Assembly (NCBI RefSeq): GCF_005938745.2
Contig: NZ_VCBX02000001.1
Coordinates: forward strand, 3,010,001 to 3,074,000
From: Rhodococcus sp. KBS0724
GTDB lineage: Bacteria; Actinomycetota; Actinomycetes; Mycobacteriales; Mycobacteriaceae
Reading direction: 5' to 3'
Length of the DNA stretch: 64,000 bases
Part shown: one piece after another, positions 1 to 64,000 of the stretch
Position numbering within the stretch: position 1 is the first letter of the stretch
Layout: each line of letters opens with the position of its first letter
Made by a program: the position numbers and the translations under genes
Notes under the pieces: model-generated
Told to the model about the DNA's origin: nothing
The model's database searches: none
What the model saw: only the letters and a program-made list of their open reading frames with translations

Positions 1-2
1 CG

Positions 3-566
3 ACGCTGGGAGACACCATCCGCTGGGGGCTGTCATGGAACTCCGACAGTCCACGAAGGTGGGCTGTGCTGGAACCGGACTGGACGTGCACGGCAGACGT
101 GCGAAGAAGTTCGGCACCGACGACACGAAGGTTGACCGCCGACCCGGATGTCGATGTGACGCAACAACCTTCGATCGGCCGTGTCGGTAACCTGCAGTTC
201 ATGTTCAACGCCGACCTGCCGGTTCCGACGCAGATCGAGGTGTCAGGGGCTCTGCATCTTCTGGCGGGCACCGCGCGCGAGAATTCGAATGCGCGGCAGG
301 CCTGGCGGGATTTCGACGCCGACGCCCTCACAACAGGAGTTGTTCGTGGGCTTCGGCTCGTGTCCATCGCTTCGGATATGCAGTTCGATCCGCGTCAACC
401 GCACGGACCGAACTGGGGGTGGACGTCGATGCAGTTCGTTTCCGGGACCGCTCAGTTCTACGAGTTGGCACACCCGCCACAGGGGTTGCGTTCCTACCGG
501 TTGACCGATCGGGAGAACGGGCCGTACCGGGAGGATTTCCTGGTGGTCGACCTCGAGACGGATTAG
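3..566 (+). CDS. hypothetical protein, 5' truncated by window edge
   Basis: The reading frame is open from the first full codon at base 3, so the true start lies outside the window; an internal GTG at 66 is not needed. The visible part is about 187 residues with no transmembrane segment or signal peptide. It begins TLGDTIRWGLSW and ends VVDLETD. The opening GDTIRW.L pattern faintly recalls DUF6578-type actinobacterial proteins, but this is a guess. The codon use fits the neighbours. No function is proposed. Confidence 0.6.
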   Translation, partial: TLGDTIRWGLSWNSDSPRRWAVLEPDWTCTADVRRSSAPTTRRLTADPDVDVTQQPSIGRVGNLQFMFNADLPVPTQIEVSGALHLLAGTARENSNARQAWRDFDADALTTGVVRGLRLVSIASDMQFDPRQPHGPNWGWTSMQFVSGTAQFYELAHPPQGLRSYRLTDRENGPYREDFLVVDLETD

Positions 567-655
567 ATCACGCTGCCCGTAAATACGTTGCGTGAGGTAA
601 CGATCGTGCGTAGCGTCGGTTCGGCTTGATTCACCTGTCGAAATGGAGTTCCATC

Positions 656-1144
656 GTGCGCCCGCTCACCGAACGCGAAATCCGCGCGTCGTTCGTTAAT
701 TGTTCGAAAGGCGACGCCAAACGGTTGCCGGTGCCGCGGGATCTCGAGAAGCGCCCATGGGAAGACCTGGACTTCTTCGGTTGGAACGATCCGACCATGC
801 CCGGTCGGGGATATCTGGTGATACCTCAGGGCGACGAAGTGGTAGGCATCGCTCTCCGGTATCAAACCGGCAAATCGGGTCGCGCTCAAATGTGCACCAT
901 CTGCCTCACGACGCACGGCAGCGGGGGAGTATCACTGCTGTCCGCCGCCAAGATCGGTGAGGCCGGCCGACGCGGCGACACAATCGGCACCTATATGTGC
1001 ACTGACCTGGCCTGTCCGCTGTACGCGCGCAACAAGCGTCGACCGTCGGCGGGCAATCGTTACCAGGAGAATCTGACCGAGCAGGAGAAGGCTGATCGCG
1101 TTGTTGCAAACATCTCTGCGTTTGTGGCCATGTTGCGGTCGTAG
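656..1144 (+). CDS. FBP domain protein (FusB-like elongation factor G-binding)
   Basis: Proteins of this family bind elongation factor G and help release it from the ribosome; in staphylococci this gives fusidic acid resistance. The sequence opens with RPLTEREIRASFVNCSKG and ends in a treble-clef zinc region with a Cys-x2-Cys pair (CTIC) and a second pair in CTDLAC, as in the family. The GTG at 656 is preferred over an upstream TTG at 626 because GGAG lies seven bases before it. Length is 162 residues. It appears monocistronic; the next gene starts about 55 bases downstream. Confidence 0.75.
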   Translation: MRPLTEREIRASFVNCSKGDAKRLPVPRDLEKRPWEDLDFFGWNDPTMPGRGYLVIPQGDEVVGIALRYQTGKSGRAQMCTICLTTHGSGGVSLLSAAKIGEAGRRGDTIGTYMCTDLACPLYARNKRRPSAGNRYQENLTEQEKADRVVANISAFVAMLRS

Positions 1145-1155
1145 GTAGCTTCGCC

Positions 1156-1165
1156 CCGATATCGG
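1156..1165. promoter_or_regulatory. 10-bp palindrome upstream of AraC regulator
   Basis: CCGATATCGG is a perfect palindrome, placed between the FBP gene and the AraC-family gene. It sits in a small hairpin context (TCGCC before, GGCGA overlapping). It may be an operator or part of a weak terminator; nothing decides between them. Confidence 0.25.
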
Positions 1166-1199
1166 CGAGAACGTGCGCGGACATGGCACGATCGAACCT

Positions 1200-1643
<444 letters not shown>

Positions 1644-1653
1644 CGTGACATTC

Positions 1654-2064
1654 ATGGACATCACCATTGCATCGAGTTTCCTTCCGCAGGACGACCCCGA
1701 GGCCGCCCTGTCCTTCTACCGCGACACGCTCGGCTTCGAGGTCCGCCTCGACGTCGGCTACGACGGGATGCGCTGGATAACCGTCGGGCCGCCCGACCAG
1801 CCCAACACGTCGATCGTGTTGCATCCTCCGGCCGTCGATCCGGGCATCACCGACGAGGAGCGTCGCACCATCGTCGAAATGATGGCCAAGGGCACCTATG
1901 CCGGTATTCTGTTGGCCACCAAGGATCTCGACGGTACCTTCGAGCGGCTGCAGGCCGGCGACATCGACGTCGTCCAGGAGCCGACCGAGCAGCCGTACGG
2001 TGTTCGGGACTGCGCCGTCCGCGACCCAGCAGGCAACTTGATCCGCATCCAAGAGCTCCGCTGA
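1654..2064 (+). CDS. VOC family protein (glyoxalase/bleomycin resistance fold)
   Basis: The VOC fold covers metal-dependent lyases, dioxygenases and drug-binding proteins. This 136-residue protein shows the paired beta-alpha-beta-beta-beta modules: ITIASSFLPQDDPEAALSFY at the start and VVQEPTEQPYGVRDCAVRDP followed by the family ending GNLIRIQE. ATG at 1654 is preferred over a GTG at 1645 because the protein then starts at the first strand. It lies between an AraC regulator and a UvrA2-like ABC protein, a grouping that suggests a role in tolerance to a toxic compound; the substrate is unknown. Confidence 0.85.
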   Translation: MDITIASSFLPQDDPEAALSFYRDTLGFEVRLDVGYDGMRWITVGPPDQPNTSIVLHPPAVDPGITDEERRTIVEMMAKGTYAGILLATKDLDGTFERLQAGDIDVVQEPTEQPYGVRDCAVRDPAGNLIRIQELR

Positions 2065-2083
2065 GTCAACTGAAGAGATCCGC

Positions 2084-2118
2084 GGCCACCCGCACGGGGC
2101 GACACTGTGTGGGTGGCC
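2084..2118 (+). promoter_or_regulatory. hairpin between VOC and UvrA2-like genes
   Basis: Arms GGCCACCCGCAC (2084-2095) and GTGTGGGTGGCC (2107-2118) pair over 12 positions with one mismatch around an 11-base loop. No T-run follows. The hairpin ends about 20 bases before the start of the UvrA-like gene, so it could be an attenuator, a weak terminator or an mRNA-stability element. Confidence 0.45.
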
Positions 2119-2141
2119 CTCACCTGAGAGATGGAGACATG

Positions 2142-4523
2142 ATGAGCACGGCTGAAATGGCGGAGCGAGAGCTACATGTCGCGGACACCCACGACCTGAT
2201 CCGCGTGCAGGGCGCGCGCGTGAACAACCTCCAGGACATCAGTGTCGAGATTCCCAAGCGCAGGTTGACTGTCTTTACCGGAGTCTCGGGTTCGGGCAAG
2301 AGTTCATTGGTGTTCAGCACCATCGCCGCGGAGTCGCAGCGGATGATCAACGAGACGTACAGCGCCTTCGTTCAGGGTTTCATGCCGACCCTCGCGCGGC
2401 CGGACGTCGACGTACTGGATGGGTTGACAACGGCGATCATCGTCGATCAGCAACGGATGGGCGTCGACCCTCGCTCGACGGTCGGAACTGCCACCGACGC
2501 CAATGCGATGCTTCGTATTCTCTTCAGTCGACTGGGTAAGCCGCATATCGGTTCGCCCCAGGCATTTTCGTTCAATGTCGCCTCGGCCTCCGGCGCGGGT
2601 GCGCTCACCGTGGAGCGCGGTGGGCGTCAGACTAAGGAGCGACGGACCTTCAGCATCACCGGTGGCATGTGTCCGCGGTGCGAGGGGCGCGGTTCGGTCA
2701 ACGATTTCGACCTGACGGCGTTGTACGACGACACCAAGTCGCTCAACGAGAGTGCGATCACGGTTCCGGGCTACAGCATGGACGGCTGGTACGGCCGGAT
2801 TTACCGGGGGTGCGGCTTCTTCGACCCGGACAAGCCGATCAAGAAGTACACCAAAAAGGAACTGAACGATCTGCTCTACAAGGAGCCGACGAAGATCAAA
2901 GTCGAAGGCATCAACCTGACGTACACAGGGCTGATTCCTCAGATCCAGAAGTCGTTTCTGTCCAAGGACGTCGATGCGATGCAGCCGCATATCCGGGCGT
3001 TCGTGGAGCGGGCAATCACGTTTACTACGTGCCCCGAGTGCGACGGAACGCGGCTGAGCGAGGGCGCCCGTTCGTCGAAGATCAAGGGCATCAACATCGC
3101 CGATGCCTGTGCGATGCAGATCAACGATCTCGCCGTGTGGGTGAGCGGTCTGAAGGAACCGTCGGTGGCGCCGCTGCTGACGACGCTCGGTGAAACGCTC
3201 GACTCGTTCGTGGAGATCGGGCTGGGCTACCTGAGCCTGGACCGCCCGTCCGGGACACTGTCGGGTGGTGAAGCTCAGCGCACCAAGATGATTCGACACC
3301 TCGGATCCTCGCTTACCGACATCACGTATGTTTTCGACGAACCCACGACGGGTCTTCATCCCCACGATATTGCGCGGATGAACGACCTTCTGCTGCAGTT
3401 GCGCGACAAGGGAAATACGGTGCTTGTCGTCGAGCACAAGCCGGAGACGATCGTCATTGCCGATCACATCGTCGATCTCGGTCCCGGCGCCGGCTCCGCG
3501 GGTGGAACTGTCTGCTTCGAGGGCAGTGTCGACGGCTTGCGGGCCAGTGACACGGTCACGGGACGGCACTTCGACGACCGCGCCGCACTCAAGGCGAGCG
3601 TGCGAAAGTCAACGGGTGCAATGGAAATCCGCGGCGCGACGTCGCACAACTTGCAGAACGTCGACGTCGATGTGCCGCTGGGCGTGCTGGTCGTGGTGAC
3701 CGGCGTCGCCGGGTCGGGGAAAAGTTCGTTGATCCACGGATCGCTTGCGAAGAGAGACGGCGTGGTGTCGATCGATCAGGGCGCGATCCGCGGTTCGCGT
3801 CGCAGCAACCCGGCGACGTACACCGGTCTGCTCGACCCCATTCGCAAGGCATTTGCAAAGGTCAACGGTGTGAAGCCGGCGCTGTTCAGCGCCAATTCCG
3901 AGGGCGCCTGCCCCACCTGCAACGGCAACGGCGTCATCTACAGCGATCTGGCGATGATGGCCGGTGTTGCGACGGTGTGCGAGGAGTGCGAGGGCAAGCG
4001 GTTCCAGGCCGATGTCTTGGAGTACAAGTTCGGCGGGAAGGACATCAGCGAAGTGCTCGCGATGTCGGTCGCCGAGGCCGAAGAGTTCTTCGGTGTCGGT
4101 GAGGCGAAAACCCTGGCCGCACACAAGATTCTGGTGCGACTCGTGGATGTGGGACTCGGCTATCTCACCATCGGCCAGCCGCTCACGACATTGTCCGGTG
4201 GTGAACGCCAGCGCATCAAGCTCGCCACGCACTTGGCTGAGAAGGGCGGCGTGTACGTCCTCGACGAGCCGACCACGGGACTTCATTTGGCTGACGTGGA
4301 GCAACTGCTCGGCCTACTGGATCGACTCGTCGACTCCGGGAAGTCAGTGATCGTCATCGAGCATCACCAAGCGGTCATGGCGCACGCAGACTGGATCATC
4401 GATCTCGGTCCGGGAGCCGGGCACGACGGCGGACGGATCGTATTCGAGGGCACGCCGACCGATCTTGTCGCTGATCGCTCGACCCTGACCGGCCAGCATC
4501 TCGCGTCGTACGTCGGCGCCTGA
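2142..4523 (+). CDS. UvrA2-type ABC ATPase (excinuclease UvrA-like)
   Basis: A soluble twin ABC ATPase of 793 residues, shorter than repair UvrA (about 950). It has two P-loops (GVSGSGKSS near residue 47, GVAGSGKSS near 530), two signature motifs ([16 protein letters not shown]), and zinc-finger cysteines ([28 protein letters not shown]). The shorter length fits class II UvrA, which lacks the UvrB-binding insert. Members near antibiotic genes (for example DrrC) give resistance to DNA-binding drugs. ATG codons at 2139 and 2142 are both possible; spacing to GGAG favours 2142. It is the third gene of the AraC-VOC-UvrA2 cassette and is followed by a strong terminator. Confidence 0.9.
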
Positions 4524-4535
4524 TCACCGTAAATT

Positions 4536-4578
4536 GACCCGCTTTGTCCTGATCCACAAAATCAGGACAAAGCGGGTC
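4536..4578 (+). terminator. intrinsic terminator after UvrA2-like gene
   Basis: An 18-bp perfect stem (GACCCGCTTTGTCCTGAT at 4536-4553 with its complement at 4561-4578) and a 7-base loop are followed by TTTCG. It lies 13 bases after the stop codon. Confidence 0.85.
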
Positions 4579-4643
4579 TTTCGTGCCTAGGCTCGAAGTA
4601 ACTGGGCCGACGCACGGTGCAGGGGCCCTGCTCTGGAGTTCGC

Positions 4644-5918
4644 ATGACGACTTCACACAGCCCTGCCGCAGGGTGGGCAATCGCCGCAGCAGTGATGACG
4701 CTGGTCATCGCCGGGTGTTCGTCGTCGATCGACACCACCGGGCCGACTGTGCTCACGACGTCCACCATCGACAGCCGAGGTGGAATCCCGCGCGGCTATC
4801 CGACCGAAACCGATGCCACGTCGCCGTTGGTGATCTCGGCGCTCGGGCCGAATCCGATTCCGGTAACCGGGACAGACGGAATGCTGCATGTGGCCTACGA
4901 GATCGAAGTGCTGAACTTCTCGCCGCGACCCGCGACCATCACAAAGGTCGAGACGCTGGCCGGGGGACCGGACGGGACGGTCGTGTCGACGCTCGATCAG
5001 GGCCAGGTCTCGGAACGCTCGATTCTGGTGGGGAACTTTGCCTGGGCGCCGTTCACCGAGATCCCGGTGGGGCGCACTGTGCTGGTGGTGCTCGACGACG
5101 AGTACGAGAGTCCCGACGATGTTCCGTCAATAGTGACCCATCGACTGACCGCGACGTTCGGCCAAGCGGCGCCGGAGGACGCTGCACAAGCCGCGCGGTA
5201 CCCCGAAGTGATTACCCAGATCGGCGGAACGGTGACGACAAGTACAGACGCGCCGGTGGTGATCGGTCCGCCCCTCGCCGGCGACAGTTGGGTGGTCGGG
5301 GACGGTTGCTGCGGGCTCTCGCAACACCGCGCCGGAATGATGGCGGTCGGTGGCAGAATCAACGGCACCGAACGGTATGCCGTCGACTGGCTGAGGATCG
5401 ACCCGGATGCAGTGCCGCTCATCAGATCTCGTGGTGATGGATCGAAGAACGAGGACTACTTCGCCTACGGTGCGCCGCTGCTGGCGGTGGCCGACGGCAC
5501 CGTCGTGGCCGTGGTGTCCGGTGAGCAGGACGAAGTGCCGCAACAAGTTCCGGCCGACATGCCGTTCGATCAGTTGGGCGGAAATTACGTCATCATCGAT
5601 ATCGGCCACGGAAACTATGCGTTCTATGCCCACCTGAAACCGGGATCGGCGTCAGTAAATATCGGAGATCAGGTGACCAGGGGACAGGTGATCGGGGACC
5701 TTGGCAACTCCGGTTACAGCTCAGAGGCGCATCTGCACTTCCACGTGTCACGGGCGGCGGTGCCGCTGTCCGGGGACAACGTGCCCTACGAGATCGACAG
5801 CTTCACGTTTGTCGGATCGGCAGCCACCGGGGTTCTCGTCAAGGGACCGAACGAGGGCGACCGCACGGACCAACTGCCGCTCGACGGGGCAGTCGTCAAC
5901 TTTCCGCCTGTGCCCTGA
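4644..5918 (+). CDS. M23-family peptidase-like lipoprotein
   Basis: A secreted, lipid-anchored protein: N-terminal hydrophobic segment and lipobox VIAGC near residue 27. The C-terminal half is a LytM/M23 fold with YAHL (about residue 328) and HLHF (about 362), which supply the catalytic and one zinc histidine in M23 endopeptidases. The usual first ligand motif HxxxD reads RYAVD (about 244), so the first histidine is missing. The motif GCC...QHR before it is shared with the paralogue at 19068. It may cut or only bind peptidoglycan. ATG 4644 has GGAG five bases upstream. Length 424 residues. Confidence 0.85.
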   Translation: MTTSHSPAAGWAIAAAVMTLVIAGCSSSIDTTGPTVLTTSTIDSRGGIPRGYPTETDATSPLVISALGPNPIPVTGTDGMLHVAYEIEVLNFSPRPATITKVETLAGGPDGTVVSTLDQGQVSERSILVGNFAWAPFTEIPVGRTVLVVLDDEYESPDDVPSIVTHRLTATFGQAAPEDAAQAARYPEVITQIGGTVTTSTDAPVVIGPPLAGDSWVVGDGCCGLSQHRAGMMAVGGRINGTERYAVDWLRIDPDAVPLIRSRGDGSKNEDYFAYGAPLLAVADGTVVAVVSGEQDEVPQQVPADMPFDQLGGNYVIIDIGHGNYAFYAHLKPGSASVNIGDQVTRGQVIGDLGNSGYSSEAHLHFHVSRAAVPLSGDNVPYEIDSFTFVGSAATGVLVKGPNEGDRTDQLPLDGAVVNFPPVP

Positions 5919-5958
5919 TTTCACTGACCCTTGGTGTTTGCCGGTCTACTGTGACCCC

Positions 5959-6411
5959 ATGGGGAGAAGGATCGGACACGCTGCAGTGGCGCTCTCAATC
6001 GGGACGATGGTGCTGACCGGTTGTGTGTCGAATACCGATGATCCGACAACCTTCACCGCCGTGGTGACCGTCGTCGGGGACGCCACCCGAGCCGACCCCG
6101 ATTCCGGGCAGTGCATTGTCGGAACAATCCCGGTCGCGCCGAACGACACCGTCTTCCTGTACGGAGAAAGCGGAGCCGCATCGACAAAGTCTGTGCTGGA
6201 AGTCGACTCCGTCGAACGAAATCCCGACGGCATCGGTGTCTGCACTTATGTGGCGCGCTTCGATGCGATCCCCGCGAATCAACGCAACTACTCGCTCACG
6301 GTGAGCAGCGCGGTGCCTTACGCGGGGACTTTCATGTCGTCGGACTTCACGTCGGACGAGCTCGAGAAAGGCGCGACGATCTACCTTCGTGCGTCCACGC
6401 CCGAACCATGA
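5959..6411 (+). CDS. small lipoprotein, unknown function
   Basis: A 150-residue protein with a signal sequence MGRRIGHAAVALSIG and lipobox VLTGC, so it should be exported and anchored on the outer face of the cytoplasmic membrane. The mature part has two cysteines (QCIVG and GVCTYV) that may form a disulfide, and looks like a small beta-rich domain. The start ATG at 5959 puts the signal peptide exactly at the N-terminus. It follows the M23-like lipoprotein by 40 bases in the same direction and could share its transcript. No family is recognised. Confidence 0.75.
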   Translation: MGRRIGHAAVALSIGTMVLTGCVSNTDDPTTFTAVVTVVGDATRADPDSGQCIVGTIPVAPNDTVFLYGESGAASTKSVLEVDSVERNPDGIGVCTYVARFDAIPANQRNYSLTVSSAVPYAGTFMSSDFTSDELEKGATIYLRASTPEP

Positions 6412-6534
6412 TTCCACCTCTCGCGTGGGCTACGGGCGTCAGGAACGCGGCCGGACCGGCGCCGCCGATCGAGCAGAAGACCTCCGAGTTTTGTTGTCGC
6501 GCGGGGGCTATCCGTCTCCCATGGCCGCGTGCAT

Positions 6535-6568
6535 GACGTCCCCTCGCGATATTTCGCAAGAGGACGTC
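6535..6568. terminator. probable bidirectional terminator hairpin
   Basis: GACGTCC (6535-6541) and GGACGTC (6562-6568) pair, with further partial pairing inside. It lies between the convergent lipoprotein and quinone oxidoreductase genes. Confidence 0.5.
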
Positions 6569-6576
6569 GCCGTGGT

Positions 6577-7512
6577 CTAGTAGACGGTGATGACAGTTTT
6601 ACCAACGAGCTTGCCGCTCGCGGCGTCTTCATGAATGGCTTGTAATTGCTGCAGTGGCCGGTGATCAACCACGGTGAGCTCGAGGCGGCCCTCGTCGAGA
6701 CGGGACACCAGGTCGGCCAGATGGGAACCGTTGGGCGTCACCCACACGCTCGCAGTTCGCACCGCTCGCTTGTCGTCGGCGGGCACGGCGCCCGCGGAGC
6801 TGACCGCGATGCCGCCGTCGGAAACGTACGAGGTCAGCTTCGCAAGTCCGTCCGCATCCAAACGCACGTGATTGACGACCACGTCGAAAGGGCCACCGAC
6901 CGCGACAGGCCCCGCATCGAGGTCCAGAGGGCCGACAACATTCGTGGCCCCGTAACCGTGTAGACGAGCGGCGTGCTGCGCTCCGTCGACAGCGGTGACG
7001 GTAGCGCCGGCGTCGACCGCAAGCTGGACGACGAGGCTGCCCACCGCGCCACCGGCTCCGTTGACGAGCACATTCTGCCCTTTCTGGATGTCGGCCAGCT
7101 CGATCGCGGCCTGCCGGGCGGCGAGGCCGGCGAGGGGAAGTGCTGCGGCATCGGTCAGGGAAACAGTGCTGGGCGCGGCGGCGAGCAGATCGGCCGCGAT
7201 CACTGCGTACTCTGCCGCGCCGCCATGCTGGTCGAGGGGAAACATGCCAACGACCTGGTCGTCGACCTGCAGGCCGCTGACATCTGCGCCCAGTTCGATG
7301 ACCGTGCCGGCAACGTCAAGACCGGGCGTGATCGGCAATGGGGTGGGAATGGCTTCTGCGAGCACCCCCAGGCGGATGTGGTCATCTACCGGGTTGAACG
7401 ACGTGGCGGCGACCTTGACCAGCACCTGGCCGAGGCCGGGCACGGGGCGTGCCACTTCCTCTTCTCGCAGAACCTCGGTGCCGCCGAACTGGTGGTAGCG
7501 AATCGCTTTCAT
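6577..7512 (-). CDS. NADP-dependent quinone oxidoreductase-like MDR protein
   Basis: A zinc-free medium-chain dehydrogenase/reductase of the QOR family, 311 residues. The GroES-like N-terminal half has FNPVDDHIRLG and PGLDVAGTV; the Rossmann half carries GAGGAVGSLVVQLA (about residue 152). No catalytic zinc cysteine or histidine set is present, as expected for quinone or enone reductases. GGAGAG precedes the ATG. It is divergent from a MarR regulator with two palindromic operator copies between them, which points to induction by a reactive or phenolic compound. Reaction: NAD(P)H-dependent reduction of a quinone or alpha,beta-unsaturated carbonyl (inferred from family). Confidence 0.88.
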   Translation of the reverse strand: MKAIRYHQFGGTEVLREEEVARPVPGLGQVLVKVAATSFNPVDDHIRLGVLAEAIPTPLPITPGLDVAGTVIELGADVSGLQVDDQVVGMFPLDQHGGAAEYAVIAADLLAAAPSTVSLTDAAALPLAGLAARQAAIELADIQKGQNVLVNGAGGAVGSLVVQLAVDAGATVTAVDGAQHAARLHGYGATNVVGPLDLDAGPVAVGGPFDVVVNHVRLDADGLAKLTSYVSDGGIAVSSAGAVPADDKRAVRTASVWVTPNGSHLADLVSRLDEGRLELTVVDHRPLQQLQAIHEDAASGKLVGKTVITVY

Positions 7513-7633
7513 GGACTCTCCTCGTGTGTGTCGTTGCCGGGTCGAGCACTAAGTAGGGCCGCCTGCCCGGGCTATTCGGTCGGACTGTCAGCCGTCGTGA
7601 CAAGGCGCTCGACGAGTGCTTGACTGCGTCTAC

Positions 7634-7653
7634 TGACTTGCCTAGGCAAGTGA
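7634..7653. promoter_or_regulatory. MarR operator copy 1
   Basis: ACTTGCCTAGGCAAGT (7636-7651) is a perfect 16-bp palindrome. It lies in the divergent promoter region of the oxidoreductase and MarR genes. The centre is 32 bp from that of copy 2. Confidence 0.75.
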
Positions 7654-7665
7654 GAGAAGGATGAC

Positions 7666-7685
7666 TGACTTGCCTAGGCAAGTCA
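7666..7685. promoter_or_regulatory. MarR operator copy 2
   Basis: TGACTTGCCTAGGCAAGTCA is a perfect 20-bp palindrome with the same core as copy 1. It ends 31 bases before the MarR start codon, where a repressor would block transcription. The 32-bp spacing is three helical turns, so both dimers would bind the same face. Confidence 0.8.
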
Positions 7686-7716
7686 AATGGTGGTGAAGGA
7701 TGTACGCTTTGACACC

Positions 7717-8223
7717 ATGACAACTTCGCCGCGATGGCTTGACGAAGACGAGCAGGCGGTGTGGCAAGACCTGCTCACCGTTGTCATCGCACTGCCAAAT
7801 TTGCTCGATCGTCAGTTGGAGCAAGACGCCGAGACATCGAACTTCGAGTACAGCGTCCTCGCACGCCTGTCCATGGCCGCCGACCTGACGATGCGACTCA
7901 GCGACCTGGCCGCGCAGTGTGACAGCAGTCAGCCCCGACTGTCGAAGGTGATGGTCCGTTTCGAGCAGCGCCAGTGGGTCACGCGCCGCCCCGACCCGGA
8001 TAACGGGCGCTACACGCTTGCCACGCTGACCGAGACCGGCTTGCAGAAGGTCGTCGACAGTGCGCCGGGCCACGTCGAACGTGTGCGCGAGCTGGTCTTC
8101 GACCCTCTCAGTGGGGCGCAGCAGCGTGCTCTCGGCGCCGCGCTTGCCCGCATCGCAACCACGGTGCGCCAGCAGTTGAATGGCACCGAACCTGAAACCG
8201 GCAGTTCCCGCTCGCAGGCCTAG
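7717..8223 (+). CDS. MarR-family transcriptional regulator
   Basis: A winged-helix dimeric regulator of 168 residues. The DNA-binding part reads LSDLAAQCDSSQPRLSKVM followed by a wing with RRPDPDNGRYTLATLTETG, typical of MarR. ATG 7717 is used because the protein then starts at MTTSPRWLDEDE, a usual beginning for this subgroup; an upstream ATG at 7687 would overlap the operator region. The duplicated palindrome upstream strongly suggests autoregulation and control of the divergent oxidoreductase gene. Confidence 0.9.
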   Translation: MTTSPRWLDEDEQAVWQDLLTVVIALPNLLDRQLEQDAETSNFEYSVLARLSMAADLTMRLSDLAAQCDSSQPRLSKVMVRFEQRQWVTRRPDPDNGRYTLATLTETGLQKVVDSAPGHVERVRELVFDPLSGAQQRALGAALARIATTVRQQLNGTEPETGSSRSQA

Positions 8224-8496
8224 CGAAGATGAGCGGCCTCTCCGCCGCAACGAATGACCGCACTGCGGTGGTCCGTCGGATTCTTCTTCGCCAGTGGTTT
8301 CGTGTGGGTGGTCGACGAGCGTTACCCCGTGCGGCGCTTATTGATCCGCACACAGACGTTCGAACGTCACGGGCACGTTCAGTACTGCCTGAATGGCCTC
8401 GGCCGAATGCGCTTCTCGGACAAGGTCGGCCTACGTCAGGTGTGCCATCGTGTTCGTAGGCGAAGGTATGACGGGTTGGCGAGGGAGGATGAGCGT

Positions 8497-8811
8497 ATGA
8501 GCCTGAGCGTGTGTACTGATGTGTCGGCGTCCGATTGGTTGGTGAGGCAGGATATGCCGTTCCGTGGCGCGCTCACGGAGTGGAACGACTGGGGTCGCGA
8601 TGTCCAGTTCGACCCGCGGGGTGCGTCTGACGCTTACCCGGCCTTCCTGTGGCCGGCGGATCACTCGTGGTGTGTCGCAAACGATGTCGACCCCGACTTC
8701 GCAGTGATCGGAGGGCCGGCCGCGGCGATCGAACTCCTCATCGCGGATCCGCGGATCGACGCGGTGACCGTTGCCCCGTATACCCCTAGCGACCCAGACC
8801 GCTACTACTGA
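8497..8811 (+). CDS. hypothetical protein, 104 residues
   Basis: A small soluble protein with many Trp, Asp and Pro residues (for example WNDWGRDVQFDP, FLWPADHSWC) and no recognised domain. The start ATG is supported by AGGGAGG eight bases upstream, so the open frame that continues further upstream is probably not coding. It lies 55 bases before the HAD hydrolase in the same direction. Confidence 0.6.
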   Translation: MSLSVCTDVSASDWLVRQDMPFRGALTEWNDWGRDVQFDPRGASDAYPAFLWPADHSWCVANDVDPDFAVIGGPAAAIELLIADPRIDAVTVAPYTPSDPDRYY

Positions 8812-8866
8812 ATGCAATCGGATCACGACCTCGAGATGGTGTTCGCAATTTTGAAGAGGGGAACCT

Positions 8867-9547
8867 GTGAGCAATTTGTTTAGTCGCTACTCGGCTGTTC
8901 TGTTCGATTGTGATGGTGTACTTGTTGATTCGGAGCCGATCACGAATAGGGTGCTGCGCGCCATGCTCCGCACACTGGGATGGCAGATCTCCGCAGATGA
9001 ATGCGTCCGACTGTTCGTCGGGCGGGCGTTGAAGGACGAATGGGCGGTGATCGAAGAGCACACTGGCTTCGTCATCACTGATGATTGGCTTGGTGAATTC
9101 CGTTCGAGACGCAACGCAGCACTCCAGGCGAACCTGAGTGCCATCGATGGGGCCGCTGATGCGCTCGCCGAGGTTGCGGAGGTGTTCGGAGACCGGATCG
9201 CATGCGTGACCGGTGCCGATCGAGGCAAAGTCGAGATGCAGCTTTCCGTTACCGGGTTGGACCGCTGGTTCGGCGATCGTGTGTTCAGTGGGATGGAGGT
9301 GCCGCGGAGCAAGCCCGCGCCGGATGTGTATCTGGCTGCCGCGCAAGCGCTCGGAATCAAGCCGGTAGAGGCGATTGTTGTCGAGGACTCGGTTGCGGGG
9401 GTCACTGCGGGTGTCTGCGCTGGAGCGACTGTGTTCGGCTTTGCGCCTGAGAGTCCGGTTCACACCACGCCGGAGGTGCTCCGAGCGGCGGGCGCGAGCG
9501 TGATCTTCACCCACATGTCCGAACTGGCAGCGTTGATTCGGAGCTGA
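8867..9547 (+). CDS. HAD-superfamily hydrolase (beta-phosphoglucomutase-like)
   Basis: A 226-residue HAD subfamily IA phosphatase or phosphomutase. Motif I is FDCDGVLVDSEP (nucleophile and acid/base aspartates), motif II is VTGADRGK, motif III is SKPAPDVYLAAA, and motif IV is VVEDSVAGVTAG. The alpha-helical cap (residues about 20-85) matches the PGMB-like group, which acts on small sugar phosphates; the exact substrate cannot be read from the sequence. The GTG start at 8867 is preceded by GAGGGGAA. Confidence 0.9.
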   Translation: MSNLFSRYSAVLFDCDGVLVDSEPITNRVLRAMLRTLGWQISADECVRLFVGRALKDEWAVIEEHTGFVITDDWLGEFRSRRNAALQANLSAIDGAADALAEVAEVFGDRIACVTGADRGKVEMQLSVTGLDRWFGDRVFSGMEVPRSKPAPDVYLAAAQALGIKPVEAIVVEDSVAGVTAGVCAGATVFGFAPESPVHTTPEVLRAAGASVIFTHMSELAALIRS

Positions 9548-9642
9548 CGAAGATACCTTGCAAACGTCGTGGCGTCGGGAAGTGTTGAGGGTCTGCGGGG
9601 TTCAGATGAGACTCAACCCACTGAACTCTGGAGGGATAGGCG

Positions 9643-10600
9643 ATGAATCGCCCCAGCCATGACGAAGCGGTCCGAATTCTGTCCGGCCTGACCGGCGGGG
9701 CATAACTTTCGACTGCTGAGCCAAGCGATGGAAGGCGCCGTTTATGCGATCGACCATGCTCGAGTTGCGAAGATCTGGGTCGGGGAGTCGGAGATGTCCC
9801 TGCAGCAGGATCGGACCTTCTATGACACGTTGGCGGTCAAGTCGTTTCGGTTCGCGACCCCTCGAATCCTCGAAGTTCATTTGATTGAGAATCGCTGCGT
9901 CACGATCGAGCAGCGACTGCCCGGCACGACCATGTCCCACCATCTCCGGTCCGGCCGGATCACCCTCGACAGGGCACGGTCCACGTTCGTCGACGTACTG
10001 GCAGATCTTGCGGCGAGCGGGCCACTGCCCGCGGCGCGAATCCTGCCCGCGGCGCGAGTCCTGCCCGTCATGGACGAGCACATCACGCACTATCACGCAG
10101 CCCAGAACTTCCCGGAGGCTCTCGGGGCCTTGGTGCAGCGTCGCGTCGGCCGCTTTCGGCAGGTTCTCGACAGTGCCGTCGAGGCACTCGATGCCGAGGT
10201 CGACGCACTGCGTGGTCGCTTGTATGAGATCGACACTGGCGACAGGACAGTCATCCATGGAGACCTCACGCTGGACAACATCCTGACCAACGATGACGGT
10301 GCCCTGACCGCAGTTCTCGACTGGGGTTTCTTCACCACGGAAGGCGACCCGGCGTTCGATGCCGCCGTGGCCGCCTCGATCTTCGACATGTACGGAGAAT
10401 CCGCCCTGGACACCGAACTAGGCCTCTACACGGAAATCGAGGAGCGGCTGGGCTATTCGCGTGAGGCCCTCCTGGTGTACCGAGCGGCGTATTCGTTGAT
10501 CACGGCGAACGCGTACGACGCCGACGGTAACGACGGTCACTTCGCCTGGTGTGTAGCTGCGCTGAACCGCCCGGACGTCGCACGCGCGCTCATCGGCTGA
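9643..10600 (+). pseudogene. APH-type phosphotransferase, frameshifted near the 5' end
   Basis: The gene starts at ATG 9643, seven bases after an excellent GGAGGG, and reads MNRPSHDEAVRILSGLTGGA before a TAA at 9703. Removing one G from the run at 9697-9700 continues it as GHNFRLLSQAMEGAVYAIDH in the frame that runs intact to 10600. The rest has the kinase-fold catalytic motif HGDLTLDNI and the metal-binding DWGFF, as in aminoglycoside/choline phosphotransferases. Either the strain has lost the gene, the G-run slips during expression, or the base is a sequencing error. An internal ATG at 9728 would remove most of the nucleotide-binding N-lobe start. The 3' end overlaps the convergent AraC gene by 11 bases. 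Confidence 0.75.
10029..10064 (+). repeat. 18-bp tandem duplication inside the phosphotransferase
   Basis: Two adjacent near-identical 18-base units encode LPAARI and LPAARV, followed by LPV. The duplication is in frame and lies in a loop of the C-lobe. Confidence 0.7.
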
Positions 10601-11606
10601 GCCATCGAGACTGCCCAGCAAGCTCCCTGCGCTTCGCGAGCGGTGTTGTGGAAAACCATCGTTTACAGCTTCGGGTCAGGGTGCTCGGTTCGGAATAGCC
10701 GAGTTGCCGTGACACTGCCGAGAGCGGGACGTCTGTGTTGGCGAGCAGGCTGTGTGCTAGTTCGCGTCGAGAATCGTCGACGAGTGATTCGAAGGTTCTG
10801 CCTTCCGAGGCCAGTCGTCTCTGCAATGTTCGCGGGTGCAATAGCATCAATGACGCGACTTGATCCAGCGTAGCCACGCCGGCGGGCAGGGATCGCACTA
10901 TCAACGCGGACACAGCGTCGTGGAACGCGACATTCGGATTTCGACCTGCCATGAAGCGCACGGCAAGGTCGTACGCCAGCGGATCTACACGAGGTAGATG
11001 GCGATGCATGACCCCACGCGGAAAAGTCAGTAAATTCCGGTCCGAGCCGAACTCGACAGAACACCCGAAATAGTCTGTGTATACACGCATCTCGGAGATG
11101 CGTGGATGCTGGAACGAGATATGCGTCGGATGGAAGTCGTGGCCGGCCATCATCCGGAACGTCTGAAGCGTAACTCCCAGTGCCAGTTCCACGACGTGCG
11201 ACCGGTGCGGCAGTCGATGCAGCACGGTGTCGAGCCCATAGGACACTTCGGTGTCCCCCATAATCAGCTCGACCGCCAACGCTGGGCTGTACACGTGGGC
11301 GTATCGAGCAACACCGTGCAACGCGTCGCCGATTGTCTCGGCACTGCGCACCGCGATCGCCACCGGGCCGAGGATGTCCGGGTCTTGCCTGCTCGCGAGC
11401 CTGAGAGCGAAGTCCGGCGTCCCTAGCTCCTGCGCGCAGAGTCCGAGCAACGTAGACAACGCACTGAACGGTACGAAGTTGTCGTAGGTGCCGATGATGG
11501 CCGGATTGATGCCTACCCGATCGCAATACTCGTGCGAATCTCCGCCGAGTTCGGAAATCAACTCGGGCAGCCGGGTCAGTGACGAGGCGCTGATGAGATC
11601 GGCCAT
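10590..11606 (-). CDS. AraC-family regulator with arabinose-binding-like sensor domain
   Basis: A 338-residue regulator of the OruR/ArgR-like AraC group. Residues about 20-200 resemble the Arabinose_bd ligand domain (LISELGGDSHEYCDRVGI, TPDFALRLASRQDPDILG). The C-terminal two HTH motifs are TLDQVASLMLLHPRTLQRRL and VSRQLGYSEPSTLTRSCKRW. The ATG at 11606 is chosen because the frame above it is rich in non-family residues and overlaps the putative operator. It is divergent from the aldehyde dehydrogenase operon and is its probable activator. Confidence 0.87.
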   Translation of the reverse strand: MADLISASSLTRLPELISELGGDSHEYCDRVGINPAIIGTYDNFVPFSALSTLLGLCAQELGTPDFALRLASRQDPDILGPVAIAVRSAETIGDALHGVARYAHVYSPALAVELIMGDTEVSYGLDTVLHRLPHRSHVVELALGVTLQTFRMMAGHDFHPTHISFQHPRISEMRVYTDYFGCSVEFGSDRNLLTFPRGVMHRHLPRVDPLAYDLAVRFMAGRNPNVAFHDAVSALIVRSLPAGVATLDQVASLMLLHPRTLQRRLASEGRTFESLVDDSRRELAHSLLANTDVPLSAVSRQLGYSEPSTLTRSCKRWFSTTPLAKRRELAGQSRWLSR

Positions 11607-11616
11607 GTGTCGAAAT

Positions 11617-11652
11617 GTAAATAAATTGGCGCCTGATGTCAATTTTACTTAC
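11617..11652. promoter_or_regulatory. imperfect inverted repeat between AraC and ALDH genes
   Basis: GTAAATAAATTG (11617-11628) and CAATTTTACTTAC (11640-11652) are near-complementary arms (one extra base and one mismatch) in an A+T-rich stretch of an otherwise G+C-rich region. It sits immediately before the AraC start and 70 bases before the ALDH start, and is a candidate regulator binding site. Confidence 0.5.
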
Positions 11653-11721
11653 GCCTGGGCAGTGATGATCGACACAGGTTGGATTGTTCAACGTCGAACG
11701 CCGTCCCTGGAGGAGCCAAAA

Positions 11722-13176
11722 ATGACATCACTCACCGACCGAACTGCGCTGTTCATCGACGGAGCGTGGAGAGCGCCGGACAGTTCCGAAACCATCCGAG
11801 TCGTATCGCCTTTCACGGAGCAGGAGATAGGCTCGTTCCCCGCTTCCGCGCCGACGGACGTCGACGCAGCGGTATCAGCGGCTCGAAAAGCATTGCGGCG
11901 GGCCGACTGGGCCGAACTTTCACCCGCCGAACGTGCGGGTGCCATCCGCAGGTTCGCCGACGAACTCGAAAAACGATCCGAAGACCGCGCGGTGACGGTC
12001 ACCCACCAGAACGGCATGCCCATCGAGCTTGCCCGCTTCGCCGAGGGTGCCGCGCCCGTCCAGCTTTTGCGCTATTACGCAGGACTCGCCGAGTCGACGC
12101 CCACCGAAGAGCGGCGCGCCAGCCAACCGATTCCGGGCACGACAATCGTGCGACGAGAGCCCGTCGGGGTTGTCGCTGCCATAGCGCCCTGGAACTTCCC
12201 GGCTGTGCTTTCGATGTTCAAGATCGCCCCGGCTCTTGCGGCGGGCTGCACCGTCGTCCTCAAGCCGTCGCCCGAAACTACTTTGGATTCCTACGTATTG
12301 GCCGAAGCCGCCATCGCGGCAGAACTTCCCGCGGGCGTCATCAACATCGTCACTGGTGGACCGGACATCGGTCAGTATCTCGTCGCGCATCCCGGCGTCG
12401 ACAAGGTCGCGTTCACCGGATCGACGGCGGCCGGTCGACACATCGGCACGGTATGTGGCGGAATGCTTCGCCCCGTTACCTTGGAGTTGGGTGGCAAGTC
12501 GGCGGCCCTGGTTCTCGACGACGCGGACGTCGAGGAGACGGTGACCGGTCTGGCAACGGCATCACTGCTCAACAGTGGGCAGACGTGCTATATGTCGACT
12601 CGAATTTTGGTTCCGCGCAGCCACAGTCAAGCCTACATCGACGCCATCACTGCCATGGCTGAGAGTCTGCAGGTCGGCGATCCGATGGACCCGTCGACGT
12701 TCGTCGGTCCGATGGTGAGCGCAAGGCAACAGGAACGCGTGCTGTCCTTGATCGACCAGGGTCGCTCGGAGGGCGGAACTGTCACCACCGGTGGCGGACG
12801 CCCTACCGATCTCGACACCGGATTCTTCGTGCAGCCCACGGTGTTCGCTGATGTCGACAATGCCAGCACCATCGCACGGCAGGAGGTGTTCGGGCCGGTA
12901 CTGTCCGTTATTGCCTACGACGACGTCGATGATGCTGTCGCACTTGCCAACGACTCCGAGTACGGCCTCGGTGGGACTGTGTGGACCTCCGACGAGGAAC
13001 GCGGTATCGCAGTTGCCCGACGCGTCGAGACCGGTTCGTTCGGTGTCAACACCTTCAACCTCGACTGGGGTTCACCGTTCGGCGGTGTCAAAGCCAGCGG
13101 CCTGGGTCGTGAACTCGGTCCCGAAGGGCTCGCGTCGTACCAGCAGCTCAAATCCATCTTCCTTGCATCCTCGTAA
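11722..13176 (+). CDS. aldehyde dehydrogenase (NAD(P)+)
   Basis: Oxidises an aldehyde to the carboxylic acid with NAD(P)+. It has the ALDH superfamily landmarks: APWNFPAVLS, FTGSTAAGRHIG, the general-base glutamate in LELGGKSAAL (about residue 255) and the nucleophilic cysteine in NSGQTCYMS (about 289), plus EVFGPVLSVI. At 484 residues it has normal length. ATG 11722 has GGAGGAG six bases upstream. It heads an operon with a mycothiol-dependent-fold protein and a short-chain dehydrogenase, so the aldehyde is probably made by that dehydrogenase from an alcohol. Confidence 0.92.
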   Translation: MTSLTDRTALFIDGAWRAPDSSETIRVVSPFTEQEIGSFPASAPTDVDAAVSAARKALRRADWAELSPAERAGAIRRFADELEKRSEDRAVTVTHQNGMPIELARFAEGAAPVQLLRYYAGLAESTPTEERRASQPIPGTTIVRREPVGVVAAIAPWNFPAVLSMFKIAPALAAGCTVVLKPSPETTLDSYVLAEAAIAAELPAGVINIVTGGPDIGQYLVAHPGVDKVAFTGSTAAGRHIGTVCGGMLRPVTLELGGKSAALVLDDADVEETVTGLATASLLNSGQTCYMSTRILVPRSHSQAYIDAITAMAESLQVGDPMDPSTFVGPMVSARQQERVLSLIDQGRSEGGTVTTGGGRPTDLDTGFFVQPTVFADVDNASTIARQEVFGPVLSVIAYDDVDDAVALANDSEYGLGGTVWTSDEERGIAVARRVETGSFGVNTFNLDWGSPFGGVKASGLGRELGPEGLASYQQLKSIFLASS

Positions 13177-13189
13177 GAATCGAGCCACT

Positions 13190-13981
13190 ATGTCCGACGC
13201 AGGACTCGCCGGCGCCCGTGCGCTGGCAGAAAACACAGTGAAAATCGCCGAGCAGTTTGGGACCGCCGAGTGGGAAGCCGACAGTGCGTGCAACGGCTGG
13301 CGAGTCCACGACCTCATTGGCCACATGGCGTTTTTCTTCAACTTCATCGCTGATCCGAACCTAGTGTTCCCGCAGAACCCCAGTGGAAAGTCCGAGCGGC
13401 TCAACGACGCTGCTGTTCGCGAGCGCGCCGAACTACCGCATGAGCAGATCCTGAACTATTACCGGGAACAGTCCGAAGCCGGCCTCGCGACGTTGGCGGC
13501 GCTGCAAGGAGAAGAACTGCGCGACAACCCGATCGAGATGCTCGACCTCGGAACTTATCGCCTTCATCAGCTCAGTGACGCGGTGTCGTTCGACCATCTC
13601 GTCCATCTGACGTCGGATCTTCTGGCGCCGTTCGGTCCGATTACCTACAGTGAGATCGATTTGGCGGCCGCTATCGATCCGGCGATCGACTGGATGGTCT
13701 CAGGACTCCCGCAGATGTGCGGCGAATCAGTCGCTGTCGCTCTGACATCCCCTGTGGCACTGCGACTCAACGGTGCCACCGAGCGAACTTTCGTCCTCGC
13801 CCGTGGCGATGGGGGAGTGACCGTCACCGAAACCGACGACGTGCCGGAGAACGTCGCGACAACCCAGGCCACCGAATTCCTGCGGTGGGGGACCACCCGC
13901 TCGGCATGGCGATCCGCCGTCGAGGTTTCCGGCGACCGCACAACCGTCGCGGCGGTTCTCGATGCCATCGACATCGTCTGA
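13190..13981 (+). CDS. maleylpyruvate isomerase-family mycothiol-dependent enzyme
   Basis: A 263-residue DinB/MDMPI-fold protein. The N-terminal part has NGWRVHDLIGHMAFFF, matching the metal-binding helix of the family (WRVxDLIxH), and a later histidine-bearing helix SFDHLVHLTSDLL. A second domain (from about residue 175) is the SCP2-like C-terminal part (VALRLNGATERTFVLARGDG). Members use mycothiol, the actinobacterial thiol. It starts 13 bases after the aldehyde dehydrogenase stop, in the same operon, so a mycothiol adduct of an aldehyde or electrophile is a plausible substrate (inference). Confidence 0.8.
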   Translation: MSDAGLAGARALAENTVKIAEQFGTAEWEADSACNGWRVHDLIGHMAFFFNFIADPNLVFPQNPSGKSERLNDAAVRERAELPHEQILNYYREQSEAGLATLAALQGEELRDNPIEMLDLGTYRLHQLSDAVSFDHLVHLTSDLLAPFGPITYSEIDLAAAIDPAIDWMVSGLPQMCGESVAVALTSPVALRLNGATERTFVLARGDGGVTVTETDDVPENVATTQATEFLRWGTTRSAWRSAVEVSGDRTTVAAVLDAIDIV

Positions 13982-14017
13982 TCCACAAGAACCCACGATT
14001 TTGAAGAGGAAATAACT

Positions 14018-14854
14018 ATGTCTCAGTACTTGCAGGACAAGGTCGTTCTCATCACCGGTGCAGGCGGTGGATTCGGTCAACTCATCGCAGAGAAGGTGGC
14101 AGCGCAGGGCGCCAAGGTCGTTGGCGTCGACATCAACGAAGCCGGCCTGAAGACCGTGTTCGACGGCATCGCGGCCGCCGGATTCACCGGCACCTACAAG
14201 GTCGCCGACGTCACCGACATGGAGCAAGTCTTCGCTGCAGCGCAGCACGGCATTTCGGAGTACGGAGCGCTCGACGTACTGGTCAACAATGCAGGCGTCA
14301 TGCCGCTCGCATATTTCGCCGACCACGAACGTGCGTGGCAGAAGTGGCACAAGGCAATCGACATCAACATCAAGGGCGTCGTCAACGGAATCTCTGCCGT
14401 CTACGACCAGATGATCGAACAGGGGCGCGGCCAGGTTGTCAACATCTCGTCGATCTTCGGAAATGCCGGCATCGACGGTTCCGGCGTCTACAGCGCGACC
14501 AAGGCTGCAGTCACCACGATCTCGGATTCGCTGCGAATCGAGGCCAAGGGCAAGATCAAGGTCACGACGGTCAAGCCCACGGGTGTGACGGGCACAAACT
14601 TGGCGAGCTGGATCGTCAACGAGAATGCGATCCTCGGTCTCACCGGCCAGCGTGCCGCGACCTTCACCGAGAACATGGGCGCGGCGACCACCGACTCGTT
14701 GCGCCCGGAGCAGATGGACGTCGACAACATCGAATACTGGCTCATCAAGCCCGACGACCTGGCCGACGCCGTAGTTCACGTCATTGATCAGCCGTGGGGG
14801 ATCAGCATCAGTGACATCACCGTCCGCGCCAGCGGTGAGGACTACCTGTACTGA
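14018..14854 (+). CDS. short-chain dehydrogenase/reductase
   Basis: A classical SDR of 278 residues: cofactor motif TGAGGGFGQ, NNAG, catalytic serine in VVNISSIFG and the tyrosine/lysine pair YSATK (Tyr about 158). The acidic residue at the end of beta-2 (VVGVDIN) suggests NAD(H) preference. GAGGAA precedes the ATG. As third gene after an aldehyde dehydrogenase and a mycothiol-dependent-type enzyme, it likely oxidises an alcohol in the same degradative route. A strong terminator follows. Confidence 0.9.
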   Translation: MSQYLQDKVVLITGAGGGFGQLIAEKVAAQGAKVVGVDINEAGLKTVFDGIAAAGFTGTYKVADVTDMEQVFAAAQHGISEYGALDVLVNNAGVMPLAYFADHERAWQKWHKAIDINIKGVVNGISAVYDQMIEQGRGQVVNISSIFGNAGIDGSGVYSATKAAVTTISDSLRIEAKGKIKVTTVKPTGVTGTNLASWIVNENAILGLTGQRAATFTENMGAATTDSLRPEQMDVDNIEYWLIKPDDLADAVVHVIDQPWGISISDITVRASGEDYLY

Positions 14855-14867
14855 CGGATGCATAGGA

Positions 14868-14914
14868 GCCCTCTCCCTTCGGACTTGGTGCACCAGAGTT
14901 CGAAGGGAGAGGGC
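14868..14914 (+). terminator. strong terminator ending the ALDH-SDR operon
   Basis: A perfect 14-bp stem, GCCCTCTCCCTTCG (14868-14881) with its complement at 14901-14914; weaker pairing extends into the loop. It begins 13 bases after the SDR stop. No T-run follows, as is common in actinobacteria. Confidence 0.85.
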
Positions 14915-15116
14915 CGGCCGCAGATCGAATTTCCTGGTCACGCGGACAGAGATTCGCTACCTGAGTCCGAGCGGCGAATGTCGAAATTTAGCCAGGTTTA
15001 CCAGGTTTGAATGCTGTTGAGAGAGAATAGAATTTCAGCTCATTTGTAAGTTGTTGTGTACTAATCAACTGGGCATCTCGAAAATCGTCTCGACGAGTTT
15101 TGTAACCGGTTGGGGA

Positions 15117-15791
15117 TCAGAAGATTCCGCCGATTCCCTTGCCGATCAGGACAACTCCGATCACCAAGATCAGCACACTCATTACCGTGGTGTTGTTCTC
15201 CTGGAGCCAGACTTTGAGCTTGGCCAACGGTTCGCGGAGTCGATCTGCAGCCACCAGGTACCCGAGGACGGGGATCGCTACGGTGGAAGCAGCGATGATC
15301 GTGAACACCAGAATCGAGATGATCACCTCGCCGGTTGCCAGCGACGCCGAACCGATCGACACGCCTGCCGCGATGCACATGAGCAGGTTCTTCGGATTGA
15401 TCGCCGCCAGCGCGAATCCGAGACCTAATCCCTTGAGTGCGGTCATTTCGTCGATGGCGTGCATCCACTTCGGTGTCTCGTGCTCGCCGCCGCGGCTACG
15501 CCACTGCTTGACTCCGAAGGTCAGCAGGAGGGCGCCGAGCGTTAGTTTGATCCATGAGACTGTGGTGGACTGTCCGTCGTCGGAAGCGCTGATGGTGCTG
15601 GACAGGACGACGAAAAGAACTGTCGCGATGATGATTCCGAGTATCCAGCCTGCGGCGAATCCGATGCTGGTGCTGCCGGCGCGTTTGGAGAGCAACATCA
15701 ATATCGTGGCGATGATGGGAACCGGCGACACTGCGACTCCGATGGAGAGGGGGAGGAGGTCTCCGATGACGGAACCCATGTCGAAACTCAT
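15117..15791 (-). CDS. GAP/Sap-family membrane protein
   Basis: A polytopic membrane protein of 224 residues with about six hydrophobic segments, matching the GAP (Sap, sulfolipid-1-addressing) family related to LysE exporters. It starts LLPLSIGVAVSPVPIIATI, the conserved first helix, and contains FALAAINPKNLLMCIAAG, the family's NPKN motif in the fourth helix. In mycobacteria homologues help export of surface glycolipids; the substrate here is unknown. ATG at 15791 or 15779 are both possible. It stands alone, facing away from the next gene. Confidence 0.85.
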   Translation of the reverse strand: MSFDMGSVIGDLLPLSIGVAVSPVPIIATILMLLSKRAGSTSIGFAAGWILGIIIATVLFVVLSSTISASDDGQSTTVSWIKLTLGALLLTFGVKQWRSRGGEHETPKWMHAIDEMTALKGLGLGFALAAINPKNLLMCIAAGVSIGSASLATGEVIISILVFTIIAASTVAIPVLGYLVAADRLREPLAKLKVWLQENNTTVMSVLILVIGVVLIGKGIGGIF

Positions 15792-16191
15792 TTCTCATCG
15801 TGGTGGTAGAGACGGTGGTCGAGCGAACGCGTCCGGTTCGCCAGTACAGGCAATCAGGACGCGTGGTGGAGCGGGAACGATTCTTCTTCTAGGCGAGGTT
15901 TGTCGAGATCAGCCCGGAAGAGTGCCCGGCGAACGCCTCGCGGACCTGGCCGACCGTCGAATATCAGTCCCTTGCTTCCGTGTTTTCACGGTGCCGATCG
16001 CCTCGTGCGCCCTTGTGTGGACGGGAACCTCCACACAGTAAGTGTGCGAGCCACAGAAAAGCCTCCAACCGATAATGCCGCCAATGCTGCTGCGGGACAA
16101 TGCTGACACGATGGATGTCGACGTAGTTCGCGCCTCATTCGAAAGGGATGAGAGGTTCATCCCCATCTGTCTCCTCTCATACGATTCCCAC
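15792..16191. other. 400-bp divergent intergenic region
   Basis: No convincing gene. It separates the divergent GAP-family and alpha/beta-hydrolase genes and must hold both promoters. Near its end, ATGAGAGG (16148-16155) and CCTCTCAT (16173-16180) form 8-bp inverted arms just before the hydrolase ATG, a possible operator or mRNA hairpin. No clear Shine-Dalgarno precedes that ATG. Confidence 0.4.
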
Positions 16192-17856
16192 ATGAAACGT
16201 GTGTGGGAAGGTGTGCGGCGCTATTGCAAGACGCTGCATTCGGTCGGCCTGTCGTTCGGTTTGGTGTTTTTCGTCCTCTCTATGAGCCCGTCCCTGTTAC
16301 CACGCGCGTGGTATCTGCAGGGCGTGGCAACCGGTATTTCCGTCGCCACGGGATACGGCATCGGTGTGACCGTGGCGTGGATGATCCGCAAATGCGGAGT
16401 CCAACCAACCTGGTCGGCTCGGACAAAGAAGATTGGCTGGATCGTACTCGCGGTTCTGGCAGTGATCCTGGTACCTCTCTTCCTGATCCTGGGATCGTGG
16501 TGGCAGCAGATCGTCCGTGATCTGGTCGAGGCACCGCGCGCCAACCGGGCGAACTACATACTGGTACTGCTGATTTCGGCAGCAGTATGGTTCATCCTGC
16601 TCGAGGCGGGTCGCGGTCTTCGGTACCTCACCAGAGGGCTCGCTGCCGTCGCTCTGCGGTTCATTCCCAAGGAGGCAGCGAAAGTTGCCAGTTTGGTCGT
16701 CGTCTTCGCGTTGGCGATCTTCGTCGTCAACGGTGCCCTCTACAACGGGCTCATCGCTTTCGCGAACTGGAGTTTCTCCGGCGCGGACAACGACACACCG
16801 GACGGCATCAACCAGCCGCCGATCGCCGAACGCAGTGGTTCACCCATGTCTGCTGAGGCATGGGATTCGCTCGGCAAGGAAGGGCGCACCTTCATGGGTA
16901 GCGGCCCGTCCGCCGAGAAGATCGCCGCAGTGACCGGCCGGGACGCAAAGCAACCGATCCGCGTGTACGCCGGCCGCGAGTCGTCCGATTCGGTCAACGG
17001 CGTCGCACTGCGGGTCGTCGACGAACTCGAGCGTACCGGTGGCTTCGATCGCGGGACCCTTGCCGTCGTGACCACCACCGGCCGCGGCTGGGTCAACGAC
17101 GATGTGGCGTCCGCCTTCGAATACGTCCAGGGCGGAGACACCGCCATCGCGGCGATGCAGTACTCGTTCCTTCCCAGCCCTTTGGCGTTCATCGCTGACC
17201 GTGAAACCCCGATGGCGGCCGGCCGGGCGCTGTTCAACGCCGTCTACGCGAAGTGGATCGATCTGCCGCTTGACAAGCGTCCCAAGCTTGTCGTCTTCGG
17301 TGAGAGTCTCGGATCGTACGGTGGGCAGGCTGCATTCGCGGGAGCACAGGACATGGCGACGCGTGTTGATGGGGCATTGTGGTCGGGGACACCGAACTTC
17401 ACCGCACAATGGCAGGAGATCACCGATAGTCGGGACTCCGGCTCGCCGGAAGCTGTGCCGGTGATCGATGGCGGTCGGGCGATCCGGTTCGCCGCTTACC
17501 CGGAGGATCTCGCGTTGGATGCGCCATGGGACGACTCACGTGTGGTGTATTGGCAGCATGCCAGTGACCCGATTGTCTGGTGGTCCTTCGACCTGCTTCT
17601 CAACAAGCCGGACTGGCTGGCCGAGCCTCTCGGCCGTGACGTCGACCCGGGTATGAGGTGGATACCGCTGGTGACGTTCTGGCAGGTGACTCTCGACATG
17701 GTGTTCTCGGCTGATGTGCCGTCCGGTCACGGCCACAACTACGGTGCCGAGGCAGCGGACATGTGGGCGCAGATCCTGCACCCCGAGGGCTGGTCTCAGT
17801 CGGACACCGACACGATCCGCGAGGCCCTGACGAACAATTTCCAACCCACCAAGTAG
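16192..17856 (+). CDS. membrane-anchored alpha/beta-hydrolase (Abhydrolase_9 type)
   Basis: A 554-residue protein with an N-terminal membrane domain (about four hydrophobic segments up to residue 210, including LSFGLVFFVLSMSPSLLPRAW) and a C-terminal alpha/beta-hydrolase domain. The nucleophile elbow is VVFGESLGSYGG, and VPSGHGHNYG near the end supplies the candidate histidine. This matches the actinobacterial Abhydrolase_9 family (DUF with N-terminal membrane part), function unproven, perhaps an esterase acting on envelope lipids. The ATG at 16192 fits the first hydrophobic segment; the longer frame from 16042 looks non-coding. Confidence 0.85.
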   Translation: MKRVWEGVRRYCKTLHSVGLSFGLVFFVLSMSPSLLPRAWYLQGVATGISVATGYGIGVTVAWMIRKCGVQPTWSARTKKIGWIVLAVLAVILVPLFLILGSWWQQIVRDLVEAPRANRANYILVLLISAAVWFILLEAGRGLRYLTRGLAAVALRFIPKEAAKVASLVVVFALAIFVVNGALYNGLIAFANWSFSGADNDTPDGINQPPIAERSGSPMSAEAWDSLGKEGRTFMGSGPSAEKIAAVTGRDAKQPIRVYAGRESSDSVNGVALRVVDELERTGGFDRGTLAVVTTTGRGWVNDDVASAFEYVQGGDTAIAAMQYSFLPSPLAFIADRETPMAAGRALFNAVYAKWIDLPLDKRPKLVVFGESLGSYGGQAAFAGAQDMATRVDGALWSGTPNFTAQWQEITDSRDSGSPEAVPVIDGGRAIRFAAYPEDLALDAPWDDSRVVYWQHASDPIVWWSFDLLLNKPDWLAEPLGRDVDPGMRWIPLVTFWQVTLDMVFSADVPSGHGHNYGAEAADMWAQILHPEGWSQSDTDTIREALTNNFQPTK

Positions 17857-18222
17857 TAGTCGCTTTCCAGATCTGATTCAGGAATTCCCGGCGGCTATTT
17901 CGTCGAGATACGGGGAAAACTGAGCTACTCACATGGAAATTGGTCAGTCCGGATTCCGTAAGTAGCCTGAGCGCCAGGTCATTTGCGGACTCGTACCTGC
18001 CCGAGTTGGCACCTAATGCCGTGCGGTGGTTTGACGGTGAAAACGCGAGATCAAGTTTGTTCGAGACGCTGATCGATATCACAGTGTGAAAACGAAACCA
18101 GTGCCCGGACTTTTCGAGGCGAAAGATTCCGGCCTCTCGTGCGCGGAGATAAGTGAGGCTGGACAGATAACAACACGTATTTTTCCGGGTCTACGCAATT
18201 CATTTTTTGAAAGGGTCTCTTC
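17857..18222. other. 366-bp intergenic region
   Basis: No gene, RNA or clear hairpin was recognised. It must contain the promoter of the small membrane protein at 18223. Confidence 0.4.
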
Positions 18223-18507
18223 ATGCTCATCATCGGAATTATTCTGTTCGGAATCCTCGTCGGTGCGGGAGCCCAGTTGATCTTGGGTACGGACACTGCG
18301 CGACTGGACTGGACCTTCGCCTTCATCGCCGGGATTGGTGGTTCGTTGGTGGGTGGGTTGCTCGCGAGTCTGATCGCGGGTGACGGAGTATCGCTGCGCC
18401 CGAGCGGAATTCTGGGCTCACTTGTCGGTGCTCTGGTCATTACTGCGGGCTGGCAATGGTACCGCCGGAGCAATACGGGCGCAGCTGACTCTTCCTCGGA
18501 CCGCTGA
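18223..18507 (+). CDS. small membrane protein, GlsB/YeaQ/YmgE-like
   Basis: A 94-residue protein with three hydrophobic helices: LIIGIILFGILVGAGAQLIL, a glycine-rich second helix (GIGGSLVGGLLASLI) and ILGSLVGALVITAGWQWY. The glycine-rich pattern matches the transglycosylase-associated/GlsB family, small integral proteins often induced by general stress. ATG 18223 is preceded by AAAGGG. It stands alone between two long gene-free stretches. Confidence 0.75.
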   Translation: MLIIGIILFGILVGAGAQLILGTDTARLDWTFAFIAGIGGSLVGGLLASLIAGDGVSLRPSGILGSLVGALVITAGWQWYRRSNTGAADSSSDR

Positions 18508-19067
18508 ACTTTCCCGGACCCGCGAGTTCGTCCTTGCATCAAGGAATCGTGACTTTCACCCTGTCCTGCAGATGATCATCGTCGATGCAATTCGGAAGCG
18601 AGGTGGACCTCGTCGATTTCGGACTGTGGTTGTAGCCGGCCGGGGCAGGCATTCGGTGAGGGGATCGTTGTCCTGCCCTCGGACATCGCTTCACCCAGGG
18701 GCCGCGACCCCTGAATACCTTGAGGTGCACGGTCGATCGAGGGTAATGGCCTGGATTGGAGTTCTGGTGGATACGGTCGTGGCGTGCGTCTAAGCCACTC
18801 GGTGTGGCTCGATCTTTTCACCGAAAAGGCCAAGAAATCATGGGAGAGGTTATCGGTAATGAACCAACCGACGACCGCCGGTAGAGGGGTACTGATGTAA
18901 AGCGGGTGCATCAATGCCTGAAATAAAACCAACGAACTCCGGAAAACTCGGGGCACATCAGAGTCTCCGGACTCACCGGTGCGATTCACCTCTTTGGCTA
19001 GCGAGGGGTCCGATGGGTCAGTTACGGCCTGGTAGGTTTTGCGAAACTGAAGAAACGGAGTTTCAGC
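18508..19067. other. 560-bp gene-free stretch before the second M23-like lipoprotein
   Basis: No credible protein gene. Several short hairpins occur: AGCCAC/GTGGCT (18793-18809), CTTTTC/GAAAAG (18814-18828), and GAGTC/GACTC closed by a TCCG tetraloop (18961-18974). GAAACT and AGTTTC flank the AACGGAG ribosome-binding site of the next gene. A long structured leader is possible; a c-di-AMP (ydaO) riboswitch was considered but its conserved core was not seen. Confidence 0.4.
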
Positions 19068-20387
19068 GTGACAATTCGCCGCGTGCTCATTGTTTTCGTC
19101 TCGCTCATTGCTGCGGTCGCACTTGTTGCGGCTGGATGTTCGTCGGATTCCGACGCAGGCTCGGGTACCACTGCGACGGCGTCACCGCCGGTCGACTCTA
19201 TTGTCGGTGTGACTGTGCCGGATGCGTTCACCGCGATCACGCTCAATCCGATCGGGAATTCTCCGCTGCCGTTCCGTGGAACGGACGGCAAATACCACGT
19301 CGCTTACGACCTGCAACTCACTAACGCCACTAAGGTGCCGGCGAGTTTGGACAAGATCGATGTCGTCGACGGGGTAGATCCGACAAAAATTATCGCCAGC
19401 TTCTCCGGTTTGGCTCTGGTTGATCCGGCCTGTATCTTCGGTGACTGCAATCGATTGCGTGACCTGCCTGCGGGCTACGTCGACAGTGCTGCGATCCCGC
19501 CGCAGGAGAGCCGGGTTCTGTTTATCGACTTCACTCTGGACTCGCTCGATCAGGCGCCGAAGGCTTTGCTGCACCACCTCTACGGGACCGGTGCTGCCTC
19601 ACCGGCGTTCGGTGCGCCGGGGCCGATCGACTACCTGGCGAGGCCGGTTGCTGTGTCCACGCAGGCCGTGCCGGTTATCTCGCCGCCGGTGCGTGGCGAC
19701 AACTGGATTGCGCTCAACGGTTGCTGCGAACCGGGTTTCCCGCATCGCAGTTCGGTGATGTCGGTGAACGGCAAATTGAACAACAGTCAGCGCTTCGCGA
19801 TCGACTGGAAGCGCACCAATGACCAGGGCGAGTTCTACACCGGTGACAAGACCTCCAATGAAAGCTACGTCGACTACGGGACCGACATCCTCGCTGTCGC
19901 CGACGCTACGGTGGTCTCGATCCTCGACGGTATGGAGGCGAATGCTCCGGGTGTTCTGCCCGCCAGCGACCCGGCATTGGCCGCAAAATTGACTGTCGAG
20001 AATGTCGACGGGAATCACGTTGTGCTCGATCTGGGTGACGGCGTGTACGCGATGTACGCCCACATGATCTCCGGTTCGGTCACGGTCAAGCCCGGCGACA
20101 AGGTGACCGAAGGTCAGGTGCTCGGAAAGCTCGGCAACACCGGTAACGCCAATGCTTCGCACCTGCATTTTCAGCTGATGGACGGGCCGAGCCTGCTGGA
20201 GGCGGATTCGTTGCCGTACGAGCTGAAGAGTTTTGATTATGACGGGCAGGTCGCGCCACAGAAAATCGCTGATGCAGACGATTACCTGAGCGGGATGTTC
20301 CTGCAGGGTAGGTTGCCGAAATCGGAGTCGCGGACCAATGAGATGCCGCTCAACTTGGCGATTGTGAACTTCCCGACGGCTGGGTAA
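19068..20387 (+). CDS. M23-family peptidase-like lipoprotein (paralogue of 4644-5918)
   Basis: A 439-residue lipoprotein: signal sequence with lipobox VAAGC (Cys about residue 24), an Ig-like middle region, and a C-terminal M23 fold with YAHM and HLHFQL (about residue 364). As in the paralogue, HxxxD is replaced, here by RFAID (about 242), preceded by GCCEPGFPHR. The middle region also matches the first copy (FRGTDGKYHVAYDLQLTN versus VTGTDGMLHVAYEIEVLN). It is probably a surface protein acting on or binding the cell wall. The GTG start has GGAG seven bases upstream. Confidence 0.85.
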   Translation: MTIRRVLIVFVSLIAAVALVAAGCSSDSDAGSGTTATASPPVDSIVGVTVPDAFTAITLNPIGNSPLPFRGTDGKYHVAYDLQLTNATKVPASLDKIDVVDGVDPTKIIASFSGLALVDPACIFGDCNRLRDLPAGYVDSAAIPPQESRVLFIDFTLDSLDQAPKALLHHLYGTGAASPAFGAPGPIDYLARPVAVSTQAVPVISPPVRGDNWIALNGCCEPGFPHRSSVMSVNGKLNNSQRFAIDWKRTNDQGEFYTGDKTSNESYVDYGTDILAVADATVVSILDGMEANAPGVLPASDPALAAKLTVENVDGNHVVLDLGDGVYAMYAHMISGSVTVKPGDKVTEGQVLGKLGNTGNANASHLHFQLMDGPSLLEADSLPYELKSFDYDGQVAPQKIADADDYLSGMFLQGRLPKSESRTNEMPLNLAIVNFPTAG

Positions 20388-20643
20388 TCCCGCACCCGCA
20401 CCTGGGGCACGTTCGAAGGTGGTTCGTGGCGAGATCGCCGAGCACACAGGTGTTGCCAATGCCCAAGAATCTGTAAGTGACGGTCTGGACGCATTGCCCG
20501 CGATCATGTGAGATGCGCAGTGGTACCCGGCTAACTTCGGCACGGGAGAACTCGCGATCAGCGTGTGATCAGCACAGGCGCAACGAGATTCCGGTTTCCG
20601 CTCGACCTCGTGGACGATTGTGTTCGTTTCGGGGGCCGTCGAG

Positions 20644-20838
20644 TTAGTTTGGTGCTGGTTCCAGCGCGGGAGGTCGCCAGCTGCTGTCAAGTATTGCGGT
20701 CCTTGGCCGGTACAACCGTACGAGGTAGTTCCATCCGTCGGTGGTGGAGATGGCGTTACGGGTTCCGTCTGCAAAGTAGTCCGCGGCGACTGTGTCGTAT
20801 TCGGTTCGCGTCGTCTGCAGGTAGGAAGGTTCGGTCAT
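20644..20838 (-). pseudogene. remnant of a class I SAM-dependent methyltransferase
   Basis: The frame starts MTEPSYLQTTRTEYDTVAAD, the very typical first 20 residues of a family of actinobacterial methyltransferases (PSYLxxTRxxYDTVAADY). After about residue 24 the similarity stops, the SAM-binding E/DxGxGxG motif is missing and the frame ends after 64 residues. It appears to be a 5' fragment left by a deletion. It lies downstream of the monooxygenase-like gene on the same strand. Confidence 0.55.
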
Positions 20839-20994
20839 GTCGAGGACCATATGGCATACGCGACGGTTTCCCGTCCACCACGAGGAATCCTGAGCCGAAA
20901 CACCACGCGGACTACGTGTTTGACGGCAATCGATTGGCTAGCGATATCGATCGTCAAACAGGGCGCCAACCGACGGGCGCCCGTGCCCGCGCGG

Positions 20995-21081
20995 TTACCT
21001 GCCCTCGGCCAATTGTCGCTCGAGGAACCAGTCATCGAGGCCGTTGATGTCCGGCGTCGACCTCGCAGTCCCACTACGAAC
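20995..21081 (-). other. in-frame continuation after the monooxygenase stop
   Basis: Directly after the TAA that ends the flavin monooxygenase-like gene, the same frame stays open for 28 codons and ends TPDINGLDDWFLERQLAEGR then TAA. The composition (DDWFLERQLAEGR) looks like a real protein tail. The TAA at 21082-21084 may therefore be a recent nonsense change. Confidence 0.45.
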
Positions 21082-22551
21082 TTAGCTAAGGGGTCCGCAT
21101 CTGATGTCAAAGCGCTCACGAACGGCGCCAAGTGTCTGCCGATGGTGTTCCCGGTCCCTGTGATGCGTCCGCATGAATCGGAGGGTTTCAAGTATCCTGC
21201 GCGGAATGGGGTACCAGCGATCGAAGTCGAGACCGCAGTTCAGGAAGACCTTGTTTGGGACGGCGTCGAAGATGATGCTGAGGTTGTACTGACCAAGCGT
21301 AAGCGCTGTCCAGATCAAGGTCTCTTTGGACTTGTGAGCCAGATCTTCACCATCTAGCTCGTAGAGTGGTGTCTCGTCGAGCTTGCCGAGGAACAATAGA
21401 TGGGTCAGAAAGTAGCTGGCGAACGATGTGAATCCAATCGTCACTGACCGCGTGTTGATCGATAGCGTCGTGCCGTGAGTCGAAACGTAGGGTTCGTATT
21501 CAGTGTCAGTTCGGAGAAGGTAACCGGAGCAGTTCACCAGCCAGCTCCCGGGCTGTATGAGCCTCGTTGCTCCACTGCGATATAGGATTTCGAGCCCGTT
21601 GGGTTGGTCAATTGCGTCGTCAAAGTACTCCATGTCGACGGTGTTGAGTCCGGACGAGATCGTTGCGGCTTCCGATTCCGAGAGCAGTCCATTGAAGAAT
21701 CGTCGTGATGGCCGGATTGGTTCGAGTCCGTGGGTAGTCTGAAACCATTCCCTGACTTCGTCCTCGTTGGTCCCATCGAATCGAAGAGCGGTCTCGTTGA
21801 ACATCCGGGTTGGTAGCTTTCCCTTCCACAATCGTCGGGCACCGTTGGGAAACATGCTGTCCCTGTTGATGAAGTAGGTTCCGGCCCCGGCGATGATGTT
21901 GACTTCCCTGCCCGGGTATTCGGTTACCGCAGCGTAGGCGGTATCCATTGCTGTTTTTCCGCCGCCAACGATCCAGATCGGCGTATTGCTTGCATGCATC
22001 TCCTCGCTTCGGATGTCGAAGAAGTCGGGCGAAACAGAGTGGATCTGTTCACTCGATACCGACAGCGGTTCGTTTGGGCTGATCCCGAAGCCATTCGCTT
22101 TGATGACGCGCTTTGCGGCGATCGCAAGGCGTTGCCCTGTTTCCGATTGCGCAATGATGTGGTTGCCATCCGCCGACTCAGTGTGGGAGTCGACTGTCCA
22201 CCCGAAGTACTCGACGACCTGGACGCGTTTCTTGATGATGTCGAGACAATGCGTGAAGTGGTCCAGAACCTCGGGCTTGGCCGCCAGATACGATCTGTCT
22301 TTGTCCAAGGTCCATTTGATGTTTCCTGCGGTGAACAGTGGGTGGGGCTGGTGCAACCGAACGTAAGGGTAGGTGTCGCCCCACATCCCGCCGGGCTGGT
22401 GTCGTCGGTCGATGAGAATGATCTTGTGGTCGCGCGATAGATACTGTGAAGCGACCGCTGCAGCATTCAGACCGGCGAGCCCAGCGCCGACAATGCAGAC
22501 ATCGCACTGATTAATGAGTGGCCCTGGTAGTGCTGGACTTTGACTATTCAT
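21082..22551 (-). CDS. FAD/NAD(P)-binding monooxygenase-like protein
   Basis: A 489-residue two-dinucleotide-binding flavoprotein. The FAD Rossmann motif is VGAGLAGLNAA near residue 20 followed by IDRRHQPGGMWGDTYP, and the NADPH Rossmann motif is VGGGKTAMD near residue 192, an arrangement seen in flavin-containing and Baeyer-Villiger monooxygenases. The exact FMO or BVMO fingerprint was not found, so the substrate is unknown. ATG 22551 places the Rossmann motif at the usual distance. Its G+C looks lower than the surroundings, suggesting transfer. It is divergent from a LuxR regulator. The C-terminus may be cut by a premature stop. Confidence 0.78.
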   Translation of the reverse strand: MNSQSPALPGPLINQCDVCIVGAGLAGLNAAAVASQYLSRDHKIILIDRRHQPGGMWGDTYPYVRLHQPHPLFTAGNIKWTLDKDRSYLAAKPEVLDHFTHCLDIIKKRVQVVEYFGWTVDSHTESADGNHIIAQSETGQRLAIAAKRVIKANGFGISPNEPLSVSSEQIHSVSPDFFDIRSEEMHASNTPIWIVGGGKTAMDTAYAAVTEYPGREVNIIAGAGTYFINRDSMFPNGARRLWKGKLPTRMFNETALRFDGTNEDEVREWFQTTHGLEPIRPSRRFFNGLLSESEAATISSGLNTVDMEYFDDAIDQPNGLEILYRSGATRLIQPGSWLVNCSGYLLRTDTEYEPYVSTHGTTLSINTRSVTIGFTSFASYFLTHLLFLGKLDETPLYELDGEDLAHKSKETLIWTALTLGQYNLSIIFDAVPNKVFLNCGLDFDRWYPIPRRILETLRFMRTHHRDREHHRQTLGAVRERFDIRCGPLS

Positions 22552-22645
22552 CGCAGCCTGCCTAGCTCGGAGTGTTTGGAACAGTTTCGGCCGACCCGAC
22601 CTGGAGAGGTTGGTCTGTGAGCGACCTGGACGGGGCATTGTGATC

Positions 22646-22663
22646 GATCCCGGGTTCGGGATC
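22646..22663. promoter_or_regulatory. inverted repeat in the monooxygenase/LuxR divergent region
   Basis: GATCCCG and CGGGATC are perfect 7-bp arms around GGTT. Located in the 224-bp region between two divergent genes, it is a candidate operator or hairpin. Confidence 0.4.
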
Positions 22664-22756
22664 CACCACCAGCACATCACTCGTTGTGGGTTTTGTCCTC
22701 GTGTAAACAGATGAGATCAGTGATAATTGAGTGGACTCGCGTGATGCCGTACACCT

Positions 22757-22774
22757 GACCCCCTAGGGGTGGTC
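22757..22774. promoter_or_regulatory. nested palindrome overlapping the LuxR ribosome-binding site
   Basis: CCCCTAGGGG (22760-22769) is a perfect palindrome, framed by GACC and GGTC. Its right half is the AGGGG Shine-Dalgarno of the LuxR gene (spacing 6), so binding or folding here would affect translation start. Confidence 0.45.
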
Positions 22775-22775
22775 G

Positions 22776-23900
22776 ATGATCACTGTTGATGAATTTTCCC
22801 GACTCGTGGCTGCGATCTACGCATCGGCGGTCGATCCCGAACGGTGGAATTCAACGCTTGCCGATTTTGTGCGAGCCTTCGACGGTGTCGGTTGCGGTTT
22901 GCTGACTTCGGGACCGACCAACCGGAAATCCGACGTGATGGTGAAGCAGATAGGTAGGGATCCTTCCGCACTCGCGACCTACAACGCCTATTACGGTCGG
23001 CTGGACTACGTGGCGGAAGCCGTGGAGAAGTCTCCGATCGGCCATATACACACGGGGACAGAACTGATCCTCCCGAACACGAACACGGAGTTCTACGCCG
23101 ATTGGTGCCGCCCCAACCGTTTCGGTGATGGCCTGTTCGTTCGACTGACCGGTGGTAAATCGAGTGCATGGTTGGGGATTGCCGCGCCTAGGGGTTCGGA
23201 GCCGTTCGGAACCCCTGATCGACTCAGGCTGATCAGGCAGTTGGTTCCGCATCTACGGCAGGCGATTGACACCCAAGGCAAACTCGCAGACCTCAAGCAG
23301 GGCGAATGTGCTCTCTCTGCAGCGATCGAGCAGGTCGAGCGCGGTATCGTGATCGTCGGTCTGGATGGTCGATTTATGCACCTCAACTCCGGCGCTGAGA
23401 GAATCCTCGCTTCCGGTGACGGCCTGCATCTCAGTCAGCATGGGTCCATTGGAGCGTCGCTCGCTCGTACCGATCGAGAACTACGACACCTCATGCACCT
23501 CGCGATGGATTCACACGATGACCGGGTTCCTCGCGGCGGCACACTTTCCTGCCCTCGCCCATCCGGGCGCTGCGACTACGCCGTTCATGTGGTTCCTCTC
23601 GCAGCGGACACCGTCGAAGTCGGTACTGTCGGACTGAGTGATGCGCGAGCTGCCGTGCTCATCGTGATCGACGACCCAGATCGCGAACCGGAGTTGAACG
23701 CCACCGTATTGCGCCGGCAGTATGCACTCACCGGCACCGAGTCGGAGGTCGCTCTGCGGCTAGCGCAGGGCGACAGAGTGGAGTTGATCGCCGAGAATTT
23801 CTCCGTCTCGATCACCACTGTCAGGACCCACCTCCAGCACATCTTCGAAAAGACCGGCACGCACCGCCAAGCTGAACTTGTGCGGCTTCTCCTCTCGTGA
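22776..23900 (+). CDS. LuxR-family transcriptional regulator
   Basis: A 374-residue regulator. The C-terminal LuxR HTH is clear: LTGTESEVALRLAQGDRVEL then SVSITTVRTHLQHIFEKTGT and HRQAELVRLL. The N-terminal 180 residues form a sensor-like region (YASAVDPERWNSTLADFV) and the middle has PAS-like features (IEQVERGIVIVGLDGRFMHL). No response-regulator receiver domain is present. It is divergent from the monooxygenase-like gene and is its likely regulator. Confidence 0.88.
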   Translation: MITVDEFSRLVAAIYASAVDPERWNSTLADFVRAFDGVGCGLLTSGPTNRKSDVMVKQIGRDPSALATYNAYYGRLDYVAEAVEKSPIGHIHTGTELILPNTNTEFYADWCRPNRFGDGLFVRLTGGKSSAWLGIAAPRGSEPFGTPDRLRLIRQLVPHLRQAIDTQGKLADLKQGECALSAAIEQVERGIVIVGLDGRFMHLNSGAERILASGDGLHLSQHGSIGASLARTDRELRHLMHLAMDSHDDRVPRGGTLSCPRPSGRCDYAVHVVPLAADTVEVGTVGLSDARAAVLIVIDDPDREPELNATVLRRQYALTGTESEVALRLAQGDRVELIAENFSVSITTVRTHLQHIFEKTGTHRQAELVRLLLS

Positions 23901-24355
23901 CCCGTGAGAACGGAGGATCGGTGCTTCGGCGCTGCGCTGTCGACGCGGTGCGTGTCGCTTCCGGTCTGGTCCTGATGATGTTTCGGCTTCCGTGTTCGTC
24001 CTCGTCCAAGTTTCCATTGGGCAGTGCCACGAATCGTGTAGTCGAGTTGCCCACAATGTCCTCCGGGCCTTGCGCGGCTTGTGATCACGTAGGTGCCTGA
24101 CCGCGGTCGAGCCGAATCGGCCGTCCTGAATTGCGACAGTGCGATAGCCTCCGTTCAGGCAGTACTTCTGACACCCAGATCTGCGGTGTGGTGCTGGCCT
24201 GACTTGTCGAAATATCGAGCGCAGTATCTCTGCCCTCAGTCCGTTCCAGGCGCCGGGTATCTGGCTCCTCTCCTCTAATGGGCCATCTTCGTGTTAACCC
24301 AATCCGACGGATCGATATTCATCCTTGACCCCACGGCAGAATTGAGTGAAAGTCA
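23901..24355. other. 455-bp intergenic region
   Basis: No convincing gene, RNA or strong hairpin was seen between the LuxR regulator and the DinB-like gene. Confidence 0.4.
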
Positions 24356-24859
24356 ATGTATACCAACATAATTACCAACGGAACTGAACGGTCAATTATT
24401 GAGAACATGCTCGACCGGAACCGTGAGGCACTGATCGAGACAGTCCGTGGGTTGTCCGATGACGACGCCCGTCGACGGCTTGTCGCGTCGCTGACGACAC
24501 CGATCTCGTTGATTAAGCATGCCGCTGCCGCTGAACGGATCTGGTTCCAACGATTTTGGGCGGGACTCGACGAATCCGAATGCGATGGATACTCACGCCG
24601 GGACGAGGGCACCTTTGCCGTCGCCGATGATGAGTCGCTGGCAGAGGTTATCGCGGAATTCGAGCGCGCAAGCCAACGATCACGTGCGATCGCGTCGCGG
24701 TTTCACCTCGACGACACCATAGACACTCCCCACGAGGGAACCGTCAGCATGCGGTGGACGCTACTTCTCATGCTCCAGGAGTTCGCCAGGCACGCAGGTC
24801 ATGGCGACATCCTTCGTGAACAGATTGACAAACCTGGACCGAGGCAGACGATTTCGTGA
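24356..24859 (+). CDS. DinB-family (DUF664) protein
   Basis: A 167-residue four-helix-bundle protein of the DinB/DUF664 family. It has the first metal histidine in TPISLIKHAAAAERIWFQRFW and the last helix with LLLMLQEFARHAGHGDILRE, where two further histidines lie. Members are metal-binding proteins; many in actinobacteria use mycothiol or bacillithiol in S-transfer. The reaction here is unknown. An internal ATG at 24407 is possible. Confidence 0.85.
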   Translation: MYTNIITNGTERSIIENMLDRNREALIETVRGLSDDDARRRLVASLTTPISLIKHAAAAERIWFQRFWAGLDESECDGYSRRDEGTFAVADDESLAEVIAEFERASQRSRAIASRFHLDDTIDTPHEGTVSMRWTLLLMLQEFARHAGHGDILREQIDKPGPRQTIS

Positions 24860-24949
24860 CAAAAAGGGCTGTACGGTCGCAGGGTTCTCACAGCAAACGT
24901 CCAGGTTCCTCGCGGTGGGTCTGCAGGATTACCGAATACCTTTTGTGTC

Positions 24950-26191
24950 ATGACGATTCACAGTTCTCCGGTTGGTCCTTCGAACAAACGTGGTCGCCGC
25001 CGCATGGCTTTTGTGTCAGCGATGTTGGCCGGCGGTCTGCTGCTGGGCGGGTGCGCAGCCGAGACGACCGACAGCAGTGCGGCATCTCCTGTGTCGGTCG
25101 CTGAGAGCGTCGATTCGATTACTACTACGGACGATTCGACGACCACAGCCGAGACCATCACCAGCACCGCAGAAGCGGCCGGGGCATTTCTGCAGACCCT
25201 GTCGGATGAGCAGCGCGAGCAGGTGACATACGAGTTCGACGACGAGACCAAGACCACTTCGTGGTCGAATTTTCCGGTGACATTTGTCGACCGTGCCGGA
25301 CTCAACATCTCCGAGTTGACCGACGAACAGCAAGCGGCGGCATTGAAGGTGCTCGAAGCACTCCTCAGCGACGAAGGATACGAGACCGTCACCGGCATCA
25401 TGGGCGGCGACGAGTTCCTGCATGAGAACAGCAGTGCGGCCGAGGAATCACTCGGTCAGTACTACATTGCGTTTTTCGGTGACCCGTCGGACTCCGGCGA
25501 GTGGCAGCTTCAATTCGGTGGCCACCATCTCGGTATCAACGCCACTTTGGATGGTTCGGCTGACTCCATCACATTCGCCCCGACTCACCTTGGACTTCAA
25601 CCCGCTGTCTATACGGACTCAGACGGCAATGAGGTGCAACCGTTCGCAACCACATACGAGTCCGCATTCGCGTTCTACGACAGCTTGACCGAAGACCAGC
25701 AAGCTCAGCTGTACCAGAGCGAGAGCGTATCCAACCTCGTGTGCGCTCCAGGAAGCACATGCGACTACCCCACGGGAGCGGGTATTGCCGGCTCGGACTT
25801 GACGGAGGAACAGAAACAACTGCTGCTCGACGTAATTGCGAACTGGGTGGGCCTGGCCGACGAGGAGACGACGTCAGAGCAACTCGCTGCCATCGAGGCC
25901 ACTTTGGACGAGACTGACGTGAACTGGTCCGGGGCAACCGAATACGACATGACGCAGGGGGAGGGGATCTACTTCCAGATCTCCGGCCCGAACGTGTACA
26001 TCGAGTTCGCCAACCAGCAGGGATCGGCCGGCGCCGACGTCGCGGGATACACAACCTCGGGTTGGGGCCATATCCACACCATCTACCGAGACCCCACCAA
26101 CGACTATGCCAACAGTGTCACGCAGCAGGCAGCTTCGGGCATGGGTGGCGCGGGTGCGCCGGGTGGCGGTGCAGCGCCGAACGGCGGCTGA
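24950..26191 (+). CDS. DUF3500 lipoprotein
   Basis: A 413-residue exported protein: basic N-terminus (NKRGRRR), hydrophobic stretch, lipobox LLLGGC (Cys about 35), then a Thr/Ser-rich linker (TTTDDSTTTAETITSTAEA) and a DUF3500 domain with WSNFPVTFVDRAGL, GGHHLGINATL and GWGHIHTIYRDPTNDY. A Gly/Pro-rich tail ends the protein. The conserved histidines (GGHHLG, GHIHTIYRD) suggest metal binding; the family has no proven function. It is transcribed alone. Confidence 0.85.
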   Translation: MTIHSSPVGPSNKRGRRRMAFVSAMLAGGLLLGGCAAETTDSSAASPVSVAESVDSITTTDDSTTTAETITSTAEAAGAFLQTLSDEQREQVTYEFDDETKTTSWSNFPVTFVDRAGLNISELTDEQQAAALKVLEALLSDEGYETVTGIMGGDEFLHENSSAAEESLGQYYIAFFGDPSDSGEWQLQFGGHHLGINATLDGSADSITFAPTHLGLQPAVYTDSDGNEVQPFATTYESAFAFYDSLTEDQQAQLYQSESVSNLVCAPGSTCDYPTGAGIAGSDLTEEQKQLLLDVIANWVGLADEETTSEQLAAIEATLDETDVNWSGATEYDMTQGEGIYFQISGPNVYIEFANQQGSAGADVAGYTTSGWGHIHTIYRDPTNDYANSVTQQAASGMGGAGAPGGGAAPNGG

Positions 26192-26270
26192 ACCACCGAA
26201 TTGAGCGTGCGCGGGGGACCGCTCGACACCCTGTATCCGGACCTGTGTACTGTCGACCGTTATGCGAATG

Positions 26271-26289
26271 TTAGCCTACGCTAACCTAA
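26271..26289. promoter_or_regulatory. IdeR/DtxR iron box
   Basis: TTAGCCTACGCTAACCTAA matches 16 of 19 positions of the mycobacterial/corynebacterial consensus TTAGGTTAGGCTAACCTAA. It lies 92 bases before the start of the Mtb12-like gene, which is translationally coupled to a siderophore-binding lipoprotein. Iron-loaded IdeR would repress here. Confidence 0.85.
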
Positions 26290-26381
26290 ATCCTGATGTG
26301 TTGGTGCAACCCACTCACCACACTGTGGCCTAAATGAAATTGGCCGCCAGGAAGACCCGAGCGCCTAACGGAGACAACGCA

Positions 26382-27182
26382 ATGAGCATTCAGACGGACT
26401 ACGACCTCGATGAGTCGAGAGACGAGGACGTCGGTCGCTATCCGCAAGCCGCCGTGCCACGCCGCGGTGTTCATTGGCCGACTGTGGCGGTGTCCGCGTG
26501 TGCGGCAATGGTTGTAGGGGTAGCGATTCCTGGACTCGTCCTGTTCGGCATGCACCTCGGTGACCAGGAACGTCAGGTCGTCGTGACTATGGCTTCCCCT
26601 GCCGGGGCTGGTACCGCGGGCTCTACTGCCGACGCGGCCAGTGGTGGCGTCACCGTGCTCGATCCCCAGGTTCCGGCTGCGGCGCCCACCTCGGCAGCCG
26701 CGGCTCCGGCACCGGCTGCAGCCCCAGCGGCGCCTGCTGCGACCAGCGCGCCGGCTGCGAGCGCCGCCCCTGCGGTTGCATCTGCACCCGAGGGGCCGTC
26801 GACGCCGGGCATCGCCGAACTTAACGGTCAACTGCAGCGCGGACTTAACTCGGCCACAAGTGACGCGGATGTTGCTGCGGCGATCGAAGGTGGCGCCGCC
26901 GGCGTCCCCACCGTTCGCGCAGTAGGAAACGCGCTGAACATCGCAGCCGGTATCTATCGCTGGGATCTCACCGACCCGGTCACGGTGACCGACGAGGTGG
27001 CGCGCGCCCAACTCGTGACCTCGTTGCCCGGCACTGCGGCGTCGGAAGCGACTCTCAAATGGTATTGGATGGACGGGCAGTGGAAATTGAGCAACGACAG
27101 TCTCTGCTTCCTCGCGCACCGCGCTATGGCCACGTGCACCGTCCCCGGTAATCCTGGCGGACCGAATGGGCACCCGCTGTGA
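26382..27182 (+). CDS. membrane-anchored Mtb12-like protein
   Basis: A 266-residue protein: acidic cytoplasmic N-terminus, one transmembrane helix (VAVSACAAMVVGVAIPGLVL), a long Ala/Pro linker (about residues 85-155) and a compact C-terminal domain ending DGQWKLSNDSLCFLAHR, resembling the Mtb12/CFP-2 secreted antigen fold. ATG 26382 has CGGAG eight bases upstream. Its stop overlaps the start of the siderophore-binding gene (GTGA), and an iron box lies upstream, so it probably works in iron uptake at the cell surface, perhaps as a partner of the binding protein (inference). Confidence 0.75.
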   Translation: MSIQTDYDLDESRDEDVGRYPQAAVPRRGVHWPTVAVSACAAMVVGVAIPGLVLFGMHLGDQERQVVVTMASPAGAGTAGSTADAASGGVTVLDPQVPAAAPTSAAAAPAPAAAPAAPAATSAPAASAAPAVASAPEGPSTPGIAELNGQLQRGLNSATSDADVAAAIEGGAAGVPTVRAVGNALNIAAGIYRWDLTDPVTVTDEVARAQLVTSLPGTAASEATLKWYWMDGQWKLSNDSLCFLAHRAMATCTVPGNPGGPNGHPL

Positions 27183-28240
27183 ACCGCGCACTGTCTGCGG
27201 CATTTGTTGCCCTTGCCCTGCTCCTGACCTCGTGTGGCGGGAACTCACTCAACACCGCCGATGGGGAAACAGTCACTGTCAGTGGCAAGTTCGGCGAAGC
27301 CCAGGTACCCGTCGGCGCCGAGCGGGTGCTTCCCTTGTCGCCCCAGGACGCGGACATGGTGATCTCGATGGGTGTCGCACCCATTGCCCTGCCTACGGAT
27401 GCGAACATTCTCGTCTCCACGAACGGAGTGGGGGCGTGGCCCTGGCAGGTCGACGCCCTGACGGACATGGGGTACCAGGTGCTGCCGCCTAACCCCGGCG
27501 GCGGCGTCGACGCACTGCTGTCCACCGGTGACAAGGAGATTCCGTCACTGCTGTTCGAAGGCGACCCACAGTCGTACATCGAACAGATCGTGGCCCTCGA
27601 TCCTGACGTCATCGTCGCCACTGGGCAGTGGAGTCTCAATGAGCGTGCCTACGAGCAACTTTCGAGTATCGCCCCGGTCGTGCATTTCGACGAACAGGCG
27701 AACGTGGAGCCATGGCAGGATTCGACTCTCAAGATCGGCAAGGCGCTCGGTCGAGAGGACGCAGCGCAGACCGCTGTCGACTCGGCTGAGGCCGATCTGG
27801 CCGCTGTCCGCGCTGCTCACCCCGAATTCGAGGGCGTGAATTTCAACGCGGTAATCGGAGACCTGAACGGTCAGCTGTACATCCTCGCCGGTGAGGACCG
27901 AGGAATCGGAATGCTGATGAAGGACTTGGGCTTCCAATTGACCGACTGGGCGCAGACTGTGCCGACCGATGCAGACGGGCGAGGAGTGATCAGCTACGAG
28001 TACGTCGCCCAACTCGATACAGACGTCGCGGTTGTGATCTCACCGGCGGGGGACATCGACTACATGCGCGACAACGAGCAGTGGCGCAACCTGTCGGCGG
28101 TCCAGCGCGGATCGGTCGTGTCGATCGCCCGCAACTCCGGAGTGCCGAATGCACTGGGTTTCCCGTCCCCGATCTCACTCCCGTGGGGTGCGGACCGTAT
28201 CACCGACGCGCTGAGTACTGCGGTCTCGCGCGCCTCGTAA
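27179..28240 (+). CDS. iron-siderophore ABC transporter substrate-binding lipoprotein (FecB-like)
   Basis: A class III periplasmic-type binding protein, 353 residues. Signal sequence and lipobox LLTSC (Cys about 19) anchor it outside the membrane. It shows the two-lobe pattern with ERVLPLSPQDADMVISMGV, SYIEQIVALDPDVIVATG, and the C-terminal lobe with WRNLSAVQRGSVVSI, typical of ferri-siderophore binders (FepB/FecB). No permease or ATPase gene is nearby, so it must use components encoded elsewhere. Expression is expected to rise at low iron through the upstream iron box. Confidence 0.92.
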   Translation: MNRALSAAFVALALLLTSCGGNSLNTADGETVTVSGKFGEAQVPVGAERVLPLSPQDADMVISMGVAPIALPTDANILVSTNGVGAWPWQVDALTDMGYQVLPPNPGGGVDALLSTGDKEIPSLLFEGDPQSYIEQIVALDPDVIVATGQWSLNERAYEQLSSIAPVVHFDEQANVEPWQDSTLKIGKALGREDAAQTAVDSAEADLAAVRAAHPEFEGVNFNAVIGDLNGQLYILAGEDRGIGMLMKDLGFQLTDWAQTVPTDADGRGVISYEYVAQLDTDVAVVISPAGDIDYMRDNEQWRNLSAVQRGSVVSIARNSGVPNALGFPSPISLPWGADRITDALSTAVSRAS

Positions 28241-28583
28241 AACTCTCGTGGGGAGGGTTGGCAGAGCATCTGCCAACCCTCCTGATTTTGTTGGGCGCGG
28301 AGCGGTTTCTCGCTGGTGGGGAGGTGGCGCACGCGTCCGCGTCCGCGGATTGACTCCGTTGGGGGATCGGCGGACGACGGCCACGTCCAGCGGTCGGCGA
28401 ATCTGATTGACAGCAGACTTTCATTCACCTGGGTAAATACTCGGACAACGACGGAAACATGGGATTTTCCGAATATAGTGAGTAAGTCTCATCGAACCAA
28501 CGCACACCAGAATCCGATCACGTCACCAACCATTGCAAAACGTCACACCATCTACGACGCGAGGGAATCGTTGCACTGCGTCG
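28241..28583. other. 343-bp intergenic region, with terminator
   Basis: Apart from the terminator at 28252-28282, no gene or RNA was recognised. The genes on either side converge, so no promoter is required here. Confidence 0.5.
28252..28282 (+). terminator. intrinsic terminator of the iron-uptake pair
   Basis: A perfect 14-bp stem, GGAGGGTTGGCAGA (28252-28265) and its complement (28269-28282), with a 3-base loop, followed by TGATTTTGTT. It starts 11 bases after the stop codon. Confidence 0.92.
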
Positions 28584-29180
28584 TCAGAACGCGCCGAACC
28601 CCACGATGCCGGCAACATCGTCAGGGTTGAACCGGTGAAGCATCACGGAGTTGTTCTCGTTGCCGCCAACAGTGGTGACAACGCCGGCATCATTGCGGAG
28701 CACGATGTTGACGTGTTGCCCGAAGGGACTGGAATCGTCGTAGAGGATCGTGTCACCGGTCTTCAGTCGATAGTCCTGACCGAGTGGCACAAAGGTTCCG
28801 ACGGATTGGTAGTACTCCTGCAACGTGTAGACGCCGGGGATTCGCCACGAACCGGAATTGGGGTTGGAATACGGCGCACCAATCTGGTTCATGTTCCAGC
28901 TGACAAAATCGGCACACCAGGATTCTTCGACGCCTTCGGCATACGTGGTGCCGGGCGCACCGGACTCCCATTCGTTCTCGAGGGTGATCACCAGCTCGTT
29001 CTGTGACTGGCTGAGTGTGCTGGGGTCGAGAGTGGGGAAGGCGTCGAGTGTTTCGCCGGCAAGCGCATCGTTGCTACGGGTGATCCACCACGATCCGCCG
29101 GCGATGACCAGTACAAGCGCAGCGCAGAATCCGACCAGAACCACAAACTTGTGTCTGGTCGGATTCTTCGCGGCGGGCAT
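28584..29180 (-). CDS. CHAP-domain cell-wall amidase-like protein
   Basis: A 198-residue protein with one N-terminal transmembrane helix (FVVLVGFCAALVLVIAGGSW) that should anchor it facing outward, then a CHAP domain. The catalytic cysteine lies in SWCADFVSWNMNQIG and the histidine in FGQHVNIVLR. CHAP enzymes cut peptidoglycan amide bonds; many actinobacterial examples act in cell division or growth. ATG 29180 follows a possible GTG at 29183. It lies downstream of the MFS gene on the same strand with a 27-base gap. Confidence 0.85.
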   Translation of the reverse strand: MPAAKNPTRHKFVVLVGFCAALVLVIAGGSWWITRSNDALAGETLDAFPTLDPSTLSQSQNELVITLENEWESGAPGTTYAEGVEESWCADFVSWNMNQIGAPYSNPNSGSWRIPGVYTLQEYYQSVGTFVPLGQDYRLKTGDTILYDDSSPFGQHVNIVLRNDAGVVTTVGGNENNSVMLHRFNPDDVAGIVGFGAF

Positions 29181-29207
29181 CACGCCACATTAGCGAACAA
29201 TCGGTAA

Positions 29208-31432
<2,225 letters not shown>

Positions 31433-31443
31433 ACCTTCGATAA

Positions 31444-31484
31444 TTGCACAGAATGCAAACTTTCATTAAGTGCAAAATATTTGC
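31444..31484. promoter_or_regulatory. candidate TetR operator region
   Basis: Two inverted repeats, TTGCA-N5-TGCAA (31444-31458) and GCAAA-N3-TTTGC (31472-31484), lie in an A+T-rich stretch 12-52 bases before the TetR start. AAGTGCAAAA at 31468-31477 is repeated at 31500-31509, 32 bases on, toward the divergent YjdM gene. Confidence 0.55.
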
Positions 31485-31543
31485 CAATCACGGGTTATGA
31501 AGTGCAAAAATCGGGCAGACGGGGCGGCAGATAGGGTGATCGA

Positions 31544-31888
31544 GTGGAAGACACCTTGCCGCCGTGCCCTGAATGTTCCAGTGAGTTCACCTACGAGATG
31601 GGTGCGCTCATGGTGTGCCCTGAATGTGCACACGAGTGGGCACCGGACGACTCGACCGCCGAAGAGGATGGCGTCATCAAGGACGCCGTCGGAAACGTAC
31701 TCACAGACGGCGACACCGTGACGGTTATCAAGACGCTCAAGGTCAAGGGCAGCCCTACCGGAATCAAGTCCGGCACGAAAGTGCGAAACATCCGCCTGGT
31801 TCAGGGAATCGGCGATCACGACATCGACTGCAAGGTCGACGGTATCGGCCCGATGCAGCTGAAGTCGAGCGTCGTCAAGAAGGTCTGA
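31544..31888 (+). CDS. YjdM/PhnA-family zinc-ribbon protein
   Basis: A 114-residue protein named for the phn locus but not a phosphonoacetate hydrolase. The N-terminal zinc ribbon has two Cys pairs ([10 protein letters not shown] and [10 protein letters not shown]). The C-terminal SH3-like PhnA domain shows [20 protein letters not shown] and [19 protein letters not shown]. The family is widespread and its function is not settled. The GTG at 31544 follows AGGGTGA. It is divergent from the TetR gene. Confidence 0.92.
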
Positions 31889-31889
31889 C

Positions 31890-31912
31890 GCACCCCGTTA
31901 GTTCCGGGGTGC
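31890..31912. terminator. bidirectional terminator hairpin
   Basis: GCACCCCG (31890-31897) and CGGGGTGC (31905-31912) form an 8-bp perfect stem with a 7-base loop. It lies one base after the YjdM stop and overlaps the 3' end of the convergent PLDc_N gene. Confidence 0.6.
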
Positions 31913-32143
31913 TCCGTCGGCAATTCTGGATCGCTCGGCCATGCCGTCACTTTTCACGATCACGTAGACGAGTCCCGAGACGAACGGGACCAGGAGCAGA
32001 AAGCACACCCAGACAGCGCGCATCCACCCCGATATCTGACGATCGCGGAAGAGGTCGGCGCTGATCTCGAATAGCAGAACCAGATACGACAGCAGCGCGA
32101 GAGAGATGACGCTGAGCCAGAAGAGTGTCCAGAAGGAATCCAT
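31898..32143 (-). CDS. small PLDc_N-domain membrane protein
   Basis: An 81-residue protein with two transmembrane helices and the PLDc_N core (phospholipase D-like N-terminal membrane module without the catalytic part): FEISADLFRDRQISGWMRAV then LLLVPFVSGLVYVIVKSDGM. It begins 15 bases after the SulP stop and is the last gene of the PPK2-ATPase-SulP run. A paralogue with an added SHOCT domain is at 38172-38552. Such small proteins may be anchors or regulators in the membrane. Confidence 0.8.
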   Translation of the reverse strand: MDSFWTLFWLSVISLALLSYLVLLFEISADLFRDRQISGWMRAVWVCFLLLVPFVSGLVYVIVKSDGMAERSRIADGAPRN

Positions 32144-32158
32144 TTCTCGTGCTCCTGC

Positions 32159-33874
32159 TTACCGGTCAGTCGACGTGTCAGTGTTCCCGCTTCGGCTGCG
32201 GAACTCGTCGACGGCAGCTTCGAGGGTGGGGAAGAAGTGCGTCGAGTCGAACCGGTCGCCGACGCCGAAGCGGATGAGTCGGTCCTTGATCGGCCCCTTC
32301 ATCTCAGCGAACGCGAGTCGGATTCCCTTGCCTTCGAGGTAGATGTCGAGGTCGACCAACTCGTCGACGGCTGTGGTGTCGAGGCCGGTAATCGGCTCTG
32401 CCGCGATGACTACCCATTCGACGGGTGTCGGCGCTGCGGCGACTACCGAGCGCACGTACTCGTCGAAGATCTCACCGTTCGCGAAGAACAGGGGCGCGTC
32501 GAAACGCACCAAGACCAGGCCGGGAATGCGATGTCCATTCGGATGCCGTTCCACGTCGTGGAATCCCGGTAGGTGTGCGGTTTCGACGAGTTCGGTGCGG
32601 TGGGGTTGCCACACCTGTGCAATGACCGCGGCAAACGACAGGCCGATCGCGACGAGAATTCCTTGTAGAACGCCTACCAGTGCAACGCCGAGAAACGCTG
32701 CGACGGCGAGTGCAAACTCGACCGTGCTCATGCGCCACATCCGGACCATGCCACCCACATCGATCAGTGCACAGGCCGCCACGATGACCACGGCCGCGAG
32801 TGTTGCATCGGGCAGATACGCGGTGAGTCCAGGTGCAATCAAGACAAACGCCAACACTGCGAGCGCGCCGACCACTCCCGCCAATTGTGTACGGGCGCCG
32901 CTCTGTTCGGCTACCGGTGTCCGTGAGCCGCTCGCCGAGATCGGAAATCCGCCGAAGAGTCCGCCTGCGACATTGGCGACGCCGATCGCCTTCATCTCGG
33001 TGCTGCCGTTGACGTCTTCTCCGTGCCGGGCGGCAAAGGTGCGGGAGAGAACGCCGGTGTCGGCAAAAGCGATAAGTGCGATACCGGCCGCAGGCCCGAT
33101 CAGGTGCCCGACGTCCTGCCAGCTGACACCTCCAACAGAGGGCAGGGGGAGACCTTCCGGGAGCGCGCCGACCATCCCGATGTCATCCGTCAGACCCGCC
33201 GCGGCGGACAAAATGATTGCGCCGACGACGGCCACCAGGACTCCGGGTACAACCGGGACCCAGAGTCGGAACGCGACGATGACAGCAAGCGAGCCGATCC
33301 CGACGGCGGCAGCGACGGGATCGATATCCCCGCCTACCACTGACTTTCCGATCTCACCTATCTCACCGAGCAAGCCTGATGCGTCGACGGAGAACCCCAG
33401 CAATTTGGGAATCTGACCGACAACAACGACAAGTGCAATGGCATTGAGGTAACCGAGTCGGATGGGCTTCGATAGTAATTCGGTGACAAAGCCGAGGCGC
33501 AGGAACCCGCCGATCAGGAGGATGAGCCCGACAAGGATGGCCAGGACGCCGGCAAGGGCAAGTGCGTTGTCTTCGTCGCCGACGATTGCCAGTGGCAGGA
33601 TCGCCGCGGCGATAAGAGGTGCGAGCGACGAATCCGGTCCCAGGACAAGGATTTTCGACGGCCCCACCAGTGCGTACGCGAGGAGCGGCACGATGGTCGC
33701 GTAGAGACCGGCATACGCGGGGAGTCCGGCGGCTTCTGCGTATCCCATGCCGGCGGGGATCAGCAGGGCCGTGAGGACAAGTCCGGCTGTGATGTCGGTT
33801 CGCAGCCATTCGCGGTGGTACTCCCGGGCTGTTGCGATCCCGGGTAGCCGACCTAGACCCTCTGTCCACGACAT
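32159..33874 (-). CDS. SulP-family anion transporter with STAS domain
   Basis: A 571-residue transporter: 10-14 hydrophobic helices with SulP hallmarks (DITAGLVLTALLIPAGMGYA, GLPAYAGLYATIVPLLAYAL, FPISASGSRTPVAEQSGART) and a cytoplasmic C-terminal STAS domain (about residues 440-555, VRFDAPLFFANGEIFDEYVR). SulP members carry sulfate, bicarbonate or dicarboxylates by symport or exchange; some help CO2 supply. It starts 83 bases after the P-type ATPase stop on the same strand, so anion flow might balance the ATPase activity (inference). Confidence 0.92.
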   Translation of the reverse strand: MSWTEGLGRLPGIATAREYHREWLRTDITAGLVLTALLIPAGMGYAEAAGLPAYAGLYATIVPLLAYALVGPSKILVLGPDSSLAPLIAAAILPLAIVGDEDNALALAGVLAILVGLILLIGGFLRLGFVTELLSKPIRLGYLNAIALVVVVGQIPKLLGFSVDASGLLGEIGEIGKSVVGGDIDPVAAAVGIGSLAVIVAFRLWVPVVPGVLVAVVGAIILSAAAGLTDDIGMVGALPEGLPLPSVGGVSWQDVGHLIGPAAGIALIAFADTGVLSRTFAARHGEDVNGSTEMKAIGVANVAGGLFGGFPISASGSRTPVAEQSGARTQLAGVVGALAVLAFVLIAPGLTAYLPDATLAAVVIVAACALIDVGGMVRMWRMSTVEFALAVAAFLGVALVGVLQGILVAIGLSFAAVIAQVWQPHRTELVETAHLPGFHDVERHPNGHRIPGLVLVRFDAPLFFANGEIFDEYVRSVVAAAPTPVEWVVIAAEPITGLDTTAVDELVDLDIYLEGKGIRLAFAEMKGPIKDRLIRFGVGDRFDSTHFFPTLEAAVDEFRSRSGNTDTSTDR

Positions 33875-33957
33875 TTGTCGATTATCCTTCCCGTCGCAGC
33901 CGCAAAGCTCAGAAATCCGTCAAATCGGTCGCCGAGTATCGGTAGGACGAGTGTGCA

Positions 33958-36744
33958 TCATTGCGCGTGAGCACGCTGAGGGGCGACCGCAGCGGTCGCC
34001 GGGATGCGGATATCCGACTTCGGGAGGCGTCGGCGTCGGATTGCCTTGTCCAACTCGACCACGATCGGAATGATCAGCGACCATCCGATGCAGGCCAGCC
34101 ACTGGCTGCCCGACAACGAGGTTGTCATGAGGAGATCCTGGAGTACTCCTGCCTCCACCGCGAACACGGTGACCACGGTCGGGATGGCCAAGATCTTGAG
34201 TGCGCCGAGCACCGGTGCGACGAGGCCGGATTCCGGATCGCGACGCATGGTCAGTCCGGCGAGGATCGAGCCCAACGACAGCACCACAAACGCCATGGTC
34301 ATGGGAACATTTGCCTCGTCTGTACTCATCTCGCCCGGGGCGAGAAGCATCGCGGCAAGGGTGACGGCAAACTGCAGGATGCCGTACGCCAACCACTGGA
34401 TGACCGCCCGTCGGTTGGCTATCGGTGTCTTGGGGTCGCGGGGCGGCTTCTTCATCAGGTCCGGCGGCGGCGGGTCGAGCATGATGACCGCAACGGGGAA
34501 CAGGGTGATGAAGAAGTGCTGGAACAGCACCATCAGCGGGGTGAGCGCTACACCTTCGTTGATATCGAAGATGCTCGCGGCGAGGAAGAGCAGAACCAGC
34601 GAGAACAGTTTCGACATCTGGTAGCGGATGTAGGACACGATCTTGCCGTAGATGTTGCGGCCCAAACTGATTGCGGTGATCAGGGTCCCGAAGTTGTCAT
34701 CGGTGAGCACCATCTTGCCCGCCTGTTTGGTCACTTCACTGCCTGATCCCATGGCGACGCCGATGTCGGCTTTCTTCAGTGCGGCAGCATCGTTGACAGC
34801 GTCGCCGGTCATAGCGACAACCGCGCCATCCTTCTGCATGATGTCGACCAGGCGTAATTTGTCGGCGGGGGTGACGCGGCCGAAGACATGCAGATTCGGC
34901 ATCGCGGCCGCCAGGTCTTCGTCAGTCAGTGCCTGGAGTTCCGGGCCGCCGATGGCGCCCGGTCCAAGTCCGAGTTCGGCGCCGATCGCAGATGCCGTAA
35001 TTGCGTGATCGCCGGTGATCATGCGGACATGGATGCCGGCCGTGTGTGCAGTGCGGACCGATTCGATCGCCTCCGGGCGAAGCGGGTCGATAATGCCGGC
35101 CATGCCGACAAACGTGAGGTCCTCGACAAACGACATGGGGTCCGTCCCCACGGCTGTTTCCTGCCCATCGAGTCGCCGAACGGCGAAGGCCAGCACGCGA
35201 AGACCCTTCTCGGACATAGTCCGGTTCGCGGCTGTCAATTCTTCACGGACCTCGTCGATCGGAACGGGTCGACGGCCAGGTAGGAACGCTGTCGAGCACC
35301 GAGCCAGGACCACGTCGGGGCCGCCCTTGACCAGTTCCACGAATTGGTTACCGCCGTCCACTTCGAGATGGTGGAACGTCGCCATGAACTTGTATGCCGA
35401 GTCGAAAGGAACTGTTGCGACCCGGGGGTACGTCCTTCTGGTGAGTGGAGCGTCGACGCCGATCTTTGCCGCGAGTACAACAAGCGCGGCCTCGGTCGGG
35501 TCGCCGACAACCTCTCCGGCATCGGAGACGGTGGCGTCGCTGTCAAGGCAGAGACCGTAGGCGAGCAGCGTGAAATCCGGCGGCGCCTCGCCCGCTACCT
35601 GCGTGATTCTTCCGATCTTGGCGTAACCCTCGCCCTCGACGAGGTACCACCGGCAATGGACGTACAGCGACCGCACCGTCATCTGGTTCATCGTCAGCGT
35701 GCCGGTCTTATCGGAGTTGATGGCGCTCGTGGCACCGAGTGTTTCGACGTCGGTGAGGTTCTTTACGACGGCCTTCGCGTCAGCCAGTTGGCGAGCACCA
35801 TATGCCAGCATGGCCTGGACGAAAGTCGGAAGGCCCGTCGGGATTGCGGAGACTCCCATCGCAATACCGAGCAGAAGAAGCGTTGTCAGGTCCTGACCAC
35901 GGATTACGCCGATGACCACAATGATTGTCACCGCACCCCACGCAATGATGCCGAGCAGTTTGGTGAGCGAGTCGAGTTCGCGTTGTAGTGGCGACTTGCC
36001 AGGTGCGACCGCCGACAGCATCGACGCGATCTGCCCAATCTGGGTGTGCATGCCGGTTTCGGTGACCACCATGGTGGCGGTGCCGCGGGTGACCGAAGTG
36101 TTCTGGAACACCATATTGCTTCGGTCGCCGAGGGGAATGTCTGTGGTGCCCAGTGTTTTCGGGTCCTTCGGGATGGGTGCACTTTCGCCCGTCAGTGCCG
36201 CTTCCTGAGTTTCCAACGTGGTGGACGTGAGGAGGCGTCCGTCGGCGGCGACGATATCGCCCGCTTCGAGTTCGACGATATCGCCAGGCACCAGCTCGGT
36301 GGCGTCGAGCTGGATCAAAGTCCCGTCGCGGACAACCCGAGCTTGTGGCGTTTGCATCTTCGCCAATGCGTCCACACTGGCGCGGGCTTTCATCTCCTGG
36401 CGGGTGCCGAGGACGATATTGAGCACTACGAGTACCGCAACCACTATGGCAGTGGGGATTTCACCGATGACAATGCTGACTACGGCAACCGCGACCAGCA
36501 TCAGATTCATCGGATCCCTCAACTGCGCCAGCGCAATCGACCACATCGAGGGCGGCGGCGTCGAGGCAATTTCGTTGGGCCCGTACTGCCGGCGACGGTT
36601 TGCGACGTCGTCAGCACTCAGGCCCGACTCCCGATCAGACGTCAGGGTGGCGACAACGGTTTCGACGCTCTGGGCGTGCCAGGTCGCGCTCTGGGCTGAG
36701 TCTGTGTGCGCTCGATCCTGCGGCGCGGCCTCCGGGTGGCTCAT
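33958..36744 (-). CDS. P2-like P-type ATPase with non-canonical transport site
   Basis: A 928-residue P-type ATPase. All catalytic elements are present: TGES (185-188), phosphorylated Asp345 in NSDKTGTLT, KGGPD, MITGDHAIT, and the hinge motif written TGDAVNDAAALK (normally GDGVNDAPALK). The membrane part is unusual: M4 reads IPTGLP instead of PEGLP (Thr303), M5 has Leu713 and Leu716 where SERCA has Asn768 and Glu771, and M6 has His743, Ile746 and Thr747 where SERCA has Asn796, Thr799 and Asp800. Thus none of the six calcium ligands is kept. The substrate is unknown. AAAGGACGT precedes the ATG. It lies between PPK2 and SulP genes. Confidence 0.9.
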   Translation of the reverse strand: MSHPEAAPQDRAHTDSAQSATWHAQSVETVVATLTSDRESGLSADDVANRRRQYGPNEIASTPPPSMWSIALAQLRDPMNLMLVAVAVVSIVIGEIPTAIVVAVLVVLNIVLGTRQEMKARASVDALAKMQTPQARVVRDGTLIQLDATELVPGDIVELEAGDIVAADGRLLTSTTLETQEAALTGESAPIPKDPKTLGTTDIPLGDRSNMVFQNTSVTRGTATMVVTETGMHTQIGQIASMLSAVAPGKSPLQRELDSLTKLLGIIAWGAVTIIVVIGVIRGQDLTTLLLLGIAMGVSAIPTGLPTFVQAMLAYGARQLADAKAVVKNLTDVETLGATSAINSDKTGTLTMNQMTVRSLYVHCRWYLVEGEGYAKIGRITQVAGEAPPDFTLLAYGLCLDSDATVSDAGEVVGDPTEAALVVLAAKIGVDAPLTRRTYPRVATVPFDSAYKFMATFHHLEVDGGNQFVELVKGGPDVVLARCSTAFLPGRRPVPIDEVREELTAANRTMSEKGLRVLAFAVRRLDGQETAVGTDPMSFVEDLTFVGMAGIIDPLRPEAIESVRTAHTAGIHVRMITGDHAITASAIGAELGLGPGAIGGPELQALTDEDLAAAMPNLHVFGRVTPADKLRLVDIMQKDGAVVAMTGDAVNDAAALKKADIGVAMGSGSEVTKQAGKMVLTDDNFGTLITAISLGRNIYGKIVSYIRYQMSKLFSLVLLFLAASIFDINEGVALTPLMVLFQHFFITLFPVAVIMLDPPPPDLMKKPPRDPKTPIANRRAVIQWLAYGILQFAVTLAAMLLAPGEMSTDEANVPMTMAFVVLSLGSILAGLTMRRDPESGLVAPVLGALKILAIPTVVTVFAVEAGVLQDLLMTTSLSGSQWLACIGWSLIIPIVVELDKAIRRRRLPKSDIRIPATAAVAPQRAHAQ

Positions 36745-36767
36745 TGCCGCACGTCCTTTCCGAGCAG

Positions 36768-36813
36768 ATTCTCAGTAGGCAAAATTCTCAGTAGGCAGAT
36801 TATTCAGTAGGGG
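36768..36813. repeat. 16-bp-period tandem repeat between PPK2 and ATPase genes
   Basis: ATTCTCAGTAGGCA occurs at 36768-36781 and 36784-36797, with a third degenerate copy at about 36800-36813. The last copy contains the PPK2 stop codon (minus strand). Confidence 0.75.
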
Positions 36814-37670
36814 GTAGGGATCCAGTGCAGTGGTTGCTGGGGTGCCTTGTATCCGTCGGGCTGTTGTCGGTGTGGCAGTTTGATATCAGGATGTTCCAAA
36901 GGTTCATACGGAATCTGACTCAGTATGTGACTGATGATGTTGAGCCGGCCGCGTTTCTTGTCGTCGTTGACCGCGACATACCAAGGCGCCCATCCTGTGT
37001 CGGTGTAGCGGAACATCTCGTCGCGGGCCCGCGAATAGTCGTACCAATGGCTGTACGACTTCAGGTCGAGGCCCGACAACTTCCAGATTTTCCGTGGGTC
37101 GTCGATTCGGCTCTGCAGGCGCAGCATTTGCTGTTCCTCACTCACCTCGAGCCAGTACTTCAACAGAATGACCCCGGATTCCACGATTGCGCGCTCGACT
37201 GTCGGGATGAGCTGGAGGAATTCGTGTGCTTGTTCGTTCGTGCAGTAGCCCATGACCCGTTCGACCCCGGCGCGGTTGTACCAACTGCGGTCGAAGATGA
37301 CGATCTCGCCGGCGGCTGGTAGATGTGGCACATACCGCTGGATGTACATCTGGGATTTTTCCCGTTCAGTCGGGGCTGGGAGGGCGACAACGCGGAACAC
37401 ACGCGGGCTCACCCGTTCGGTGATCGCTTTGATCACCCCACCTTTTCCTGCAGTGTCACGGCCCTCGAACACGATGCAGACCTTTGCACCGGAAGATTTG
37501 ACCCACTCCTGCAATGCGACGAGTTCTGCGTGAATCGGCTTGAGATCCCGTCGATAAGTCTTGTATTTCATCGGCTTGTGCGTCGAGGTCGAGGAGGGTT
37601 CCACGTCACTGGCTGGGGGAGCTTCGAGCTCAGAGTTCTTGTGTTTCTTGTTCTTCGACTTCTTTCCCAC
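36804..37670 (-). CDS. ppk2: polyphosphate kinase 2 (PPK2)
   Basis: PPK2 moves phosphate between inorganic polyphosphate and nucleoside diphosphates, mostly making ATP or GTP from polyphosphate. The protein (288 residues) has a basic, lysine-rich N-terminus, Walker A FEGRDTAGKGG (69-79), PxxxEREKSQMYIQRY, Walker B-like IFDRSWYNRAGVERVMG, and WAPWYVAVNDDKKRGRLNII, all typical of single-domain class I PPK2. The GTG at 37670 has AGGAG five bases upstream, better than the longer ATG at 37733. It appears to be the first gene of a run with a P-type ATPase, SulP transporter and PLDc_N protein. Confidence 0.93.
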   Translation of the reverse strand: MGKKSKNKKHKNSELEAPPASDVEPSSTSTHKPMKYKTYRRDLKPIHAELVALQEWVKSSGAKVCIVFEGRDTAGKGGVIKAITERVSPRVFRVVALPAPTEREKSQMYIQRYVPHLPAAGEIVIFDRSWYNRAGVERVMGYCTNEQAHEFLQLIPTVERAIVESGVILLKYWLEVSEEQQMLRLQSRIDDPRKIWKLSGLDLKSYSHWYDYSRARDEMFRYTDTGWAPWYVAVNDDKKRGRLNIISHILSQIPYEPLEHPDIKLPHRQQPDGYKAPQQPLHWIPTPY

Positions 37671-37860
37671 GCTCGCTCCTCGGCATCCATATTCCGGACA
37701 GTTCTTCCGCGCAGGAAGTCCTTGGTCATACACACCCTTTGCTTGTGTATGCCCCGTGATCGACCGATGTATTCCTGACTTGATCGAGTTTCGAATCGTG
37801 ATGCTTTCGAACCTGTTTCGAGTCTTGACGGCCGCGTACCGCTGGGCAGACGATTAGCCG

Positions 37861-38139
37861 ATGACCGGCGACGAAGAGTTGCTCCAGGTCGAACAGGTGA
37901 TTGCACGGCTGATCACCCGCTATCCGGCCGTCTCACCCCTGGACATCGAACGTAGTGTGCGCAGAAATCACCAGCGCCTGCGGAGTGGGCGGATACGCAC
38001 TTTCGTACCACTACTCGTGGAGAAGGCCGTACTGCGCGACATCGCCCTTTCCTTCTCCGCGGGCGAATGTGAAATTCAGGGGAACAAGGCATCTCGGGTG
38101 TTTCCAAGGCTCGGCCACGCTCGCGGCATCGGGGCCTGA
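37861..38139 (+). CDS. three-helix bundle dimerization domain protein
   Basis: A 92-residue protein. Residues 5-65 match the short actinobacterial three-helix dimerization domain: VEQVIARLITRYPAVSPLDI then IRTFVPLLVEKAVLRDIALS. The rest (CEIQGNKASRVFPRLG) is unrecognised. Members often sit near stress and redox genes; a molecular role is not known. It is divergent from PPK2 and followed 32 bases later by a PLDc_N-SHOCT gene in the same direction. Confidence 0.65.
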   Translation: MTGDEELLQVEQVIARLITRYPAVSPLDIERSVRRNHQRLRSGRIRTFVPLLVEKAVLRDIALSFSAGECEIQGNKASRVFPRLGHARGIGA

Positions 38140-38171
38140 GCGCCAACGTACTAGCGGGGAGTTGAAGCAAA

Positions 38172-38552
38172 ATGGAAGGTTTCTGGGAGTTCTTCTGGTT
38201 CATGTTTGTGTGTCTTGCGTTTGTGGCTTATCTGAGCGTGTTGTTCTCGATCATCACCGACCTGTTTCGCGATCACGAGATGTCCGGTTGGGTGAAGGCA
38301 GTCTGGATCATCTTCCTGTTCGTCATCCCCTTCTTGTCCGCGATGATTTACGTGATCGTGAGAAATGACGGAATGACTCAGCGGTCGATGGCTGCTGCCC
38401 ACCGGCGTATGAACGCTCAGGGCGTCTACGTCCGTGACGACGGCGGACAATCTTCGGCTCAGCAGATTTCGGCGGCAAAAGGGCTTCTCGATTCCGGGGC
38501 GATCAACGAAGAGGAATTCCGGGCACTCAAAGCGAAAACCATAATGCAGTGA
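38172..38552 (+). CDS. PLDc_N and SHOCT domain membrane protein
   Basis: A 126-residue protein with two transmembrane helices in a PLDc_N module (SIITDLFRDHEMSGWVKAVW, FVIPFLSAMIYVIVRNDGM) and a C-terminal SHOCT motif (ISAAKGLLDSGAINEEEFRA). SHOCT is a short oligomerisation-type motif. The first 70 residues closely resemble the 81-residue protein at 31898-32143, so the two PLDc_N proteins at the ends of this locus are paralogues. It may assemble a membrane complex (inference). Confidence 0.85.
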   Translation: MEGFWEFFWFMFVCLAFVAYLSVLFSIITDLFRDHEMSGWVKAVWIIFLFVIPFLSAMIYVIVRNDGMTQRSMAAAHRRMNAQGVYVRDDGGQSSAQQISAAKGLLDSGAINEEEFRALKAKTIMQ

Positions 38553-38884
38553 TGGACGATCCGGTGTCTGACCGCGATCCATGCTCGGCCTGACCGCGGA
38601 TAGGTAATCGATACGCCGCCGCCGAAGAATTGGATCCTGGTGAATTGCCTCTGTGAAGGATCAGTCGCCCCGGCGGGCGCCGGTCAGGCTCGGTGGCCGG
38701 GAAAAGAGTTGGACGGGATTCGGCTCAGGTTGATAGCGTGCGTCAGACCGTGACATCAGGCGAGGAGGTGAGACCCATGAACGCAACAACCATGTGGGTG
38801 CTCCACTCGTGTTCACGGTTCGGCGATTGACGTAGGTGTCGCCGGGAGCGCTTCGACTACAAAGCAATCCCGAAAGGCAACACC
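38553..38884. other. 332-bp intergenic region with a possible leader ORF
   Basis: The region holds the short open frame at 38777-38830 and, upstream of it, a possible promoter (TTGGAC with TAGCGT 19 bases later). Nothing else was recognised. Confidence 0.4.
38777..38830 (+). CDS. possible 17-residue leader peptide
   Basis: The open frame reads MNATTMWVLHSCSRFGD and stop. It is preceded by an almost perfect Shine-Dalgarno, AGGAGGTGAG, eight bases from the ATG, stronger than that of any neighbouring gene. It ends 54 bases before the alpha/beta hydrolase start. A translated leader that controls the downstream gene is the most natural reading; the single Cys-Ser-Arg run recalls short cysteine-containing leaders known in actinobacteria, but this is inference. 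Confidence 0.45.
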   Translation: MNATTMWVLHSCSRFGD

Positions 38885-39640
38885 ATGCATTTCACCTCTG
38901 AGGCATCGTCAAACGGTGTCATTGAACGTAATTTCATTCTGGATGAGATCACCGGCGTGCTCTGGTCGCCCGCATCCGGAACCAGCGGCTCGCCGCTGCT
39001 GCTGTCGGGGCATTCCGGCGGCATGCACAAGAAGGCGCCAGGGTTGGTGGCCAGTGCACTCCACAGCGTGACCACCTATGGGTTCACCGTCGCCGCCATC
39101 GACGCCCCCGGACACGGTGACCGGCCGCGTAACCTTCAGGATCAACGCTGGGCGGAAGCAATACACAGGGCCAGGGCGTCAAGGGAACCAATCGCCCCGA
39201 TTGTCGTCGACTACAACATGTCGGTGGCGGAACGTGCTGTACCGGAATGGCAGTCGACCTTGGACGCACTGCTGCCAGAGCTTGGCGTCGACGCGCAGAT
39301 CGGTTTTGGCGGTGTGTCGTTGGGCGTCGTGACCGGGTTGTTGTTGGCGGCGGCCGAAACCCGGATTGCGGCCGTGAGCTTCGGCGGGGTCTTTGTGAAC
39401 GACGCGCTGATCGAGGCGGCACAAAAGCTCACTGTTCCGGTGGAGTACCGGATCCCTTGGGACGACGAGGAATTCGACCGCGCGTCCGGGGTCGCCTTGT
39501 TCGACGCCTTCGGATCGAAGGAGAAGACGTTGCACGCGTACTCGGGCAGGCACTATCCGGTGCCCGAATACGAGCGTGACAGTTCGGCTCGGTTCTTCGT
39601 CCGTCATCTCGGCCGGGTCGCTGACACGGCATTGGAGTGA
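38885..39640 (+). CDS. alpha/beta hydrolase
   Basis: A soluble 251-residue alpha/beta-hydrolase fold enzyme. An oxyanion-side loop LLSGHSGG, a DAPGHGDRP motif after strand 4, and the nucleophile elbow GFGGVSLG (Ser about 142) are visible. A candidate catalytic His lies in HAYSGRHYPVP near residue 222, with an Asp in VALFDAFGS before it. Substrate (ester, thioester or peptide) unknown. AAAGG precedes the ATG. A short leader ORF lies upstream. Confidence 0.85.
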   Translation: MHFTSEASSNGVIERNFILDEITGVLWSPASGTSGSPLLLSGHSGGMHKKAPGLVASALHSVTTYGFTVAAIDAPGHGDRPRNLQDQRWAEAIHRARASREPIAPIVVDYNMSVAERAVPEWQSTLDALLPELGVDAQIGFGGVSLGVVTGLLLAAAETRIAAVSFGGVFVNDALIEAAQKLTVPVEYRIPWDDEEFDRASGVALFDAFGSKEKTLHAYSGRHYPVPEYERDSSARFFVRHLGRVADTALE

Positions 39641-39647
39641 CGTGAAC

Positions 39648-39685
39648 CGGTATCGGCGTCCGGCCCGTGGAGGGCGCCGATACCG
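39648..39685. terminator. bidirectional terminator hairpin
   Basis: CGGTATCGGCG (39648-39658) and CGCCGATACCG (39675-39685) form an 11-bp perfect stem, placed between the convergent hydrolase and FAD oxidase genes. Confidence 0.7.
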
Positions 39686-39752
39686 ACTATTGCGGCACCT
39701 GAGCACTCCATCGAAGCTCGATTTCACCGCTCCCACACGCCCCAAGCGGTTC

Positions 39753-41138
39753 TCATCGGATCTGCCGCATGACCTGGCCGACTGCTAGGACGCCGCTCGG
39801 ATCGTGAGTGTTCGCCAGCGCGCTGAGCCAGTGCGCGGTGTCCTCGTCGTACGTGCGGGCAATCTGCTCGGGGTCGTCGCTCGGCGCGAAGTTGGGCAGT
39901 GCGCGTCCGGTGGTCCAGGGTGCCATCGCGCGTCCCAAGGCCTGGGCATGCGGAACTACTGCATCGGCCACAGGCGGCGCCAGAACTCCGATGGTGAACA
40001 ACGTGAAAGCAGCATCGCGATGACAGAAGGCGCTGCGGTGCTTCGGTTCCCGAGCCAGAGCGCCGCCCAGAAGACGTAGTTCTACGACGGTTTGCGGGGA
40101 CTGAGACCCGGGCCCGGCGGCGCCGAGAAGGGCGTCGACAGCCTCGTGTGACAGGTCGGTGGTCAGTGCAGTGGATTCGTGTGTCGGCATCGGATCTACG
40201 GGATCGGCGTGTACTGCCGCGATGGCTGCATACGGCAACGTGCCGACGGCGTCGATCAGCGGTGTTGCCACCGAACGGATTCGGCTGATGAGTTCTGCTG
40301 CCTCGGCTTCGTCAGTGAGACTCGCGAATCTGACGGCAAACGTCAACCGCCCGGCTAGTGGCGGCGGAACCTGGGGGAGCGGCGGGAGTTGAAGAAAGGC
40401 GATAGAGGTGGAGCTGTGCTCGGGAAGGTCGGCGCACCAGTCCAGCCAGGCGTGTGCCACGGCGGGTGCATCCGCCCCGTCGAAATAGACCGCGCCGCCG
40501 TAGAAGTGGGTAATCGGCATGAGCTCGATGTCGATCGAGGTGACAATGCCGAGAGTTGCCTTGCCGCCACGCAGTCCCCAGAACAATTCGGCATGCTCGT
40601 CCGGGGTGACGCGGACGAGTTCGCCACTACCGGTGACGATGTCGAATGACCGGACATGGTCGGACGAGAGTCCGTACGTTCTGACCATCGGACCGATACC
40701 GGCTCCCGTGAGGAAGCCGGCGACACCGACGGTGGGCGACGACCCGGTCAATGGCGCCAAACCGTGCGGTGCTGCGGCGTCGATGACGTTCTGCCAGATC
40801 AGTCCGGCTCCGATTTTGGCTGTGCGAGATACGGGATCGACGACGCACTCGGTCAGTTTGCCGGTATGCACGAGGAGAACATCATTGCCCAGGGATACCG
40901 CACCGTGGCCGGTTCGTTGAACAGCGACGCGGAGGTTGTGCTTTGCTGCGAACCGTACTGTGGCAGCAATGTCCTGCGCGTTTTCCACTGCCACTACGGC
41001 CCGCGGGTTCACCGGTACTGCGACGTTCCACGGAGTTGCCAATTCGTATCCAGCCTCGCCGGGTAGCGCCACAGATCCGGTCACCTCTGTGCGCAGCGAT
41101 TCCAGTGTGGTGTCGAGCGTGGGGGGCTGAAGGTTCAT
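39753..41138 (-). CDS. FAD-linked oxidase (BBE/6-hydroxynicotine oxidase-like)
   Basis: A 461-residue flavoprotein of the PCMH/FAD_binding_4 type with a C-terminal BBE segment (LPNFAPSDDPEQIARTYDED). The motif VQRTGHGAVSLGND contains the histidine (about 78) used for covalent FAD attachment in this family; the second cysteine of bicovalent members is not seen at GLSSDHV. Such enzymes oxidise amines, alcohols or phenols in secondary metabolism or degradation. It follows the SARP-type regulator and an MFS exporter on the same strand, hinting at a small natural-product or detoxification locus. Confidence 0.88.
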   Translation of the reverse strand: MNLQPPTLDTTLESLRTEVTGSVALPGEAGYELATPWNVAVPVNPRAVVAVENAQDIAATVRFAAKHNLRVAVQRTGHGAVSLGNDVLLVHTGKLTECVVDPVSRTAKIGAGLIWQNVIDAAAPHGLAPLTGSSPTVGVAGFLTGAGIGPMVRTYGLSSDHVRSFDIVTGSGELVRVTPDEHAELFWGLRGGKATLGIVTSIDIELMPITHFYGGAVYFDGADAPAVAHAWLDWCADLPEHSSTSIAFLQLPPLPQVPPPLAGRLTFAVRFASLTDEAEAAELISRIRSVATPLIDAVGTLPYAAIAAVHADPVDPMPTHESTALTTDLSHEAVDALLGAAGPGSQSPQTVVELRLLGGALAREPKHRSAFCHRDAAFTLFTIGVLAPPVADAVVPHAQALGRAMAPWTTGRALPNFAPSDDPEQIARTYDEDTAHWLSALANTHDPSGVLAVGQVMRQIR

Positions 41139-41186
41139 GATCTTCCTCTCTCATCCGTCTTTCGGGTGTGTAGGAAGAATGTCCGA

Positions 41187-41247
41187 ATGCGCTTGGCTGG
41201 TTCTTGACGGGAAAACTCGGCAGGATCCAAGTTTTCTCCAAGCGCAT
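41187..41247. promoter_or_regulatory. nested inverted repeats before the FAD oxidase
   Basis: Outer arms ATGCGCTTGG (41187-41196) and CCAAGCGCAT (41238-41247) and inner arms GAAAACT (41211-41217) and AGTTTTC (41230-41236) are all perfect. They lie between the regulator stop (41274) and the oxidase start (41138), a position suited to an operator or an RNA attenuator. GTTCAGGAAG is also repeated at 41255 and 41272. Confidence 0.55.
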
Positions 41248-41273
41248 CTTCGCAGTTCAGGAAGATTCGTCGT

Positions 41274-44200
41274 TCAGGAAGCCATGGATAGTGCCCGCTC
41301 GGCGATGTCGGTCATCCCGAGATCCTTCGATTCGGCTGCAATGGCGGCCAGTTCCCGATCCCGCTCACTCGACGGCGGTTGGAGCTGAGCCCGAAGCAGT
41401 CGGCATCGGAGCAGCGTGGGTACACCATCGGAGTCGGCAGCGATCATTTCTGCCTGATCGAGGAGCGTCGACGCCTGTTCGGCGCGACCCAGGAGCGCGT
41501 GCAGGCGTGCGGACGCTTCGGCGACGGAGCCCAGTTCGCCCACATGTCCCACCGTCGCGATGCGATCGGTGTGCGGTGCGAGCAGGTCGATGAACGTATC
41601 GGCGTACTCGATCAATTCCAGATCTGCGACGACCCGTGCGAGCAACGTCTGGTGGCCAAGAGTTGTCCACGTCTGCGGCCCGAGATTCATCAGCCACTGT
41701 TCGATGCCTGCGGTGACGGATACTCGATCGCCGCGTGCGCCGGCAATGGCGATGCTCCATGAATCAGGCTCGACAACACCGGGATCCGATTGCGCCAAAG
41801 CGCCTCGTTCCCATTCCAAGGTGTTGAATGCCAGGTCCGCGCTCCCCGCGGTGTACAACTCGGTCTGCAGGTGGATTTGTCTGGCCGTCTCGTATTGTCG
41901 CCGCGCCTGCGCGAAGTCTCCTCGCCACTCGGCGAGAGTTGCTTCCATCCAGCGCAATTGGACTCGAATGACGGGGAGCCTCAACAGATCGCAGCCGATG
42001 ATGCCGTGCCGAGCGTGTGTGACGGCGGCGTCGACGTCGGCAAGATTCATCAGCGTCATGCTGGCGACCGCGTGGGCTATGACGTCGTCCACGCGCGACT
42101 GATGATGTGGTAGCTCGAAAAGCTCGTGCAGTAGCCGCGTCGATTCGATGCTGTGGACTGCGACTCCGGAGAACAGCAGAATCCGCCCGAGAAGGGCGTC
42201 GGCTATGACGTCAGGATCGCCGAGATCGCGAGCGATGTCGAGCGCCTGTGTGCTCCAACGGTCGGGGACCGCCGCGTCAGAGTGGTAACAACTACCGACG
42301 GCCAAGGCGGCAAGAACCCGTGCATGAGCCGCTCTGTCGTTCTCCACCAGCGGCTCAACCGCTGCGAGCCGTTCGAGTAGTGGGCCAGGATCACTGCCAT
42401 ACGAAACCCAAGGCCAGGCGCCGGCAGCGCGAAGTAATGCACCCGCGAGCCGTCCGACAGCGGACGTTCGATCTTCCCGAACAGCATCGAGGAGACCGGC
42501 ATTCACGACGTCGAGCACCGTTTGCCCACGCCCAGCCCGTGCAAGAGCCTCAACTCTGGCCACCAACAGATCGTCCCGGGCGTCAGCCGACTGCTGGGAA
42601 GCAGGCAGTAGGTCGAATGCGTGCACCGCGGCTTCCCACCACTCCGCGGCCGTTTCGGAACTCCACCTGTCGGTCGCATCCTGCGCTGCTGCCGTGCAGG
42701 CCGCCAACACGATGTGTGGATCGACGAGGGGTAGTGCCGACATCAGATGTTGTGCGCGCCGGCTCAACCGGTCCGGATCAGGCGAGTCTGCAAGCACTTC
42801 GGCAACTCGGGCATGAATACGTTGAAGGCGCAGAGCGGGTATCGATTCGAGTACTTCGTCTCGAAGAAGGCCGTGGGCGAAGGCATAACCTCCGATCCCC
42901 GGGTCGGCAACGATGATTCGTTCGTCGGCGGCTTCGTCGAGATAGTCGGCGAGCGTGTCGAGGTCGAGTCCTGTCGCTGCAGTCAACGTGTCCATCTCGA
43001 TGGCGTCGCCGATGACCGCCGCAACCCGAAGGGCCTGCAGTACCGCCGGTTCCACGGCAGCGAGCCGACGGCCGAGTACAGACCGAACTGCGCTCGGAAT
43101 GCTGTCGCCGAGTCGTTCGTTCCGAGGAAGCCTGGCGTACTCCGAGACGAACAGTGGATTGCCGCCAGTCCTTTCTGTGAGAATTCGCGCTTCCGTCTCG
43201 TCGAGTTCTTCCCCGGATACACAACTGGCGAGGGCCGCCACCTCGGTCTGGACCAATGCCGGGACCACGATGTGCCGGTTCCCTTCACCGTGGAGCACGG
43301 CGTCCTGGAGTTTGCGCACCGTGGGTCCGACCTCCGAGTCGCGCAGTGTCAACACGAACCAGACTCTGCCGCGCGATAGGGCGCCGACGAGATAGGTCAG
43401 GCAACGAATCGAAGTTGGATCGGCCCACTGAATGTCGTCGATGACCACGGTCAGTAGGGTGTCGGTGGCCGCCGATTCGAGTGTGGTGCGAACCCGTTCG
43501 TAGACAGCGAATCTGGCCTCGTCGGGGTCCACGTCGGTGGGTGGGGTCAACACGATGTCAGCGTCGGCGCCGAGTTCGCGAACCAGCCGCCTGATCGGCC
43601 ACCATGGCGGTGCTCCGTCGTCCTCGGGGCACCGTGCCCAGACGGCTCGCCCGTGAGCGGATGCTGTTCTGGCCGCGCACTCTTCGGCAAATCGGGTCTT
43701 TCCTATCCCCGCCGGACCAGTCAGTGTCAACCAACGGGGCAAGGCGCGCCGGACGTCGTCGAGCATCGCGGCGGTGATGCTCGACTGCGCGTCGCGCCCG
43801 AAAAACAGTCGGGTGGGCAGAGGATCAGGGGGCGGCGCGGGTACCGGGGGAGTGGTGGGTGCTGGAACATGCTCTGCGCCGGTCCATCCCGGAACTCGGG
43901 GCCAAGCGGCCAGGCCTGGCTCATGGCGCAGTATTGCGCCTTGAAGTGCCGTCAGTTCCCCGCCGGGTTCCAGCCCTAATTCGGCGTCCAGGCGGGACGC
44001 ATGTGAGTGGAACTGTTCCAAGGCTTCCGGCGACCGTCCCGCCTGGTGCAGCGCCACCATGCGCAGCCAGCAGGTCCGGTCACGAAACGGGTATTCGCTG
44101 CAGAGTTGGGCGGCGTCGACCAACGCCGGAGCCAACCGGCCCAAGGCGAGGAGCGCTGTTATCCGGGTCTCGCGGCATTCGGTCCGTACCTCTTCGAATG

Positions 44201-44669
44201 CCGCGGCCTCCACCTCCACCCAATGCTCGTCGCTCAGGTCGTCGAGGAGTTTCCCGCGGACCGCGCCGAGAGCGTGGCCAGTCGTGGTCAACGCATCCCG
44301 CCACTCCCCGTTCTCAGCGTGTTGTCGCGCGGATTCGGCGTCGTCGAGAAAGCCCGAAAGATCGACGTCGGCCGCAGGGATGTCGAGAAGGTATCCGGGT
44401 GGTTGACGCACGATCGGTGACGTCGCACCTGTTTCTGTGCGGAGTGCTCTGCGAAGGTTGGAGATGTAGGCCTGGATGCTGGATATCGCACTGGCGGGCG
44501 CGTCGTTCTGCCAGAGAGCGTCGATCAATCGGTCGGTGGACACGACGCGACCCCGGTTGAGGAGGAGGACAGCGAGCACTGTTCGCTGCTTCCGTGGGCC
44601 CAGATCGATCACGTCACTCGCCGCGGGACTTCGTGCAACTTCCAACGGCCCGAGTAGTCGATAGATCAT
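41274..44669 (-). CDS. SARP/AfsR-type regulator with BTAD and AAA ATPase domains
   Basis: A large regulator of 1131 residues. The N-terminal winged helix (FGL..PRKQRTVLAVLLLNRG, residues 1-95) binds DNA as in OmpR-type SARPs; the BTAD domain follows (EVRTECRETRITALLALG to about 245); then a P-loop ATPase with LTGPAGIGKTRFAEE and VVIDDIQWADPTS; the long C-terminal part is TPR-like helical repeats. Such proteins activate secondary-metabolite or efflux genes. The ATG at 44669 has AGGGG before it; the frame above is not family-like. It lies between the MFS exporter and the FAD oxidase. Confidence 0.9.
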   Translation of the reverse strand: MIYRLLGPLEVARSPAASDVIDLGPRKQRTVLAVLLLNRGRVVSTDRLIDALWQNDAPASAISSIQAYISNLRRALRTETGATSPIVRQPPGYLLDIPAADVDLSGFLDDAESARQHAENGEWRDALTTTGHALGAVRGKLLDDLSDEHWVEVEAAAFEEVRTECRETRITALLALGRLAPALVDAAQLCSEYPFRDRTCWLRMVALHQAGRSPEALEQFHSHASRLDAELGLEPGGELTALQGAILRHEPGLAAWPRVPGWTGAEHVPAPTTPPVPAPPPDPLPTRLFFGRDAQSSITAAMLDDVRRALPRWLTLTGPAGIGKTRFAEECAARTASAHGRAVWARCPEDDGAPPWWPIRRLVRELGADADIVLTPPTDVDPDEARFAVYERVRTTLESAATDTLLTVVIDDIQWADPTSIRCLTYLVGALSRGRVWFVLTLRDSEVGPTVRKLQDAVLHGEGNRHIVVPALVQTEVAALASCVSGEELDETEARILTERTGGNPLFVSEYARLPRNERLGDSIPSAVRSVLGRRLAAVEPAVLQALRVAAVIGDAIEMDTLTAATGLDLDTLADYLDEAADERIIVADPGIGGYAFAHGLLRDEVLESIPALRLQRIHARVAEVLADSPDPDRLSRRAQHLMSALPLVDPHIVLAACTAAAQDATDRWSSETAAEWWEAAVHAFDLLPASQQSADARDDLLVARVEALARAGRGQTVLDVVNAGLLDAVREDRTSAVGRLAGALLRAAGAWPWVSYGSDPGPLLERLAAVEPLVENDRAAHARVLAALAVGSCYHSDAAVPDRWSTQALDIARDLGDPDVIADALLGRILLFSGVAVHSIESTRLLHELFELPHHQSRVDDVIAHAVASMTLMNLADVDAAVTHARHGIIGCDLLRLPVIRVQLRWMEATLAEWRGDFAQARRQYETARQIHLQTELYTAGSADLAFNTLEWERGALAQSDPGVVEPDSWSIAIAGARGDRVSVTAGIEQWLMNLGPQTWTTLGHQTLLARVVADLELIEYADTFIDLLAPHTDRIATVGHVGELGSVAEASARLHALLGRAEQASTLLDQAEMIAADSDGVPTLLRCRLLRAQLQPPSSERDRELAAIAAESKDLGMTDIAERALSMAS

Positions 44670-44745
44670 CTGTATCCCCTCGTACCCGCAGACGCAGGAC
44701 GGTTCGATTCTAAGGACTGAAATCCATACATGCAGTACAAAACGG

Positions 44746-46206
44746 TCAACTTGTGGGCGACAGGACCTTGGTGAGTTCCGCGGAAGGAGTCCGGTCGGCG
44801 CGGGTGGTGCGCAGCGTCGCCGCGCACACGAGCGCACCGAGAGCAGCGATGAAGGCAGCGACGAACAGCGCGAGTTGAAGTCCGCTGACGAACTCGTGCG
44901 GCGATCCACCCGGCAGCATCGACTGCGCCGGCAAGAACGCACCGAGCCCCGCAACTCCGACCGCGATGCCGGTCTGACGGAACGCGTCATTGATCCCCGC
45001 CGCCAATCCTGAATGGTTCGAGGTACTTTCGCCCAGAACCAGCCCGCTCATGACGGGATTGAACACTCCGGCGCCCACGCAGGCGACGACGAATCCGGGG
45101 AGTATCGCGTACGGAGAACTCGCCTCGTCGACGACGGTCATCATGACCAGACCTACGGAGACGAGGATGAGGGAGCAGGTCAGCGAGATCGCGACGGGGA
45201 TGCGGCCGTCCAATTTCGCGGTGGCACCCGCGACAACAAACATCGCAACCGTTGCCGGTAGATAGACCAAGCCGGCGTCCACCGGAGACAGATGCAGCAC
45301 GTTCTGGAGGTAGATCGTCGTGTAGACAAAGACCGCGAACAGGGAGGCCGAAATCGAGAACGCCGCGATCTGCGCTCCGGCGAAGGCTCGGTTGGCGAGA
45401 AGATGCGGCGGCAGCATCGGCTCGGCAGTGCGATGTTCGTGCAGGTAGAAGCCGATCAGGGAGACTGTAGCGATCACCGCGGCGGTCACCGGCGCGGGTT
45501 CGGTCCACCCGGCCTCGTTGCCGCGCAGCAATCCGAAAACCAGCGCTGCCAGACCTGTCGACACCAGAATCTGCCCGAGTATGTCCGCTCCGCGAGGTCG
45601 AGGATCGCGTGATTCGGGAACCCACCGCACCGTCAAAGCCAGTGTGATCAACCCGATCGGGATATTGATCAAAAAGATTGCGCGCCAATCCAACAAATCG
45701 GTGAGTAGTCCGCCGACCAGTGGGCCGACGGCAAACGCGCCGCCGATCGTGGCGCCATAGGCAGCCAATGCCGTTGCGCGCTGTGGTCCCTTCTCGAACA
45801 CGTCCGCCAGCAATGCGAGGGAGCACGCGAAGAGCACTGCGCCGCCGATACCCTGCGCTGCTCGCGCGATGTCGAGTACCCAGATGTTCGGTGCGACCGC
45901 GCAGAGCAGCGAAGCCGTGGTGAACCACAGAATTCCGAGGAGGAACACGCACCGTCGACCTCTCCTGTCAGCCCACGATCCGGCGCTGAGAACCACTGTC
46001 GCCAGTGCCAAGGTGTACGCGTCGATCACCCATTGCAGGGCACTGACGCCGGTGTTCAGGTCCACCGCGATCGACGGCAGTGCGGTGTTGACCACGGCGA
46101 TGTCGAGCATGAGCATCGCGGTACTGACGCAGACTGCCAGCAGGGTGGCTCGCCGTACGGCGGCGGTCTTAACTATGGCGGTCTTCGGAATGATCGGTGC
46201 GGTCAT
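44746..46206 (-). CDS. MFS drug exporter, DHA2 family
   Basis: A 486-residue, about 14-helix MFS antiporter. It has the first-helix motif LMLDIAVVNTALPSIAVDL, WVIDAYTLALA, motif A GSWADRRGRR, RAAQGIGGA and motif C GPLVGGLLTDLLDWR. The ATG at 46206 is chosen because the protein starts just before helix 1; AGGA lies seven bases upstream. It is first in a row exporter - SARP regulator - FAD oxidase on the minus strand and is divergent from a secreted-protein gene. Confidence 0.92.
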   Translation of the reverse strand: MTAPIIPKTAIVKTAAVRRATLLAVCVSTAMLMLDIAVVNTALPSIAVDLNTGVSALQWVIDAYTLALATVVLSAGSWADRRGRRCVFLLGILWFTTASLLCAVAPNIWVLDIARAAQGIGGAVLFACSLALLADVFEKGPQRATALAAYGATIGGAFAVGPLVGGLLTDLLDWRAIFLINIPIGLITLALTVRWVPESRDPRPRGADILGQILVSTGLAALVFGLLRGNEAGWTEPAPVTAAVIATVSLIGFYLHEHRTAEPMLPPHLLANRAFAGAQIAAFSISASLFAVFVYTTIYLQNVLHLSPVDAGLVYLPATVAMFVVAGATAKLDGRIPVAISLTCSLILVSVGLVMMTVVDEASSPYAILPGFVVACVGAGVFNPVMSGLVLGESTSNHSGLAAGINDAFRQTGIAVGVAGLGAFLPAQSMLPGGSPHEFVSGLQLALFVAAFIAALGALVCAATLRTTRADRTPSAELTKVLSPTS

Positions 46207-46421
46207 GGCCCGTCCTGAGGTATCGAAGGAGTGAGTACTCGGCACACTCTGCGCTTCGACGCTTGGGACAAATCGGGCGAAATTCTTGGAACATTCATGG
46301 TCTTCCGTCGTGAGCGTGATGCGACGTACAAGCAATGCATTGACACAGAGCGAGCGTCGGAGTTTGACTGAGACACAAGCTCGTGTTGATTTGCCCGCAG
46401 GATTCTCCGGGAGGTTGACGA

Positions 46422-47330
46422 ATGCGCGGAATGAGTTCACCAAGTCCGAGGAATCGACGCGGAGCAAGATCCCACCGCGGAGCCGTGTCGGTTCTGGCAT
46501 TGGTCGGGGTGTGCATTCTGTCCCTGGCATCGACTCAGACGGCTAGCGCCGAGCCAGTCGCAGAGGCAGTCGACACCGGGTTCGTGATCCCCTTTGTCGG
46601 GGCACCCGGCTACGAGACCCTGGCACCGACGCAACTCGCCGATCCAAGTCAGCTCAATCAGCCGCTCGGTCAGCAATGGGCGGACGAGATTGCCGGACGG
46701 ATCGGGCTGGACAGGGCAGACGCATTGTCAGAGCAGCAGTACCGCGACCTCATCACGGGCGGCGGAGTCGGTGGAAGCCGAGACGCTGCCGAGGTGATCG
46801 ACGCGTGTGTCCGGATCCTGACCAATACCACCGGACTTCCCCTCTATTCGGATGTCGACGGCCGGCCCACACCGTCGGTCTTGGCCAGCTACGGGCTCTA
46901 TGTGAATACCAGTGGATTGCTGGAAAGCCCGGCCAACGCAGACGCTCCGACGAGGCAGGTGAACTCCTTGATCGCTCCAGGCGGTTTTGTGGGCACCTGG
47001 TTGAGGAATAACGGTGCGAGCCGATCGCTGATAGCGCTCTACCAGTCGGCCTACACCGTGCAAGCCGTCTACGGCTTTGCCTCGCAACAAATTTCGGGCA
47101 CAGCTCAATTGGTGACCAACACCAAAGGGAGTGTGAGTTCGCAGGTGGGCATGTCGATGGCGCCACCGCTCTGGATGGTGAACTTCGCCTTGCTCTACGT
47201 ATTGAATCCTTCCTTGGCGGCCGCGATGCCTGCTTACTGGTCTCCCATTCCGTCAGTGGTTGCCGACGCCGTGAAGGCGAGCCCCACGGGTCAGGTTCCT
47301 TTCGGTGATTATGCGTCCTACTTTCAGTGA
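46422..47330 (+). CDS. secreted protein of unknown function
   Basis: A 302-residue protein with a clear Sec signal peptide (basic NRRGARSHRG, hydrophobic AVSVLALVGVCILSLAS, cleavage likely after TASA). The mature part is soluble, rich in Ser, Gly and Ala, without recognised domain; a later hydrophobic segment (WMVNFALLYVLNPSLAAAM) near the C-terminus might touch a membrane. ATG 46422 has GGGAGG seven bases upstream. It is divergent from the MFS exporter, so the 215-bp gap holds both promoters. Confidence 0.8.
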   Translation: MRGMSSPSPRNRRGARSHRGAVSVLALVGVCILSLASTQTASAEPVAEAVDTGFVIPFVGAPGYETLAPTQLADPSQLNQPLGQQWADEIAGRIGLDRADALSEQQYRDLITGGGVGGSRDAAEVIDACVRILTNTTGLPLYSDVDGRPTPSVLASYGLYVNTSGLLESPANADAPTRQVNSLIAPGGFVGTWLRNNGASRSLIALYQSAYTVQAVYGFASQQISGTAQLVTNTKGSVSSQVGMSMAPPLWMVNFALLYVLNPSLAAAMPAYWSPIPSVVADAVKASPTGQVPFGDYASYFQ

Positions 47331-47364
47331 CAGGTCTCGCCCCGATCCTCTCGGAGATCCTCGC

Positions 47365-47424
47365 GCAATGTTTGGTTGCGCTTGCGATTGAGGACCGATA
47401 GCCTGATTAGCAACCAAACGTTGC
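47365..47424 (+). promoter_or_regulatory. promoter flanked by inverted operator copies (SRPBCC-ArsR operon)
   Basis: GCAATGTTTGGTTGC (47365-47379) and GCAACCAAACGTTGC (47410-47424) are inverted copies differing at one base. Between and overlapping them is a promoter-like pair TTGCGC (47376-47381) and TAGCCT (47399-47404) with 17-base spacing. Repressor on both copies would cover -35 and the start point. Confidence 0.7.
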
Positions 47425-47440
47425 ACAAGGGGTTGCGGAC

Positions 47441-47908
47441 ATGGAGTACGGACGAATCGAGCGGTCTATCTACGTCGAAGCCGCGCCGGACGTGGTTTAC
47501 GAGGTCATCAGCAGTCCGGAGCACTTGAAGGAGTGGTGGGCCGACGAGGTTGTCGATCTGGAACCGGTCCCTGGTTCAGTTGGTGAACTCGTGTGGGGTG
47601 ACAGATCCTCGACTGACGGGCATGTCGCGCGGATCACGGTGGTCGACGCTCAGCCGCCTCGATTGTTTTCCTTCCGATGGGTTCATCTGGAAAACGATGC
47701 GGCTATCCCCGGGAGCGCCCTGCTGGTGACGTTCGAACTCGTTCCCTCGGGAGAGGGGACGACGGTCCGGATGACGGAAACGGGGTTTCGCGAAATGGGC
47801 TGGGAGGTAGCCATTCTCGAGGAGCAATACAACTCGCACGTCGACGGTTGGGACCTGTATCTGCCGCGGCTCGTCGAGTACGCCGGCAGCCTGGGGACGA
47901 ACCGATGA
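47441..47908 (+). CDS. SRPBCC (AHSA1-like) protein
   Basis: A 155-residue START/SRPBCC-fold protein with a hydrophobic ligand cavity: RIERSIYVEAAPDVVYEVIS at the start, EHLKEWWADE, LFSFRWVH in the middle and the C-terminal helix EQYNSHVDGWDLYLPRLVEY. Its stop overlaps the ArsR start (ATGA), so they are co-translated. Bacterial AHSA1 proteins next to ArsR regulators are common; their ligands are mostly unknown. Confidence 0.88.
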   Translation: MEYGRIERSIYVEAAPDVVYEVISSPEHLKEWWADEVVDLEPVPGSVGELVWGDRSSTDGHVARITVVDAQPPRLFSFRWVHLENDAAIPGSALLVTFELVPSGEGTTVRMTETGFREMGWEVAILEEQYNSHVDGWDLYLPRLVEYAGSLGTNR

Positions 47909-48243
47909 ATTTCATCGTCGACGACGACCTTTGGACGGCGATCGGGGATCCGACACGGAGACGAATGCTCGATCTGCTGCTGGCAGACGGCGAAGGGACG
48001 GCGACCACGCTGAGCGAACAGCTGCCCGTGACTCGACAAGCTGTCGCGAAACATCTCACTGCGCTCGACCGCGCCGGTCTGGTGCATGTGAGGCCTGCGG
48101 GCAGGGAGAGGCTTTACCGGGTCGATCCCGCGCAACTCGCGCGAGCCGTAGCGCAACTCAATGCTGTCGGATCGACGTGGGACGGCAGGTTGCAGCGCAT
48201 CAAGCGAATTGCAGAAGCAATCGAACGAAACAATAAGAACTGA
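47905..48243 (+). CDS. ArsR-family transcriptional regulator
   Basis: A 112-residue winged-helix repressor. The HTH reads AIGDPTRRRMLDLLLADGEG and LSEQLPVTRQAVAKHLTALD, with the wing in VHVRPAGRERLYRVDP. No metal-binding CxC motif is present, as in the AHSA1-linked ArsR subgroup. It overlaps the upstream SRPBCC gene by four bases and is followed 19 bases later by a second one; it probably binds the inverted copies at 47365-47424. Confidence 0.9.
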   Translation: MNFIVDDDLWTAIGDPTRRRMLDLLLADGEGTATTLSEQLPVTRQAVAKHLTALDRAGLVHVRPAGRERLYRVDPAQLARAVAQLNAVGSTWDGRLQRIKRIAEAIERNNKN

Positions 48244-48262
48244 GAAGAGGAAGGAAATCGAA

Positions 48263-48706
48263 ATGGTCGACATCTTGCACAGGGTCGCGATCAAGTCGTC
48301 CTCCATCGACGATGTGCACGCGGCACTGACGACGATCGAAGGTCTTGCCGGCTGGTGGGCCACCGACACACACGGAGATCCGAATATTGGAGGGACGCTC
48401 CAATTCCGCTTCGGAGCGGGCGGATTCGATATGAAGGTGTTAGAGCTCGCGCCTGCGAAACGAGTGGTGTGGGAGGTGATCGACGGGCCTGAGGAATGGA
48501 TCGGCACCCGAGTGGTGTGGGACCTTCAACGCGACGGCGACTACACAGTCGTTCTCTTCACGCACGAAGGATGGAAAGAACCCGTGGAGTTCATGCACCA
48601 TTGCAGCACCAAATGGGCGCTCTTCCTGATGAGCCTGAAGTCGATGGTCGAAACCGGCACAGGCGCACCAGATCCCCGTGACGTCAAGATCGACAACTGG
48701 AATTAG
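48263..48706 (+). CDS. SRPBCC-family protein
   Basis: A 147-residue SRPBCC protein, third gene of the SRPBCC-ArsR operon. It shows LHRVAIKSSSIDDVHAALTT, LAGWWATDTHGDPNIGGTL, and the final helix region TKWALFLMSLKSMVETG. AGGAAGG precedes the ATG. Sequence similarity to the first SRPBCC protein of the operon is low, so they may bind different ligands. Confidence 0.87.
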   Translation: MVDILHRVAIKSSSIDDVHAALTTIEGLAGWWATDTHGDPNIGGTLQFRFGAGGFDMKVLELAPAKRVVWEVIDGPEEWIGTRVVWDLQRDGDYTVVLFTHEGWKEPVEFMHHCSTKWALFLMSLKSMVETGTGAPDPRDVKIDNWN

Positions 48707-48757
48707 GCGACCCCTAAACCGGTACGATGCAGCACAACTCGAGTGGATTGGTGAATC

Positions 48758-49282
48758 ATGGACCCGATTACCCTGCTTGGTGACGAGATTGCTCAGCGAG
48801 GATTGCTCGCGGAGCTACGCGCCGACGACGGAATCGTCGTCGGCGTGGCTCGGATGCATGCCACAGGAACGGACGTGACGGTGAACGTCGACCCCGAGTT
48901 CGACGACCGGTCTGACATGGATACTGGTGTGCTGCTTGCTGCTGTCGAACGAGTGCTGGCCATCACGACCGTGCGATGGGATCAGCTCGTCAACGAGGTA
49001 GCCGGGGAGATCGAGGACGCAGTCGGAGATCAGCAGGTGAGTGAAACCGTTGATTTGCGTGATGATCTGACTCTCGAGTCCGTGGTCGTCTTCCACGATG
49101 CGATATTGCTCTCGTTCGGTGCGCCGAAGCAGTTCCCGGACAGTTGGATTCGAATCCAACTCGATGAGGAATTTGCCGTGGACGACGTCGTCATCGACGA
49201 CAAGGACGACGATGACGAGGTCGTAGAGTTCGAGTCTGTCGACGATTTGTTGGATCACCTGAGTTCGACTGGTGAACGCTAG
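48758..49282 (+). CDS. acidic hypothetical protein, 174 residues
   Basis: A soluble, strongly acidic protein (for example DDKDDDDEVVEFESVDD near the end), with alternating beta and helical segments (WDQLVNEVAGEIEDAV, LTLESVVVFHDAILLSF). It has some likeness to DUF2262-type proteins, but this is uncertain. No signal peptide or membrane helix. It is transcribed with the DUF1622 gene 57 bases downstream or alone. Confidence 0.7.
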   Translation: MDPITLLGDEIAQRGLLAELRADDGIVVGVARMHATGTDVTVNVDPEFDDRSDMDTGVLLAAVERVLAITTVRWDQLVNEVAGEIEDAVGDQQVSETVDLRDDLTLESVVVFHDAILLSFGAPKQFPDSWIRIQLDEEFAVDDVVIDDKDDDDEVVEFESVDDLLDHLSSTGER

Positions 49283-49339
49283 GGCGGTCAACGGCGCGCT
49301 TGCTCGACTTTTGAGCGATATACCTCGAGAATCATCGAC

Positions 49340-49759
49340 ATGGACAAGATTAAGTTCTTCGAGTGGGTCACCGAATGGTTTGAAGTGCTTGGTGTTGTCT
49401 CGATGGTTCTCGGATTCGTTTTTGCATTCGTGGTGGCCGGACGTTCGTGGTTTCGCACTCGCAACGGCGGCGCGGCATTCAAGACTCTCCGGGAAACCCT
49501 CGGCGCGGTCATTCTTCTCGGACTGGAGATTTTGGTTGCTGCAGATCTCGTCAAAACCGTAACGTCGTCGCCGTCGCTGACAGATGCCGCCGTACTCGGC
49601 ATGATCGTCTTGATTCGAACTGTTCTGAGCCTGTCGATTCAGATAGAGATCGACGGGGTACTTCCTTGGCGCAAGGCGTTGGTGTCGAGTCCCCAATTGC
49701 TGGTCCGCGCAGCACGCGGATCAGGTGGTGGCGCGACGTCCGACGCCTCGCAGCCGTAG
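49340..49759 (+). CDS. DUF1622 membrane protein
   Basis: A 139-residue protein with three transmembrane helices: VLGVVSMVLGFVFAFVVAG, LGAVILLGLEILVAADLV and AAVLGMIVLIRTVLSLSI followed by QIEIDG. The LG(L)EILVAADLVKT and VLIRTVLSLSIQIEIDG patterns are the DUF1622 signature. The family function is unknown. Confidence 0.85.
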   Translation: MDKIKFFEWVTEWFEVLGVVSMVLGFVFAFVVAGRSWFRTRNGGAAFKTLRETLGAVILLGLEILVAADLVKTVTSSPSLTDAAVLGMIVLIRTVLSLSIQIEIDGVLPWRKALVSSPQLLVRAARGSGGGATSDASQP

Positions 49760-49805
49760 CAGGGCCGTCAACACCGCAGGCCCCGAAGAGTGAAAGGTCG
49801 CGCAG

Positions 49806-51242
49806 ATGACTGCAGTACCGGTCGACAAGGTAGCGCCAGCCGACAAGGCAGTTCCTGCGCAGCATCCCACCGTCGACGAGCGGAGGGCGCACGGTCGGCA
49901 GGGGCGCCGCGATACACCGCTCGCGATGTTGGCCGAACTTGCCGACAGCGACCGCGACCCGATTTCGCTCCTGGAATCGCAAGCCGAATCTCGAGTGCCC
50001 GAGTTGGTGCCGATTCGCTACGGCCGCATGTCGGCGTCGCGGTTCTCGTTCTTTCGTGGGGCCGCGCTGGTTATGTGCGACGACCTTTCACGCAACCGGA
50101 ATTCCGATATGAATACGCAGCTGTGCGGCGACGCGCATCTGAGCAATTTCGGGGTTTACGCGACGCCCGAACGAAAGCTGGCGTTTGATATCAACGATTT
50201 CGACGAGACCTACCCCGGGCCTTTCGAATGGGACGTCAAACGCCTGGCGGCGAGTTTGGCGATAGCAGGTAAAGACAACGGATATTCAGGTAAGGAACGC
50301 CGGAAGATCACGCTTGGTTGCGCCGCAGAATATCGGGAAACGATGATCCGTCAGGCGGAACTTGGAAACCTCGCGGTGTGGTACTCGCACATCGAACCAG
50401 AGGACGGTCTCGAAGAGTTGAGCAATCAGATCAAGAAGCGAATGCTCGAACGGGCTCGGTCGACTCTTGATAAAGCACGCCGACGGGACAACATCCAAGC
50501 TGCGTCGAAATTTACCGAGATAGTCGATGGCCGAAGGCGGTTCATCAGTGATCCGCCGTTGATCGTGCCAGTGGAGGAATTGTACGACGGACCGGCTCTC
50601 GAGCAGGTCGAGGAGGTGCTCCGCGGACGAGTTCGTTCCTATCGCAGCACACTTCAATGGGACCGGCGCGTTTTGCTGCAGAGTTTCGAGATGATGCACA
50701 TCGCGCGCAAGGTGGTCGGTGTCGGCAGCGTCGGCACGCGGGCCTGGATGATCTTGATGAAGGGTCGGGACGCGGATGATCCGTTGATCCTGCAGGTCAA
50801 GCAGGCGTTGCCGTCAGTATTGTCCGGCTACGTGAACGGGCCGATATTCCGGAACGAGGGGGAGCGGGTGGTGAACGGTCAGCGGCTGATGCAGGCCAGC
50901 AGCGACATCTTTCTCGGTTGGGAGCGCGGGCCAGGTCCGGACGAGGTGGAGCATGATTTCTACATCCGTCAACTTCGCGACGGCAAGGGATCAGCGGTGA
51001 TCGAAGGCATGAAACCCGAAGGTATGGAAGCGTATGGGCGTTTGTGCGCTCGTGTTCTCGCTTATGCACACTCTCGATCTGGTGACCGCATCGCTATTGC
51101 CGAATATCTCGGCGAGGGAACGGAATTCGACTTCGCTATCAGCGAGTTCGCCTCGGCGTACACCAAACGCAATGCTCGCGATCATGCTGCTCTACTGACA
51201 GCGATCGACAAGGGACGGGTGTCCGCACAAACCGGAATCTGA
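49806..51242 (+). CDS. DUF2252 protein (kinase-like fold)
   Basis: A 478-residue cytosolic protein of the DUF2252 family, distantly related to aminoglycoside-phosphotransferase-type kinases. It has GRMSASRFSFFRGAA, the kinase-like catalytic region QLCGDAHLSNFGVY and the metal-type motif AFDINDFDETYPGPFEWDV, then KRLAASLAIAG. The substrate is not known. It follows the DUF1622 gene by 46 bases in the same direction; the start ATG is near AGTGAAAGG. Confidence 0.88.
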   Translation: MTAVPVDKVAPADKAVPAQHPTVDERRAHGRQGRRDTPLAMLAELADSDRDPISLLESQAESRVPELVPIRYGRMSASRFSFFRGAALVMCDDLSRNRNSDMNTQLCGDAHLSNFGVYATPERKLAFDINDFDETYPGPFEWDVKRLAASLAIAGKDNGYSGKERRKITLGCAAEYRETMIRQAELGNLAVWYSHIEPEDGLEELSNQIKKRMLERARSTLDKARRRDNIQAASKFTEIVDGRRRFISDPPLIVPVEELYDGPALEQVEEVLRGRVRSYRSTLQWDRRVLLQSFEMMHIARKVVGVGSVGTRAWMILMKGRDADDPLILQVKQALPSVLSGYVNGPIFRNEGERVVNGQRLMQASSDIFLGWERGPGPDEVEHDFYIRQLRDGKGSAVIEGMKPEGMEAYGRLCARVLAYAHSRSGDRIAIAEYLGEGTEFDFAISEFASAYTKRNARDHAALLTAIDKGRVSAQTGI

Positions 51243-51272
51243 TCAGCCTGACTTCGGCCACCACTGATGTTC

Positions 51273-51304
51273 CCGACTGCCCTGCGGGGATCCGGAACAG
51301 TCGG
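51273..51304. terminator. possible bidirectional terminator
   Basis: CCGACTG (51273-51279) and CAGTCGG (51298-51304) form a 7-bp stem between convergent genes. The loop is long (18 bases), so the call is weak. Confidence 0.35.
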
Positions 51305-51313
51305 CGCGCGGCC

Positions 51314-52051
51314 CTACGACTGTAGGTTTTGAGGCGCAGCGTAGGCGCCGGCCAGCCAGGCATTCCAGGCTGCCGCGGCAGCTTCGCTATCGACGTTCGA
51401 AGCAAACAGGTGGTGCGCGGCATCGACGTTGCCACCGAAGGCATTTCGGCCGTAGAACCGAAGAAGTGAATCGTCGGTGCGCAGTCCGACAAACCAGTCG
51501 TTGAGGTAGTCGACCACAGCAGTGATCGTGCCGATTCCAGGAACGTCGAAAGTCACAGAGTCGCCGACGGCGGTGTCGGATCCGATCCCGAGTGCGCTGC
51601 GTAGGGTTGCCATCGCTTCGGGTGTGCCGGATGCTTCCGGTCCCTCGGCGCTGACGTAGGTGACGTTCTGCCCGGCGAAGTAGCGCACGTACTGGCCGAG
51701 GCTGTGGAGGTAGAAGTCGGTGTGCTTGCCGGCTCCGTCGTACTGGTTGTCCCAGTCGTCGGCAAATACGCCGGCATGGACGTAGCGCACCACGGCCGCG
51801 CTGTTGTCGCGGGCTTCGACAAGGTACTCGAGGTGATTGAACCAGCCATCTGGACCATCCATGTGGATGCCGAGTTCGGTGGGCGGTTCCCACGTGGCGA
51901 TCACGGGACTGTCGGGGCGGGAACCGTCGGCCGGGATCTCGAGAGGCGACGGGAACATCCATCCGGCGGTTTCGGCGGAAATGGCAGCCCAAATCTGCTC
52001 GGGAGTTCCGGGTACAACAACTTCGCGGCGGATTTCGAACTTCTTCGACAT
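51314..52051 (-). CDS. SRPBCC-family protein, double length
   Basis: A 245-residue SRPBCC protein: EIRREVVVPGTPEQIWAAIS at the N-terminus and TWEPPTELGIHMDG in the first domain; the second part (GTITAVVDYLNDWFVGLRTD) looks like an added half-domain found in longer AHSA1 members. Its start lies two bases after the ArsR stop on the same strand, so the two are one operon. Ligand unknown. Confidence 0.87.
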   Translation of the reverse strand: MSKKFEIRREVVVPGTPEQIWAAISAETAGWMFPSPLEIPADGSRPDSPVIATWEPPTELGIHMDGPDGWFNHLEYLVEARDNSAAVVRYVHAGVFADDWDNQYDGAGKHTDFYLHSLGQYVRYFAGQNVTYVSAEGPEASGTPEAMATLRSALGIGSDTAVGDSVTFDVPGIGTITAVVDYLNDWFVGLRTDDSLLRFYGRNAFGGNVDAAHHLFASNVDSEAAAAAWNAWLAGAYAAPQNLQS

Positions 52052-52053
52052 AG

Positions 52054-52662
52054 TCAGTTCTCCGAATCAGGTGAGTGTGTGGACGGTTTCAAGCTGGGAT
52101 GCAGCGCGACGACAAGGCGGTGCCGGCGGCCGTTGTCGGTGTTGCCGTCGTGATATTTGGCGACCAGTCCGTTGACTGCTTCGCCGAGTTCGCGGGCGAA
52201 GTCCGCTCTGTCGGTGGCGCTCGCGAAAGTGATGTCGCTGTCGATGGCGTAGGACGCGAGGGGTTTTCCAGCGGCGGTTGCTCCGGCGATCAACTCACCG
52301 ACTTCGCGGACCACTCGGGCCGCAACAGCGACGAGCCACCGCGCCGAAAGTTGGTCAGGGAACTTCCGTGGATCGGGAGCTAGCGCCGACATCGCGGCGG
52401 GGGAGATGACGTACGACGCCGCACTGGCTTGCATGACTCGTTCGGTCATGTTTCCGCGTTTGCGCTCCTCCACGAGATGGACGAGTCCGTGTTCCTCGAG
52501 GGTTCGCAGGTGGTAATTGACTTTTTGGCGGGTCAGTCCGATGAGGGGCGCCAGCGCAGCAGCCGACGCCGGGGTCACCAGTGCGGCCAGGATTTGCTGA
52601 CGGACCGGGTCGAGTGACGCTTCCGCGGCGGCGGGTTTGTCGATGACTGCGACTTCCAACAT
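52054..52662 (-). CDS. ArsR-like winged-helix regulator
   Basis: A 202-residue regulator: HTH DPVRQQILAALVTPASAAAL then IGLTRQKVNYHLRTLEEHGL and a wing KRGNMTERVM. The longer C-terminal half (about 110 residues) may be a ligand or dimer domain. It is coupled to the SRPBCC gene (two-base gap). A palindrome overlapping a -35-like TTGACA and a long inverted repeat reaching the start codon lie directly upstream. Confidence 0.88.
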   Translation of the reverse strand: MLEVAVIDKPAAAEASLDPVRQQILAALVTPASAAALAPLIGLTRQKVNYHLRTLEEHGLVHLVEERKRGNMTERVMQASAASYVISPAAMSALAPDPRKFPDQLSARWLVAVAARVVREVGELIAGATAAGKPLASYAIDSDITFASATDRADFARELGEAVNGLVAKYHDGNTDNGRRHRLVVALHPSLKPSTHSPDSEN

Positions 52663-52667
52663 GAGAA

Positions 52668-52725
52668 AACCATCCCACCGACAGTAAATCTTGTCAAGAC
52701 AAAAATAGTTGTCGGTGGAATGGTT
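52668..52725 (-). promoter_or_regulatory. long inverted repeat with nested palindrome upstream of ArsR-like gene
   Basis: Arms AACCATCCCACCGACA (52668-52683) and TGTCGGTGGAATGGTT (52710-52725) match at 15 of 16 positions. The loop contains the palindrome TTGTCAAGACAA (52691-52702). On the minus strand this gives TTGACA, 17 bases, then GATGGT ending six bases before the ATG. It can act as terminator of the upstream metallopeptidase gene, as promoter-operator of the regulator, or both. Confidence 0.65.
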
Positions 52726-52737
52726 TGTGTGGGGGTT

Positions 52738-53658
52738 CTACTTGGCCATTGCTGCGGGGTTGTTCAAATCGCGCGCCGAGTAGGTGTCGCAAGCGGATAC
52801 CTGACCGGTCTTGTATCCGGCGGCAAACCACAACTGTCGCTGTTGGGATGAACCGTGAGTCCAGCCTTCGGGGTTGACCCGCCCGCTGGTCGACTGCTGG
52901 ATCCGGTCGTCGCCCACGGACGACGCTGCCGACAATGCATCGCGGATGTCGTTCTGCGACAGCGTCTTCAAGAAGGGCTGGCCGGTGGCTTCGTCGGGAA
53001 TCGTATCGGCGTAATGCGCCCACACGCCGGCGTAGCAGTCGGCCTGGAGTTCGGTACGTACGGCTCCGGACTCGGCACCCTGCGGGTCGGCCTGTGCGCG
53101 GCTGATATCCCCGAGTTGATTTTGGATGTGGTGACCGAATTCATGGGCAACCACATATTCCTGGGCCAAGGGGCCGGCGCTGGATCCGAATCGGTCGACC
53201 AGCAACTGGAAGAAACTCGTGTCGAAGTAGGCGGTCTGATCTGCGGGGCAGTAGAAGGGGCCGACTTCGCTGGTCGCCTGACCACAACCAGTGCTGACCG
53301 ATCCGCTGAACAGGATTACCTCCGGGCGCACGTATGCCGTCCCGGTCTGTTTCATCAGTTGTTGTTCCCAGACGTCGTCGAGGCTTCCCACCGTGAGCGT
53401 GACGCGGCAGTTCACGTCGTTGTTCGCGTCGGTACCGGTGCAGTCGTCGACAGAGGTGAGGCCACTGGAGGAACTCGAGGTTTCGGTGGAAGTGCCCAGG
53501 AGTGAACCGGGATCTCCGCCGAACAACAGCGCAAGAATGAGCACGATGATGCCACCTGCGCCGCCGCCGATCGCCAGCTTGCTGCCCCGGCTACCGCCCC
53601 CGCCGCCTTGAACCTGAACGCGTCCCGCTTCACCGCGGGCCCCCTCGTTGAAGGTCAT
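52738..53658 (-). CDS. neutral zinc metallopeptidase, YpfJ family
   Basis: A 306-residue protein with a Gly-rich N-terminal region, one transmembrane helix (GGIIVLILALLFG), a Ser/Thr linker and the YpfJ-type metallopeptidase domain. The zinc motif is VVAHEFGHHIQ (HExxH), with QADCYAGVWAHY downstream holding the third-ligand region. Topology suggests the domain is outside the membrane. Substrate not known. It may be transcribed with the ArsR/SRPBCC pair downstream, but the inverted repeat between them argues for a break. Confidence 0.9.
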   Translation of the reverse strand: MTFNEGARGEAGRVQVQGGGGGSRGSKLAIGGGAGGIIVLILALLFGGDPGSLLGTSTETSSSSSGLTSVDDCTGTDANNDVNCRVTLTVGSLDDVWEQQLMKQTGTAYVRPEVILFSGSVSTGCGQATSEVGPFYCPADQTAYFDTSFFQLLVDRFGSSAGPLAQEYVVAHEFGHHIQNQLGDISRAQADPQGAESGAVRTELQADCYAGVWAHYADTIPDEATGQPFLKTLSQNDIRDALSAASSVGDDRIQQSTSGRVNPEGWTHGSSQQRQLWFAAGYKTGQVSACDTYSARDLNNPAAMAK

Positions 53659-53821
53659 CTATGTCCGCTTTCTGCTGTCGTGAACAAGTGCTTGCCGTCA
53701 CTTCTGGTGCATAGCTTCGCACGCGAGGCGGGTCCGCGTTTCCGGTCTGGGCTGTTCGCTCCGTAGGATCGCAGGCAAAGTAGTCGGTCGTCGGTTATTG
53801 AAGTTGTTCGAAAGGAATCCC

Positions 53822-55624
53822 GTGCTGCGCACACATCTCGCCGGTTCATTGCGACCCGAGCAGGCAGGGCAGACCGTAACGCTCACCGGTTGGGTAGCCA
53901 GGCGTCGTGATCACGGCGGAGTGATCTTCATCGATCTCCGTGATGCATCCGGAGTTTCGCAGGTAGTTTTCCGGGCCGGTGAGGTCGCCGAGCAGGCGCA
54001 CCGTCTGCGCGCGGAATACTGCGTTCGCGTGACTGGTGTGGTCGAGGTCCGCCCCGAGGGAAACCAGAATTTCGAGATCCCCACCGGCGCAATCGAGGTC
54101 AACGCCACCGAACTCGAGGTTCTCAACGAGAGTGCTCCGCTGCCGTTCCAGCTCGACGATCAGGTCGGTGAGGAAGCACGTCTGAAGTACCGCTACCTCG
54201 ACTTGCGTCGTGAAGGACCCGGACACGCAATTCGCTTGCGTTCCAAGGTGAATGCTGCTGCTCGCGGTGTCCTCGCACACCACCAGTTCGTCGAGGTCGA
54301 GACCCCGACGCTGACGCGTTCCACTCCTGAAGGTGCCCGCGACTTCCTGGTTCCGGCGCGCCTTCAGCCCGGTAGCTTCTACGCGCTGCCGCAGAGCCCT
54401 CAGCTCTTCAAGCAGCTCCTCATGGTGGGTGGCATCGAGCGCTACTACCAGATCGCGCGCTGCTACCGCGACGAGGATTTCCGCGCCGACCGTCAGCCGG
54501 AATTTACACAGCTCGACATCGAGATGGCTTTCGTGAACCAGGACGACGTCATCCTGTTGGCCGAGGAAGTCCTGACAGCACTGTGGAAGCTCGTCGGCCA
54601 CGAGATCAAGACGCCGATCGCGCGCATGACCTACAACGAGTCGATGCGTCGCTACGGCAGCGACAAGCCCGACCTGCGTTTCGACATCGAACTCGTCGAG
54701 TGCATGGAGTTCTTCAAGGACACCACGTTCCGCGTGTTCCAGGCCGAGTACGTCGGCGCTGTTGTCATGCCGGGTGGCGCAAGCCAGCCGCGCAAGCAAC
54801 TCGACGCGTGGCAGGAATGGGCCAAGCAGCGCGGCGCCAAGGGACTTGCCTACGTGCTGGTCGGCGAAGACGGAACACTGGGCGGACCGGTCGCGAAGAA
54901 CCTCACTGACACCGAGCGTGAGGGCCTGGCCGCTCACGTCGGCGCACAGCCGGGCGACTGCATCTTCTTCGCGGCGGGTGCAACCAAGCCGATGCGCGCG
55001 CTGCTCGGTGCTGCTCGCGGCGAAATCGCCCGCAAGAAGGATCTCATCGACCCCAAGGCCTGGGCCTTCGTCTGGATCGTCGACGCTCCCATGTTCGAGC
55101 CGGCCGCCGACGCCACCGCGTCCGGTGACGTCGCTCTCGGTCACTCGGCGTGGACCGCTGTGCACCACGCCTTCACGTCGCCCAAGCCGGAGTTCTTCGA
55201 CACGTTCGATACCGATCCGGGAACGGCACTTGCCTACGCCTACGACATCGTCTGCAACGGTAACGAGATCGGCGGCGGCAGTATCCGTATCCACCGCAAG
55301 GACATTCAGGAACGAGTGTTCAAGGTGATGGGTATTTCCGAGGAAGAGGCGCAGGACAAGTTCGGCTTCCTGCTCGACGCATTTGCCTTCGGCGCACCCC
55401 CGCACGGCGGAATCGCCTTCGGCTGGGACCGCATCACCGCGCTCCTCGCCGGTATGGATTCCATTCGTGAGGTCATCGCGTTCCCGAAGTCGGGCGGCGG
55501 TGTCGATCCACTGACGGATGCACCTACCCCGATCACGGCGCAGCAGCGTAAGGAATCCGGCGTCGACGCGAAGCCGGAGAAGAAGGCTGACACTGCCGGT
55601 GGCGACACCGCAGACAGCAAGTAG
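53822..55624 (+). CDS. aspS: aspartyl-tRNA synthetase
   Basis: Charges tRNA-Asp (and in actinobacteria lacking AsnRS often also tRNA-Asn, for later amidation). The 600-residue class IIb bacterial-type enzyme has an N-terminal OB-fold ([19 protein letters not shown]), motif 1 [20 protein letters not shown], motif 2 [20 protein letters not shown], the GAD insert domain (about 280-420) and motif 3 [10 protein letters not shown]. The GTG at 53822 gives the standard start [17 protein letters not shown] lies upstream. Confidence 0.97.
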
Positions 55625-55642
55625 AACCGACCCCAGATCGCC

Positions 55643-56608
55643 GTGCTGCACCTGAGGGTGATCTGCCCGTCCGAGCGCACCGAGGCCGTCCTCGGTGCGC
55701 TCGAGGCGGTACGTGGTGTCACACACACAGTCATGTTGCGTGGCGCTGCGATCGACCCGCGCGGCGATCTGGTGCAGGCCGATGTCGCCCGCGAATCAGC
55801 CAACGACGTCATCGCCGCGATGAAGGAACTCGGAATCCCCGAGCAAGGCGCGGTGACGCTCGTTCCGGTGGAGACGGTGTTGTCCGCGTCGGCGCGCAAA
55901 GCTGAGCACGAAGCTCCCGGTGACGGCGCGGAAACTGTGGTGTGGGAAGAACTGTTGTCCCGCACTCGTGAGGAATCAACTCTCAACGGATTGTTTGTCG
56001 CTTTCCTAACGATCGCCTGCCTCCTGGCGGCAATCGGTGTAGTCACGGATTCACCGGTTACGATCGTCGGCGCGATGGTGGTGGGGCCGGAATTCGGCCC
56101 CCTGGCAGCACTTGCGGTGGCCCTGGTCCGACGTGATCGAAAGCTACGCAGACGGTCGATTCTTGCGCTGGTCGTCGCCTTCCCTGTCGCGATGGGCATC
56201 ACGCTGCTTGCCACGTTCGTCGTAAAGTTCTTCGACTGGATGGACGTAACCACTCTCGAATCACTGCATCAAGTCGATTTCATCTACAAAGTGGGTCCGA
56301 TTTCGTTTGTTGTCGCTCTCCTGGCAGGTTCCGCAGGAATGTTGGCTTTGATATCGGCGAAATCCGCCGCGCTGGTCGGCGTGTTCATCTCGGTGACAAC
56401 AGTCCCGGCGGCCGGTTTCGCGGTAGTTGCTGCAGCTAACGGAGAATGGCGTATCGCCGGCCTGTCGTCGCTGCAACTCGCCGTCAACATGCTGGGTATT
56501 GTCACCGCCTGCGCTCTCGTGTTGTGGTTCAAAACGAAGGCCGATGAAGAGTTTGCTGCAGCGCTGAAAGGCATTTCAGGTCTGATCGGTGAAGAGAAAG
56601 CGCACTGA
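55643..56608 (+). CDS. DUF389 membrane protein
   Basis: A 321-residue protein: cytoplasmic N-terminal ferredoxin-like part (about 1-90, LHLRVICPSERTEAVLGALE) and six hydrophobic segments from about residue 115. The signature IVGAMVVGPEFGPLAALAVA identifies the DUF389 (TIGR00341-like) family. Function unknown. It starts 18 bases after aspS, probably cotranscribed. Confidence 0.9.
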   Translation: MLHLRVICPSERTEAVLGALEAVRGVTHTVMLRGAAIDPRGDLVQADVARESANDVIAAMKELGIPEQGAVTLVPVETVLSASARKAEHEAPGDGAETVVWEELLSRTREESTLNGLFVAFLTIACLLAAIGVVTDSPVTIVGAMVVGPEFGPLAALAVALVRRDRKLRRRSILALVVAFPVAMGITLLATFVVKFFDWMDVTTLESLHQVDFIYKVGPISFVVALLAGSAGMLALISAKSAALVGVFISVTTVPAAGFAVVAAANGEWRIAGLSSLQLAVNMLGIVTACALVLWFKTKADEEFAAALKGISGLIGEEKAH

Positions 56609-56659
56609 CGGTGCGAGGCGAAGACGCATGATTCCAGTCACTTACGGGTAAGTTGATCA

Positions 56660-57841
56660 GTGATGACCGTATTACTGGCAGACCCCGTATCCGAAGTTGT
56701 GGCAGCTGCCGAGCAGTTGCTCACACGCCGCACCGGAGCACCCGTCACCCTCGTGGATCCCACGGATCTCGGTGGCAGTGGACGCACCATCGTGCTGCGC
56801 GTTCGCGTTGCCGAGAACCCGTTTTCCCTGCCCCGAACCCTGGTGATCAAGCAGGTCCGTGATCCCTATCTCGGTGTGAAGAACGGCGTTACCCCGCCCG
56901 CTGAGGCAATCCACGTGTTCGATCCCGACACCGCATTCCTGCGCGAAGCCGTGTCGTACCAATTTGCCAACGCATTGGCCAAGGACGCCCGTCCCGGCGC
57001 GGAACTCCTGGCGTACGACTTGAGTGCCCGACTCCTCGTGCTCAGTGACCTCGGTGACGCAACCGCGATCAGTGTCCTCTTCCAGGACAGCGACTCCGAC
57101 ACCGTCACGAATACGTTGATGGCGATGGCCCAGGCAATGGGTCGCATGCACGCCGCCACCGTCGGCCGTGAAGAAGATTTCACAGCGCTGCTTCGACGCG
57201 CCGAAGTTGTTCACAGTTCCGACGAAGTGGCTGATCAGGTGGCGCGCGTAGTCACCGACGTGCCGTCGATGTTGGCGAACACGTTGGGTGTCGACGTCGA
57301 TCCGAATGTTCTCGACCAGGTCCACCATGCGCAGAATCTGTTCAGCGGCGGGCGATACCGTGCGTTCAGCCCATCCGATCTGTGCCCGGACAACATCATC
57401 GTCAACGGCGAGGGTGTTCGATTCCTCGACTACGAGTGGGGTGGATATCGAGATGCACTTCTCGATATCACCTACGCGCTCGTGTCCTTCCCCGGATGCC
57501 TGTGCAACGTCGATCTGACCGAGGAGCGCGCGTCGGCCATGGTCGACGCATGGCGTTCGGAAGTGGTGGGCCTGTGGCCGGCACTCGCCGACGAAGCCGA
57601 ACTGGGTCGTGGGCTGGTCGAAGCTCAACTCATCTGGGTATGGCTGAGCACTTACATGTTCCTGCCGAATGATCATTCGCGGATTGCTGCTGTGCGAGAG
57701 CACTACCTGTCGATTCCGCGGTCGGATGCGTTGCTGCGCCGGTGGGCACGGTTGGCGCGATCGGCTGAACTCGCGGGCAACACCGCTGTGCAGGCTCACG
57801 CGAGCGAGGTTGTCGCTGCTCTTCGCGAACGCGCCGAGTAA
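56660..57841 (+). CDS. phosphotransferase-fold (APH-like) protein with altered catalytic motif
   Basis: A 393-residue kinase-fold protein. The N-lobe has TIVLRVRVAENPFSLPRTLVIKQV, the C-lobe the catalytic loop region FSPSDLCPDNIIVNGEG and the metal-binding motif RFLDYEWGGYRDALLDITYA. In APH enzymes the catalytic loop is HGDxxxxN; here the His-Gly is Pro-Ser, while Asp and Asn remain. Activity is therefore uncertain. GTG 56660 or ATG 56663 may start it. It lies between the DUF389 gene and a terminator. Confidence 0.8.
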   Translation: MMTVLLADPVSEVVAAAEQLLTRRTGAPVTLVDPTDLGGSGRTIVLRVRVAENPFSLPRTLVIKQVRDPYLGVKNGVTPPAEAIHVFDPDTAFLREAVSYQFANALAKDARPGAELLAYDLSARLLVLSDLGDATAISVLFQDSDSDTVTNTLMAMAQAMGRMHAATVGREEDFTALLRRAEVVHSSDEVADQVARVVTDVPSMLANTLGVDVDPNVLDQVHHAQNLFSGGRYRAFSPSDLCPDNIIVNGEGVRFLDYEWGGYRDALLDITYALVSFPGCLCNVDLTEERASAMVDAWRSEVVGLWPALADEAELGRGLVEAQLIWVWLSTYMFLPNDHSRIAAVREHYLSIPRSDALLRRWARLARSAELAGNTAVQAHASEVVAALRERAE

Positions 57842-57860
57842 CACTCCCACGAACCGACAA

Positions 57861-57888
57861 AGCGCCCGTGCTCAGCACGGGCGCTTTT
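57861..57888. terminator. bidirectional terminator
   Basis: AGCGCCCGTGC (57861-57871) and GCACGGGCGCT (57875-57885) form an 11-bp stem with a TCA loop and a TTTT tail on the plus strand; AA precedes it. It separates convergent genes. Confidence 0.92.
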
Positions 57889-57900
57889 GTGTGCCGAATC

Positions 57901-58281
57901 TCAGTTGTCGGCGAGAGCGTCCGCCTCGGACAAGTCCGTTGCCGCCAGAGCCGTCGCGAGATCGGGATGCCGGAAGGTGGATGTGACCTGATCCTCGACC
58001 ACCCGGAACGCCGACGCAATGGTGGCGCTCTTGCCGGGTTCTGCGGCCCACGTCGCAGTCTGTTCGACAACGACAACTCCGTGGTGGACGTACATTTTGC
58101 CGGGAACGAGCGTCAAGCCGGCGTTTGAAGCCCACTCGCTCAGTGCTGCCAATCCTTGCGTAGCCCCATCGGGTCCGCCCACCTCGATGTCGTCACTCGA
58201 CAACTGCAGGAGCGTGTCGATGTCTTGGCTGTTGAGTGCGTCATGCCACGCGAGGACGGTGGCGATCTCAGAAGTGCTCAT
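57901..58281 (-). CDS. SnoaL/NTF2-like protein
   Basis: A 126-residue protein of the NTF2 fold: ATVLAWHDALNSQDIDTLLQ, LSSDDIEVGGPDGATQGLAA, and the beta-sheet ending VVVEQTATWAAEPGK and ATIASAFRVVEDQVTSTFRH. Such proteins include small isomerases, cyclases and binding proteins; the function here is not predictable. It is monocistronic, divergent from rarA. Confidence 0.82.
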   Translation of the reverse strand: MSTSEIATVLAWHDALNSQDIDTLLQLSSDDIEVGGPDGATQGLAALSEWASNAGLTLVPGKMYVHHGVVVVEQTATWAAEPGKSATIASAFRVVEDQVTSTFRHPDLATALAATDLSEADALADN

Positions 58282-58363
58282 GGCGACACGTTATCTAATT
58301 CGACTCGGCTGTGCGTTCCAGATGTGACTTCGACGCGTCGGTACCTTCTAGTAGCGTCGTTTT

Positions 58364-59785
58364 GTGAGCGATTGGCAAGCTGAAGACAGCGTGGTGGCAG
58401 AAGACGGCCTGTTCGAGGCAACTCCGGAAGATCCCGAGATCGTGGACGAACCAGATGTGGTCTCGGCAGCCGAGCGTGCCTTGTCCTCGGTCCCGCCCAG
58501 TGCTCCTTTGGCTGTCCGGATGCGCCCACGCACTCTTGGTGAGGTTGTCGGCCAGCAGCACCTACTCGGACCCGGAGCGCCGCTGCGGAGAATGGTCGAG
58601 GGATCCGGCGCCGCGTCGGTACTTCTGTACGGGCCCCCTGGGACCGGCAAGACCACACTGGCGTCGTTGATTTCCGGCGCGACCGGTCGGCGATTCGAGG
58701 CGTTGTCTGCGTTGTCGGCCGGCGTCAAAGAGGTTCGCGGTGTGATCGAACTGGCCCGTCGCCGGCTCCTGAACGGTGAGCAAACCGTCCTGTTCATCGA
58801 CGAGGTGCACCGATTCTCGAAAACGCAGCAGGACGCGTTGTTGGCCGCTGTCGAGAATCGGATCGTGCTGCTGGTGGGTGCCACCACCGAGAACCCGTCG
58901 TTCTCCGTGGTGTCGGCACTGCTGTCCCGCTCTCTGGTTCTGCAATTGCAGGCGCTCACCGCCGCGGACGTCCAGGAACTTCTCGAGCGAGCCGTAAGCG
59001 ACGAGCGAGGGTTCGGCGGTGCTGTCACCATTGCCGACGACGCGATGGAACACCTGGTGCGACTGGCATCGGGTGATGCCCGCCGCGCACTCACCGCGCT
59101 CGAGGCGGCGGCCGGTGCTGCGCTCGACACCGCAGGCGGCCAACCGGGACCCGTCGAAGTTGATCTCGCGACGGTGGAGGCCAGCGTCGACAAAGCTGCC
59201 GTTCGGTACGACCGCGCCGGGGATCAGCACTACGACGTCATCAGCGCGTTCATCAAGAGCATTCGAGGCTCCGACGTCGACGCGGCGTTGCATTACCTTG
59301 CGCGCATGCTGACAGCGGGGGAGGACCCTCGCTTCATTGCCAGGCGGCTGGTGGTGCACGCCAGCGAGGACATCGGGATGGCCGACCCGATGGCACTGCA
59401 AACCGCGATGGCCGCAGCTCAAGCCGTGCAGTTGATCGGAATGCCGGAAGCACGCCTCGCGCTTGCCCAGGCGACGATCCATCTCGCGACCGCGCCGAAA
59501 TCAGGTGCAGTCATCGAGGCGCTGGGCGCGGCCATGGCTGATGTGGCCGCCGGAAAGTCGGGCCTCGTACCGCCGCATCTACGTGACGGTCACTACAAAG
59601 GTGCCGAGAAATTGGGCAATGCGGTCGGCTACAAGTACCCGCACGAGAGCCGCGACGGTGTTCTCCGGCAGCAATATCCACCGGACGAATTGGTCGGTGT
59701 CGACTATTACAAGCCGACTGCCCACGGAAATGAGCGGGAGATCGCCGATCGAGTGGGAAAATTGCGCCGAATCGTGCGGGGTTGA
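58364..59785 (+). CDS. rarA: replication-associated recombination protein A (MgsA/WRNIP1 family)
   Basis: A 473-residue AAA+ ATPase related to clamp-loader subunits that acts at stalled replication forks. Walker A is [12 protein letters not shown], Walker B is [11 protein letters not shown], sensor 1 is [13 protein letters not shown], and the C-terminal MgsA region has [20 protein letters not shown] and [18 protein letters not shown]. The GTG at 58364 starts a short acidic N-terminal tail of about 45 residues not found in enteric RarA. A tandem duplication spans its stop codon. alaS follows 91 bases later. Confidence 0.96.
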
Positions 59786-59813
59786 AGCTGTAATCGTGCG
59801 GGGTTAAAGCTGT
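59770..59813 (+). repeat. 22-bp tandem duplication across the rarA stop
   Basis: Two adjacent 22-base units (59770-59791 and 59792-59813), each starting AATCGTGCGGGGTT and ending AAGCTGT, differ at one base. The first contains the rarA TGA; in the second the same place reads TAA but in another frame. Confidence 0.9.
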
Positions 59814-59876
59814 AAGGTCCCTGCACGCTACGCTGGACAACGACAGTTCGACGCTCATGAAGGTAAGGACCGGTTA

Positions 59877-62549
59877 GTGCAAACCCACGAGATCCGCAGG
59901 CGATTCCTCGACCACTTCGTCAAGGCCGGCCACACCGAGGTGCCCAGCGCGTCGCTGATTCTCGACGATCCGAACCTTTTGTTCGTCAACGCCGGCATGG
60001 TTCCCTTCGTGCCGTTCTTCCTCGGCCAGCAGACTCCGCCGTACTCGCGCGCGACGTCCGTGCAGAAGTGCGTCCGCACGCTGGACATCGAAGAGGTGGG
60101 CATCACCACCCGCCACAACACGTTCTTCCAGATGGCCGGTAATTTCTCCTTCGGTGACTACTTCAAGAAGGAAGCCATCTCGCATGCCTGGGCGCTGCTG
60201 ACCGGTTCGGTTGACGACGGCGGTTACGGCATCGACCCGACGCGTCTGTGGGCCACTGTCTTTCACGACGACGACGAAGCATTCAACATCTGGCGCGACG
60301 AGGTCGGCGTGCCGGAAGAGCGCATTCAGCGCCGCGGGATGAAGGACAACTACTGGTCCATGGGCATCCCCGGACCGTGTGGCCCCTGCTCGGAAATCTT
60401 CTACGACCGCGGCGCCGAATACGGCGTCGAGGGCGGTCCGGAAGCCGACGAGGATCGCTACATCGAGATCTGGAACCTCGTGTTCATGCAGAACGAGCGC
60501 GGCGAAGGCACCAACAAGGGCGACTACCCGATCCTCGGACCCTTGCCGAAGAAGAACATCGATACCGGCATGGGCGTCGAGCGTGTTGCATTCCTCTTGC
60601 AGGGTGTCGAAAACGTTTACGAGACAGACCTTCTCCGCCCCGTCATCGAGAAGGCTGCCGAGCTGACCGGAAGTGTGTACGGCACCGATCACACCTCTGA
60701 TGTTCGTTTCCGCGTCATCGCCGACCACGCCCGCACCGCCGCGATGCTGATTGCGGACGGCGTCAATCCCGGCAACTACGGCCGCGGCTACGTGCTGCGC
60801 CGGTTGCTGCGTCGCATCGTGCGCTCGGCAAAACTGCTCGGCAGCGAGCAGCCCACCATGCGCGAGTTCATGATTGTCGTCCGCGACACGATGGCTCCGT
60901 CGTACCCGATCCTCGAAACCGATTTCACGCGCATCGAGAATGTTGCCGTCGGCGAGGAAACAGCGTTCCTCAAGACTCTGGCATCAGGATCGGCGTTGTT
61001 CGAGAATGCTGCCGAGACGGTCAAGTCGTCCGGAAAGTCGATCATTGCCGGCGATCAGGCGTTTGCCTTGCATGACACGTACGGCTTCCCGATCGACCTG
61101 ACGCTCGAGATGGCATCCGAGGCCGGTCTCACCGTCGACGAAGACGGATTCCGCACCCTCATGGCCGAGCAGCGCAAGCGCGCCAAGGACGACGCTCAGG
61201 CGCGCAAGCACGCGCATGCCGACCTGACGGTGTACAAGGAACTGCTCGATCGTGGTCCCACTGAGTTCACCGGCTTCAACGAGTTGGTCTCCGAAGCTCA
61301 CGTTCTCGCGCTCATCGTCGACGGCGTTCGGGTGCCGGTCGCCAAGGCCGGACAGTCGGTTGAGGTCATCCTCGACCGCAGCCCGCTCTACGCAGAATCC
61401 GGCGGACAGATCGCCGACATCGGATCGCTCACGGCGCCGGGACTCGAAGCCAAGGTCAACGACGTTCAGAAGATCGCCAAGAAGGTCTGGACGCACAAGG
61501 TCACCGTCCAGAAGGGCGAGATCACCGAAGGCGACGTCGTCCTCGCACACGTCGACGCCGAATGGCGTAAGGGCGCAACCCAGGGGCACTCCGGTACTCA
61601 CATGGTGCATGCAGCACTGCGTCAGGTACTCGGCCCCAACGCCGTGCAGGCCGGTTCGCTCAACAAGCCCGGCTACCTCCGATTCGACTTCTCTTGGCAG
61701 GGAGCACTTTCCGAGTCCCAGAAGCAGGACATCGAAGTTGTCACCAACGAGGCTGTCGCGTCCAACTTTGCCGTCAACACGTTTGTGACAGACCTCGACA
61801 AGGCCAAGTCGATGGGTGCCATGGCACTCTTCGGTGAGAACTACGGCGACGAGGTTCGCGTCGTCGAAATCGGCGGCCCGTTCTCGATGGAACTCTGCGG
61901 CGGCACCCACGTCGGAAGCTCGGCTCAGATCGGACAGGTCACGCTGCTCGGCGAGCAGTCCGTCGGCTCCGGGATCCGTCGTGTCGAGGCCTACGTCGGT
62001 TTGGATTCCTACCGTTACCTGGCCAAGGAGCGCGCGCTCCTGGCCGGACTGTCCGCATCGCTCAAGGTCCCGTCCGAAGAGGTTCCGGCTCGCGTCGAGG
62101 CGCTTGTCGAGCGTCTCAAGGTGGCGGAGAAGGAACTCGAGCAGACCAAGGCCAAGGCCGTTCTGGCTGCAGCCGGCGAGTTCGTCGGCAAGGCCAAGCG
62201 CATCGGCAGTGTGCTCGTGATCGCAGAACCCGCACCGGCCGGTGTCGGCGCCAACGATCTCCGCACACTTGTCACCGACATCAAGGGCCGTCTGGGCTCG
62301 GAGCCCGCGGTGGTCGCGTTGCTCGGCGACGCCGACGGCAAGGTGCCATTCGTGGTTGCCACCAGTAAGGCTGCGCAGGCGCTCGGTGTGAAGGCCGGCG
62401 ACCTCGTCGGCTCGTTCGGACCGAAGATCGGTGGCCGCGGCGGCGGAAAGCCCGACATGGCTCAGGGGTCGGGTTCCGACGCCTCCGGAATCCCGGCGGC
62501 GCTCGATGCGATCCGGGACCGGGTCGCAGAACTGGCGGGCGGCAGCTAA
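59877..62549 (+). CDS. alaS: alanyl-tRNA synthetase
   Basis: Charges tRNA-Ala and edits mischarged Ser and Gly. The 890-residue protein has the class II catalytic core ([20 protein letters not shown], motif 2 [33 protein letters not shown]), the editing domain with [12 protein letters not shown] and [13 protein letters not shown] zinc-type residues, and the C-terminal coiled and C-Ala part ending [14 protein letters not shown]. The GTG start at 59877 has AAGGA upstream. ruvX starts two bases after the stop, so alaS-ruvX-mltG is one operon. Confidence 0.97.
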
Positions 62550-62551
62550 CG

Positions 62552-63088
62552 GTGGCAGCGGCTGTGCAGGGTCCCGATCGCCCCGGCGTTGACGACCCTG
62601 GCCGCGGCCGACGTGTCGCGATCGATGTCGGTAGCGTCCGGATCGGGGTTGCGTCCAGCGACCCCGACGGGATTCTGGCGACACCGGTCGAAACTGTGCC
62701 TCGCTCCAAGCAACGTGGACCCGACGCGCCGGATATCCGGCGGATTATCGACATCGTGTCCGAATACGAGGCCGTGGAGGTTATCGTCGGACTGCCACAG
62801 ACGCTGCGCGGCGAGCAAGGTAAAGCCGCCGGCATCGCCACTGCATTCGCAAAACGACTGCAGCGGGCCGTCGAACCGATTCCGGTGCGACTGTCCGACG
62901 AGCGACTGACGACGGTCACGGCTGCGCGCAACCTCCGCGAAAGTGGAGTCAAAGCTCGCGGTCAGCGTCCGATGATCGATCAGGCTGCGGCAGTGGAGAT
63001 CCTGCAAGGCTGGCTGGACGAGCGGAGTAGAGCAGTGAAACCAGGGGAGTCGTCGGGGGACACACCTGTGTCGGAGTCCGATCGGTGA
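62552..63088 (+). CDS. ruvX: Holliday junction resolvase-like RNase (YqgF)
   Basis: A 178-residue RNase H-fold nuclease; in bacteria YqgF acts in 16S rRNA or pre-rRNA processing and possibly recombination. Motifs: [18 protein letters not shown] (first catalytic Asp), [29 protein letters not shown] (Glu) and [16 protein letters not shown] (last Asp). A Pro/Gly-rich N-terminal tail of 20 residues precedes the domain. It starts two bases after alaS and overlaps mltG by four bases (GTGA). Confidence 0.95.
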
Positions 63089-64000
63089 GCGGGCGGTGGG
63101 ATGAGGGCGGCTCCGGCCGGCCCACCGGTTCATTCGATTTCGACAACGACGAGACCATGGTCATGCGTGCGCTGCCTCAGACCATCGAGCCGCCGCACAT
63201 GTCCAGGGCTGAAGCCCGCAAGCAACGTGAAGCGCAGTCCAAGCGAGCGAAACGTGGCAAGAAGGTTGGTGTTCTCGCGGTCCTCGTTTTGGTGATCGCG
63301 GTTCTCGGCGTCGGCGCCTACGGCGCCACCTGGTACATGAACCGCACGCAAGCGGCGGCAGATTACGCCGGTCCGGGCGGGGCGCCTGTCGTGATTCAGA
63401 TCCTTCCTGGTGAAACTGCGTCGGAGATCGGTGCCACGCTCGCCGAAAAGGACGTGGTTGCCAGTTCGGCGGCGTTCTACAACGCGGCTGTGAGTAACTC
63501 GGCGGAGATCCAGAAGGTCCAGCCCGGTTTCTACCAGGTGCCTGTGCAAAGCAGTGCGGCAGAAGCTCTGGACACATTGGTGACTCCCGAATCTCGTGTC
63601 GGCCTGGTTGTGGTCGCCGCGGGCCGTCAACTCCATGACAGCAGTGATGCGCAAACCGGAGCCCTCAAGAAGGGCATATACAACCTGATCGAGGAAGCCA
63701 GCTGCGTCGGATCGGCCAGTGCACAGACCTGTGTCACTGCCGACGAATTGAACACTGCGGGAGCATCTTCCGATCTTGCTTCATTGGGTGTTCCGTCGTG
63801 GGCGATGTCATCCGTGCAGGGTGTGCCGGACAAAGACCGTCAACTCGAGGGCCTCATAGCGGCGAGCAGTTGGGATTTCGATCCCACCGCAACGCCGACC
63901 GAAATTCTGCGGACATTGGTCCAAGGCAGTGCTGAAAAGTACGAAAGCACCGGCATTCTGACAGCCGGATCCGGTGTCGGACTCTCGCCGTACCAACTGC
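63085..64000 (+). CDS. mltG: endolytic murein transglycosylase MltG, 3' truncated by window edge
   Basis: MltG cuts glycan strands during peptidoglycan synthesis. The visible 305 residues have a cytoplasmic, Lys/Arg-rich tail ([20 protein letters not shown]), one transmembrane helix ([20 protein letters not shown]), the LysM-like YceG N-part ([20 protein letters not shown]) and the start of the catalytic part with the glutamate in [20 protein letters not shown]. The GTG overlaps the ruvX stop. The frame is open to the last base, so the C-terminal catalytic region is outside the window. Confidence 0.93.

Follow-up and report, generated by a model that had tools for sequence, protein, structure and literature searches.

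A P-type ATPase of Rhodococcus sp. KBS0724 belongs to a lineage that lacks the calcium ligands of P-type calcium pumps and that, as far as sequence comparison reaches, appears to be genetically tied, in many of its members, to substrate-level sources of ATP, a combination that we believe to be new. The choice of cargo by P-type ATPases is usually read from the acids of M4–M6; here, gene context is a stronger clue than the ligand pocket. Our best explanation overall, to which we assign a probability of roughly 40%, is that the protein is a primary pump for a cargo other than calcium and draws on substrate-level ATP, a reading that includes protons or other monovalent cations as its cargo. We know of no earlier genetic evidence for transport that draws its energy directly from reserves of polyphosphate or arginine, which coupling of this kind to PPK2 or carbamate kinase would provide, and the stepwise loss of acids on one tree, with Lys arising at two pocket positions, would offer a natural series for the study of cargo change. 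The ATPase gene stands in a row of genes within the window, by which we mean the whole 64,000-nucleotide stretch of DNA analysed:

36804..37670, minus strand: PPK2 of the class I type (TIGR03707, 339.5 bits over a cut-off of 301.8), upstream of the ATPase
33958..36744, minus strand: P-type ATPase of 928 aa, P2A-derived according to its Pfam domains and alignments
32159..33874, minus strand: SulP-family anion transporter with a STAS domain, downstream of the ATPase
31898..32143, minus strand: small PLDc_N-like protein (23.0 bits, just under the cut-off of 23.3)

Read along the minus strand, ppk2 is followed after 59 nt by the ATPase gene, after a further 83 nt by sulP and after another 15 nt by the small PLDc_N-like gene, which probably closes the row; a promoter scan found nothing. 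The PPK2 exceeds the TIGR03707 cut-off and carries the Walker A and DRSWYNR motifs of class I. An RBS-like GAGGAG leads us to propose GTG at 37670 as the start codon, the ORF as called mechanically extending to 37733, and on this guessed start the N-terminus is rich in Lys (VGKKSKNKKHKN). Many ATPase-linked class I PPK2s likewise begin with a Lys-rich tail and several unlinked PPK2s begin with acidic residues, these starts also being guesses; such a tail could tether the enzyme to polyphosphate or to the membrane. Across the genome to which the window belongs, one of seven P-type ATPases adjoins one of four PPK2s. The first-pass annotation had recorded neither the strand, nor Lys712, nor the operon-like row with PPK2 and SulP.

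The ATPase reading frame begins with ATG and runs from 36744 down to 33958. It contains the Pfam domains E1-E2_ATPase, Cation_ATPase_N, Cation_ATPase_C and HAD, and its catalytic motifs are intact (TGES at 185, DKTGT at 345, TGDAVND at 646), as the first-pass annotation had stated, which places it in the P-type superfamily. That annotation also read GDAVNDAAALK in place of GDGVNDAPALK, and this substitution is both real and clade-wide: once duplicates were removed, the hinge TGDA[VI]NDAAA[LI] occurred in 60/60 distinct rows of the no-acid clade against 0/148 other aligned ATPases. The M4 sequence is IPTGLP. By fold and descent the protein is a P2A ATPase, its nearest relatives and most of its best fold matches being Ca2+-ATPases, and yet it falls short of the cut-offs of several functional models: the NCBIfam equivalog models of PMR1 type (524.3 bits, cut-off 798.3), SERCA type (468.1, cut-off 703.4) and PMCA type (379.3, cut-off 507.05), the IIC model (373, cut-off 946), and the curated models for P4 flippases (72.4 bits, cut-off 431.25) and P3A H+-ATPases (364 bits, cut-off 615.5). 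The sub-threshold P3A score weakens the proposition that the ATPase is a P3A enzyme, not the proposition that it pumps H+.

We mapped the six SERCA ligand positions, whose residue numbers we take to be the customary ones, by phmmer alignment to LMCA1 and by MAFFT alignment with bacterial ATPases that carry all ligands (signature ENENTD). Both alignments reproduce the replacements claimed at first pass (E309>T303, N768>L713, E771>L716, N796>H743, T799>I746, D800>T747) and place no acidic M4–M6 residue of the window ATPase at an equivalent position. Where a P2A calcium pump has an acidic M4 ligand (E309) and an M6 Asn and Asp (N796, D800), this protein has T303, H743 and T747. The replacements are largely fixed among close homologues: in the best 120 of 7,983 protein matches, the window's own protein included, we counted T 118 and S 2 at position 303, L 120 at 713, L 119 and M 1 at 716, H 106 and N 14 at 743, I 112 and V 8 at 746, and T 119 and I 1 at 747, with no Asp or Glu at any of the six. 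The pocket of the window ATPase also contains, beside H743, a lysine (Lys712) that aligns with S767 of SERCA; 117 of the same best 120 of 7,983 matches share it. The gastric H+,K+-ATPase presumably has a Lys at this same position of M5, and that enzyme keeps its acidic ligands; a gastric-pump reading of K712 was rejected because sister lineages carry other residues there (Q, I, V, G, T, A, L, M or E), for which reason K712 cannot define the family.

Relatives were gathered from genome searches at the level of the phylum (296 genomes), the order (298) and the class (394), in partly overlapping sets, from an all-phyla contig scan (80 loci kept, among the matches listed) and from two protein searches. 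The sampling is mainly of Actinomycetota, other phyla being covered through the listed matches of the contig scan; among these there were at least two loci of the no-acid clade, L038 and L041. Labelled by alignment at the six sites, the relatives form a series from ENENTD (both sites) through ENANMD, EAFNMD and ETFNMD (site II only) and TLFNID or TLYNVD (M4 acid lost) to the acid-free TLL[NH][IV]x, with side groups ELFHVN, DLFHIV, TLYNVN and MLYNIT. In a tree of 72 rows picked from the alignment and built with the ligand columns left out, 28 acid-free rows form a single clade (SH-aLRT 100) whose branch is long (0.67), and this clade is nested in a 44-row ligand-lost clade (support 100), which is itself nested in a 50-row clade with the site-II-only ETFNMD and EAFNMD rows (support 99); the acid-free rows L013, L124 and L134 fall outside the 28. 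In a sister lineage, TLVKVV, position 743 and not 712 carries the Lys. Within Actinomycetota the ligand loss goes back essentially to one origin, and the best explanation of the series is that the ATPase evolved there from one-site (site-II) calcium pumps and would have lost calcium specificity on the way.

Two observations lie beside this history. In L038, L120–L123 and L012, the TLVKVV/TLVKVI lineage, the Lys at the SERCA N796 position is an apparent second gain of Lys in the pocket. The ATPases of a Polyangiaceae MAG (L113:8001-10694, signature ENLNTN) and of two actinobacterial loci absent from the trees (L297 and L307, ENLNAA) have lost E771 and D800 and kept E309 and both Asn, and are perhaps separate ligand losses; all three satisfy our rule for ligand loss, and neither PPK2 nor arcA/GadC was found in the flanks of L297 and L307 or in those of L113.

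Gene neighbourhoods were compared over 201 loci with flanks (80 from genome searches, 80 from the contig scan, 40 added controls and the window), of which 200 have a complete signature; L046, with a partial one, was left out of the counts. The added controls were the remaining usable rows of the phylum search, taken regardless of outcome after the pattern was known, and they raised the ligand-bearing loci from 96 to 134 and the ligand-lost loci from 64 to 66. In the phylum search, 59 of 61 match rows were fetched with flanks, and the contig-edge or partial pieces G575:C49, G898:C1 and two from G194 were left out. The 134 ligand-bearing loci comprise 91 both-site and 43 site-II-only loci; counted by source, 61 are Actinomycetota loci from the genome searches and 73 come from the all-phyla scan. 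A PPK2 lies within 1 kb of 31/66 ligand-lost ATPases, the window's included, against 0/134 ligand-bearing ones, the ligand-lost loci being relatives that share essentially one origin of loss, and some loci have a short flank on one side where a neighbour may go unseen. By class, the linkage is found at 0/91 both-site, 0/43 site-II-only, 7/14 D800-kept (all seven from one genus group), 16/21 M4-acid-kept and 8/31 no-acid loci, with Pseudonocardia kujensis (L057) and a Cryobacterium MAG (L045, its PPK2 only partly present) as examples. At 30 of these 31 loci both genes share a strand, their tblastn matches being separated by -33 to 458 nt. As an enzyme PPK2 is widespread, with one to five matches in 55 of 58 selected genomes, which include most genomes of the site-II group. 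Most ATPases with Q712/N743 are without PPK2 linkage.

For ligand loss against PPK2 linkage over 160 loci, Fisher's test gives a nominal p of 1.5e-15 that ignores kinship. For this association the tree offers essentially one origin of loss and only two independent pairs. The PPK2-linked state changed at least five times on the tree, whether read as gains or losses; that tree held every fifth both-site locus only and left out L244, L044, L051, L068 and L069 (less than 700 nt of flank on one side, no PPK2), which were kept in the counts.

The linked PPK2s themselves are of more than one kind. Our PPK2 tree had 51 rows, 31 from near ATPases and 20 picked from 118 unlinked matches, with the partial PPK2 of L045 left out. 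Thirteen ATPase-linked class I PPK2s form one clade (99/99), apart from 18 unlinked class I rows. The PPK2 of L185, placed among the unlinked PPK2s and 2.5 kb from its ATPase, was rejected as a linked case. Another 17 linked rows belong to a second subfamily (10 with ELFHVN-type and 7 with TLFNID ATPases), of which both members tested exceed the TIGR03709 cut-off; two unlinked rows also join this subfamily, at a point where long branches come together. From these sequences it appears that the type of PPK2 partner switched among lineages and that the pairing with the ATPase persisted, a picture that a broader sample of unlinked PPK2s could change.

PPK2 and carbamate kinase can both form ATP from ADP without respiration, and some relatives stand beside an arginine-deiminase module instead. 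Together, arcA, arcB and arcC occur within about 8 kb on either side of seven ligand-lost ATPases (L171, L214, L219, L221, L224, L226, L231), and arcA at 0/134 ligand-bearing loci; GadC accompanies three ligand-lost loci (L217, L222, L223) against 0/134. An arc gene abuts the ATPase or shares its row at four of the seven, directly adjoining it on the same strand in L214, L219 and L224, and in L171 as part of a row on one strand: arcC, arcA, arcB, permease, ATPase (ELFNTL), permease, ATPase (TLVKVV). The other three modules are without direct coupling to the ATPase: L226 has it on the opposite strand, past a permease; L231, a close relative of L226, has its arc genes on the opposite strand or past a permease; and in L221 almost 4 kb separate it from the ATPase, a PPK2-linked pump. 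About half of the ligand-lost relatives are thus linked to an enzyme that regenerates ATP. The arginine-deiminase pathway yields one ATP per arginine, according to PMC5300872, and in that paper, which concerns arc clusters, the words 'P-type' and 'ATPase' are absent. Among the open-access papers listed, judged by title and opening lines of the abstract in what was a weak search, none named a pairing of PPK2 or of arc genes with a P-type ATPase.

The ATPase probably works with the neighbouring PPK2, which most likely rephosphorylates the pump's ADP at the expense of polyphosphate, so that the pump could run under limited respiration. The tight same-strand linkage and the separate clade of linked PPK2s argue for this partnership; we infer the co-expression of ppk2 and ATPase and the direction of the PPK2 reaction. 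Relatives beside the arginine-deiminase/carbamate-kinase module would have an alternative respiration-independent source of ATP, and its presence beside some of them suggests that ATP supply is what the loci have in common. That PPK2 is instead an incidental neighbour, stress genes clustering in islands in which the ATPase is one of several unrelated members, would fit the DUF6325, SHOCT and PLDc_N-type genes that recur nearby; we think it quite unlikely in view of the immediate same-strand adjacency, the distinct clade of linked PPK2s and the arc modules at other loci.

The cargo of the proposed non-calcium pump would be H+ or another monovalent cation, whose export would keep cytoplasmic pH or membrane potential steady in energy-starved or acid-stressed cells; residues of the pocket, K712 and H743 for example, would replace the lost acids. 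H+ is our preferred but unproven choice, and the weakest step of the argument; it rests on a limit of the F-ATP synthase, an AtpA extension, the arc and gad genes, which belong to acid and energy stress, and titratable pocket residues. At least one titratable pocket residue is kept by 29 of the 31 PPK2-linked pumps, at varying positions and by a post hoc count; the remaining two (L178, L233) have none at the positions examined, which counts against H+, as does the fact that Lys is an unusual proton carrier. From Walker A to its end, the AtpA of the window's genome has 376 residues, a C-terminus that we call extended on the assumption that the E. coli counterpart has about 345. Hydrolysis by the mycobacterial F-ATP synthase builds no significant H+ gradient, according to PMC8698299. 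In its boldest form, the proposal would make these proteins emergency proton pumps that abandoned calcium and became hard-wired to ATP from polyphosphate (PPK2) or arginine (carbamate kinase), which we consider doubtful; were it true, aerobic Actinomycetota could maintain their pH or proton-motive force in the absence of respiration, at times when the F-ATP synthase cannot reverse.

The first-pass view that the protein does not move calcium stands in a narrower form. That it does not do so in the usual way is well supported, though unproven, by the stepwise, clade-wide ligand loss on the tree, its fixation in the 28-row clade and Lys at two ligand-site positions. N743 is, however, retained in many members of the wider clade, and in LMCA1, according to PMC11977196, the Asn of M6 and the backbone carbonyls of M4 are main contacts for Ca2+; weak binding of Ca2+ is therefore conceivable. 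A pump for Ca2+, Mn2+ or Mg2+, weakly held by M4 backbone carbonyls, T303, H/N743 and T747, is nonetheless unlikely, since acids are absent clade-wide and Lys at ligand-site positions would repel cations. If the positive pocket (K712 with H743 in the window ATPase, Lys in M5 and M6 of sister lineages, as K743 in TLVKVV) moved instead an anion tied to polyphosphate metabolism, the SulP gene would be a fitting neighbour, and PPK2 and SulP do occur together in the window, L197 and L207. But the pocket is acidic in PPK2-linked relatives that carry E303, D747 or E712, SulP linkage is confined to few loci, and we know of no P-type ATPase with an anionic substrate; this reading is very unlikely. SulP was also rejected as a conserved partner, being within 1 kb at only 1/31 no-acid and 2/19 M4-acid-kept loci.

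A bacterial flippase for lipids or amphiphiles, in which the acid-free, largely hydrophobic pocket and the M5 Lys would act as in a P4-ATPase, is somewhat unlikely. The window ATPase does have the M5 lysine of P4 pumps: K712 stands at the ATP8A2 K873 position (a Ser in Na/K-ATPase), H/N743 at that of N905, and P4 pumps are likewise non-acidic at the M4 ligand position, these correspondences coming from PMC4937031. However, K712 is confined to one subclade (117/120 of the best 120 of 7,983) and varies in other lineages, the P4 model score is 72 bits against a cut-off of 431, M4 reads IPTGLP, the best fold matches are mostly Ca2+-ATPases, and many ligand-lost relatives retain one acid.

Among characterised systems, a CtpE-type pump differs from the window ATPase in its M4 (VPEGL), a sequence also read in L006, a gene of the same genome that we presume to be CtpE-like. 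The CtpE type (family 23) is likewise a P-type family of bacteria that was at first uncharacterised; its uptake of Ca2+ was demonstrated afterwards, as PMC5615198 reports. Closer is LMCA1, the one-site P2A Ca2+-ATPase of Listeria (PDB 9evc, 6zhf), which keeps E292 in M4, equivalent to SERCA E309 according to PMC11977196, and in M6 two residues, polar or acidic, that contact Ca2+, whereas the window ATPase has T303, H743 and T747. The nearest outgroup on the tree, the actinobacterial site-II-only ATPases (ETFNMD, EAFNMD, ENANMD), are about 39–44% identical; unlike the window ATPase they keep E303 and D747, and their class, in all phyla sampled, is PPK2-linked at 0/43 loci. Much nearer to the window ATPase is its ortholog in Rhodococcus opacus PD630, the closest relative in laboratory use, at 87% identity.

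Several features of the surroundings deserve record. In L171:7762-19257, two different ligand-lost ATPases and two amino-acid permeases lie together, some gene boundaries being shared. In the vicinity of ligand-lost ATPases, genes of DUF6325 type and genes with a SHOCT domain turn up repeatedly (L177, L187, L209, L215, L217, L222, L223, L168; one of each type checked with Pfam). In the window, a second small PLDc_N-type protein is encoded at 38172-38552, so that such genes flank the row on both sides, and one of the two proteins (31898-32143, 38172-38552) has a SHOCT-like tail, just under the cut-off. A YjdM/PhnA zinc-ribbon protein is encoded on the plus strand (31544-31888), just outside the row.
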